Source: Bacillota bacterium (GTDB lineage Bacteria > Bacillota > Sulfobacillia > Sulfobacillales > JAIMBI01). Taken from it: DNA of 43,183 nt. A program made the position numbers and the translations under genes. Of this stretch, positions 1 through 43,183 are shown piece by piece. The notes beneath the pieces were generated by a model that saw nothing but the letters and a program-made list of their open reading frames with translations, ran no database searches and had not been told where the DNA came from. How positions within the stretch are numbered: the stretch's first letter is position 1; every line of letters starts with the position of its first letter. The stretch covers positions 1-43,183 of the forward strand of contig JAJZWV010000031.1 of NCBI GenBank assembly GCA_021846505.1, read 5' to 3'.

Positions 1-16
1 CTAGGGATGGTGTGAT
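1..16 (+). repeat. Left terminal inverted repeat of the IS
   Basis: CTAGGGATGGTGTGAT matches the reverse complement of 1824-1839 in all 16 positions. The match stops immediately inside. Confidence 0.9.
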
Positions 17-89
17 AAACCCCGCACAGAGTGGTGTCGCACCGCGGGGGGCGGGATAATTGGATCAGCCTGGATCACGGAGGTGCCCC

Positions 90-1697
90 ATGTTAGGCCG
101 TCACACCCCACAGACCTCGTTCGCCGACACCGATGAATGGTACAAACGCATTCCCGCCGGGTCCGTGTGGGCCCAGGTGCGGGCGTGGACCGCGGCGCAC
201 ATCCACGACGCCGACTACCAGGCGTGGTACGCCGAGACCGGGCGGCCCTCGATTCCCCCGTCGTTCGTGATTCCGCTGCTGCTGTTGGCGTTGCGCCAAG
301 GGTGGTCGGACCGCGAAGCGGTCGAGGCCGCGTTTTATGACGACCGGGTGAAGTTTGCGCTGAGCCTCTCCCGCAGCCCCGAGATCCAGATCGACCGGTC
401 CACGCTGTGCAAGTACCGGGGCCGGGTGCTGGCGACCGACACCGACCGGGCGCTGTTGCAGCAGACGCTCCGGGTGGCGGCGGACGCGGGGCTGTTGGGG
501 GCCGACGAAGATTTGGTGGACAGCTTCATGGTGGCGGGCGCGGCCGCCCGCCAAGGGACGCTGACCCTGATCCGCCGCGCGATCGCGGCGGTGCTGCGGC
601 AGGGGGCGGCGGAGGGGCAGCCCGCGCCGGCGCTGCAGCGCCCCGACTACGCCGAGCGCCGGCGGCCCGCGATCGCGTGGGCCGACGCGGCGGCGCGGTA
701 CGCGCTCCTGCAACAGCTGGTGGGCGACAGCACCGTCGTGCAGGCGTGGTACACGGGCGACCGGGTGGGGTCGGCGAGTCTGCAGCAGGCCGTCACGCTA
801 CTGGCGACGGTGACCACCCAGGACACGGAACCGGACCCCGCGGGGGTGGGCGTGCGGATCGCCGAGCGGGTGGCGGCCGACCGGGTGATCTCCACGGTGG
901 ACCCGGCGATGCGGCACGGGCGGAAGACCACGGCGACCAAGGTCGATGGCTACAAGAGTCACCAACTGACCCAGAGCGTGCCGCCGGCGACGGGGGCGCG
1001 GCTCATCACGGCCGTGGTGGTCACGCCGGCGAACACGGCCGATGGGGCGGCCCTCCCGGACTTGGTGACCGCGCGGGCGGCGCTCACGGGGGCGGCCCCC
1101 GCCCAGGTGCTGGGCGACACCGCCTACGGGGCGACGACGGTGCAGGCGGCGGTGACCGGCGTAGCGCCGGACACGACGGTGGTCGCGCCGGTCCCCCCGG
1201 CCAACAACCGGGCGGGCCGCTTTCCCAAGGGGCGGTTTACGCTGGACCTGGCCGCCGAGACCATCACGTGTCCGCAAGGCGCGACGGTGGCGTACGGGGC
1301 GCTCCGCCCGCGCGACGATGGGGTCCGGGTGGCGCGGTGGGCCGCCGCCACGTGTCGGGCCTGTCCCCTCCGGGCCCCGTGTGTCGGGGCGCCGCAGCCC
1401 GGCCAGCGCCCCCCGGGGCCGCGCTCGGTGAGCGTGCGGCCGGATGAAGCGCGTCTGCGCGTCCGGCGGGACGAGCAGGCCACCCCGGCCTGGCAGGCGC
1501 ACTACCGCACGCGGAGTCACGTGGAACATGTCCAAGCCCAGCAGAGTCGGCATGGGGGCCGGCAGGGGCGCTACGGGGGGCTGCGGAAGAACTTGGGCCA
1601 AGCCCGGCTGGTGGCCACGATCTACAACCTGCTGGAGCTGGCGCGGGCGGCGGCGCTGCCGCCGCCGCCCCCACGCCCCAGGGGGACGTATGCCTAA
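90..1697 (+). CDS. IS1182-type DDE transposase
   Basis: The protein is about 535 residues, the usual size for this family. The N-terminal third is the DUF772-type domain (around residues 20-120, with VWAQVRAWTAAHI and SREPEIQ-like DDRVKFALSLS). The catalytic acidic residues fit Asp in LVDSFMVAG, Asp in LGDTAYGA and Glu in RSHVEHVQ. A cysteine pair in TCRACPLRAPC resembles the zinc-ribbon-like insert seen in these transposases. ATG at 90 is preferred over the in-frame TTG at 60 because GGAGGTG lies five bases upstream. The frame is open throughout, so the transposase may be active. Confidence 0.88.
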   Translation: MLGRHTPQTSFADTDEWYKRIPAGSVWAQVRAWTAAHIHDADYQAWYAETGRPSIPPSFVIPLLLLALRQGWSDREAVEAAFYDDRVKFALSLSRSPEIQIDRSTLCKYRGRVLATDTDRALLQQTLRVAADAGLLGADEDLVDSFMVAGAAARQGTLTLIRRAIAAVLRQGAAEGQPAPALQRPDYAERRRPAIAWADAAARYALLQQLVGDSTVVQAWYTGDRVGSASLQQAVTLLATVTTQDTEPDPAGVGVRIAERVAADRVISTVDPAMRHGRKTTATKVDGYKSHQLTQSVPPATGARLITAVVVTPANTADGAALPDLVTARAALTGAAPAQVLGDTAYGATTVQAAVTGVAPDTTVVAPVPPANNRAGRFPKGRFTLDLAAETITCPQGATVAYGALRPRDDGVRVARWAAATCRACPLRAPCVGAPQPGQRPPGPRSVSVRPDEARLRVRRDEQATPAWQAHYRTRSHVEHVQAQQSRHGGRQGRYGGLRKNLGQARLVATIYNLLELARAAALPPPPPRPRGTYA

Positions 1698-1823
1698 GCC
1701 GCGAACTCGGGCCCCCCACCGGGGGGGAATGCGGCCGTTTTGGGGGTCAAGACGGCCGCTGGGAGGTAACTTCCGCCACCTACCCCCTCCCCAGGCCCTC
1801 CAGGGGCATCTCCGCCCCCAAAA

Positions 1824-1839
1824 ATCACACCATCCCTAG
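1824..1839 (-). repeat. Right terminal inverted repeat of the IS
   Basis: ATCACACCATCCCTAG is the exact complement of positions 1-16. Its outer end is fused to the alpha/beta-hydrolase reading frame and supplies that frame's last residues and stop codon. Confidence 0.9.
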
Positions 1840-2642
1840 CAGCAAGTCGTGGCCGGCACGCGGAATATGCACCGCCTGGGTTGCGGCAAAGAGGCGGCTG
1901 AATGCCGCGAGGCCTGCCGCACGCATCGGGCCGAGGCCGGCGGGCACGGTCGCCATCGCTACCAGCGTCGGATAAACGGAGGCCGTGAGCGCGCTGACGC
2001 GATAAGGCGCGAGGAGCGCCATGACCTGGGTGGCCGTGGCCGCCGTGATGCGTGGGCGCACCTGCCCGCCCATCTCCACCATTTGGGCGCGCAACATCAC
2101 TTCGGCGTCGCGATCCCAGTGCCGCGCCGCTGCGCGCTCGGTCGCAAGGAAGGCCTCCCACGAGGGAAATTGGTGGCCCGCGAGGTGCTCTCGACTCTGG
2201 GTGTGCAGCGCCTCGAGGTCCGCGCCCTCCGGAACGGGGTCCAGATAGCCGCCGTCCAGAAGAATTAGGCCGCGTGTGGGATGGTGCTGGGCGCGCTGCG
2301 CCGCGAAGTAGGCGCCGGCCGAATGGCCGCCCAGCACCGAATCCACTGGCGCTCCGATGGCGTCCAGCACCGCCTCCCAGATCGCGTCTGTCTCCGGCGC
2401 TGCCCAACGGTCCCATGCCCCCGACAGCCCATGACCGGGTGGATCCAGGGCGGCCACACTCCACCCTCGCTCCCGGCCCTCGCGCAGCAGGCGACCGAAT
2501 TCTTCCGCGGTGCCGCCCAAGCCCGGCCACAGCACCAGCACGGCGCGTGCCCCGCTTCCGCGGCCGCCACGTGAAGCGGGCTGTCCAGATGGCCGGGCAC
2601 CGGGACCCAGCGGTCGCCCCACGGCAGCCCGCGGCCGCTCAT
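1825..2642 (-). pseudogene. Alpha/beta hydrolase, frameshifted and cut by the IS
   Basis: The gene begins at ATG 2642-2640, overlapping the thiolase stop as ATGA. It reads MSGRGLPWGDRWVPVPGHLD, then leaves frame near 2560-2575. The continuation in the next frame has the hydrolase core: oxyanion-region VLWPGLGG, nucleophile motif GGHSAGA and terminal catalytic motif AGHDLL. Right after that motif the frame enters the IS inverted repeat and ends at its stop. The catalytic Ser and His are still encoded, but the C-terminal tail is replaced and the N-terminus is out of phase. The original was probably an esterase- or lipase-like hydrolase coupled to the thiolase. A single-base sequencing error could explain the frameshift; the IS truncation is certain. 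Confidence 0.8.
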
Positions 2643-3769
2643 ACGCGCTCGATAATCGTCGCGATGCCCATCCCCCACCCAATGCACATGGTAATCAGGG
2701 CGTAGCGCCCCTGCCGCGCCTCCAGCTCGTGGAGCGCGGTTAGCACGAGGCGGGCCCCGGAGGCGCCCAGCGGGTGGCCCAGGGCAATCGCCCCACCGTT
2801 GGGGTTGACACGCGACCAATCGGGGTGCAGTTCGGCGCCCCAGGCAAGCACGACGCTCGCAAACGCCTCGTTGATTTCGATGACATCCATGTCCTCCAGC
2901 CGGAGGCCCGTGCGCTCCAGCACCCGGTGCGTGGCGGGAATCGGGCCGGTCAGCATGATGACGGGGTCAACCCCGCTGAGCGCCATGCCCACCACCCGCG
3001 CGCGGGGCTGGAGATTGTGGTGGCGGAGGCCTTGCTCCGAAGCCAGCAGCAGCGCGCCGGCACCATCGGTCAGCTGGCTGGAGTTGCCTGCGGTGACCAC
3101 GCCATCGGCCTTGAAGGCCGTCTTTAGCGCCGCCAACTTTTCGAGCGAGGTGTCGGCCCGCGGCCCCTCGTCTTGAGATACGGGGTCGCCTGCGCCCATC
3201 GCCACCGGCACAATCTCGGCGGCGAAGCGGCCGCTTGCCTGCGCGGCCAAGGCCCGGCGGTGGCTCTCGAGGCTAAACGCATCCAGCGCCGCCCGGTCAA
3301 AGTGCCACCGCGCGGCAATCAGCTCGGCCGACAAACCCTGAGGGACAATGTCATAGCGCTCCAGCAGGCGCGGATTCAGGCCCGCGCCGTCGGACATCAT
3401 GGGCACCCGCGACATCGATTCCACACCGGCCGCCACCATCACGTCATGCGTGCCGGCCATAATGGCCTGCGCGCACTGGTTAAAGGTCTCGAGGCTGGAG
3501 CCGCACATCCGGTTGACGGTGGCACCGGGCACCGTGTCCGGCAGGCCTGCCGCCAGCGGCAGGAGGCGACCCAAATTGAGCCCCTGCTCGCCCACCTGCG
3601 TGCTGACGCCCAGCCGCACGTCCTCAATGGCCTGTGGGTCGATGCCCGAGCGCTCCACCACCGTCATGAGCGGCACGGTGGCCAAGTCATCCGGCCTCAC
3701 CCCGGCCAGGGCGCCACCGCGCCGGCCAAAAGGCGTGCGGAGCCCATCGACGACGTATGCGCTCGCCAT
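2639..3769 (-). CDS. Thiolase (acetyl-CoA C-acyltransferase family)
   Basis: A 376-residue thiolase of normal length. It cleaves 3-ketoacyl-CoA in beta-oxidation or condenses acetyl-CoA in the reverse direction. The nucleophilic cysteine is Cys89 in RMCGSSLETF. The C-terminal active-site loop has GHPLGASGAR with the catalytic histidine, and Cys362 in MCIGWGMGIA. The latter is usually CxGGGxG, so Trp replaces one glycine. The ATG is one base after the stop of the SCP2 gene and the stop overlaps the hydrolase start, so these genes form one transcription unit. Whether it is degradative (FadA-like) or biosynthetic cannot be told from sequence; the acyl-CoA dehydrogenase next door favours fatty-acid degradation. 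Confidence 0.9.
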   Translation of the reverse strand: MASAYVVDGLRTPFGRRGGALAGVRPDDLATVPLMTVVERSGIDPQAIEDVRLGVSTQVGEQGLNLGRLLPLAAGLPDTVPGATVNRMCGSSLETFNQCAQAIMAGTHDVMVAAGVESMSRVPMMSDGAGLNPRLLERYDIVPQGLSAELIAARWHFDRAALDAFSLESHRRALAAQASGRFAAEIVPVAMGAGDPVSQDEGPRADTSLEKLAALKTAFKADGVVTAGNSSQLTDGAGALLLASEQGLRHHNLQPRARVVGMALSGVDPVIMLTGPIPATHRVLERTGLRLEDMDVIEINEAFASVVLAWGAELHPDWSRVNPNGGAIALGHPLGASGARLVLTALHELEARQGRYALITMCIGWGMGIATIIERV

Positions 3770-3770
3770 G

Positions 3771-4103
3771 TCAGCTCAACAGCCCGGCCAGCTTCATGGC
3801 CAAGCCCATCGACCCCGCGATCGTCAGCCGCCCCGACATGAACGCCGTCATAGGATTGAGCCTGCCCTCCGCCATGGCCGAAAAGTCTTGCGCCGTCATG
3901 GTGGCCGTCACGCCAGGGTCGTCTGCGGCGCCTCGCTCGACGCTGGCCCCCTCCCCCGTGATGCGCAGCACGTAGTCGCCGCCCCCCTCGCCGGTAAGGT
4001 GCACTTGGTACACGCCTAATGAGCCCTCCAGCTGCTCTGCCGACTTGTCTGCCAGCCGCTCGCGCAGGCGGCCCATCATGCCACTCTCGCTGTCCGATGC
4101 CAT
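3771..4103 (-). CDS. SCP2 sterol-carrier-domain protein
   Basis: A 110-residue single-domain protein resembling the SCP2 fold, which binds fatty acyl-CoA or other lipids. The pattern seen is ...GVYQVHLTGEGGGDY..., then PGVTATMTAQDFSAMAEGRL and the closing FMSGRLTIAGSMGLAMKL, typical of the end of SCP2 domains. ATG 4103 is chosen because AAGGAAG lies about ten bases upstream; the longer open frame has no ribosome site. It lies one base before the thiolase, so it probably delivers acyl-CoA or lipid substrate to the same pathway. Confidence 0.82.
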   Translation of the reverse strand: MASDSESGMMGRLRERLADKSAEQLEGSLGVYQVHLTGEGGGDYVLRITGEGASVERGAADDPGVTATMTAQDFSAMAEGRLNPMTAFMSGRLTIAGSMGLAMKLAGLLS

Positions 4104-4177
4104 CCTCTGGCCACTTCCTTTCCGCTCCCGGATTTCGCCCGGCCCCCCCAACCACTGTACTCGTTTCTGGGCCGGCC

Positions 4178-5317
4178 TTACATCAAGCCCGTCATGACGC
4201 GGCGCTGAATTTCCGACGTGCCTTCGTAGATGCTCATGATTTTCGCGTCGCGAAACCACTTTTCCACGGGGTAGTCGCGCATGTAGCCATAGCCGCCCAT
4301 CACCTGCACGGCGCGTGTCGCCGTTTCCATGGCCATATCACCGGCAAACGCCTTGGCCATGGACCCTTCCAGCTGGCAGCTCTGCTGGTGGTCGGCCAGC
4401 CAGGCAGCCCGGTACGCCAAGAGCCGCGCGGCTTCGATTTTCGTCAAGCTGTCCGCCAGCGGAAAAGACACCGCCTGGTTGCTGTAGATCGGGCGCCCAA
4501 ACTGCTGCCGCCCGCGCGTGTACGCCAAGGCGTATTCGTAAGCCGCCCTGGCCACGCCGACGGCGGCAATCGCCACCGAAGGGCGCGAGTGCTCTAGCAT
4601 CTTCATGGCACCGAGAAAGGCCGCGTTTTCGTCCCCCAGGCGGTTAGCTTCGGGCACCACCACACGGTCAAAGTGAACCTCGGCGGTATGGCTGGCGCGG
4701 AGGCCTAGTTTATGGAACTTTTTGCCGCCGCTGAGGCCAGGCGTCGAGCCATCGACGATGAAGGCCGACACACCCGCGTATCCGCCTGCAGGATCCGTGC
4801 GGGCAAACACTACGTACACATCCGCAATACCACCGTTGGTGATAAACGTCTTGGTGCCGTTCAGCACATACTCGCTGCCATGACGCTCCGCGCGGGTGGA
4901 CAGCGCCGCGACGTCCGATCCCGCACCGGGCTCTGTGAGGCACATGGCGCCGAGCCGCGGATGCTTAGGGTCGCACAAGCGCGGCAGCCACTCCTGGCGC
5001 TGGGCCTCACTTCCCATTTCAAGGATCGGGATGGACGCCAAGCCCACGCCACCCATGGCCGTCGCAATCCCTGCGCAGCCCCAAAACAGCTCCTCGTGAA
5101 TCACCAGCATGTCCAGCAGGCTCACGATGCCGCCGCCGCCGTACGCTTCCGGGATAAAATAGGACAACAAGCCCACTTCGGCGGCCTTGCCAAGCACCTC
5201 CCACGGCATCTCCTCCGCCTCGTCGCAGCGAGCAGCCGCCGGCCGCATTTCCCGCTCGGCAAATCCGTGTGCCCACTCGCGCAGCGCCAACTGATCCGGC
5301 GTCAGCTGAAAGTCCAT
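4178..5317 (-). CDS. Acyl-CoA dehydrogenase
   Basis: A 379-residue flavoprotein of the acyl-CoA dehydrogenase family, which makes the alpha,beta double bond in acyl-CoA using FAD and electron-transfer flavoprotein. Landmarks are the FAD/substrate motif CLTEPGAGSD in the middle third, GYGYMRDYPVEK near the end, and the catalytic base Glu365 in IYEGTSEIQR. The start at 5317 has a strong GGGGGAGG ribosome site; the track's upstream extension lacks one. It leads the unit with SCP2 and thiolase. A second, different copy lies at 41022-42188. Confidence 0.93.
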   Translation of the reverse strand: MDFQLTPDQLALREWAHGFAEREMRPAAARCDEAEEMPWEVLGKAAEVGLLSYFIPEAYGGGGIVSLLDMLVIHEELFWGCAGIATAMGGVGLASIPILEMGSEAQRQEWLPRLCDPKHPRLGAMCLTEPGAGSDVAALSTRAERHGSEYVLNGTKTFITNGGIADVYVVFARTDPAGGYAGVSAFIVDGSTPGLSGGKKFHKLGLRASHTAEVHFDRVVVPEANRLGDENAAFLGAMKMLEHSRPSVAIAAVGVARAAYEYALAYTRGRQQFGRPIYSNQAVSFPLADSLTKIEAARLLAYRAAWLADHQQSCQLEGSMAKAFAGDMAMETATRAVQVMGGYGYMRDYPVEKWFRDAKIMSIYEGTSEIQRRVMTGLM

Positions 5318-5343
5318 GGTGATTGCCTCCCCCGCTTGGTTGC

Positions 5344-5352
5344 ATCCTAGCA
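5344..5352 (-). promoter_or_regulatory. Extended -10 promoter for the acyl-CoA dehydrogenase unit
   Basis: On the minus strand TGCTAGGAT (TGn plus hexamer) lies about 27 bases before the ATG, leaving a short leader with the GGGGGAGG site. No good -35 is visible at 17 bases. Confidence 0.4.
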
Positions 5353-5559
5353 CCTGACCTCGGCGATAGTTTAGCAAGAAAGTATTTGCGGTGGGAAGAT
5401 ATTGCCGAGGTCCAATACCAACCGCTCAGCCGCATCGCCTCCGCCACCCGCTGGATGGCCAATCGGCAGGCGGCGCAGGTCAATCTCCTCACGCCATGCC
5501 AGTGCCCGCACTTCGTCAGCGGCCGCCGTCATCGCCTGCTCACCGCGAGAGGACACCTC

Positions 5560-5955
5560 CCCCTGCGCGGCCCGATGGCGGGCCGAATGTCTCCCATACC
5601 GCCCAGTGCACAAGTGGGTCCGCGCGTCGATCTTGTCCTGCCCCAGGTCGTCTTGCGTCTCGTCGGGATCGACCACCGCCAGCCGCCGGCCCTGGGCGGC
5701 CAGCGGCGCCGCGGCATCCTCGGAGCCGCATCGCATCAGCCGATCCCGATGCGCGACGGCCACGATGGCCACGGACGGGTCCGCGAGCACCTGCATCAGC
5801 TGGGGCGCTGGCCAGTGGGCCCTGAGCCCACCTCCGTGACCGGGCGCGCCTCCGACGAGCCTTTGCACGTCGCCAACGCGTCGACGCGTGCCACCTGCCC
5901 GTCCAAGGCCGCGCGCTGGTCCGACGAGGACTCGCGAGCATAAACCGCCACCCGG
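5560..5955 (-). pseudogene. IS607-type serine recombinase relic
   Basis: Two adjoining frames add up to the catalytic domain of an IS607 TnpA resolvase. The first piece reads VAVYARESSSDQRAALDG, the region that carries the nucleophilic serine and helix start. After a frame change near 5800 the next frame reads LMQVLADPSVAIVAVAHRDR and then AAQGRRLAVVDPDE and YGRHSARHRAA. Intact relatives read VYARVSSxDQ, ADPSV...EHRDRLARFG and AAQGRRLVVVD. The N-terminal helix-turn-helix is missing and no tnpB is recognisable. The piece is spliced directly onto a glutamate dehydrogenase relic on the same strand. The 5385-5560 stretch downstream matches nothing I know. Confidence 0.72.
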
Positions 5956-5965
5956 TGGGCTCCCC

Positions 5966-6330
5966 CGCCACCAGCTTCGCTCGCGATTGCCCGGCCACCT
6001 CGTGGGCGATTTGGCTTTCAGGGGCTGCCGGCACCCGCACGTTCACCTCGGCGCTCAGCAGGTCCGGATTGGTGATGGTGGGGCGCGGGGAAGGCCCGCC
6101 ACCGATCCTGCTCCCTCGCCCAGCAACCCTTGCGGCCCAATCCAGGCCGCGCGGGCCCAGTATACCCCCGCCGATGTCGCTGAAGGCGACCACGTTGACT
6201 CCCCGAGCCGCTACAAAGCCGGCCGCGTGCCTCCCGTCGAGGAAAACTCCAGCTGGTCCACCGCGGCGCCCTCCCCCGTCGCCTCGGTTCGGTCGGCGGA
6301 CCCCCCAGTGGGACGGGCTTGCCGCAAAGG
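5966..6330 (-). pseudogene. Glutamate dehydrogenase relic
   Basis: Fragments in three frames follow the order of bacterial NAD(P)-glutamate dehydrogenases of the gdhA/gudB type. They are GKPVPLGG, then SADRTEATGEG (intact: GGSxGRxEATGRG), then a Rossmann-fold piece NVVAFSDIGGGILGPRGLD (intact: VVAVSDxxGGIYNPxGLD), then LLSAEVNVRVPAAPESQI and AKLVAGE (intact: DILIPAALENQI...AKIVAEGANGPT). The match stops at the AKLVA motif, where the serine-recombinase relic starts. Upstream substrate-binding parts are not visible. This gene is dead here; a functional copy elsewhere in the genome would be expected. Confidence 0.7.
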
Positions 6331-6453
6331 TGCCGCAAATATCCGCGGCATCGTTCCGGCACCCACACTCATCCATCGTGCTGCCTTCCATCGGAGGCCC
6401 TCCGAGCCCTCCGACCTGTGTGAGGCCTGACCGCAACCGCGTGCCCCTATTCG

Positions 6454-7452
6454 TCAGCGGACCAGAAGAGCCAACAAAACAGACAGCCCATTCAGAGTGG
6501 CGTGCGCTACGGTCGAAGACCAGAGCGACCGGGTGCGCGCGTACACCAGCGCCAGCAGCAATCCGGCGACCGACAGCGGCAGCCACAGGGAGAGGTTCAG
6601 GTGGGCGGCGCCGAAGATGGCGGCCGATAGGATCGCCGCGGGCCAGGTTCCCCACCGAGCCGCCAGGCCGCCAAACAGCAAGCCGCGAAACAGCGCTTCC
6701 TCCGCCAGCGGTGCCAGCACCACGACCGCCAGCACCAGGGCTGCGATGCCGAGGCCGGGCGCCGCGGATGCATGGGGGTCATACACGAAAGGATTGTTGG
6801 GGTGCACCGGCAGGCGGATCCACGTCCTTTCGGCTTGGACCAGGAGCGATGAAAGCAGGACAATCGCCAAGCCGACGGCGAAGCCCTGTCCCAGCTCGCG
6901 CCACGAGCTGGGCCGCCACGCGTAGTTGGCCCGGACAAAGCGTGCCAGCGTGTGGCCCTGGAACAGCACCAGCAGGACCGTAGCGACTTCCAGCGGCGGC
7001 GTGAGCAAATACAGAACCAGCAGCGTGGTGAGGTGCGCGGTGCGCAGTGAGGTGGACGGCAGTGGCACCAGGGATGTAAACACCCCCGACAGCAGGATCA
7101 TAAGGCCGACGCCATACAGGCCATCGGACAGCCGGATCCGCTCCGTGGGTGCCCGGCGGCCGAGGCCCGCGGCCACGGCCGCCATCCCTCCCACCAGCAG
7201 GGCCAGTGGGAGGCGCCCCCCGGCGGTGACCGGAGTCGCCAGCGCATAAGTGGTGGCGGTGGCCACGGTACCGGCTGCCCACGGCTGCCGCAGAGAGTAC
7301 CCGGCGGCCACCACGGCGCCCACGGCGGCCACCGCAGCCCCCACGGCGGCGACGAGTCCGGCGCCCGCCCCGCGGCCCATGCCTGCGGCGGCAGCCAACA
7401 GAAGCAGCCACCACCCCAACTCGGATCCTCCAGGGCGGCGGCGGACCCACAC
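6454..7452 (-). CDS. CPBP-family intramembrane metalloprotease
   Basis: About 332 residues, very hydrophobic, with roughly eight membrane segments. The C-terminal third carries the CPBP (Abi/CAAX protease) motifs: LAEEALFRGLLFGG with the Glu-Glu-x3-Arg signature, AHLNLS with the first His, and HATLNG with the second. GTG 7452 is chosen because GGGGAGGTG ends seven bases before it; the ATG eight codons upstream has no ribosome site. The family includes prenyl-protein proteases in eukaryotes and bacteriocin-immunity or signalling proteases in bacteria, so the substrate is unknown. It is divergent from lexA, and a candidate TATAAT (7504-7509, minus strand) overlaps the possible LexA box. Confidence 0.85.
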   Translation of the reverse strand: MWVRRRPGGSELGWWLLLLAAAAGMGRGAGAGLVAAVGAAVAAVGAVVAAGYSLRQPWAAGTVATATTYALATPVTAGGRLPLALLVGGMAAVAAGLGRRAPTERIRLSDGLYGVGLMILLSGVFTSLVPLPSTSLRTAHLTTLLVLYLLTPPLEVATVLLVLFQGHTLARFVRANYAWRPSSWRELGQGFAVGLAIVLLSSLLVQAERTWIRLPVHPNNPFVYDPHASAAPGLGIAALVLAVVVLAPLAEEALFRGLLFGGLAARWGTWPAAILSAAIFGAAHLNLSLWLPLSVAGLLLALVYARTRSLWSSTVAHATLNGLSVLLALLVR

Positions 7453-7501
7453 GGCGACACCTCCCCATTTCCCCATACTGCGAGCGGGGTCAATAAACCA
7501 T

Positions 7502-7515
7502 CGATTATATGTTCT
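7502..7515. promoter_or_regulatory. Possible LexA (SOS) box between lexA and the CPBP gene
   Basis: CGATTATATGTTCT resembles the Firmicute LexA box CGAACnnnnGTTCG, with a full right half (GTTC) and an imperfect left half. It would lie over the -35 region of the lexA promoter and over the TATAAT of the divergent CPBP gene, a sensible place for autoregulation. The half-match makes this tentative. Confidence 0.35.
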
Positions 7516-7529
7516 CACCCCGCCCAAGG

Positions 7530-7538
7530 TGCTATCAT
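7530..7538 (+). promoter_or_regulatory. Extended -10 promoter for lexA
   Basis: TGCTATCAT (TGn plus TATCAT) points toward lexA; the start codon is about 120 bases further on. No -35 consensus is visible. Confidence 0.4.
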
Positions 7539-7666
7539 GCCCTACAAGGGCTGCGGCTTCTGATATAGACACCGCAAGCCCGCGCCAAGGGGAATCAAAC
7601 TCCCCATCGCGCCTTTGGCACGCCAGTTGAGTCAGACCGAGTCCAAACGCGAAAGAAGGAGTCGCC

Positions 7667-8266
7667 ATGCCATCGCGCCGGGACGCTATCATCCAGTATA
7701 TCGCGCGCTACCAAGCCGAGCACGGATTCCCCCCCACCGTGCGGGAGATTGGCGCCGCCGTGTCGCTGAAGTCCACCTCTACCGTGGCGTACTATCTGCG
7801 GCGCCTGGAGGAGGAAGGCCGCATCAACCGCGTGCGCGAGCGCTCGCGGGGCCTCACCCTGCCTCGTGGGGACGATCCGACGGGCGACCGCGTGCCCCTT
7901 ATTGGGCGGGTTGCGGCTGGCCTGCCCCTGCTGGCGGACGAGCAGATCGAGGATTTGGTGCCGATTCCCGCGTCTCCGACCGCCTGGTTTGGTGGGCGCC
8001 CAGATTTTGCCCTCCGGGTGCGGGGAGACAGCATGGAGGGCGCAGGCATTCTGGACGGCGATTTGGCGTTTGTGCACCAGCAGGACACCGCCGACGATGG
8101 CCAAATTGTGGTGGCGCTGCTGGGCGAGGAAGCCACGCTCAAGCGATTTCTGCGCGCACCCGACGCGGTGCGCCTCCTGGCAGAGAATCCACGCTACGCT
8201 CCCATTGTAGCCCGCGAGGTGCGCATCCTGGGCCGGCTCGTGGGCATTGTGCGGGGCTATGCCTGA
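7667..8266 (+). CDS. lexA: LexA SOS repressor
   Basis: A 199-residue LexA, the normal length. LexA represses DNA-damage genes until RecA filaments trigger its self-cleavage. The N-terminal winged helix has FPPTVREIGAAVSLKSTSTV as the DNA-binding helices. The cleavage bond is Ala84-Gly85 in GRVAAGLPL, and the serine/lysine dyad is Ser122 in GDSMEG and Lys159 in ATLKRF, so it is complete. AGAAGGAG lies just upstream of the ATG. Its 3' end overlaps the convergent methionine gamma-lyase-like gene by ten bases. The possible LexA box upstream suggests autoregulation. Confidence 0.97.
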   Translation: MPSRRDAIIQYIARYQAEHGFPPTVREIGAAVSLKSTSTVAYYLRRLEEEGRINRVRERSRGLTLPRGDDPTGDRVPLIGRVAAGLPLLADEQIEDLVPIPASPTAWFGGRPDFALRVRGDSMEGAGILDGDLAFVHQQDTADDGQIVVALLGEEATLKRFLRAPDAVRLLAENPRYAPIVAREVRILGRLVGIVRGYA

Positions 8267-9450
8267 GATGTGCGCGCCGCCAGCGCCTCGATGATGGCTC
8301 GCGCGGCCAGCACTGTGTGCTGCCGCATCACGCCCCCCTGAAGATAGAGGGTCCAGGGCGGCCTCATCGGAGCATCCGCCGACAGCTCGAGCGATCCGCC
8401 GGGGACAAAGCCGCCCTGGGCCATGACGACGGGATCCGGATACCCTGGCATCGCCCAGGGCTCTGGCACCACGTGGCCATCCACCGGCGAAACCTGCTGG
8501 ACCGCCCGCACGGCTGCCAACAGTGCTTCGGGGCCTGGCAGCTCCACGGCCAGGACAATGTCCTGGCGCGGCCAGGTGTCGGCCGGCGGGTCTACCGCAT
8601 ACCCCGCCTCGGCCAGCAGGTGCGCGGCGGCGGCGGTGCCGCAAATCGCCTCGGCGACCGCATGCGGCGCATAGAAAAGGCCTTGCCAAAATCCCCGGAG
8701 ATATGGCCCGCCGGGGCCCAAGTCGGCGCCCACCCCGGGCGCGTTCAGCTCATCCCCCACGCGGTCCACCAGCCGGGCCCGGCCGGCGACGTACCCCCCG
8801 GTGGCCGCCAGGCCACCGCCCGGGTTTTTGAGGAGGCTCCCCGCCAGCAGATCGGCGCCCCACTGGCCAGGCTCCGAGTAGTCGGTAAACTCGCCGTAGC
8901 AGTTGTCTATCAGCACCTGAGCGCCGGCCCGGTGGGCTTCGGCGATCAGAGCGGCCAGGGTCTCGCGCGTCCAGGACGGGCGGCGCTGGTACCCCCGAGA
9001 GCGCTGCAGGTACACCCAATCGGGTTCGTCGGCGAGCGCGGCCTCCCACCGCTCCCCATCGAGGCGGTCGTGGGCCAGGGGCACGGCCGTAATCCGAGCG
9101 CCTCGGCGGGCCAAACTTTGGGGATGGGCGCCAGCAGGGTCCAGCAGCGGCGCGAGCGTGTCGTACACGGGACCCACCAAAACCAGGTGCTGGCCTGGCT
9201 CCACCACTGCCTTGGCCATGGTGGCAAGGGCGGCGGTGCCCGAAGCCCACTGCGGCCGCACGAGTGCCGCCTCGGTGCCCAATAGCTCGGCGTACACCTG
9301 CTCAAGCTTGTCGCGCCCGATATCGCCGTAGCCATAGCCCTCTGAGCCCACCAAGTCGGCGGCAGACAGGCGCACGGTGCGAAACGCTTTCAGCACCCGC
9401 GCCAAATTGCGCTCCGCCAGCGCGTCTGCCTCCGCTGCCACCGTGGTCAT
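8257..9450 (-). CDS. Methionine gamma-lyase-like PLP enzyme (YnbB / aluminium-resistance family)
   Basis: About 397 residues. It matches the PF06838-type family of fold-type I PLP enzymes annotated as methionine gamma-lyase family or 'aluminium resistance' proteins. Seen are GSEGYGYGDIGRD near the N-terminus, the PLP-pocket motif LIDNCYGEF, and the Schiff-base lysine in GSLLKNPGGG. The physiological reaction of this family is poorly established. Two adjacent ATGs follow AGGGGGG; the second (9450) has the better spacing. In Bacillus the homologue ynbB sits between spoVK and lexA, and the same neighbourhood is kept here. Confidence 0.88.
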   Translation of the reverse strand: MTTVAAEADALAERNLARVLKAFRTVRLSAADLVGSEGYGYGDIGRDKLEQVYAELLGTEAALVRPQWASGTAALATMAKAVVEPGQHLVLVGPVYDTLAPLLDPAGAHPQSLARRGARITAVPLAHDRLDGERWEAALADEPDWVYLQRSRGYQRRPSWTRETLAALIAEAHRAGAQVLIDNCYGEFTDYSEPGQWGADLLAGSLLKNPGGGLAATGGYVAGRARLVDRVGDELNAPGVGADLGPGGPYLRGFWQGLFYAPHAVAEAICGTAAAAHLLAEAGYAVDPPADTWPRQDIVLAVELPGPEALLAAVRAVQQVSPVDGHVVPEPWAMPGYPDPVVMAQGGFVPGGSLELSADAPMRPPWTLYLQGGVMRQHTVLAARAIIEALAARTSQA

Positions 9451-9474
9451 CATATGCCCCCCTGCCAATCCCCG

Positions 9475-9483
9475 AGTATAGCA
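9475..9483 (-). promoter_or_regulatory. Extended -10 promoter for the methionine gamma-lyase-like gene
   Basis: TGCTATACT on the minus strand, about 25 bases before the ATG, matches TGnTATAAT in eight of nine positions counting the free n. There is no recognisable -35. Confidence 0.5.
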
Positions 9484-9554
9484 GGAGCAAGTTCGAGAGC
9501 CCCGAGATGAGCGGGGCTGTCCGGCAGGCAGGGGGGTTCCGCTCTGTCGCTTGA

Positions 9555-9563
9555 TGGGATAAT
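9555..9563 (+). promoter_or_regulatory. Extended -10 promoter of the metal-efflux operon
   Basis: TGGGATAAT fits TGnTATAAT with one mismatch, and the metal-repressor operator begins on its last base. The transcription start would lie inside the operator. Confidence 0.55.
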
Positions 9564-9581
9564 ATCCCCTCCGGGGGGATA
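9563..9581. promoter_or_regulatory. CsoR/RcnR-type operator
   Basis: TATCCCC and GGGGATA form a perfect 7-bp inverted repeat around TCCGG. A G/C tract flanked by A/T ends is the known operator style of the CsoR/RcnR/InrS repressor family, and such a repressor is encoded 50 bases downstream. Its overlap with the -10 element implies repression by blocking RNA polymerase, relieved when metal binds. Confidence 0.75.
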
Positions 9582-9630
9582 CGGCTGCTGAGGAGCCGCA
9601 TCGCCCGATGGCCGCAGGAGGAGGTGCTCT

Positions 9631-9900
9631 GTGGGACGCTCACACAACCGGCAGCCGATGGTGAACCGGCTATCCCGTGTCGAGGGCCATGTCCGCGCGG
9701 TCCGGGAAATGCTTGTCACTGAGCGGGACTGTCCGGAGGTTTTGATTCAGTTAGCCGCGATTCGATCCGCTCTCGACGGGGTGGCTCGGCTGGTTTTTGA
9801 GGACCACATGGACAGCTGCATCGTGGACGCCGTCGAAACGGGGAACGCGGAAGCGAAGATTGCCGAAATCAAGGCGGCCTTCGCCCGATACTTTATCTAG
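9631..9900 (+). CDS. CsoR/RcnR-family metal-sensing repressor
   Basis: An 89-residue all-helical DUF156 repressor, full length. The family's metal ligands are present as Cys34 (ERDCPEVL), His59 and Cys63 (EDHMDSC), the C-H-C set of copper CsoR and nickel InrS. Extra histidines at His5 and His20 (VEGHVRAV) are in the N-terminal part, where nickel and cobalt sensors recruit a fourth ligand. With an RcnA-like exporter next door, nickel or cobalt is the likelier effector than copper. GTG at 9631 follows GGAGGAGGTG. The operator at 9563-9581 implies autoregulation. Confidence 0.9.
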   Translation: MGRSHNRQPMVNRLSRVEGHVRAVREMLVTERDCPEVLIQLAAIRSALDGVARLVFEDHMDSCIVDAVETGNAEAKIAEIKAAFARYFI

Positions 9901-9911
9901 GGGGAAACGCC

Positions 9912-10655
9912 GTGCCAGCTGCCTCACTGATTGTTCTGTTGCTGGCCGGAGCCAGCGTCGCTATTTTTCATGCCATTTTGCCCGACCATTGGATGCCAAT
10001 CGCCGTTGTGGCCCGGGCCCAGCGCTGGTCCACGGGTCGCACCACCCGGGTCGCGCTGTGGACGGGGGTTGGCCACGTTCTTGGATCCCTGGCCCTGGGC
10101 GTCCTTATCATGGGACTGGGGTTCGGGCTCAAGGGGATTTTGCGCATTGAGGGGCCCATCGTGGGGATCGTGCTCGTGCTCAGCGGGATGGGCCTGTTTC
10201 TCTGGAGCCGGCGGCATCCCGGCCACTCGCATCCTCATCCTCATGAGGCGGGCCTAGCCCATGAGCGCGAGGCCACGCATGTCCACTCACCGGATCACTC
10301 CCACGATCCGGACGCCCTCCCTCCTCCGCCCTACGGCCACAGCCAGGTGCATGACCCTCATCTGTCCGACCGCTTCCGCCGCCGGAGCACCTGGCTCATC
10401 CCGGCCGGCATCGCGGCCTCTCCCGACCCCACCATCTTGCCGGTATTCCTCGCCGCGATGGCCGTCAACGTCCGAACGGTGGCTCTGGTGTCCGCCGTGT
10501 ATGCTCTGGTCACGATTCTGGCGATCGTCGTCCTAAGTCTGGCGGCGGTGTGGGGCGGGTACCAGGTGAAGTGGACGTGGCTCGAGCAGCATGCCCATCA
10601 TGTGACCGCTGCCGTGCTGGTGGCGCTGGGCATCGTCGCGTGGGCAGCGCTTTAG
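9912..10655 (+). CDS. RcnA/NicO-type nickel-cobalt exporter
   Basis: A 247-residue membrane protein with about six helices. The first helix carries HAILPDHW (His20, Asp25, His26), the HX4DH metal signature of NiCoT/RcnA-type transporters. Residues about 113-152 form a cytoplasmic loop very rich in His (HPGHSHPHPH, HVHSPDHSHD, YGHSQVHDPH), as in RcnA. It starts at GTG 9912, eleven bases after the repressor stop, so both are in one operon. The role is inferred to be efflux, because the gene is under a metal-derepressed repressor. Confidence 0.85.
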   Translation: MPAASLIVLLLAGASVAIFHAILPDHWMPIAVVARAQRWSTGRTTRVALWTGVGHVLGSLALGVLIMGLGFGLKGILRIEGPIVGIVLVLSGMGLFLWSRRHPGHSHPHPHEAGLAHEREATHVHSPDHSHDPDALPPPPYGHSQVHDPHLSDRFRRRSTWLIPAGIAASPDPTILPVFLAAMAVNVRTVALVSAVYALVTILAIVVLSLAAVWGGYQVKWTWLEQHAHHVTAAVLVALGIVAWAAL

Positions 10656-11052
10656 CGGTACCCCAACCGACGGCGACCCCGCGCATGGCGGCACCGTCCT
10701 CTCGCCGCACGCATAGTCCGGAGGGGCCGGGCATTCGCTCCCTGCGTGGCGGGCCCTATCCTGGCTGGAGAGCCGAAGGCGGGCCTTGAGCGCGCGGGTG
10801 GAGAGTGGTGCGCTGGCGGCTGGCAGTCGGGGCCATTGTGTGTGGCTGCATGGCGTCTTCGGCGCCCGCCGGGCTAGGACTGGCGTGGGTCGCGGCTTGC
10901 GCGCGCGGAGGGCCTGACCCTCGGTTGCTTGGGCGCTCGGGAGGCCTGGAGGCTCGGGGCGAGGCCCGTCGGGATCCTGATGCGCAGGCCTGAGCAAAGC
11001 CCCAGGACGCGATGGGACGCGGACACGCGGCACCGGGCCCAGCTTGCCTCCC
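10656..11052. other. Intergenic stretch without a recognisable gene
   Basis: About 400 bases of G+C-rich sequence between the exporter and the convergent GTPase gene. The open frames in it have arginine/proline-rich compositions typical of shadows. I see no terminator with a T run, no tRNA and no repeat. Confidence 0.5.
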
Positions 11053-11658
11053 CTACGGGTTCCGGGGCGCGCATCCGGCGGCCAGCGCCCGGCCAAGCGC
11101 GGCGAAACCCTGCTGCGTCAGCGCCGACACCGGGATGAGCGCCAAACCGGACTTGTGGCGGCGCAGCTGGCGCAAGCCGCTCCGGGCTCCCGGGCGGTCC
11201 ATCTTGTTGGCGACGATGGCGTAGGCACCCTGCTGGCTGACCCAGTCGGCCACCGCCTGGTCGGTCTCATTCCACACCTCGGCGGCCGCGGCGTCGACGA
11301 TGTGCAGCACGACATGCGCGCGCGCGAGCTGCGCCAGCGTGGCGGCCATGGCGCGGCGAATCTCGGCGCGCTCCGAGATTCCTGCCACGAGGCCCGGCGT
11401 GTCCCACAGCCACACGGCCTGCGGCCTTCCACCTCCTCGAAGCGTCACGGAGACTCCCCGCACGTCCAGGGTGGGATGCGGCCCCGCGGACACCAGGCGG
11501 CGGCGGGCTTCGCCCAGCGACCAAGCTTGCCCTGGGCTGTCCTGGCTGCCCGCGGTTTGGAACCGAAGCCCTCGCTGGCCGCAGTACGCCGCGAAGTTCA
11601 CCACCAGCAAACTTTTGCCCACGTTGACCCGCCCCACGAGCACGGCCCCGCGCATCAC
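11053..11658 (-). CDS. Small single-domain GTPase
   Basis: A protein of about 201 residues with the GTPase motifs in order: P-loop GRVNVGKS (residues 9-16), DTPG (86-89) and NKMD (151-154), plus VSAL as G5. It belongs to the TRAFAC (Era/EngA-like) MMR_HSR1 group but lacks the extra domains of Era, EngA or HflX. Its first codon, GTG 11658 or ATG 11655, overlaps the stop of the SpoVK-like gene, so the two are translationally coupled. In Bacillus hflX (ynbA) follows spoVK; this smaller GTPase holds the equivalent place. Its function is unknown. Confidence 0.8.
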
Positions 11659-12689
11659 CGGGCCTCATCCAGGTCAGCCGCCACCAGTGTCATCAGGTCA
11701 TCGCGGGACAGCGGCGCGCCGTGCTGCACTAGGCGCACCGCCTGTCGCCGAATGGTGCGCTCCATGAGATTGCGGACCATCCGGGCGTTGCCCGCGTTTT
11801 CGTGCCAGCCGCTGGCGCGGCGCTCCAGGATGCGCACCAGCTGCTCCTCCGCATCCGACCCCAGCCGATATTGCCGCTCCGCCAGCATTAGGCGCGCGAT
11901 GGCCGCCAGCTCATCCGGGCGGTACTCGGGAAAGTCGATGTGGATGGCAAAGCGCGACCGCAGGCCGGGGTTGGCATCCATGAAGGCCGCCATCTCCCGG
12001 GGGTACCCGGCCAAAATCAGGAGAAAGTCACCTTTTCGGTCTTCCATCACTTTGACCAAGGTGTCGATGGCTTCCTTGCCAAAGTCCTTGCCGCCCCCGC
12101 GTGCCAGCGCATACGCTTCGTCAATAAACAGCACCCCGCCCAGCGCGCGCCGCACCACTTCCCGCGTTTTCTGGGCGGTATGTCCAATGTATTCGCCTAC
12201 GAGGTCGGCTCGCTCCACTTCGACGAGATGCCCCTTCGGCAAAGCACCCAAATCCCGAAATAGCTCGCCCAAGAGCCGGGCTACCGTGGTCTTGCCGGTG
12301 CCCGGTGCCCCGCGAAACACCATGTGCAGCGTATGGGGTTCGGCCGCCAGCTGGAAGGCGGCGCGCCGGTGCTGAATATCCACAAACGCGCAGATTTCTC
12401 TCACCTGGCGCTTGACCTCATGCAGGCCGACCAGCGCATCCAGCTGGGCGAGGGCCCGGTCGATCCCGCCCTCTGCGGCCCCACTGCTCAGGACCGGGGT
12501 GTCCCGGTCTTCCAAGTGCCGGAGCTGCCTCACGGCGTCGACGGTGCTCACCTGCCCCTCAGCAAGCCACCGCAGCACTTCGGCCGACGTGCCGGACGAA
12601 GGTTTGGGAGACGAGCGGCGGGCGGACCACGTCGAGGGCGCGGCAGTCGGTCTCGGCGGGAGGGTAGGCCCCCGCACAGCGTCAGCCAT
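11655..12689 (-). CDS. spoVK: SpoVK-like AAA+ ATPase (CbxX/CfxQ family)
   Basis: A 344-residue AAA+ protein. Walker A is GAPGTGKT (residues 127-134), followed by [11 protein letters not shown], Walker [11 protein letters not shown] and arginine-finger region NPGLRSRF, the pattern of the CbxX/CfxQ-SpoVK family. Bacillus SpoVK acts in the mother cell during spore maturation. The first about 75 residues are a low-complexity Pro/Ser leader and a short helical region. ATG 12689 is fixed by AAAGGAGAAG eight bases upstream; the much longer open frame before it is not coding. The GTPase gene overlaps its end. The divergent neighbour is another spore gene, sleB. Confidence 0.88.
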
Positions 12690-12916
12690 CGGCTTCTCCT
12701 TTCCCGGCTCAGCTTCGCGCGGGCCTCGGCCCCTAGATGATACGTGTGGCCCGCGGCGGCTAGCCTTCGGCCATGGCCGGCGCCGGAGCGAACCGCCTGG
12801 GTACTGATTCCTGGGCCGCCGGCCATCGCCCACTGCCGGATGTTTGTGGAAACTTCCCTGGCTTGTCCGCATACGATCCCGGGCTGGCGTGGGCCAGCAT
12901 GTGAGGAGGTAGGACG
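12690..12916. promoter_or_regulatory. Divergent spoVK/sleB intergenic region with a sporulation-like -10
   Basis: CATACGAT at 12870-12877 on the plus strand is one base off the sigma-E style -10 CATACAnT, and lies about 40 bases before the sleB start. A matching -35 is not clear. On the minus strand TATCAT near 12735-12740 could serve spoVK. Confidence 0.3.
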
Positions 12917-13774
12917 GTGCCGAATCTCCGAAAGCTAGCCATCCCCTGGGGCCCCGCCGCAGCCCGCACCGCGGGCCTGATCTCGGGGGGCGCCCTGATC
13001 GTGGGCGCCTCGCTCCTGGGCAGCCCGGGCGGCGCGGTGCAAGCCGCCAGCCCACCCGCCGCGCCGCCAGCGCCGGAGGTCCAGCCCGCTGCGGTGCCGC
13101 CCGGGCACTGGGTGGCCCAGCCCACGACCGTGGTGCTGGTGTGGGGCGATACCCTGTGGGGGCTGGCACAAACCTATGGGGTGTCCGTGGCGGCGCTGCA
13201 GGCCGCCAACGGGCTGGGTCAGTCGACGGCCATTTATGCTGGCGCCACGCTGGCCATTCCCGGCCGCTTTCTGGTGTCTGCCCGCGGAGTGACCCTTTCC
13301 GCCGTGGCCACGTCGCTCCGAGTGCCGCTGGGGCAGCTGGCGGCCCTCAACTCCGCAAGCGCGCCTTCCGTGGGCACCATCATCTGGGTGCCGCCGCAAG
13401 CGGCATCGGCGGCGGTGGCTGCCGGTCAAAGTCTCGCGGACTTGGCTCACCTGGTGCAGGCCGAGGCGGGCAATCAGCCGTTTGCGGGCATGGTGGCGGT
13501 GGCGGCGGTCGTGCTAAACCGGGTCAAAAGCCCGGGGTTCCCCAAGTCCATTGCGGCGGTCATTTTTGCACCGGGCCAGTTTGAGTCCGTGCAGAACGGC
13601 ACCTTTTGGCAGGCGCCAAGCGCCGCCGCCTATCAGGCGGCCGAGGCCGCCCTGGGGGGCGAGGATCCCAGCGGAGGGGCGCTGTACTTCTACAATCCTG
13701 CGCTCACCACCAACACCTGGATCGAGGGCCTCCCGGTGGTGGCGCGCATTGGCCAGCAGGTATTCAGCCGGTAG
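12917..13774 (+). CDS. SleB-type spore cortex hydrolase with LysM repeats
   Basis: A 285-residue exported protein. Residues 20-45 form a signal peptide or anchor ([16 protein letters not shown]...AVQAAS). Then come a LysM repeat (around 75-120, [20 protein letters not shown]), a weaker second LysM (125-160), and a C-terminal Hydrolase_2 (SleB/CwlJ) domain with [20 protein letters not shown] and ALYFYNP. The Glu in QAEAG is the expected catalytic residue. Such enzymes are lytic transglycosylases that degrade spore cortex during germination. GTG 12917 follows GAGGAGGT. Bacillus SleB has a peptidoglycan-binding domain instead of LysM, so the domain order here is a variant. Confidence 0.9.
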
Positions 13775-14234
13775 GCGCCGAGGTGTGGAGGACGTGGCGA
13801 GGCCGCACGGCAAGCACGTGAGCCGAAGCGCCGTGGGCTGCTTGCCATGCGCAAATCGTGACGGCAGGTTCACGGCCTGCGCAGATCAATCGGTGGCAGT
13901 CGGCCGGGGGCAAGAGCAGACGGGTGCCCCCGGCTCCTGTCACGTCGGCGGACACGGGCTGTAAGCACACATGAGGGGCATCCACTTCATCCACCCCCCG
14001 GTTGGCGAGGTAGAGCGGGCCGGCCAAGACGGCTTCGATGCCCCACGTTTCGCCGTGGGCGTGCAGCGGCGTGTACTGCGCCGCAGACCGTCGAGCGGGG
14101 TCGGCGCTGTCCTCCACCAGCTGGCCGAGCTGGCGCACGCACGCATCCCACGGATCTCCCGCCACGCTTAGCGGCGGGCATGGCGCCGGATAGCGCCCAG
14201 CTGGGTCTATCGCGCGCGGCTGCTTCCCAGGCAA
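13764..14234 (-). CDS. Cupin protein resembling cysteine dioxygenase
   Basis: The frame encodes about 156 residues. The core looks like the cysteine/thiol dioxygenase cupins: YTPLHAHGETWGIEAVLAG gives the HxH pair (His58, His60), and LLPPADCHRLICAG gives the third iron ligand (His114), 54 residues later, close to the spacing in cysteine dioxygenase. These enzymes oxidise thiols with non-haem iron and oxygen. The N-terminal part before the cupin is short (about 50 residues against 70-90), and the only start near the frame's beginning is TTG 14234 without a good ribosome site. It could therefore be truncated. It lies 28 bases after miaA on the same strand, where hfq often sits, and its end overlaps sleB by eleven bases. 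Confidence 0.6.
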   Translation of the reverse strand: MPGKQPRAIDPAGRYPAPCPPLSVAGDPWDACVRQLGQLVEDSADPARRSAAQYTPLHAHGETWGIEAVLAGPLYLANRGVDEVDAPHVCLQPVSADVTGAGGTRLLLPPADCHRLICAGREPAVTICAWQAAHGASAHVLAVRPRHVLHTSAPTG

Positions 14235-14261
14235 GCACCGGGCCGCGATGGCTTGAGCGCC

Positions 14262-15191
14262 TCAGGGGCGCAAAAAGGCGGCGGTCCACTCTAGGAGGCG
14301 CTCGAGTGCCGCCGCATCGGACACTTCGTCCAGATTGATCCAGCGGATGCCGGGCTCCCGGCGGAGCCACGTGAGTTGCCGCTTGGCATATTGGCGCGTG
14401 TGGCGCGTGATGAGCGGCAGCAAGTCGGCTTCCGACAGGCGGCCGCGCGCCCACTGCACCGCTTCCCGGTAGCCAAGCGCCTGGAAGGCGGGGGCGCGCC
14501 ACGGGACGCCCTGGGCATGCAGGGCCAGCATTTCCGCCTGCAGTCCGGCTTCGAGCTGCGCCTGAGCTCGGTCTCTGATGCGGCGCCCCAGCTCCTCCCG
14601 ACTGCGGAACAGGCCGACGGCCAGTGCCCGGTAGGGTGGCGAGCCGGGCTGGCGCGGCAGAGGCCGGCCCCACAGTCGGTACACCTCCAGCGCCCGGATC
14701 AAGCGCCGCCGGTCGCCGGCCGCAATGGCCGCGTGGGACGCGGGATCGACGAGCCTGAGCTGGCGCCGCACCGGGCCGGGCCCCTCCGCCTCCCACCAGG
14801 CCTCGATGGCCTGCCGGACCGAGGGATCGCCAGCAGGCGCAAAGGCATAGTTGGCCAGCAGCGCGCGGACAAACAGCCCCGTGCCCCCTACCACCAGGGG
14901 AAGTCGGCCGCGCGCGCGAATCGCTGCCGCCGCGGCGCGGGCTTCCTGCTGAAACCGCGCCGCACTGTATTGCTCGCGCGGGTCGGCGACATCAAGTAAG
15001 TGGTGCGGCACCTGCTGCCGCTCGGCGGGTGACGGCTTGGCGGTGCCGATGTCTGTGCCGCGATACACGGTCGTCGAGTCAGCCGAGATGATTTCAGCCC
15101 CGACCCGGGTGGCCCAGGAGAGCGCGAGCGCGGACTTGCCGGCGGCCGTAGGCCCCGCCAGCACCAGCAGCGGCTGCTCAGCGTCGTCCAA
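14262..15191 (-). CDS. miaA: tRNA dimethylallyltransferase MiaA
   Basis: A 309-residue MiaA, normal length. It transfers dimethylallyl to A37 of tRNAs that read UNN codons. The P-loop is GPTAAGKSAL (residues 13-22). The usual DSMQVYRG is DSTTVYRG here; DIGTAKPSP, PHHLLDVADP and VVGGTGLFVRALL follow. The start overlaps the mutL end by 14 bases, making mutS-mutL-miaA one unit, as in many Firmicutes. Confidence 0.96.
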   Translation of the reverse strand: MDDAEQPLLVLAGPTAAGKSALALSWATRVGAEIISADSTTVYRGTDIGTAKPSPAERQQVPHHLLDVADPREQYSAARFQQEARAAAAAIRARGRLPLVVGGTGLFVRALLANYAFAPAGDPSVRQAIEAWWEAEGPGPVRRQLRLVDPASHAAIAAGDRRRLIRALEVYRLWGRPLPRQPGSPPYRALAVGLFRSREELGRRIRDRAQAQLEAGLQAEMLALHAQGVPWRAPAFQALGYREAVQWARGRLSEADLLPLITRHTRQYAKRQLTWLRREPGIRWINLDEVSDAAALERLLEWTAAFLRP

Positions 15192-16889
15192 AGCGCCGAT
15201 CCACCTCCTCGAGCGACAGCACCAGCAGGGTGGGCCGGCCGTGAGGGCAGCTGCGGGGCGACGGGCTCTCAGCCATGTCCGCTAGGAGGCGCTCCATTTC
15301 CGGCCGGGTCATGGGGCGGTTGGCCTTGACCGCTGCTTTGCATGCGGCCGTGGCGAGCTGATGATCCAGCGCCCACGACACCGGGTGTTCTCCGTAAGCG
15401 CCGCCGGCCAGCAGGGAGTCAAAGAGGGTCTGGACCAAGGACACATCGGCCACGTCCATCAGCGGGGCCGGGACGGCTCGCAGCGCGGCGCTGCTGCCAC
15501 CCAGCGGCTCCAGCTCAAACCCGGACGCCGCCAGCACCTCCCCATGGGTGGCGAGCAGTTGGGCTTCCGTCCGCGACAGGTTCAGAACCAGCGGCACTAA
15601 GAGGGGCTGCACCGGCACCGCCTGCGCGGCCGACTGCTTGAACCGATCGTAGTAGACCCGCTCATGCGCCGCATGCTGGTCGATCAGATACAAGCCGGCG
15701 GCGCCCTGGCACAGCAGATAGCGGGCCTGCCACTGCGACAGGGGCACCAGGTCGGCAATCTCGCGGTGCAGCGGGGCGGGCGAAGCACCCGAGGCGGCAC
15801 TGGGCCAGTCCCAGGCCGCCTGCTCGGCCGCGCGCAGGGGCGAGGCAGATTCCACCGCCCCATCCGCGCTGGCCGCTTGCAGCGGAAAGGCGTGCTGGCG
15901 CCGCAGTGCATCCTGCACGGCCTGATGCACCACCCCGGCAACCGCCCGCTCCCGCTCCAAGCGCACCTCGGCTTTGGCCGGGTGGGCATTGGGGTCCACC
16001 TGCGGCGCCGGAATCGAAATCTGGAGCCAGCATCCGGGATATCGCCGCTCCGGCAGGAGCGATCCATAGCCCTGCTCCACGGCGGCCCGCAGGGAAAAGT
16101 TGCGGACTACGCGGCCATTGATGGCCAGCACCTGCTGGCGGCGATTGCCGCGGGCCAGATCGGGCGGCAGAATGAAGCCGGACACCGAGACGTCGCCGGC
16201 CAGCGCGGTGCGTTCCACGGGGATGAGCTGGGCCGCGGCATCGGGCCCCAGCCACGCCAGCAGCACGTCAGCCAGCGTGCTGCCCGGCCGCGTGGCAAAT
16301 GCGGGGGCTCCCCCAGCTTCCTCCGCCAGGGTCCATCCGATCTGGGGGTGGGCGGCGGCTTGGCCGGCCACCACCTGCCAGATGGCCATCCACTCGGCCG
16401 GGGCCGCCGGCAGAGCTTTTAGGCGCGCGGGCACATCCCGGAACAAGTCCCGGCACTCCACCCGCGTTCCGGGCTGCCGGGCTACCGGCCCCGCCGAGAC
16501 ACGCAGCCCGTGGTCCACCACCACCTGATACCCGGTGTCCGCGCTCGGTGGGCGGCTCGAGACCGCCAACCGAGAGACGGACCCGATGGCCGCCAGCGCT
16601 TCTCCGCGAAATCCGAGCGTGCCCAGCTGATCTAAGTCCGCCAGCCGCGCCAACTTGGAGGTGGCGTGGCGCTCCACCGAGAGGAGCACGTCGTCGCGGT
16701 CCATGCCCACTCCGTCGTCCTCGACAATCAAATGCCGGCGGTCAGGGGCGGGCACCAGCACCCGAATAGCGTGAGCGCCCGCGTCGATGGCGTTTTCGGT
16801 CAGTTCTTTGACGGCGGACGCGGGGCGCTCGACTACCTCCCCCGCGGCAATTTGGTCCGCGACGGCCGGATCCAACCGGCGAATGCGGC

Positions 16890-16893
<4 letters not shown>
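15178..16893 (-). CDS. mutL: DNA mismatch repair protein MutL
   Basis: A 571-residue MutL. The N-terminal GHKL ATPase has VVERPASAVKELTENAIDAG, DDGVGM and GTLGFRGEALAAIGS. The C-terminal dimerisation and nuclease domain has DQHAAHERVYYD (usual DQHAxxER motif), ACKAAVKAN and CPHGRPT. MutL is therefore of the nicking-endonuclease type found in bacteria without MutH. The start ATG 16893 overlaps the mutS stop as ATGA; the frame's upstream extension runs inside mutS and is not used. Confidence 0.97.
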
Positions 16894-19383
<2,490 letters not shown>

Positions 19384-19394
<11 letters not shown>

Positions 19395-20145
19395 GCGGCA
19401 CCCGGCCTAGGCGCGCGGCCAGCCACAGTCCATGCACCAGCCCGCGCTGGGACACTTCCAGGGCGGGAGCCCCCAAACTGTCCATGACATGGAGCAGCGA
19501 CCGAATGCCGCCGGGCAGCAGCGCCGCGCGGGCCGGATCCACGCCCTGGCCCGCAGCGCAGCGTGCGACTTCACTCGGCCGCTGACTCCAGCCCACGAGC
19601 GCGGGGCGCTCGAGCCGCGGGCTGCCAGCCATGGCCGCCAGCGCCACGGCTGTGCCGCCCACCGCCACCAATTCTCGGGCGCCCGGTGCCCACGGCGCGT
19701 CAAGCCGGGTGCCCCGGCAGGGCGGGCGCGCCGCCCCAAAGGGCCAGGACGCGGCGGCGCAGCCATCGCACAGTTCGGTGCTGGCGCCCCCCACGTCCAC
19801 CACCACGGCCGGCCGGTCCCGGCCGGCCTGGACGCCCCACCACGTGCACTGGGCTTCTTCGGTCCCAGACAGCTGCCACACCGGCCATCCCCACCGGGCC
19901 AGCCAGTCGGCCAGCTCCGGGCGCAGCCGGCCCACTTCCCCGATCCCCACCAAAGCCTGGCGGGGAAGCCACGCCGCCACCTCAGCCAGCACCGGTGCCA
20001 GCCGATCCCTGAGGGACGGGGCGTCTACCAGTCCCAGCAGCCACACGCGGTAAGCGTCGGGATGGGACAGCCGGTCGGCCCCGAGAGCCGCCACGCTGGT
20101 GGAGCCAATCTTGAGCGCCGCGATGCGGCGCGCTGAATTCGCCAT
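19384..20145 (-). CDS. Ppx/GppA-like phosphatase
   Basis: A protein of about 253 residues with the actin-like ASKHA fold of exopolyphosphatase/pppGpp phosphatases. Seen are LKIGSTSVAAL at the start (phosphate 1 loop), ISGxEEA-type LSGTEEAQ, VVVDVGGASTEL (phosphate 2 loop) and LVAVGGTAVALAAM. Two departures are notable: the first loop usually reads ID(I/L)GSNS, and its Asp is Lys here; the protein also lacks the 50 or so residues of usual C-terminal length. Activity is therefore uncertain. The ATG at 20145 lies only about five bases after the predicted transcription start, so the message may be leaderless. It heads the mutS-mutL-miaA unit. Confidence 0.75.
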
Positions 20146-20155
20146 CTTGCCACGC

Positions 20156-20161
20156 ATTATA
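20156..20161 (-). promoter_or_regulatory. -10 box of the ppx-mutS-mutL-miaA unit
   Basis: A perfect TATAAT on the minus strand ends eleven bases before the ATG at 20145. Initiation would fall 4-6 bases from the ATG, leaving no room for a ribosome site. Confidence 0.5.
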
Positions 20162-20172
20162 GCCGACTCGGG

Positions 20173-20181
20173 TGATACAAT
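20173..20181 (+). promoter_or_regulatory. Extended -10 promoter for the nitrilase operon
   Basis: TGATACAAT (TGn plus TACAAT) points toward the nitrilase-like genes and is back to back with the TATAAT of the ppx unit. Confidence 0.45.
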
Positions 20182-20228
20182 TGCTCCATTCGACGCGGTC
20201 AGCACACCGGGTGATGGGGGGCGGGTAG

Positions 20229-20300
20229 ATGGTCGAGATCCGCTGCTCCCCGCTGGGCGGGTATGGGGCGCCATCGGCTCGGACAAGTGGCCACCCATGA
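20229..20300 (+). CDS. Possible 23-codon leader ORF
   Basis: An ATG preceded by a G-rich GGGGGGCGGG stretch opens a 23-codon frame (MVEIRCSPLGGYGAPSARTS...) that ends with TGA overlapping the ATG of the next gene as ATGA. It may be a coupled leader peptide. Alternatively it could be the true N-terminus of the next gene displaced by a frameshift. Neither is proven. Confidence 0.35.
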   Translation: MVEIRCSPLGGYGAPSARTSGHP

Positions 20301-20965
20301 TTCGGCTGGAGACGCTCTCCTACTGGCGCGGGGATCGCCTCCCCAATACGTGGGGCCCCGCCAGTGATCTCATCTTGCTCGATTTGCTTCAGTGGCCGCC
20401 TCGCCCCCAGATGGCGCGGTGGGCCGACGGGGCCCAGGTTCCCACGCTGGTGGCGGCCCGCGAGCCCGATGGCGGGTCCCGCCGGGCCGATTTGTACGAT
20501 GGCCAGGGGCGGCTCGTTGGGTCCCAGCTGCAAACCCACCGCGCGCCGGGCGCCGACGAGCCCTCGGTGCTTGGCGATGACATACACGTGTTTGACTTGG
20601 GCGGCCACGCGGTCGGCCTGCTGGTGGGGGAGGACCTGCTGGTGCCCGAAGTCAGCCGCACCTTGACGCTGATGAACGCCGAGCTGCTGATCGCGCTGGC
20701 GGCGCCGCGGCTGCCCGAGTATTTGGGCATCTGGCGCGAATCGCAGCAGAATCAGGTGATTGGCTTTGGCGGGGGTGCTCCCCCCCTTCTGACGGTTCCC
20801 TGTGAAGCCGACCCGGAGGAAGCTGGCTTCCTGCCGGTGGAGTCGCTGTCCGACTGGGTACGCGCCAGCGTGCCCTGGGGTTCGCTGGCCATCGCCCGCG
20901 AGACCGCCCTGCTCACGCAGCTGAACCCCCGGGCTTACTTGGCTCACCCGTGGTGGTCCGCATGA
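20297..20965 (+). CDS. Nitrilase-fold protein without catalytic residues
   Basis: A protein of about 222 residues that follows the carbon-nitrogen hydrolase fold but not its chemistry. The segment VGLLVGEDLLVPEVSRTLTL aligns with the nitrilase GVxICYDxxFPE...L strand-helix, with Gly111 in place of the nucleophilic Cys. The QTHRA stretch stands for KxHL with the Lys lost, and LLDLLQWPP stands for VFPE with the Glu lost. The next gene overlaps its stop (ATGA) and encodes an intact nitrilase, so this is probably a non-catalytic partner or sensor subunit. It could instead be a decaying duplicate, though the frame is clean. Start ATG 20297 is the first after the leader ORF. Confidence 0.65.
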   Translation: MIRLETLSYWRGDRLPNTWGPASDLILLDLLQWPPRPQMARWADGAQVPTLVAAREPDGGSRRADLYDGQGRLVGSQLQTHRAPGADEPSVLGDDIHVFDLGGHAVGLLVGEDLLVPEVSRTLTLMNAELLIALAAPRLPEYLGIWRESQQNQVIGFGGGAPPLLTVPCEADPEEAGFLPVESLSDWVRASVPWGSLAIARETALLTQLNPRAYLAHPWWSA

Positions 20966-22035
20966 ATTGGGAGCTGGCGCTGGGGCGGGCGTTTCTCACG
21001 CGGCGCGTCAGCCAGGAGCGCCGGCGGGTGCAGGTGGTGCAGCGCCGGGCTGGGCCTGCGCGGTGGCGCCGTGACGCGCTGGTGGTGGCGGGGGTCCAGT
21101 GGGACATGCGGCCGGTGGCCAGCGCCGCCGATTGGACGGCGCGCTTGGTCATTCAGTGCGATCTCGCCGCGCGGGCCGGGGCGGCGCTCCTTGTGTTTCC
21201 CGAGTACATCGGGCTCTCGCTCTTGGGCCTGCTGTCGGAGCATCGGGCGCTTCGGACTGCGTCCGCCGCGGCGCTCTCGCCGGCCGATGTGGCCGTCCGG
21301 CTGGCCGCGTGGGCTCCGGTGGTGGTGCCCCTGTACCGGACGGTGTTCTCTCGGCTGGCGGCCGCCTATGGCATCACCGTGGTCGCGGGATCCACCTTGG
21401 TGGCGGAAGGCGAGCGGCTGGAAAACCAGGCGCATGTGTTTGGCCCCGACGGGCGGCTAATCATGGTTCAGCCGAAGCTTCACCTGCTGGCGGTCGAGTC
21501 CCAGTGGGGGGTGGTGCCCGGCTCCGCGATGGCCCCCATCGCCGGGCCGCTCCCGCTGCAGCCTGTGGTATGCTACGACGCCAGCTTTTTTGAAACCTAC
21601 CGCCTGGCGAGGAAGCAAGGCGCAGAGCTGGTGGCCGTGCCGGCGTCGGATCCCGACCCGGCGTATCTGACCGCCAAAGCGCGCCGAGGTGCCTGGGCGC
21701 GGACGCAGGAATCGGGTCTGGTGTCGGTCGTGGGGGCGGGCACCGGCGAGCTTTATGGCATTCTGTTCACGGGTAAGGCGGCGGTGTACGCGCCGATGGC
21801 CGAGACGCCCGCGGGCGACGGCATCTTGGCCGAAAGTCCGCACCCCGACGGCGAAGGGGTGGCGGTGGCGACCGTGAACCTGGAGCGGCTGCAAGAGTAT
21901 CGGCAGGACGTGCCCACCGCCCGACCGGACCGGGTGTCCGACTGGCTGGGGCCGCGATATGAAGCCCTGCTGCCTTGGCTGAGCGGATCGGCCCCGGGTC
22001 CGCGGGCCCACCCCCCCACCGCCAGCGTCCGGTAG
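20962..22035 (+). CDS. Nitrilase / carbon-nitrogen hydrolase
   Basis: A 357-residue hydrolase with the complete Glu-Lys-Cys triad: Glu81 in VFPEYIG, Lys172 in QPKLHLL and Cys204 in VCYDASFF. Such enzymes hydrolyse amides or nitriles or transfer acyl groups. An N-terminal extension of about 40 basic residues precedes the domain and may bind a partner or nucleic acid. ATG 20962 overlaps the previous stop; the track's GTG three codons earlier is less likely. The substrate cannot be assigned. The catalytic-dead neighbour suggests a two-subunit assembly. Confidence 0.85.
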   Translation: MNWELALGRAFLTRRVSQERRRVQVVQRRAGPARWRRDALVVAGVQWDMRPVASAADWTARLVIQCDLAARAGAALLVFPEYIGLSLLGLLSEHRALRTASAAALSPADVAVRLAAWAPVVVPLYRTVFSRLAAAYGITVVAGSTLVAEGERLENQAHVFGPDGRLIMVQPKLHLLAVESQWGVVPGSAMAPIAGPLPLQPVVCYDASFFETYRLARKQGAELVAVPASDPDPAYLTAKARRGAWARTQESGLVSVVGAGTGELYGILFTGKAAVYAPMAETPAGDGILAESPHPDGEGVAVATVNLERLQEYRQDVPTARPDRVSDWLGPRYEALLPWLSGSAPGPRAHPPTASVR

Positions 22036-22045
22036 GGGCTGCCGG
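22029..22045 (+). terminator. Hairpin over the nitrilase stop codon
   Basis: CCGGTAG and CTGCCGG pair around GGG with one G-T wobble; the stop codon is in the stem. There is no T run, so intrinsic termination is doubtful. Confidence 0.25.
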
Positions 22046-22100
22046 AGCGTTCTGGCTCGCGGTGCGAAGCCCGTCAAGCTGAACAAGAAGGGGAGATCTC

Positions 22101-22673
22101 ATGCACGCGCTGACCGCACTGGCCACCGGATTTTTGACCCTGGGCCTCTGGGGAGTTTTCGTCGGGATGGCACTGGAAAGTGCCGCCATCCCGATTCCGA
22201 GTGAGGTGCTCCTGCCCTTTGCCGGCTACTTGGTAGCCGTGGGGCGGGCCACCTGGTGGGAAGCGGGCCTCGTGGCGCTCGTGGGCGGCACGCTGGGCGC
22301 GGTTGTGGCCTACGGCGTGGCTTACTGGGTCGGCCGAACCTGGGGCAGCCACTCACACGGCTTGGACCGGGCCCAGCGCTGGTTTGAGCGCTATGGGGAG
22401 GCGGCGGTGTTTTTCGGACGCTTGGTGCCGGGTGTCCGCACCTACATCTCCCTGCCGGCCGGCCTGGCCCGGATGCGCTTCGGGCGGTTTTTGGGCTACA
22501 GCGTCTTAGGTGCTCTGCCGTGGACCGTGGTCTTCATCTATTTGGGTGTGCAGTTCGGCACCAATTGGCACCAGGCGCTCCATGACCAAGTATGGGTGTA
22601 CGCGGTCGGTGCGGTGGTGGTGCTGGCATGGGCCGTGTGGTTCCTAAACCGCCGGCGCGGCGGGGTGGCCTAG
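22101..22673 (+). CDS. DedA-family membrane protein
   Basis: A 190-residue DedA/VTT-domain protein. Family members flip or exchange phospholipid carriers (some move undecaprenyl phosphate or phosphatidylethanolamine) and affect envelope homeostasis. The re-entrant motif ESAAIPIPSEVLLPFAG near residue 30 and FFGRLVPGVRTYISLPAG near 115 are diagnostic, including the conserved Glu and Arg. Membrane helices flank both. A GAAGGGGAG site lies before the ATG. Confidence 0.92.
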   Translation: MHALTALATGFLTLGLWGVFVGMALESAAIPIPSEVLLPFAGYLVAVGRATWWEAGLVALVGGTLGAVVAYGVAYWVGRTWGSHSHGLDRAQRWFERYGEAAVFFGRLVPGVRTYISLPAGLARMRFGRFLGYSVLGALPWTVVFIYLGVQFGTNWHQALHDQVWVYAVGAVVVLAWAVWFLNRRRGGVA

Positions 22674-22711
22674 GCTCGTACCCAGCCCGCTCCCCTCGCG
22701 CGTCCAGCTGG

Positions 22712-22732
22712 AGGTGGCCGACCTGGCCACCT
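22712..22732. repeat. Perfect 8-bp inverted repeat downstream of dedA
   Basis: AGGTGGCC and GGCCACCT flank GACCT. It could be a factor-assisted terminator stem or an operator; no T run follows. Confidence 0.4.
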
Positions 22733-22905
22733 GAGGTGCTGCCCGCCTCCTCGGGGAGGTGTACGGCGCCGACCGCGCGTCGCGCGCTTGCCTCCGATGA
22801 AGCGCGGGTCCGCGGCGGTGGTGGATCAACGCATCGTGGACCTTGAAGCCACCGGGGCCACTCCGATGCACCCCGCGGCTGTGCGCGTGAGGGTTAGGCA
22901 CCCAA

Positions 22906-23511
22906 ATGTGCGGCCTCGCCTTAGCGTCCCGCCGCGGCTTTGAACCCATCCGGGAAACCTACGGCGCCAGCGTGGGTGTGCGGCAGTTGGTCAAGGAGTC
23001 CTACGAGCGCAGCCATCGGGACAATCCCGCAGCGAAGCTGTTCCTCGGGGAGTGGACCGCCTCGTGCCCCGGAGGACTTGGAGCCGGACGGCTGCCTCTC
23101 CGTGTGCAGAGCCGAGAGAGGGCCAGCTTGGCCCTGGCCCGCCACTCCGTTCGCCCGGGGCGCTTGGAGCTGGACTGGAGAGGGATCGCTGCGTCCCATG
23201 CCGCACATCGGCGGGAGATGCTCCGCTGGCTGGTGGCGACTCCGCTGCGATACGCCGCCTCCAGGGGACTCCGGCCCGCAGATCTGGAGGTGCACTGCAC
23301 CGATGCCGCCAGATGGGCATGGCTTGGGGGATACCCGTTTGCGCCGGCGCCATGTCGGGTGACACCGCGCCGGCCCGCTTCCGCCAGCCTTAGCGCCCCA
23401 GTGGTGCGCGTGGCCGGAGACGGGGGCGGCGAATCCGTCTCAGGGAAGTCCCAAGGCCAGCCAAAATCGCGGGTCTTCATCGCCCAGGCGCCACAGGGCT
23501 ATGCCGGCTAA
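22906..23511 (+). CDS. Unrecognised ORF, possibly a real gene with a damaged 3' end
   Basis: The frame runs 201 residues and its third codon positions are strongly G/C through about 23390, as in genuine genes here. Readable pieces are VRQLVKESYERSHRDNPAAK and EMLRWLVATPLRYAASRG. I do not recognise a family. The last 70 bases overlap the convergent GH18 gene and have shadow-like composition, so the natural end is probably earlier and may be lost by a frameshift. The ATG has only a poor ribosome site. The sequence between dedA and 22906 has no other clear gene. Confidence 0.35.
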   Translation: MCGLALASRRGFEPIRETYGASVGVRQLVKESYERSHRDNPAAKLFLGEWTASCPGGLGAGRLPLRVQSRERASLALARHSVRPGRLELDWRGIAASHAAHRREMLRWLVATPLRYAASRGLRPADLEVHCTDAARWAWLGGYPFAPAPCRVTPRRPASASLSAPVVRVAGDGGGESVSGKSQGQPKSRVFIAQAPQGYAG

Positions 23512-24492
23512 GTGCTTGGCTTTGGCCAGCGCAACCCTAGCCTGGGCCGAGCGGTCTCCCATGTACCACACCACGTGGGTCGCACCGCCGCTGGTGAACC
23601 GAAAGGTGTTTTGCGACTCGGCGGCGTTGTAGGTGGGATGGACTCCGTGCGATTTAGCCAGCGCTTCCGCCTGCACATCCGACACGGTGTGGGCGCTGGT
23701 GCCGACCCAGTTGTAGCCGTACATGCCAATGGCCAGGACGACCTTGGCGGCCGGAACGATTTTAAGGGCCGCGTCGACATTCGCCAGCACCCAGCTGTAC
23801 GGCGCCACGGGACCCGGAGGGCCGCCGCTGTAGTGGTGGTCATACGCCATCACCACCAGATAGTTGGCGGGGGCGGCTAGCCCCGCGTAGCTGTACGCGC
23901 GGCTGATGGACGCCGAGACCCCGACCAGCGGAAACACGGACACGGCCACCACCGGCCGCGGCCCGACGTCATGGCGCACCAGCGACACGAAGTCGGTCAG
24001 CCCGGTGCGTGCGCTGGCGGGCAGCAGCTCAAAGTCGATGTTGACCCCGTCCAGGTGGTCCTTCTTGATGAGTGCCGCCAGGGCGTGCGCGCCGCGGGCC
24101 CGGACACTGGCGGACGTCAGCATGCCGCTCCCCACATTGGTCACCAGCGGCACCAGCAGCACGTGGTGACTTTTCGCAAAGCTCGCGACCGAGGGCTGGT
24201 ACCCGATGCTCCGGATAGCCCCCGCGCTGTTCATAGTGAACCAGCGCGGGGTCACCGTGGTGATGGCCCGCGCATGTGCTTCAAACGATGCGCGGGATCC
24301 TGGCCGGGCACTGCCAGGACTTTTGTCCTGGTAGAACCCCACAATCTGAAATCGGCCGCCCAAGGTCATGGGAGCGGCCGGGCCACGGGCCGCACTGGCC
24401 AGCCACCATGCCAACAGCAGGGCGGCCACCACCCCGGCCGCCCACAGTGTCGCCGAATATCGCTGATGCCAGCGCCTCACGGTCTCGTTCAT
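23440..24492 (-). CDS. GH18 glycosidase of the YaaH/YdhD spore type, anchored
   Basis: A 350-residue protein. Residues 14-34 form a single N-terminal membrane anchor or uncleaved signal. The rest is a GH18 barrel with the catalytic DxxDxDxE motif as LDGVNIDFELLP near residue 147, VMAYDHHY and ALWRLGDED. The DGVNIDFE form is typical of spore cortex/coat glucosaminidases such as YaaH (SleL), but the LysM domains of those proteins are absent. It probably cuts peptidoglycan or cortex outside the membrane. Confidence 0.9.
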   Translation of the reverse strand: MNETVRRWHQRYSATLWAAGVVAALLLAWWLASAARGPAAPMTLGGRFQIVGFYQDKSPGSARPGSRASFEAHARAITTVTPRWFTMNSAGAIRSIGYQPSVASFAKSHHVLLVPLVTNVGSGMLTSASVRARGAHALAALIKKDHLDGVNIDFELLPASARTGLTDFVSLVRHDVGPRPVVAVSVFPLVGVSASISRAYSYAGLAAPANYLVVMAYDHHYSGGPPGPVAPYSWVLANVDAALKIVPAAKVVLAIGMYGYNWVGTSAHTVSDVQAEALAKSHGVHPTYNAAESQNTFRFTSGGATHVVWYMGDRSAQARVALAKAKHLAGIALWRLGDEDPRFWLALGLP

Positions 24493-24840
24493 GGCCGTAG
24501 TATGGGTGTCTCGCGCATAGTCATACGGCCAAGCGGCACCGTACGCCGGTCACACGAGAAGCGACGTGAGCGGATTGCGAGCACCCAAGGCCGGGATCCC
24601 TGCCGACTCGAAGCCGGCCGCCGTGGCCGGGGTCTTCGCGCCAGCATCTATCCCTTCTGCAGCCTGACCGCAAGGAAGCTGGAGGCCTGGGGCCGCTGGG
24701 CTGCGGGGGCACGGAAGACTCCGAAGCGGGCTGGGATCTGCCGGAGTGGGGCGCGGAGAGGTACGGGGCGATGGAGTGTCCGCCCGCGGCACCGCCGCGC
24801 CCGAGTGCCCCCGACGGCCCGAAAGGCTACTGAGGGATCG
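24493..24840. other. Intergenic stretch without a recognisable gene
   Basis: About 350 bases between two minus-strand genes. Short open frames are present on both strands but none has a ribosome site or family resemblance. The GH18 promoter should be in its left part, but I find no clear box. Confidence 0.45.
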
Positions 24841-25827
24841 TTACCCGCCAGGGGCGCCGGCCCACTGCTCCCGGAACAGCGCCAGAAAATTTCCGCCCGC
24901 GATGCGCAGGATAGTCTCGTCCGACAAGCCGCGGTGGGACAGCGCATCCAGCAAGCTGGGCCACTGCGCGACGTCCTCCAAGCCCGCCACCGGCTCCGGC
25001 ACCCCATCAAAGTCGCTTCCGATGCCAAGATGCCGATCGTCGCCCACCACCGCCAGATGGTGCAGCACATGGTCCGCTACGCGCTCCCGGTCCTTGCGTC
25101 CCCCCAAGAAGCTCGGCACAAACGTGATGCCCTGCACGCCGCCGCGGCCGGCCAGCGCGCGGATCTGAGCATCCGACAGATTGCGCGGATGGGCCGCCAG
25201 CGCCCGGCAATTCGAATGGGAGGCGATGGGCGCTGCTGCCGAAACATCCATCACGTCCCAAAAGCCCTGGGCGGCTAAGTGGGATACATCCACCACCATG
25301 TGCAGGCGGTTCATCTCCTGCACCATCGCGCGCCCGGCGCGCGACAGCCCCCCGCCCCCCGGATCCTCCCCTGCCCCGTCGGCCAAGGCGTTGCGCTGAT
25401 TCCAGGTGAGGGACAAGAGGCGCACCCCCAGGCGCCACAGCACCCGCAGAATGGCCGGCTCGGCTCCGAGCGCCTCGGCTCCCTCCACCGACAGCGCCGC
25501 GCCAACGCGGGGGTCCTCGCTCGACTCCACGCGGGCTAAGCTCTCCTCGCCGGTCACCGGCACCACGCGGGTGTCCGCGGCAACCGCGGAGTAAAAGGCG
25601 TCGATGTACTGCAGCAGGCGCGGCAACGCTTGCTCGGGCTTATAGCGGGACTCCACCCAGCAGGAGAAAAACTGCAGGGTGACCCCGACGGCCTGCAGCC
25701 GGGGTATGTCGGCTTGCCCGCGCGGAGGCACATCCACGGCCGCCAGCGACCGCTCGCCGGCAAGCACCGCTCCCAGGCTGTCGGCGTGCGTGTCCACTGC
25801 GGGAAACGTGTGGCCATGCCACTGCAT
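24841..25827 (-). CDS. Membrane dipeptidase (peptidase M19)
   Basis: A 328-residue M19 zinc dipeptidase. Ligands are visible in order: VDTHADS (His14, Asp16), ALSVEGAE (bridging Glu), VVDVSHL (His), ASHSNC (His) and GIGSDFDG (Asp). Bacterial members cleave dipeptides, often ones containing D-amino acids. No signal peptide is seen, so it is cytoplasmic. AGGAGGG six bases before the ATG fixes the start. Confidence 0.93.
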   Translation of the reverse strand: MQWHGHTFPAVDTHADSLGAVLAGERSLAAVDVPPRGQADIPRLQAVGVTLQFFSCWVESRYKPEQALPRLLQYIDAFYSAVAADTRVVPVTGEESLARVESSEDPRVGAALSVEGAEALGAEPAILRVLWRLGVRLLSLTWNQRNALADGAGEDPGGGGLSRAGRAMVQEMNRLHMVVDVSHLAAQGFWDVMDVSAAAPIASHSNCRALAAHPRNLSDAQIRALAGRGGVQGITFVPSFLGGRKDRERVADHVLHHLAVVGDDRHLGIGSDFDGVPEPVAGLEDVAQWPSLLDALSHRGLSDETILRIAGGNFLALFREQWAGAPGG

Positions 25828-25871
25828 AGCATCCCTCCTGATCTGGCTCTGGTGCCGGATCGAGGCCGCGC

Positions 25872-26657
25872 TTAGCCCCCGGACGGCTCCCGCTCGTACA
25901 GGCGCTCCAAGCTGACGGTGCGGCCCGATTCAATGGTTGCGATGAGGCCGCACAGCTGGGCTGGCCCGGTAGCCGTCTCAAACCGCACCGGCCGCTGCGT
26001 TAAAAATTTCTCCAGCACCAAGTCGGTGCGGACCCCTATCACGGACCGATAGGGGCCGCACATGCCGAGATCGGTCAGATAGCCCGTGCCTTGGGGCAAA
26101 ATCCACTCGTCCGCCGTTTGCACATGCGTGTGCGTGCCCACGACCAGCGAAGCGCGTCCATCCAAATACCAGCCCAGGGCCACTTTCTCCGACGTGGCTT
26201 CGGCGTGCACATCCACAATCACAGCCCCGACCGGCGGCAAGGCCGCGAGCGCGGCATCGATGCCGCGAAAGGGGTCGTCGTAAGACTGGGGCAGAAAGGC
26301 CCGCCCCGAGACGTTGAGCACGGCCACCGCCGTGCCGTCGCGAGCCTCCACAACGGCCGCGCCGCGCCCAGGGGTGCCCGGCGGATAGTTCAAGGGCCGC
26401 AGCAAGATGGGCACATCATCAATAAATGCGAGAACCTCGCTTTTGTCGAAGATGTGGTTCCCCGATGTCAGCACGTCAATCCCCGACGCTAGGAGCTCAT
26501 CCGCCACTTCATGGGTGAGCCCATTGCCGCCGGCCGCATTTTCCGCATTGACCACCACCAAGTCCAGATCGCGGTCGCGTCTGAGCCGCGGCACCGCAGC
26601 CCGGACCACGCGCCGCCCTGGCTTGCCCACCACATCCCCGAGAATCAGGACCCGCAC
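25872..26657 (-). CDS. ymdB: YmdB-type metallophosphoesterase
   Basis: A 261-residue calcineurin-like phosphoesterase of the YmdB family, which hydrolyses 2',3'-cyclic nucleotides and cyclic AMP and influences motility and biofilm choices in Bacillus. Metal ligands: GDVVGKPGR near the start, VVNAENAAGG, LTSGNHIFDK, VDVHAEATSEK and GTHTHVQTAD. The GTG at 26657 has GGAAGG about ten bases upstream and gives the family length; the longer frame runs into the preceding gene. In Bacillus it follows recA and rny; here recA, recX and one unknown gene precede it. Confidence 0.9.
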   Translation of the reverse strand: MRVLILGDVVGKPGRRVVRAAVPRLRRDRDLDLVVVNAENAAGGNGLTHEVADELLASGIDVLTSGNHIFDKSEVLAFIDDVPILLRPLNYPPGTPGRGAAVVEARDGTAVAVLNVSGRAFLPQSYDDPFRGIDAALAALPPVGAVIVDVHAEATSEKVALGWYLDGRASLVVGTHTHVQTADEWILPQGTGYLTDLGMCGPYRSVIGVRTDLVLEKFLTQRPVRFETATGPAQLCGLIATIESGRTVSLERLYEREPSGG

Positions 26658-26706
26658 AGGGTCCAGCCCTTCCGGCGACCGCCGCGCCTCCAGCAGAGGC
26701 AGGCGC

Positions 26707-27240
26707 TCACGTGTTGAACACCAGCACGCGGCCGTCTTCGCGCACGGCAAAAAGCCGGCGGCCGGGGTCTTTGTCCAGCGACTCCAAGGCGGCCTGAATG
26801 GTTTCCTCTTGGTCCAGCAGGTCATCCTCGCTGAAGTCACTGGGATCCATCAGCAGGTCGGCGCCACAGCGATCGCGCAGCAAGTCGATCACCATGCCCA
26901 CCTCGTCAGGGGACAGGCTCGCGAGGTCCCGCGTCAGCCGGAGAATCGTCAGCGGCTCCACAAACTCGGTGGTAAATTCAGCCACACCCTCTCCGGCCAG
27001 CGGGAAGCGCAGCAGGTGGTGATAGGTTAGCAACACCTCCATCAGGGAGTCAGCCAGCGCAGCGGCATGCGAGTGCTCCAATCGTCCCCGGAGACAGAAG
27101 CTGAGCGTGACTCGGCCCGCTTCCGGCTGAAAATCTAAGCTGGACAATTCGGGATACCGCACCAGGCTCGCAATCAGGGCCCCCACCCCGCGCCCCACGG
27201 ATCGACTGTCCACTGCGCTCGGTGTCGCATACTCCGCCAT
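26707..27240 (-). CDS. Conserved-looking protein of unknown function
   Basis: A 177-residue protein, acidic in its C-terminal half (SDFSEDDLLDQEETIQAALE). The middle has strand-helix patterns such as VTLSFCLRGRL and SLMEVLLTYHHLLRFPLAG. No family is recognised, and there is no signal or membrane segment. ATG 27240 is chosen as it follows AAGGGGG and an AGGA. Codon use fits its neighbours. It occupies the place between recA/recX and ymdB where Bacillus has rny, but has no KH or HD motifs and is not RNase Y. Confidence 0.7.
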   Translation of the reverse strand: MAEYATPSAVDSRSVGRGVGALIASLVRYPELSSLDFQPEAGRVTLSFCLRGRLEHSHAAALADSLMEVLLTYHHLLRFPLAGEGVAEFTTEFVEPLTILRLTRDLASLSPDEVGMVIDLLRDRCGADLLMDPSDFSEDDLLDQEETIQAALESLDKDPGRRLFAVREDGRVLVFNT

Positions 27241-27295
27241 TCCTAGTGGCCCCCTTCCCAAGATGCCGCCCCGGGATCCGACGGTGTCGCCCGCA

Positions 27296-27709
27296 TCACC
27301 CCCCGTCCGCGTGGAAATCCCAGCGCTCGAGAATGCGTGCAATCATCGGAGCCGGATAGCCCAGCCGGGCCAGGCGTCGCGCGAGTCTTGGGCGCTGCCC
27401 ATCGCCCGGGGGCACGCGCTGGGCCTCGCGCCAGGCTTGCTCCCACCAGGTGTCCGGGTCCACCCCCGCGAGCGCCTCACATACCAGCCCCTCGTCCACG
27501 CCGCGCTGGCGCAGGCGCTGCGCCAGGCGCCCGGGCCCGTCTCGGCGCCGGCGGCAGCGCTCCACCTCCGACATGGCAACGGACTCATCCGAGATCCAGC
27601 CTTGCCGCTCCAGCGCCGCCGCCGCCGCTTCCGGCTCAGTGGCCCCCGCCCGGGCCAGCCGCACCGAAAGCTCGCGTCGGGTAAGGGACCGGTTGGCCAG
27701 CCACCGCAA
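27296..27709 (-). CDS. recX: RecX, RecA regulator
   Basis: About 137 residues of the all-helical RecX repeats: ANRSLTRRELSVRLARAG, LERQGWISDESVA, LAQRLRQRGVDEGLV and PRLARRLARLGYPAPMI. RecX binds RecA filaments and limits their growth. The start is uncertain: TTG 27709 is the only common start codon, and similarity seems to continue upstream to near the recA stop without an ATG or GTG. It lies about 40 bases after recA. Confidence 0.85.
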   Translation of the reverse strand: MRWLANRSLTRRELSVRLARAGATEPEAAAAALERQGWISDESVAMSEVERCRRRRDGPGRLAQRLRQRGVDEGLVCEALAGVDPDTWWEQAWREAQRVPPGDGQRPRLARRLARLGYPAPMIARILERWDFHADGG

Positions 27710-27750
27710 AGCCAGCCGGCGCGCGTCGTCCGGCCCCAGCGGCGCCTGGC

Positions 27751-28785
27751 TCAGGCGTCGGTGTCCTCGTCCGGCAGATCGGTCGATTCGACCACCCCCA
27801 GCTTCAGGGCATCCCGCACGCGCTCCTCCAGCTCGGCGGCCAGGTCAGCATTTTGCTTTAGGTAGTCCCGGGAGTTTTCCCGGCCCTGGCCGAGTCGCAA
27901 ATCGCCGTACGCATACCATGCCCCGCTCTTCTGCACCAGGCCCATCTCCGTGGCCAAATCCAGCAGATTCCCCGCCCGGGAGATGCCCTCGCCGTACAGA
28001 ATATCAAACTCCGCCTGCTTGAAGGGCGGCGCCACTTTGTTCTTCACCACTTTGACCCGCGTGCGGCTCCCAATCACGTCGTTGCCCTGCTTCAGCGTCT
28101 CCGCCCGGCGCACTTCTAAGCGCACCGACGCGTAGAACTTTAGGGCTCGGCCCCCCGGCGTCGTTTCCGGGTTGCCAAACATGATGCCCACCTTTTCGCG
28201 GATCTGATTGATGAAAATCGTGATGGTCCGGGATTTGGAGATGGCGCCGGTCAGCTTCCGGAGCGCTTGACTCATCAGCCGCGCCTGGAGCCCGACATGC
28301 GCATCACCCATCTCCCCTTCAATTTCGGCCCTTGGCACCAGTGCGGCCACCGAGTCCACGACGATGACGTCTATGGCCCCCGATCGCACCAGAGCCTCCG
28401 CAATTTCCAAGGCCTGCTCGCCGGTGTCCGGCTGCGAAATTAGCAGCTGGTCCAAGTCGACGCCCACTTTGGCGGCGTAGGCCGGGTCCAAGGCATGCTC
28501 CGCATCAATAAACGCCGCGACGCCGCCGCGGCGCTGAGCCTCGGCCACCACGTGCAGCGCCACCGTGGTTTTTCCCGACGACTCTTGGCCGTAGATTTCC
28601 ACCACGCGCCCCCGCGGCAGGCCGCCCACCCCCAGCGCCACGTCGAGCGCCAAAGCCCCGGTGGGAATGACGTCCACCGCCATCCGTGCCGAAGCCTGGC
28701 CCATCCGCATGATGGACCCCTTGCCAAACTGCTTCTCGATTTGAGCCAGGGCCAGGTCCAGTGCCTTGTCCCGTTCCATCGCCAT
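27751..28785 (-). CDS. recA: RecA recombinase
   Basis: A 344-residue RecA with DNA strand exchange and LexA/UmuD co-protease activity. Walker A is GQESSGKTT (residues 66-74), with Gln where most RecAs have Pro. Also seen are [40 protein letters not shown] and [24 protein letters not shown] lies ten bases before the ATG. It follows the DEAD-box gene by only 32 bases and has no convincing SOS box of its own, so much of its transcription may come from upstream. Confidence 0.98.
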
Positions 28786-28817
28786 CTTTTAAGAACCTCC
28801 CCCGGCGTTGCTGGCCG

Positions 28818-30464
28818 CTATATTCGCGGTCTCGGGGCAGACTCCTCTCGAGGGCGCGCCGGTTCAATGCTCACCGGTCGGCCTTTTATGGACAAGCGCT
28901 GCGCCGCAGCCATAATTTTGTGGGCCGCATCCTCGGGCACCTCCACAAACGTAAAGCGGTCGTAGATGTCGATTAGCCCAATCATGCTGCCGCGGATGTT
29001 AGTGGACTCGGCGACACCACGAACCACATCGGCCGGCGTCAGGCGGTCCACATGGCCCAGGTTCAAAAAGAGGCGCACCATGCCGGGCTCGGCCCCGGTA
29101 TCTCCGTAGCTGCTGGCGGCGGCTGGCTCGCGGCCCTTGTCATTCAGCAGGCGGAGCGCCGCAGCGGCCACATCCACGGAGTCGTAGTCCTCGGCCAGCG
29201 CCAGCGCGATTTCCCGATACTCGGGCACCACGCCGCGCTCCACCTCTTCAGCCAGCCGCCCGCGCAGTGCCTCCCGCTGTTTGGCGGCCACGTCGCGCAC
29301 CGACGGCACCGGCCGGCGCGGAATGCGCAGACGCAGCACCCGCTCCAGCAGGCGAATTTGCCGCACGTCACGCGGATGGACCAGGGAAATGGCGGTGCCA
29401 GCCCTCCCGGCGCGGCCCGTGCGGCCAATGCGGTGCACGTAGCTTTCCGGGTCCTGCGGCAAGTCGTAATTGACGACATGCGACACACCTTCAATGTCCA
29501 GCCCCCGCGCCGCCACATCGGTGGCCACCAAAATTTCGCTGACACCGTCGCGAAACCGCTTCATCACCCGGGTGCGCTGGGATTGGTTCAAGTCGCCGTG
29601 GATGGCCTCGGCGGAGTAGCCGCGCGCCTGGAGCGCCTCGGTCAGCTCATCCACGCGCTGCTTGGTCCGGCAAAAAACGATGGTCCGGTCGGCCGCCTCG
29701 ATGTCGAGGATGCGGCTCAAGGCTTCCACCTTCTCGTGCTCGCGCGCCTCATAGTAGGTTTGCTCGGTCAGCGGCACAGTCAGCCGCTCCGGATTGACGG
29801 CCAAACGCTCGGGGCTTTTCAAGTACCGGCGGGCCAAGCGCGCAATAGGGTCCGGCACCGTCGCCGAAAAGAGCAGCGTTTGGCGTTCTTCGGGCACCTG
29901 ATTCAAGATAAACTCCACATCTTCGATGAACCCCATGTCCAGCATCTCGTCCGCTTCATCGAGGACGACCTGGTGCACATGATCCAGCTTCAATGTCCCA
30001 CGCTTGATGTGATCAATGACGCGGCCCGGGGTGCCAATGACCACCTGCGCCCCGTGGTCGAGAGCGCGTATCTGGCGATCGTAGGACTGCCCGCCGTAAA
30101 TGGGCACGACGCGAAGTGCGTTGTGGCGCCCAATCCGGGTGATTTCTTCGGAAACCTGAATCGCCAGCTCTCGCGTGGGGCACAGCACCAAGGCTTGCAC
30201 GTGGCGCCCGCGGTGGTCCAGCCGCTCCACGATCGGAATCCCGAAGGCGGCGGTTTTGCCGGTGCCGGTTTGAGCCTGCCCAATGAGGTCGCGCCCTTCC
30301 ATCGCGACCGGCACCGCTCGGGCCTGAATCGGGGTGGGCTCCTCGAATCCCATGTCCGCCAGCGATCGCAAAACGGCATGGGAAATCCCCATGTCGCGAA
30401 AGGGATTGCTGGGGGTGCTTACTTGCTCAGCGGCTACTTTGTCGTCCAGTTGTTCCTGTCCCAT
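28818..30464 (-). CDS. DEAD-box RNA helicase with DbpA-type RNA-binding domain
   Basis: A 548-residue ATP-dependent RNA helicase. Motifs in order: Q motif PTPIQ, AQTGTGKT, PTRELA, GTPGR, DEAD (LDEADEMLDMGF), SAT, ATDVAARGLDI and HRIGRTGRAG. The C-terminal about 75 residues (MVRLFLNLGHVDRLTPADVV, STNIRGSMIGLIDI) form the DbpA RRM that binds structured rRNA. It is related to CshA/DeaD/DbpA of ribosome assembly and cold adaptation. Start ATG 30464 follows CGGAG. It lies between cinA and recA, which are normally adjacent. Confidence 0.93.
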   Translation of the reverse strand: MGQEQLDDKVAAEQVSTPSNPFRDMGISHAVLRSLADMGFEEPTPIQARAVPVAMEGRDLIGQAQTGTGKTAAFGIPIVERLDHRGRHVQALVLCPTRELAIQVSEEITRIGRHNALRVVPIYGGQSYDRQIRALDHGAQVVIGTPGRVIDHIKRGTLKLDHVHQVVLDEADEMLDMGFIEDVEFILNQVPEERQTLLFSATVPDPIARLARRYLKSPERLAVNPERLTVPLTEQTYYEAREHEKVEALSRILDIEAADRTIVFCRTKQRVDELTEALQARGYSAEAIHGDLNQSQRTRVMKRFRDGVSEILVATDVAARGLDIEGVSHVVNYDLPQDPESYVHRIGRTGRAGRAGTAISLVHPRDVRQIRLLERVLRLRIPRRPVPSVRDVAAKQREALRGRLAEEVERGVVPEYREIALALAEDYDSVDVAAAALRLLNDKGREPAAASSYGDTGAEPGMVRLFLNLGHVDRLTPADVVRGVAESTNIRGSMIGLIDIYDRFTFVEVPEDAAHKIMAAAQRLSIKGRPVSIEPARPREESAPRPRI

Positions 30465-30516
30465 CTTGTCTCCGTTCAATCGCGGCTCGTCGTGTTGCGC
30501 GTCCGTGCCGCTAATG

Positions 30517-31764
30517 TCATGGTGATTCGGCTGGCAGTGTGGCCGCCAGTGCCAGTGCCAGCAGGTGGCGCGCCGTTTCGGCCGCCGCTGCCCGCACCCA
30601 CTCGCGGTCCGACCGCGATCGTCGCCGGCGGACGTCGTGGACTCCCGGCCCGGCCAGTCCCACATAGTATGTCCCGACCGGATGGTCCCGGTCTCCGCCC
30701 TCGGGGCCCGCATACCCAGTAGTCGCCAGGCCCCAGGTGGCTCCGGTCACCTCTCGCACCGCATCAGCCATCGCCAGCGCCACGTGCCAACTAACCGCGC
30801 CATGCGCCGACAACAACGACGCCGACACGCCCAGTCGAATCTTCGCAGGCTCAGTATACACGACCCGTCCCTCGAGCACCACGCGCGATGCACCGGGCAC
30901 GGAGGTGAGCTGGCTGGCCAAGAGGCCCCCGGTCAGCGACTCCGCGACCGCCAGGGTGTCGCCGCGGGCCGCCAAGGCATCCACCAGCGCCCCCGCCGCC
31001 GCTGAAGGCTCCTCCGCATACAGCGGCACCCCGGCTCGGCGCTCGGCCTCGGCCCGCCACGCCGGGACAGCGGCCGCTTCGGCCGATCCTTCCACCGCCT
31101 CCAAGCGCCACTCCACCACCCCCGGCCGAACGTACAGGCCAGTGCGCGGGCCGGCGGCCCCGGTCAGCAGGTCGCCCAGGCGAAACGCCAACTCGGACTC
31201 CGCCAGGTCATACACCCGCCAGGTGTGCCGCACCACGCGGCGCCCCGTGGCTCGCCGCACCCGCGCCAGCAGTGCCTCAGCCACCGACCGACACTCCGCC
31301 GGGGGCCCGGGCAGCAGTGCCACCGCCCCTTGAGGCCGGGAGACTAACTGCCCGGGCGCCGTGCCCACCTGGTTCTCCAGCAGCTCGGCCCCATCCAAGC
31401 GCAGAGACTGCACCGCGACCGACTGGGTCCGCGACGCCCCAGCACCCCCGTGCCGCCGGGCCACGGCGGCCCCCCACTCCGGGTCGGGCGTGAGGCCAAT
31501 GCCCAGGCCGCGTGCCACTCCGGCCCGGGTGCGGTCGTCCGGTGTGGGCCCGAGTCCCCCCACGCACACCACCAGCGGCACCGATTGCAGCCCCGTGCAC
31601 ACTGCATGGGCGATGGCGGCTTCGTCGTCCGGCGCCGTCAGCTGCCAAGCCACCCGGCTGCCCGCTTGCAGCAGCTGCTGCGCGAGCCAGGCGCCGTTGG
31701 TGTTAATGGTTTCACCCGTCAGCACCTCGTCGCCCACGGCCACGATGCCGACCCGTTCCCACAT
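30517..31764 (-). CDS. cinA: CinA: nucleotide pyrophosphatase / NMN deamidase
   Basis: A 415-residue two-domain protein. The N-terminal MoCF domain has GDEVLTGETINTNGAWLAQQ and VVCVGGLGPTPDDRT, which hydrolyse ADP-ribose-type compounds. The C-terminal PncC domain has LAVAESLTGGLLASQLTSVP and VGTYYVGLAG, which deamidate nicotinamide mononucleotide in NAD recycling. The start has a GGGGGG site. CinA before recA is the conserved arrangement in Firmicutes. Confidence 0.94.
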   Translation of the reverse strand: MWERVGIVAVGDEVLTGETINTNGAWLAQQLLQAGSRVAWQLTAPDDEAAIAHAVCTGLQSVPLVVCVGGLGPTPDDRTRAGVARGLGIGLTPDPEWGAAVARRHGGAGASRTQSVAVQSLRLDGAELLENQVGTAPGQLVSRPQGAVALLPGPPAECRSVAEALLARVRRATGRRVVRHTWRVYDLAESELAFRLGDLLTGAAGPRTGLYVRPGVVEWRLEAVEGSAEAAAVPAWRAEAERRAGVPLYAEEPSAAAGALVDALAARGDTLAVAESLTGGLLASQLTSVPGASRVVLEGRVVYTEPAKIRLGVSASLLSAHGAVSWHVALAMADAVREVTGATWGLATTGYAGPEGGDRDHPVGTYYVGLAGPGVHDVRRRRSRSDREWVRAAAAETARHLLALALAATLPAESP

Positions 31765-31784
31765 AGCCGGTCCCCCCGCCGCCC

Positions 31785-31790
31785 ATTGTA
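31785..31790 (-). promoter_or_regulatory. Candidate -10 of cinA
   Basis: TACAAT on the minus strand about 21 bases before the cinA ATG, in the 48-base gap after the FtsH-like gene. No -35 is apparent. Confidence 0.35.
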
Positions 31791-31812
31791 CGCCGTGGCG
31801 GGCACCGGCGCC

Positions 31813-33741
31813 TCAGCGCGCGGCCAGCCAGCGGCGCAGCGTCGGGCCGCTCACGGTCTCCTCCGCCAGCAGCGCCTCCGCCAGCTGTTCGAGGTCGTGT
31901 CGGTACTGCGCCAACAGCGCCCGCACCCGCTCCTCGCCGCGTGCCAGCACGCGCTGCACGGCCTGGTGCATTTGGGCTTTCGTCAGAGAGCGCTCGTCCA
32001 CGACGCCCAAATCAGTCAGGCCCGCGAGCACCATGCGGCGGCCAATGCCCCAAGCCCGATCAAAGTCGCTGGCCGCCCCGGTCGACCGCTCGCCGAGCTG
32101 CTGGGCTTCGGCCGCCGACCCGGCCAGGCACACAACGATTTGGCCTTCCAACGCACTGACGGTTTCCAGCAGCGGGTCATCCTCGGGCGACTGCCGCACG
32201 TAGCCCAGGGCGTGCCCGCGCGGCGCGATGGTCACCTGCGAAACTGACCCAGGGCGCAGCACCTCCGACGCCAGCGCATGCCCCCCCTCGTGAATCGCCA
32301 CCCGGCGCCGCTCGGCCCCGCGCACCGCGCGATCCATCCGCCCTCCCATCAGAACTTTGTCCACCGCTTCGTAGAAGTGGTGCGCGCTCACGGACTCCTC
32401 GCCATCCCGCAGCGCGAGAATGGCGGCCTCTTTGCACAAGCTTTCGAGGTGCGAGCCGGACAAGCCCAAGGTGTCCTGCGCGAGCCGGTCCAGATCCACA
32501 TCGCCAGCCCGCGGCTTGTTGGACGCGTGCAGGGACAAAATCTGCCGGCGCGCCCCCTTGTCCGGCAGGTCCACCCGCACCTGCCGGTCCAGCCGGCCCG
32601 GGCGGGTGAGCGCCGGATCCAGCAGATCGGCACGGTTGCTGGCGGCCATCACCAACACGCGCACGTCGTCATGCGACGTCAAGCCGTCCCTCTCCACCAG
32701 CAGCTGATTTAGGGTCTGGTCGTACTCCAGGTGGCTGGTGTGCTGGCCCCGGCGCCCGGCCATCACCTCGATTTCGTCAATAAATACCACCGCACAGCCC
32801 CGGCCGGCCTGCCGTGCCGCCGCGCGCGCATCGCGAAACAGCTGCCGGACCCGCGGGGCGCCCACTCCGGCATACATCTCAAGAAACTCCGAGCCGCTGG
32901 CGGTGAAGAACGCCGCCTCCGAATAATTGGCCGCGGCTTTCGCCAGCATCGTTTTTCCTGTGCCGGGCGGACCGGTGAACAAGATGCCTCTCAGCGGCCG
33001 AATGCCCAGCTGGGCCGCTGCCGCAGGCCGCTTCAGGAAGTCCAGAGCCTCGATCAGCTCCCGCTTCGCGTGCTGGTGGCCCCGCACGTCGTCAAATTGC
33101 ACAACCGGCACGGCACCGCGCGACGGCGGCACAGACGACCCCACTCGGGTCTGAGAGCCCAGCTGCCCCAGCGCTCCGCTCCACTTCAGCACCCCCACTA
33201 GAGCGGCAATCAGGAGCAGCGGCCAGATATCCACGCCTTCGGCCGCCAGTACGGCCAGCAACCCCACCGCCGCCCCCATGGCCGCCCACAGCCATCCCTC
33301 ACGGCTACGCATGGGGCCACCTCCCTTTGGCAGATCAATAACCTGCAGGAGCCGATGAGTGCTGGCGTCAGTGAGGGTCACATAAAGGTGCGCACTGCCC
33401 ACGGCCAACGCCAGGCGCAGGTGAGTGGCTTGGGCCTGGCGCTCGAGGGCCTGCTGCATGGTGATGTACTGGCCTGTGGCTTCCCCCGTCGCCACCACAA
33501 ACCGCATTTGGGCCATGAGCACCCGCTCAGCCTGTGTGGGATGATCCTCCACGGTCACCGCCACCGGGTGCCCGGTGGCTGAGCGGCCCGCGGCCTCCAC
33601 TGCCGGGTACACGTGCGCCAAATGGGCCCCGGGCTTGAGCGACACGATCACGGCGTGCCCATGCGGGGTGAGCCGGGCCTGAGACAGGCCGCCCACCCGC
33701 GATCGCCGCCGCGATTTTTGCCACAGACACGTGCATGCCAA
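31813..33741 (-). CDS. FtsH-like AAA+ membrane metalloprotease, variant
   Basis: About 640 residues. Residues 1-149 form an N-terminal domain unlike FtsH's external loop. Residues 150-186 contain two closely spaced membrane segments. The AAA domain follows with Walker A GPPGTGKT (257-264), Walker B FIDEIE (320-325) and the second region of homology ASNRADLLDPALTRPGR. The zinc protease site is HEGGH (484-488; usually HEAGH), with the third ligand in AASDFDRA. Both activities look intact. The frame opens at TTG 33741, but the ribosome site GGGGG is better placed for ATG 33736 in another frame, so the first about 20 residues are uncertain. Substrates are unknown. Confidence 0.82.
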   Translation of the reverse strand: MACTCLWQKSRRRSRVGGLSQARLTPHGHAVIVSLKPGAHLAHVYPAVEAAGRSATGHPVAVTVEDHPTQAERVLMAQMRFVVATGEATGQYITMQQALERQAQATHLRLALAVGSAHLYVTLTDASTHRLLQVIDLPKGGGPMRSREGWLWAAMGAAVGLLAVLAAEGVDIWPLLLIAALVGVLKWSGALGQLGSQTRVGSSVPPSRGAVPVVQFDDVRGHQHAKRELIEALDFLKRPAAAAQLGIRPLRGILFTGPPGTGKTMLAKAAANYSEAAFFTASGSEFLEMYAGVGAPRVRQLFRDARAAARQAGRGCAVVFIDEIEVMAGRRGQHTSHLEYDQTLNQLLVERDGLTSHDDVRVLVMAASNRADLLDPALTRPGRLDRQVRVDLPDKGARRQILSLHASNKPRAGDVDLDRLAQDTLGLSGSHLESLCKEAAILALRDGEESVSAHHFYEAVDKVLMGGRMDRAVRGAERRRVAIHEGGHALASEVLRPGSVSQVTIAPRGHALGYVRQSPEDDPLLETVSALEGQIVVCLAGSAAEAQQLGERSTGAASDFDRAWGIGRRMVLAGLTDLGVVDERSLTKAQMHQAVQRVLARGEERVRALLAQYRHDLEQLAEALLAEETVSGPTLRRWLAAR

Positions 33742-33782
33742 ATCACCCCCGGCGTTTCAGGCAGTTGTTCTCAATACGCCGG

Positions 33783-33791
33783 AGCATAGCA
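33783..33791 (-). promoter_or_regulatory. Extended -10 promoter for the FtsH-like gene
   Basis: TGCTATGCT on the minus strand, about 45 bases before the start, fits TGnTATAAT with two mismatches. Confidence 0.4.
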
Positions 33792-33850
33792 TTCAAGATA
33801 GCGTCCAGGAGAACACAATTGACACCAAGCTTGGGTGCCGGGGCCAGAAG

Positions 33851-35101
33851 CTATCCGCCCCCACTGGCAATCGTGGACGCCCCCACGCCCGGTGCGGCCG
33901 CACGCGCCGCGCGGGCCAGCCAAAACATGGCCAAGCCTGCCGCCGCCACCGCAAAGGCAGCAAGTACGGCGAGCGTGCCCGGCAGCGTCCAGATATTGAT
34001 CACCACGCCGGTCAGCATTGCCGCCAGCGCGGCGGTGGACCCAATCCCCATCCCGCGCGCCGCAAACACCCGACCCCGCATGTCTCGAGGCACCGCGGTC
34101 TGGAGCCAGGCCCGAATCGGCAGCTGATACACCGCGTTGCACAATCCGCCTAGCACATAAAGCCCAACCGTCAAATAGACATTGTGCGACAGCGCCACGC
34201 CCCCCGTCTCCAACCCAAAGCCCAGGAGGCCGAGCGCCACGAAGGTGGTGTAGCGCCGATGGTCATCCCCCAGCCGGCCCATCAGCGCGGAGCCCACCCA
34301 CATGCCTCCCGCAATCCCCGCCAAGAGCCAGCCCAGGTCTCCCTCGGGGCGCCCCAGCAAATGCTTGATGACGGCCGCCGACGCCACGTTGACACCCGCC
34401 ACCCCGATGACGCCCACCATGGACAACACCAGGAGGCGCCCGACGACCGGGGTTTTTATGTGGAAGTCCACCCCGTCGCGAATGTCGGACCAAAAGCTGG
34501 CGGCCCGGGCGCGCTGGGCGGTGGCCGTGTGGGCGGGCAGGGCCAGCATGGCGAGTGTTGCGCCGGCCACCACAAACGCGGCGGCATCGATGACAAATGG
34601 GGACGCGCTTCCGGCCCGCGCGACAATAACGCCCACCAGCAAGTACACCGGAATGTCCACCATGGACTGCCCGATGGACAAGGCGCTGCCCGCTGCCATC
34701 ACTTGCCCGTCCCCAACGGTATCCGGCGTGAGCGCCCGCACGCCGGGCTTGTACACGAGGCCCACGGTCTCCACCAAAAAAACGGCGCCGTAGGCCCACC
34801 ACAGCTGGTTCACCACCGGCACGGACAAAACCAGGAGCGCCCGAATAATGTCGCCTGCCACCATGGTGCGCTTGCGATCCCAGCGGTCGGCCACACCGCC
34901 AACCGCCCAGCCCAGCAGCACAGCGGGAATCATGCCGGCAAAGATAATGCCGCCGTACGCCGCAACGTCGCCGCCGGCCAGGCGCATGGCAAACACCGCC
35001 AGCCCGACCTCGACAAAATTGGCCCCGCCCTTGGACACCACTTGCGAAACCCACAACTTGACAAAATTGGGCGACCGGTAGACTGACGGCGGCCGCGTCA
35101 T
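33851..35101 (-). CDS. MFS transporter, drug-exporter-like
   Basis: A 416-residue major facilitator with about twelve membrane helices. The loop between helices 2 and 3 reads GGVADRWDRKRTM, the MFS signature. The equivalent loop of the second half reads GRLGDDHRR. The family resembles MFS_3/enterobactin-exporter-like permeases. ATG 35101 is set by GAAGGGAG nine bases upstream. The substrate is not predictable. Confidence 0.88.
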   Translation of the reverse strand: MTRPPSVYRSPNFVKLWVSQVVSKGGANFVEVGLAVFAMRLAGGDVAAYGGIIFAGMIPAVLLGWAVGGVADRWDRKRTMVAGDIIRALLVLSVPVVNQLWWAYGAVFLVETVGLVYKPGVRALTPDTVGDGQVMAAGSALSIGQSMVDIPVYLLVGVIVARAGSASPFVIDAAAFVVAGATLAMLALPAHTATAQRARAASFWSDIRDGVDFHIKTPVVGRLLVLSMVGVIGVAGVNVASAAVIKHLLGRPEGDLGWLLAGIAGGMWVGSALMGRLGDDHRRYTTFVALGLLGFGLETGGVALSHNVYLTVGLYVLGGLCNAVYQLPIRAWLQTAVPRDMRGRVFAARGMGIGSTAALAAMLTGVVINIWTLPGTLAVLAAFAVAAAGLAMFWLARAARAAAPGVGASTIASGGG

Positions 35102-35159
35102 GGCCCATCTCCCTTCACACATCCCAATTCACGCAGGACCGTACGCTGTACATTGCGGG

Positions 35160-35173
35160 CTCGCCGCGGCGAG
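35160..35173. promoter_or_regulatory. Palindrome between the MFS and deacetylase genes
   Basis: CTCGCCGCGGCGAG is a perfect 14-bp palindrome in the 230-base divergent region. It could be a regulator site for the transporter, but no regulator gene is adjacent, and short GC palindromes arise easily at this base composition. Confidence 0.3.
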
Positions 35174-35330
35174 TGCGCTACTCGGTAGAGCATTCGCGGT
35201 GATGGGCGCCTTTTCCTGCCACAGAACCGCATGTCTGCCGGGCGCCGCCGGCGCATACCGATGCCCCAAAGGGCGCTGACGAGCGCCAGAGCTCGCGACG
35301 CCGCGCGACAGAAGCGCAGGAGGTGGCCCG

Positions 35331-36086
35331 ATGAAGATTGTGGCCCTATCACGGCGTGCTGCCGGCCGCACCGCCACCCTGGTGGCCGGCCTGGCCCTGC
35401 TGGGCTGGGTGTTAGGCTGGCTTCTGAGCCCGGCGCCGGCGCCGGGCGCAATGGCGCCCGCGGACCACTACACGCTCCGGGGAGTCGCCACCACCCAGCG
35501 AGCACTGGCCCTCACGTTTGACATTTCGTGGGGCACCGTGATGCCGGCCAAAGTGCTGGCCATTCTGGTGCATGACCGCGTGCCGGCCACCTTCTTTCTA
35601 TCCGGGCCGTGGGCGGAGGCGAACCCGGACTATGTGCACCAGCTGGTGGCAGACGGCTTCCAGGTGGAAAGCCATGGCTGGGCGCACGTCAATTACTCCA
35701 GCTTGGGATACGCCGGTGTGGTTTCGAATATCCAGCGGGCCAACGGGGTGCTGACCACCTTGATCGGTCGTCCGGTGACCTTTGTGCGGCCGCCGAACGG
35801 CGACTTCAATGCGGCAGCGCTGGCAGCCGCGCATGCCTTGGGCTATACCGTGGTCACTTGGGGCACCGACTCGCTCGACTGGATGAATCCCGGCGTGTCG
35901 GTCATCATTCACCGCGTGGTGAGCCGCGCACACCCGGGCGACATTGTGCTGCTCCACGCATCGGACACCTGCAAGCAAACGAATCTGGCCCTCCCGGCCA
36001 TCATCGCGGACCTGCGGCAGCGCGGATACCGGCTCGTGACCCTGCGCCAACTGCTGGCCATGGGCACACCGGAGTATCGCGGCTGA
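35331..36086 (+). CDS. Polysaccharide deacetylase, PdaB/YlxY type
   Basis: A 251-residue exported or anchored enzyme. Residues 14-33 form a membrane anchor. The NodB domain has LTFDISWG (Asp64; the PdaB-type variant of TFDDG), VESHGWAHVNYSSL with the metal His pair, FVRPPNGDFN and DIVLLHASD. Such enzymes remove acetyl groups from peptidoglycan and serve spore cortex maturation. AGGAGG before the ATG sets the start. In Bacillus, ylxY lies close upstream of the dap genes, and dapB is the convergent neighbour here. Confidence 0.92.
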   Translation: MKIVALSRRAAGRTATLVAGLALLGWVLGWLLSPAPAPGAMAPADHYTLRGVATTQRALALTFDISWGTVMPAKVLAILVHDRVPATFFLSGPWAEANPDYVHQLVADGFQVESHGWAHVNYSSLGYAGVVSNIQRANGVLTTLIGRPVTFVRPPNGDFNAAALAAAHALGYTVVTWGTDSLDWMNPGVSVIIHRVVSRAHPGDIVLLHASDTCKQTNLALPAIIADLRQRGYRLVTLRQLLAMGTPEYRG

Positions 36087-36115
36087 CCGCCCGTGCCATC
36101 CGGCCAGCGGCTCGC

Positions 36116-36940
36116 TCACGGCAGCAAGTGCTCTAAGCCGCGCACCAGGCCCCGAAAACCCTCCACGCGGCGAATGGCCAGGAGGGTTCCTGCCAAGTAG
36201 GGAGCAGGGCTCGGGCCCGCGTCGTATTGAATCGTGAGGCGCTCATCGCCGGATCCCGCCAGCAGGGCGGTGGACAGCACATATCCTGGGACGCGCAGCG
36301 AGTGCACCTGAACACCGCCGATCGTCGCACCCCGCGCTCGGGAGTCTCCGACGACATCTTGGGCGGCCACCGCCGGAGCGGCCGCATGAGGGGCCAGCGC
36401 GTGCGCCCACTCGTAGGCCGTGCCGCTGGGGGCGTCCGGCTTGCCCGCGGCCGCATAGTCCACCAGCTCCCAGCCAGGCATTTCGGCGGCGGCCAACAGG
36501 GCCAGGCGTTTGGCCAGCGTAGCCACCAAGCTAAAGTTGCCGGCGACCACGACGCCAACCCCGCGGCTCTGGGCCAGGGCATCTAAGGAGGCGTCGTCGG
36601 CTGGGTCTAATCCCGATGTGCCCACCACCACGTGTGCGCCCCGCTCCACCGCGGCCAGCACGTGGGCCCGGACACTGGCCGCCGCCGTGAAATCCACCAG
36701 CACCCATCCGGGCTCCGCGAGGGCCTCCGCGATCGTAGGCACGATGGTCACACCCACGGGTGCGCGGCCAAGCGCCGTGCCCACATCCATTCCCGCCGCT
36801 CGCCGCGCCACCGCTCCGGCGAGTCGCATATCCGGTGCGGCCATGATGGCCGCCACCAGCGACGAGCCCACCCAGCCGGTCGCTCCAGCTACCACCACCG
36901 AGACGGGCTGGCCGCCTCGTGCGCCCTTGGGCCGCTCCAT
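36116..36940 (-). CDS. dapB: DapB-like dihydrodipicolinate reductase without the HH motif
   Basis: A 274-residue protein with DapB architecture: nucleotide-binding VVVAGATGWVGSSL, VLVDFTAAASV, VVGTSGL, GNFSLVATLAKRLA and the substrate motif KPDAPSGTA (from Lys167). DapB makes tetrahydrodipicolinate for lysine, diaminopimelate and spore dipicolinate. The usual E-x-HHxxKxDAPSGTA is DYAAAGKPDAPSGTA here, so the two conserved histidines, including the catalytic proton donor, are Ala163 and Ala164. The lysine is kept. Either the chemistry uses another residue, or the substrate differs. The ATG has a GGGGGG site. Confidence 0.75.
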   Translation of the reverse strand: MERPKGARGGQPVSVVVAGATGWVGSSLVAAIMAAPDMRLAGAVARRAAGMDVGTALGRAPVGVTIVPTIAEALAEPGWVLVDFTAAASVRAHVLAAVERGAHVVVGTSGLDPADDASLDALAQSRGVGVVVAGNFSLVATLAKRLALLAAAEMPGWELVDYAAAGKPDAPSGTAYEWAHALAPHAAAPAVAAQDVVGDSRARGATIGGVQVHSLRVPGYVLSTALLAGSGDERLTIQYDAGPSPAPYLAGTLLAIRRVEGFRGLVRGLEHLLP

Positions 36941-37024
36941 GCCTGTTGCCCCCCACGCACCTGACCGACTTGAGGTTGCCCTGTCGCCATCCCACCTAAC
37001 CTAGCATACGACGCCGCCCGGTGC

Positions 37025-38170
37025 TTAACGCCGGCCCCCGGTGACCCACGGCCAAAAGGGCAGCCTCCGCGGCGGCCGGCGCCGGCGAGCTACCGCCCGG
37101 CCGGCCACGAGGGTGCGCGCCCCCGCCAGTGTGCCTTCGACCACCACCGTGGCCCGGCCCAAGGGCTGGCCGCGCCGGACAGGCGCCGCCACGGACCCGA
37201 CGCCGCTGGTCCGCACCTCGGCGAGGGTCCTAGGCCCGTCTGGCACCAGCGTCGCCAGCGTGCGCCTGGGCACCAGCGGCACCCAGGCCGCAGCTCCGCC
37301 CGCGACGGGCAGGCGAAGAACCGCCCGGCCAGCCTCGAGCCACGTGTGCCGGTGCCAGTGCCGGAATCCCCAGTGCAGCAACCGCGCGGCTGCCTGCCAC
37401 CGGTGCGGCGCGTTCAGCACTACGGCGATGAGCTGTGTGCCCCCCGCTGTCGCAGAGGCCACCAGGCAAGGACCGGCAGCACTAGTTGTGCCGGTTTTGA
37501 CCCCGTCCACCAGGGGAAACGCCTCCAGCAGGCGATTGCTGTTGTGCAGCAGGCGGCTCTGGCCGCGCCGGAGCTCTGTCACTCGGTCGGCCGGCGTGCT
37601 CACCAGGTGCTGAAATACGGGCAGCGCGAGCGCCGCCCGCGCAATCACGGCCAAGTCGTAGGCCGAGCTGTAGTGGCCTCGCGCCGTCAGCCCATTGGGG
37701 TTGACAAAGTGTGTCTGATAAGCGCCCAGAGCCCGGGCGGTGCGGTTCATCTCCTCGACGAATGCCGGCACCGATCCACTTTCGGCCTCCGCCAGGGCCA
37801 CTGCGGCGTCGTTGCCCGAGGGGAGCAGCAAACCCCGCAGCAAATCCATCAGGCTGTAGCGGTCCGTTGTGTGCAGGCGCATGCGAGAGCCCGGCGTGAG
37901 GGCGGCTCGGCGGCTGACCGAGACCGTCCGCTGCAGTCCACCCGCGCGGATGACCAGATACGCCGTCATCATTTTGGTCGTGCTGGCAGGGTCCATCTGC
38001 CGGTAGGCGTGATCGGACAGCAGCACTTGCCCGGTGGCTGCGTCCATCAGGATGGCGGCGCCGGCGTGGACGCCCGGCGCCGCTGCCGGCGGGGATGCGG
38101 AGGTCGGCGCCAGGCCCAGCGTCAGCGCCGCCGCAGCGGCACCCAGCCACCTTCGTAGGTTCAGATCCAT
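37025..38170 (-). CDS. D-alanyl-D-alanine carboxypeptidase (DacF/DacB-like)
   Basis: About 381 residues of the peptidase S11 penicillin-binding proteins, which trim the pentapeptide of peptidoglycan. A signal peptide (RRWLGAAAAALTLGLAPTSA) leads. The active-site triad is STTK (Ser63-Lys66), SGN (118-120) and VKTGTT. The C-terminal about 110 residues form a beta domain ending in a basic Arg/Pro-rich tail. ATG 38170 is chosen for the signal peptide; ATG 38185 and GTG 38227 are possible. Confidence 0.9.
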   Translation of the reverse strand: MDLNLRRWLGAAAAALTLGLAPTSASPPAAAPGVHAGAAILMDAATGQVLLSDHAYRQMDPASTTKMMTAYLVIRAGGLQRTVSVSRRAALTPGSRMRLHTTDRYSLMDLLRGLLLPSGNDAAVALAEAESGSVPAFVEEMNRTARALGAYQTHFVNPNGLTARGHYSSAYDLAVIARAALALPVFQHLVSTPADRVTELRRGQSRLLHNSNRLLEAFPLVDGVKTGTTSAAGPCLVASATAGGTQLIAVVLNAPHRWQAAARLLHWGFRHWHRHTWLEAGRAVLRLPVAGGAAAWVPLVPRRTLATLVPDGPRTLAEVRTSGVGSVAAPVRRGQPLGRATVVVEGTLAGARTLVAGRAVARRRRPPRRLPFWPWVTGGRR

Positions 38171-38229
38171 CACCCGGCGTAGCATTGCCCACTGGCCAGC
38201 CTCTTCTTGCGCCGCCGGCCGCAGCACCT

Positions 38230-38725
38230 ACCCGGCTCGGCCCGGCGCCGTCCATCCCGCCACCGTCACCAGACGCAGGGCTTGGGCCTTGACTGCTTCC
38301 ACCGTGGCGCCGGCCGGCTTTCCCTCCCCCGCCGAGACCCAGCGGGGGCCGCAAGGATTGCCGCCGGCGCCGTCACCCCTGGTGGGTGTAGCCTGGAGCA
38401 ACCACGATGGCGCCCTGGGGGATACATCGTGCTGTGTCGCACCAGGATGGTCGCTTCTTGGCAGCCATGCGGGTTCCTGGCAGTGGCCATCACCGACCCC
38501 ACGTTGCTTGCCAGCTTGCTTCGCCCCCAGAGCGGTCCCGCAGTGTCCCACAACTGCTTCAACTGGGCCACCACGTCGCCAAGCCGCGTCGGCGCGCCGA
38601 ACAAAATGGCATTCGCCCAGTCCAAGCCCGCCAGCGTGGCATCGGAGATGTTGCGCTGGCGGCGTGAAACGCCTGCCGCCCCTCGTGGCGCGGGATGCTT
38701 TGGGCGGTGCCAGCTCAAGCAGCTG
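38230..38725 (-). pseudogene. wrbA-like flavodoxin/quinone reductase relic
   Basis: Three pieces in alternating frames follow the order of NAD(P)H:quinone oxidoreductase WrbA. They are QLLELAPPKASR (around 38722-38651), then the best-kept part ATLAGLDWANAILFGAPTRL, then QLKQLWDTAGPLWGRSKLAS, GSVMATARNPHGCQEATIL and STMY (to 38422). After another frame change come GGNPCGPRWVSAGEGKP and AVKAQALRLVTVA (to about 38260). Intact WrbA reads ADAIIFGTPTRFGN, QHGGQE and GGNPYG at these places. The N-terminal FMN loop is not visible. At least two frameshifts make a functional product impossible. Confidence 0.78.
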
Positions 38726-38815
38726 CCCCACGCCCCACCTCGACAGCAACGGAGCCAGTGTGTGGTTGGGGCCGGCGGCACTGCGGGAAGTCACTCGGCG
38801 GCTTCGGACCAGCAG

Positions 38816-39697
38816 CTAGGAGCCAGTGGTGACCAACAAATCCGTGGCGTTGGGGCCTAGCGCCGGGAGGGAGTGGCCATTGGCTGACAAGGCCGTGCCG
38901 CCGGGGTGCCCGAGGCGCACCTTCACTGACGTGCTGCCGGTGAGCGTCACCGATTGGCCAGGCTGGTACACGTGTCCATAGGGATTGGCAGTGGTTCCGT
39001 TGATCCACACCTCTACCCAGCAAGGCTTGCTGAATGACAGCTGAAGAGTGACGGGCCCCTGCAGCGCTCGATAGGTTGTTTCCGCGGAGGTTTGGCTCAC
39101 CAGCACCACGCCGCTGGCTGACGTCCCGGAAGAGTGGCTCCGGGCGTGGTGCTTGGGCTTGGCAGTGCTGGGGTGCTTGGTCCGCGGCGAGGCGCCAGCG
39201 GCTCGGGTGCCGTGATGCCGAGGTGCGCTCGCGGTCGGATGCGCCGCCCCGCGGTGCAGCAGGACCAGCATGAGGCCCACCAGCGCCACGCTCACCAGCA
39301 TGCCCACCACCCACCACGCTCCCGACCGCCGCGAGGTCGCGGGAGGCACCCGAGAAGGCCGCGCGGCCGCCACTCGCGTGCGAGCTGGGGCCTGGGCGGG
39401 CGGTGGGGAAGGCGGCTCCGGCGCGTCGGAGGCCGGCGGCTGCGGGGCGGCCTCCGCGCGCGAGGCCGCCCGCCAGCGGTCCACCAAATCCCCAGCATCA
39501 AGCCCTAAGTGGCGCGCGTAAGCCCGCAGGAATCCCAGGGCATAGACGTCCGCCGGTAGCCTCGCGCGATTGTCCTCCTCCAAGGCCTCCAGATACCACG
39601 CCCGGATTTTGGTAGACTCCGCCACCTCATCTAAAGACAGCTCGAGCGATTGGCGCCGCGCTCGGAGCTGCTGCCCTACGCTGTCAGCTGATGCCAC
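38816..39697 (-). CDS. rodZ: RodZ/YmfM cell-shape protein
   Basis: A 293-residue bitopic membrane protein. Residues 5-75 form the Cro-like helix-turn-helix (HTH_25) that contacts MreB: GQQLRARRQSLELSLDEVAE...LPADVYALGFLRAYARHLG. A Pro/Ala linker follows, then one membrane helix (about 127-147). The C-terminal DUF4115 beta domain (LQLSFSKPCWVEVWINGT) faces outward. RodZ links MreB to the wall-elongation machinery. In Bacillus ymfM lies just upstream of pgsA-cinA-recA. Confidence 0.9.
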   Translation of the reverse strand: MASADSVGQQLRARRQSLELSLDEVAESTKIRAWYLEALEEDNRARLPADVYALGFLRAYARHLGLDAGDLVDRWRAASRAEAAPQPPASDAPEPPSPPPAQAPARTRVAAARPSRVPPATSRRSGAWWVVGMLVSVALVGLMLVLLHRGAAHPTASAPRHHGTRAAGASPRTKHPSTAKPKHHARSHSSGTSASGVVLVSQTSAETTYRALQGPVTLQLSFSKPCWVEVWINGTTANPYGHVYQPGQSVTLTGSTSVKVRLGHPGGTALSANGHSLPALGPNATDLLVTTGS

Positions 39698-39729
39698 GCT
39701 TTCACCTCACTTTCCCTGCGCCGCCCCAG

Positions 39730-41025
39730 TCAGGGCCACACCCGACTTAACGTGCGCGGAAAGGGAATCGTTTCTCTCACATGCTCCAAGCCGGCAATCC
39801 ACGCGACGAGGCGCTCGAGTCCCAGCCCAAATCCCGAGTGGGGCACACTGCCATAGCGGCGCAAATCCAGGTACCAAGAATACGTCGCGGGATCGAGCCC
39901 GTGCTCCGCAAGGCGCGCTCTCAAAAGGTCCCTGTCGTGAATCCGCTGGCTGCCCCCTACGATTTCTCCGTACCCTTCGGGTGCCAGCAGGTCGGCGGCC
40001 AGTGCCACCTCGGGCCGTGCCGGATCCGGCTGCATGTAAAACGCCTTTTGGTGTGCGGGAAACCGATGCACAAACACTGGGCGGTCAAACATCCCCGCCA
40101 AGGCCGTTTCTTCGGGTGACCCGAAGTCGTCCCCCCACTTCGTGGCGAATCCGGCCGCGCGCAGGCGCTCAATGGCTTCGTCATAGGAAATGCGGGGGAA
40201 TGGCGGCTCTATCCGCTCCAGGGCGGCGGTGTCGCGCTCAAGGACCGCCAGGTCCCCGGACCGGTGTGCCAGCACATCCGCCACGACATAGGACACCAGG
40301 CGCTCCTGCCACTCTAGATTTTCCTCAAAGTCGCAAAACGCGATCTCCGGCTCCACCATCCAAAATTCCATCAGATGGCGCCGGGTTTTAGATTTTTCGG
40401 CGCGGAAAGTGGGGCCGAAAGAGTATACGCGGCCCAGTGACATGGCCAGTGCCTCAAGATACAGCTGGCCACTCTGACTCAAAAAGGCGGGATCGCCAAA
40501 ATAGTCGACGCCAAACAGCGAGGTGGTTCCCTCAGCCGCTGCGGGAGTGAGAATGGGCGGGTCGGCCAGTACAAAGCCCGCATCGTCCAAAAAGGCGCGG
40601 ATGGCGTGGGCAATGCGCGCGCGAATCCGGAGCGCGGCTGCCTGTCGCGAGCTGCGGACCCACAGGTGGCGGTGGTCCATGAGGAAGTCGATGCCGTGCT
40701 CCTTCGGGCTCAGCGGGTAGGCGTCGGACGATCCAATGATCGAGAGCTCCGTGGCCCGCAGTTCCACCCCGCCAGGCGACCGCGGGTCGGCTTGCACGAG
40801 GCCCCCCACGGCGACTGCGGTCTCCTGGGTCAGGGCCGCAATCTGGGACAGCAGGGGATCGCCTCCATCGCCCGCACGGGCTACCACCTGCAGCTCCCCC
40901 GTGCCATCGCGCACCAGGAAGAAGCGCACCTTGCCCGACGAGCGCACATGGGTGACCCAGCCGGTCACGCGCACTTGCGCCCCGATGTGCTCCGGCAGCT
41001 GATCGATCCGCCACCCGCGACTCAT
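39730..41025 (-). CDS. asnS: Asparaginyl-tRNA synthetase
   Basis: A 431-residue class IIb synthetase. The N-terminal OB fold binds the anticodon (VRVTGWVTHVRSSGKVRFFL). The catalytic core has motif 2 FRAEKSKTRRHLMEFWMVEPE-like sequence and motif 3 GFGLGLERLVAWI. The absence of an AspRS GAD insertion and the short core support Asn rather than Asp. The ATG overlaps the stop of the acyl-CoA dehydrogenase as ATGA, an unusual pairing of a synthetase with a beta-oxidation gene. Confidence 0.94.
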   Translation of the reverse strand: MSRGWRIDQLPEHIGAQVRVTGWVTHVRSSGKVRFFLVRDGTGELQVVARAGDGGDPLLSQIAALTQETAVAVGGLVQADPRSPGGVELRATELSIIGSSDAYPLSPKEHGIDFLMDHRHLWVRSSRQAAALRIRARIAHAIRAFLDDAGFVLADPPILTPAAAEGTTSLFGVDYFGDPAFLSQSGQLYLEALAMSLGRVYSFGPTFRAEKSKTRRHLMEFWMVEPEIAFCDFEENLEWQERLVSYVVADVLAHRSGDLAVLERDTAALERIEPPFPRISYDEAIERLRAAGFATKWGDDFGSPEETALAGMFDRPVFVHRFPAHQKAFYMQPDPARPEVALAADLLAPEGYGEIVGGSQRIHDRDLLRARLAEHGLDPATYSWYLDLRRYGSVPHSGFGLGLERLVAWIAGLEHVRETIPFPRTLSRVWP

Positions 41026-42188
41026 GGGGCCACCTCAGGCAGATTGCGGAAAATGACGATGCGCTGCACCTGATTGGTGCCCTCATATATCTGCGTAATC
41101 TTCGCGTCGCGCATCATGCGCTCGACCGGATAGTCCCGAATGTATCCATAGCCGCCAAAAAGCTGGACGGCGTCCGTGGTCACCTGCATGGCCGTGTCAG
41201 ACGCCATGAGCTTGGCCATCGCCGACATCCGCGTCACGTCCGCACTGGAGTCAATGGCAAAGCCGGCGGCCTCCACCACGTCGCAGGCCGTGTATAGCAG
41301 CTGCCGGCTGGCCTCAATTTTGGTGGCCATGTCGGCCAGCATCCACTGCAGACCCTGGAATTCCTTCAGCGCACGCCCAAACTGCCGGCGCTCGGCGAGA
41401 TGCGCATGGGCGGCATCGAAGGCGCCCTGCGCGATGCCGAGCGCTTGAGCGGCGATGCCCAGGCGTGAACGATCGAGGGTGCGCATGGCAATCTTAAAGC
41501 CCTCGCCGACGCGCCCCAGCAGCTGGTCCCGCTCGACGCGCACCCCATCGAACTGGAGCTGTGCGGTTTCCGATCCGCGGATGCCCAACTTGTCCTCGAT
41601 GTGGCCCACCGACAGCCCGGCCGCGCCGACGGGCACCACGAACGCGGACATGCCCTGGGAGCGTCCCTCCTCCTCAGTCGCCGCAAACACTACCAGCGTT
41701 TTGGCGACGCTCCCGTGGGTGATGAAAATCTTGGACCCGGTGATGCGCCAGCCTCCGCCGCCGGCCACGGCCTTGGTGCGGGCCGCCCCGGCATCTGAAC
41801 CCGCTTCGGGCTCCGTCAGCGCAAAAGCCGCCAAATGATCCCCGCGCGCTACCGGAGACAGAAAGCGGCGCTGCTGCTCGGGGGTGCCCGCCAGCATGAT
41901 GGGCAGCGCTCCCAAATGCTGCACCGCAATCAGAAGGCTCGCGGTGCCGGATACCCGTGCGACTTCTTCAATCGCCAGCGCGGTCGTCAGCATGTCCGCG
42001 CCGCCGCCGCCGCACGACTCGGGCATGCCCAGCCCCAGCAAGCCGTACTCCCGAAACAGCTCCACCAGGTCCCAGGGAAACTGGTCCTCCCGGTCAATGG
42101 CAGCGGCGCGCGGCTGAATCCGCTCCTCTGCGAGCCGGCGCACCGTCGCCTGAAACAGCACCTGCTCCTCGGTCAAGCCCCTGGACAT
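41022..42188 (-). CDS. Acyl-CoA dehydrogenase (second copy, divergent)
   Basis: A 388-residue acyl-CoA dehydrogenase: AFALTEPEAGSDAGAART, KIFITHGSVA, LFGGYGYIRDYPVERMMRDA and catalytic Glu369 in IYEGTNQVQR. It differs widely from the copy at 4178-5317, so it is not a recent duplication; closer in style to short-chain or butyryl-CoA dehydrogenases. ATG 42188 has GGAGG eight bases before it. It is translationally coupled to asnS. Confidence 0.93.
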   Translation of the reverse strand: MSRGLTEEQVLFQATVRRLAEERIQPRAAAIDREDQFPWDLVELFREYGLLGLGMPESCGGGGADMLTTALAIEEVARVSGTASLLIAVQHLGALPIMLAGTPEQQRRFLSPVARGDHLAAFALTEPEAGSDAGAARTKAVAGGGGWRITGSKIFITHGSVAKTLVVFAATEEEGRSQGMSAFVVPVGAAGLSVGHIEDKLGIRGSETAQLQFDGVRVERDQLLGRVGEGFKIAMRTLDRSRLGIAAQALGIAQGAFDAAHAHLAERRQFGRALKEFQGLQWMLADMATKIEASRQLLYTACDVVEAAGFAIDSSADVTRMSAMAKLMASDTAMQVTTDAVQLFGGYGYIRDYPVERMMRDAKITQIYEGTNQVQRIVIFRNLPEVAP

Positions 42189-42305
42189 CCGACTGGCCTC
42201 CGTTCTGCTGGGGATGATCTGTGCGGCCATCCCCACTGCGTCTTCCCTGTATCGTGCCGGACCCAGGCGGGCTTTGCAATGGCCTCGGGCTCCTGGGCGC
42301 CGGCT

Positions 42306-43183
42306 CTACGTCAATAACTGTGGGATCGCGGTCTCCGGGAGGAAGCCGCGCCGCATCTTCCATCGATAGCGATCACGGTTGCGGAACCCGTAGCGCAGGC
42401 GATCTGGCGCCTTGATTTTGGCGTGGCCCCCCTCAATGAACCCGTGGGGGAACTCCCGGCCCCGCTCCCACCGTGCCAGCATCGCGGGCCACCACCGCTG
42501 AATCGTTTGCGCCCACGCAGACTCCTCGGCGTGGTCACAGGCCTCGGCGTGGATGAGCCACCGCGACAGCTGGGCCGCCGCGGTCGCGCGGTCCGGGGCC
42601 GGCAGAAGCTGCCGCCCGTCTTCTTTTAGGCGATGCAACGCCCCCAACGCGGGATCGGTCGCCGGAATGGTGGCCAGCGCCTCTGCCTGGTGGGGCCGCC
42701 GATGCCCCCCCTTGACGAGCGGCCACCGTCGAAGGGTCGTGTGGGTGACCGTTTGCTTGTCACGCCGGGCCCCATCCCGCCGGGGGAGGGTACCCTCCTT
42801 GACAAGGCGGAACGGGTCGACCAGCACCTGGACCCGGGGATAGGCGCGCTGCCAGGCTTTGCGATACGCCCCCTGCATAGCGAGGCCGCCGCCGCGAATC
42901 CGGGCCCGCCCATCCGGGGGGAGGCGGGCGAACCACGCGTCCCGCGTGGCGATGCGGTCGTCGGCCCAGATCGTGAGCACGCGGCGCTCGGGGGCCCGCA
43001 GCGCGATCGGGAGGCACCGGTCCGTCCCCCCGCCAGGATGCTTCATCAAAGGACAGCACCCGGTCCCCCGGATGCGCCCCCCACGTGTCATCGTCCAGGG
43101 GCCCCGGCGTGTCCACCAACCGGTGCAGGCGGCCCACCCCCGCCCCGAGCCCCGTGCCACGCCCCGGACGCTATCCCGCGTCA
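42306..43183 (-). pseudogene. ISL3-type transposase, frameshifted, running off the window
   Basis: The frame from about 43025 down to 42306 has ISL3 transposase features: VLTIWADDR, VQVLVDPFRLVKEG (relatives: VVxDxFHVxK) and the end FIEGGHAKIKAPDRLRYGFR, close to the ISL3 signature VEGxNNxIKxxKRxxYGFRN. The upstream part, DRVLSFDEASWRG with the first catalytic Asp, is in a different frame. The change happens at a G6 tract (43026-43031), where one base fewer restores reading. An in-frame stop is also seen at 43171-43173, and the 5' end is outside the window. No terminal repeat is recognisable near 42240-42305. Confidence 0.75.

Follow-up and report, generated by a model that had tools for sequence, protein, structure and literature searches.

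The window, the whole 43,183-nucleotide stretch of DNA analysed here, carries a compact run of three forward-strand reading frames. The first is a short ORF of 23 aa (MVEIRCSPLGGYGAPSARTSGHP; 20229..20300), the second (P) specifies a catalytically dead nitrilase homologue of 222 aa (20297..20965; codons 20297-20962 plus a TGA stop), and the third (Q) specifies a nitrilase-superfamily hydrolase of 357 aa (20962..22035; codons 20962-22032 plus a stop). Two ATGA overlaps read from the sequence join the frames, one between the stop of the short ORF and the start of P (20297-20300) and one between the stop of P and the start of Q (20962..20965), the latter a likely site of translational coupling. 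An earlier note on this DNA had described both overlaps, and its coordinates and frames are right. Immediately 3' of Q is a gene for a DedA-type (VTT domain) membrane protein (22101..22673, forward strand), and nearby, on the reverse strand, is one for a GH18-type protein with an N-terminal hydrophobic segment (23440-24492); both are conserved in the order to which the window belongs. On the other side, and outside the P-Q pair, a divergent Ppx/GppA-like gene (19384..20298, reverse strand) is followed by mutS and mutL. Its longest-ORF start is doubtful because it overlaps the short ORF, and has probably been set too far upstream. Throughout the order, the pair lies beside this divergent ppx-mutS-mutL group with the DedA gene next, and a DedA neighbour is found at 22 of the 89 non-redundant loci collected, on the same strand in all of them. 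A scan of the intergenic region for sigma-70 promoters and terminators found none.

The short ORF had been proposed as a leader belonging to the system, a proposal that fails beyond the genus. Three other genus members carry short ORFs of 20 aa that end in the same NTGA overlap, and in these three of the four genus species a GGAGGTG motif lies about 7 nt upstream of the short-ORF start. In the sister genus, the place of the short ORF is taken by the end of a dacF-like gene. This gene, for a D-Ala-D-Ala carboxypeptidase, ends at the start of P in 14 genomes of the order, and the genus of the window has no dacF at that position. Judged from this arrangement, the short ORF most likely preserves translational entry, or coupling, for P after a change of the upstream gene.

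Q is a member of the Pfam CN_hydrolase family (PF00795; E=5.6e-14, 52.5 bits against a cut-off of 23.2). Its catalytic residues E81, K172 and C204, together with the second glutamate, E179, are invariant in 32 aligned rows, and in a wider set 81 of 87 Q rows retain all three of the catalytic Glu, Lys and Cys. Of the other six, four are pieces of sequences that are broken or split, and two are lineages with an altered Cys. In these two (L130:231-1407, reverse strand, and L177:6553-7750, forward strand), the nucleophile is replaced by G or T, and in L177 the Glu is also changed to Asp, so that both partners may be dead there. The earlier note had credited Q with a complete triad and an extra basic N-terminus. 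The triad and an arginine-rich extension are indeed present, but this genome is not alone in having one, since many Q relatives are extended at the N-terminus. Neither P nor Q fits any curated NCBIfam equivalog, the best amidase/nitrilase equivalog score for Q being 38.3 bits against a cut-off of 500.

P alone just misses the CN_hydrolase cut-off (E=1.1e-4, 22.1 bits against 23.2). A profile built from ten full-length P relatives matches solved nitrilase-superfamily structures with E-values down to 1e-20, and these are largely the structures matched by Q. The AlphaFold2 model of the window's P, computed with 31 relatives in the input, has a pLDDT of 90.1 and a pTM of 0.88. By homology and fold, as judged from the relatives' profile and this model, P belongs to the nitrilase superfamily. 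In the joint alignment, L, Q and G occupy the positions of E81, K172 and C204 of Q, which bears out the earlier description of the first protein as nitrilase-like with Glu, Lys and Cys lost; the profile matches and the confident structure model, the latter a check named there, point to a nitrilase-like protein and not to the unrelated one that would have spoken against the description. The loss is general: among 88 P rows, 76 keep none of the three residues, 12 keep one and none keeps two. The Lys is absent from all 88 (Gln stands there in 66), the Glu is retained in four and the Cys in eight. Since no row keeps two catalytic residues, the idea that P is an active paralogue in other lineages was discarded. 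Within the order of the window, P has diverged strongly and measures only about 194-222 aa, having lost much of its N-terminal half.

What remains most conserved in P is a PE..R motif after the former nucleophile position, a W...Q.NQ motif in the next helix, and PCE (residues 168-170). The residues P117, E118, R121, W146, Q150, Q153, G177 and Y214 are invariant, while PCE is near-invariant and specific to P, with C in 77 and E in 84 of the 88 rows; Q has no conserved Cys at this place. A P-specific Cys-Glu of this kind, together with the invariant Q150 and Q153 and the 12 rows that retain one catalytic residue, is what might be expected if P were still an enzyme with a relocated site, for instance at the PCE cysteine, acting on another bond of the same molecule. 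We regard this as very unlikely, given that the PCE Cys is itself replaced in 11 P rows, mostly by Val, that none of the rows has the Lys and few have the Glu or Cys, and that no precedent for such a relocation was found in the superfamily.

The pair is widely conserved. A sample of 61 genomes around that of the window was searched for Q orthologues (E below 1e-40), and 32 were positive, its own genome counted; P lies directly upstream of Q in 32/32. Since Q was searched independently of P, this co-occurrence is not an effect of search design. The two genes overlap in 30 of 31 compared pairs, by 4 bases (NTGA) in 22, by 1 in four, by 8 in two and by 14 in two, exact lengths that are biased towards four because the start chosen was the codon nearest a four-base overlap; the remaining pair is separated by a 4-base gap. 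In a sample of the phylum, adjacent double matches to the P profile occur in 67 of 398 genomes, from 35 families. Loci fetched with this profile hold P by construction and were excluded as evidence of linkage. Named records with the pair are mostly Bacillota MAGs, some of them labelled Symbiobacterium, Thermaerobacter or Syntrophomonadaceae. The P-Q pair is thus no local oddity but is present across much of the phylum. The earlier note had named failure of the pair to recur in other genomes as a reason to abandon its idea, and the opposite was found. Its remark that pseudoenzyme/enzyme nitrilase pairs are rare stands for the literature searched but not for the genomes sampled here.

Between genus members, dN/dS is 0.10-0.16 for P and 0.13-0.19 for Q, and P, with a ratio as low as that of Q, is therefore a maintained protein. 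Selection and conservation together rule out a random open frame or a pseudogene. P could in principle be a decaying duplicate that has no role and is kept by its operon position only, and it does diverge faster than Q between the window and the sister genus (34-37% against 51% identity), besides being shortened in the order. Such decay is scarcely credible, however, and is largely refuted by selection and co-occurrence: dN/dS is low, the P frame is intact in nearly all genomes, the two genes occur together strictly, and they are sometimes fused. When other nitrilases from the same genome serve as outgroups, a maximum-likelihood tree places P in one group (SH-aLRT 96) and Q in another (80), values that come from a quick method and long branches. 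The simplest account of these groups and of the residue pattern would be one ancient duplication, after which the Lys disappeared early.

Natural fusions bear on the relationship between the two proteins. P and Q form one ORF in seven loci, of which L107, L109, L110 and L111 belong to one family and L145, L162 and L175 lie elsewhere, and in most of them the joining segment includes a basic stretch where the N-terminal extension of Q sits. The fused L175 protein was modelled with AlphaFold2 from an alignment of fusions and single Q sequences only, single P rows being left out because MAFFT had aligned them to the Q half. The model has a pLDDT of 86.8 and a pTM of 0.88 across 618 residues, with a low-confidence linker of 30 residues. 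A lower pTM would normally be expected of two domains that are not fixed relative to each other, and the value for L175 suggests a defined packing of P against Q in the fusion. The natural fusions speak for a physical association of the two proteins and for their being made 1:1, and a predicted P-Q hetero-oligomer, with its subunits made equally, is the arrangement favoured by the evidence. A P-Q interface would likewise be predicted from the pTM and the conserved motifs. Adjacent conserved genes and fusions can, as a counterpoint, also join successive enzymes that make no dimer-type contact.

It has also to be considered that P is a ligand sensor or carrier instead of a structural partner, with a partly kept pocket that binds substrate or product and signals to Q or feeds it, PCE being the binding site. 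The near-invariance of the P-specific Cys-Glu, with a Cys not conserved in Q, would fit such a role, and two papers describe pseudoenzymes as often regulating their active relatives (PMC11266112, PMC10211241). The tight gene overlap and the fusions, on the other hand, speak for a permanent 1:1 complex, and much of the N-terminal half of P is lost in the order of the window, so we consider a sensor or carrier unlikely.

A dead and a live copy that are kept adjacent, and sometimes fused, in dozens of Bacillota families make P very probably a working partner subunit. Our preferred reading, which we consider likely from the comparison of sequences, is that P is the obligate non-catalytic subunit, and Q the catalytic subunit, of a heteromeric amidase. 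P and Q would be the two subunits of one amide hydrolase of the nitrilase superfamily, and the chemistry would be carried out by Q as the sole bearer of a complete Glu-Lys-Cys site. P would have arisen by an old duplication in the Q lineage and have lost its Lys before the family spread; Glu, Cys or both would have been lost later, lineage by lineage, with P retained as a non-catalytic partner. The conserved motifs of P (PE..R, W...Q.NQ and PCE) would be expected to lie where, in this superfamily, one monomer contacts its partner. Superfamily monomers dimerise across the A-surface (PMC4700190), and assembly can switch an enzyme on by ordering its active-site loops (PMC10741476). We infer that P most likely stands in for the second monomer of the usual dimer, a position from which it would hold the active-site loops of Q in the active form or shape the substrate pocket of Q. 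Equal amounts of the two subunits would be ensured by the overlapping genes or by fusion.

The closest precedent is NIT4A/NIT4B of grasses (Poaceae), two nitrilase paralogues that must form a heteromer for activity (PMC3537687, PMC5154151). P and Q are likewise two nitrilase paralogues with one heteromer, which in their case is predicted indirectly from fusions, gene overlap and co-occurrence; NIT4A and NIT4B are plant branch 1 nitrilases, P is without the triad, and nothing indicates a common origin of the two pairs. Beta-ureidopropionase and the spiral nitrilases share the nitrilase fold with P-Q and have an A-surface dimer and assembly-dependent activity (PMC10741476, PMC4700190), but they are homo-oligomers without a dead subunit, and Q is only distantly related to them (2vhh, E 4e-9). 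The Pyrococcus nitrilase/amidase structures 3ivz and 1j31 are the best or near-best solved matches to the P and Q profiles (E 1e-19 to 1e-23); this is a single active enzyme that aligns to part of Q and has no pseudoenzyme partner. In NitFhit, NAD synthetase and Lnt, the nitrilase domain is fused to unrelated domains, with no dead nitrilase copy. Their likeness to P-Q lies in being nitrilase-domain fusions of the Rosetta-stone style (NitFhit, PMC9913352). No nitrilase pseudoenzyme pair and no bacterial hetero-nitrilase was found in the open-access literature, a body of work that leaves most subscription journals outside, and an amide-cutting complex with a dead partner subunit is not described in the literature searched. 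For a superfamily as well studied as this one, no earlier report of a conserved dead subunit was found. Nature provides two-chain and one-chain forms of the same complex as well as graded losses in P (the Lys always, with Glu or Cys remaining in a few lineages), and these make it directly testable how a nitrilase-type enzyme could come to depend on a pseudoenzyme.

In other classes, the pair has different neighbours. A gene for a GH125-like glycoside hydrolase lies within 4.5 kb of the pair at 29 of the 89 non-redundant loci, all outside the order of the window, and on the same strand in 23; a sugar-type MFS transporter (GPH-like) is also present beside 15 of these 29. In one locus, Q itself is fused to a GH125-like glycoside hydrolase in a frame of 1078 aa (L186:5824-9057, reverse strand). 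Among members of the class outside the order, all eight genomes with a strong GH125-like match carry the pair. Linked as it is to a GH125-like hydrolase and to sugar-type symporters, the pair in other classes would seem to act on an amide-bearing glycoside that the cell imports, and its gene neighbourhood suggests a catabolic pathway in Bacillota that is so far uncharacterised. The genome of the window has no match to the GH125-like hydrolase, nor is one found beside the pair in its order, and on these grounds the enzyme was rejected as an explanation of the window's pair. A broader proposal is that an operon of GH125-like hydrolase, dead nitrilase, live nitrilase and sugar-type symporter serves phylum-wide to import and degrade an amide-bearing glycoside, that the pseudo-nitrilase is obligate, and that the pair has been re-used near dacF/dedA for another purpose in the order of the window. 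We put this forward tentatively, as somewhat less probable than even.

In one lineage group, the hydrolase is replaced by a 4HBT thioesterase gene directly 3' of Q (L164, L165, L167, L170-L172, L174 and others). Such a neighbour was seen at 14 of the 89 loci, at two of them further off. A second adjacent pair of CN_hydrolase genes, adjoined by a urocanase gene, is present in the genome of the window (G000:C53, at about 49-51 kb; L007:484-2010 and L008:1117-2373, both on the reverse strand). The 508-aa protein has FPE and the Lys, a long C-terminal part and apparently no nucleophile Cys (LLLGPDAL), while the 418-aa protein has FPE, Lys and CYD. From these motifs, the two are possibly another dead/live pair.
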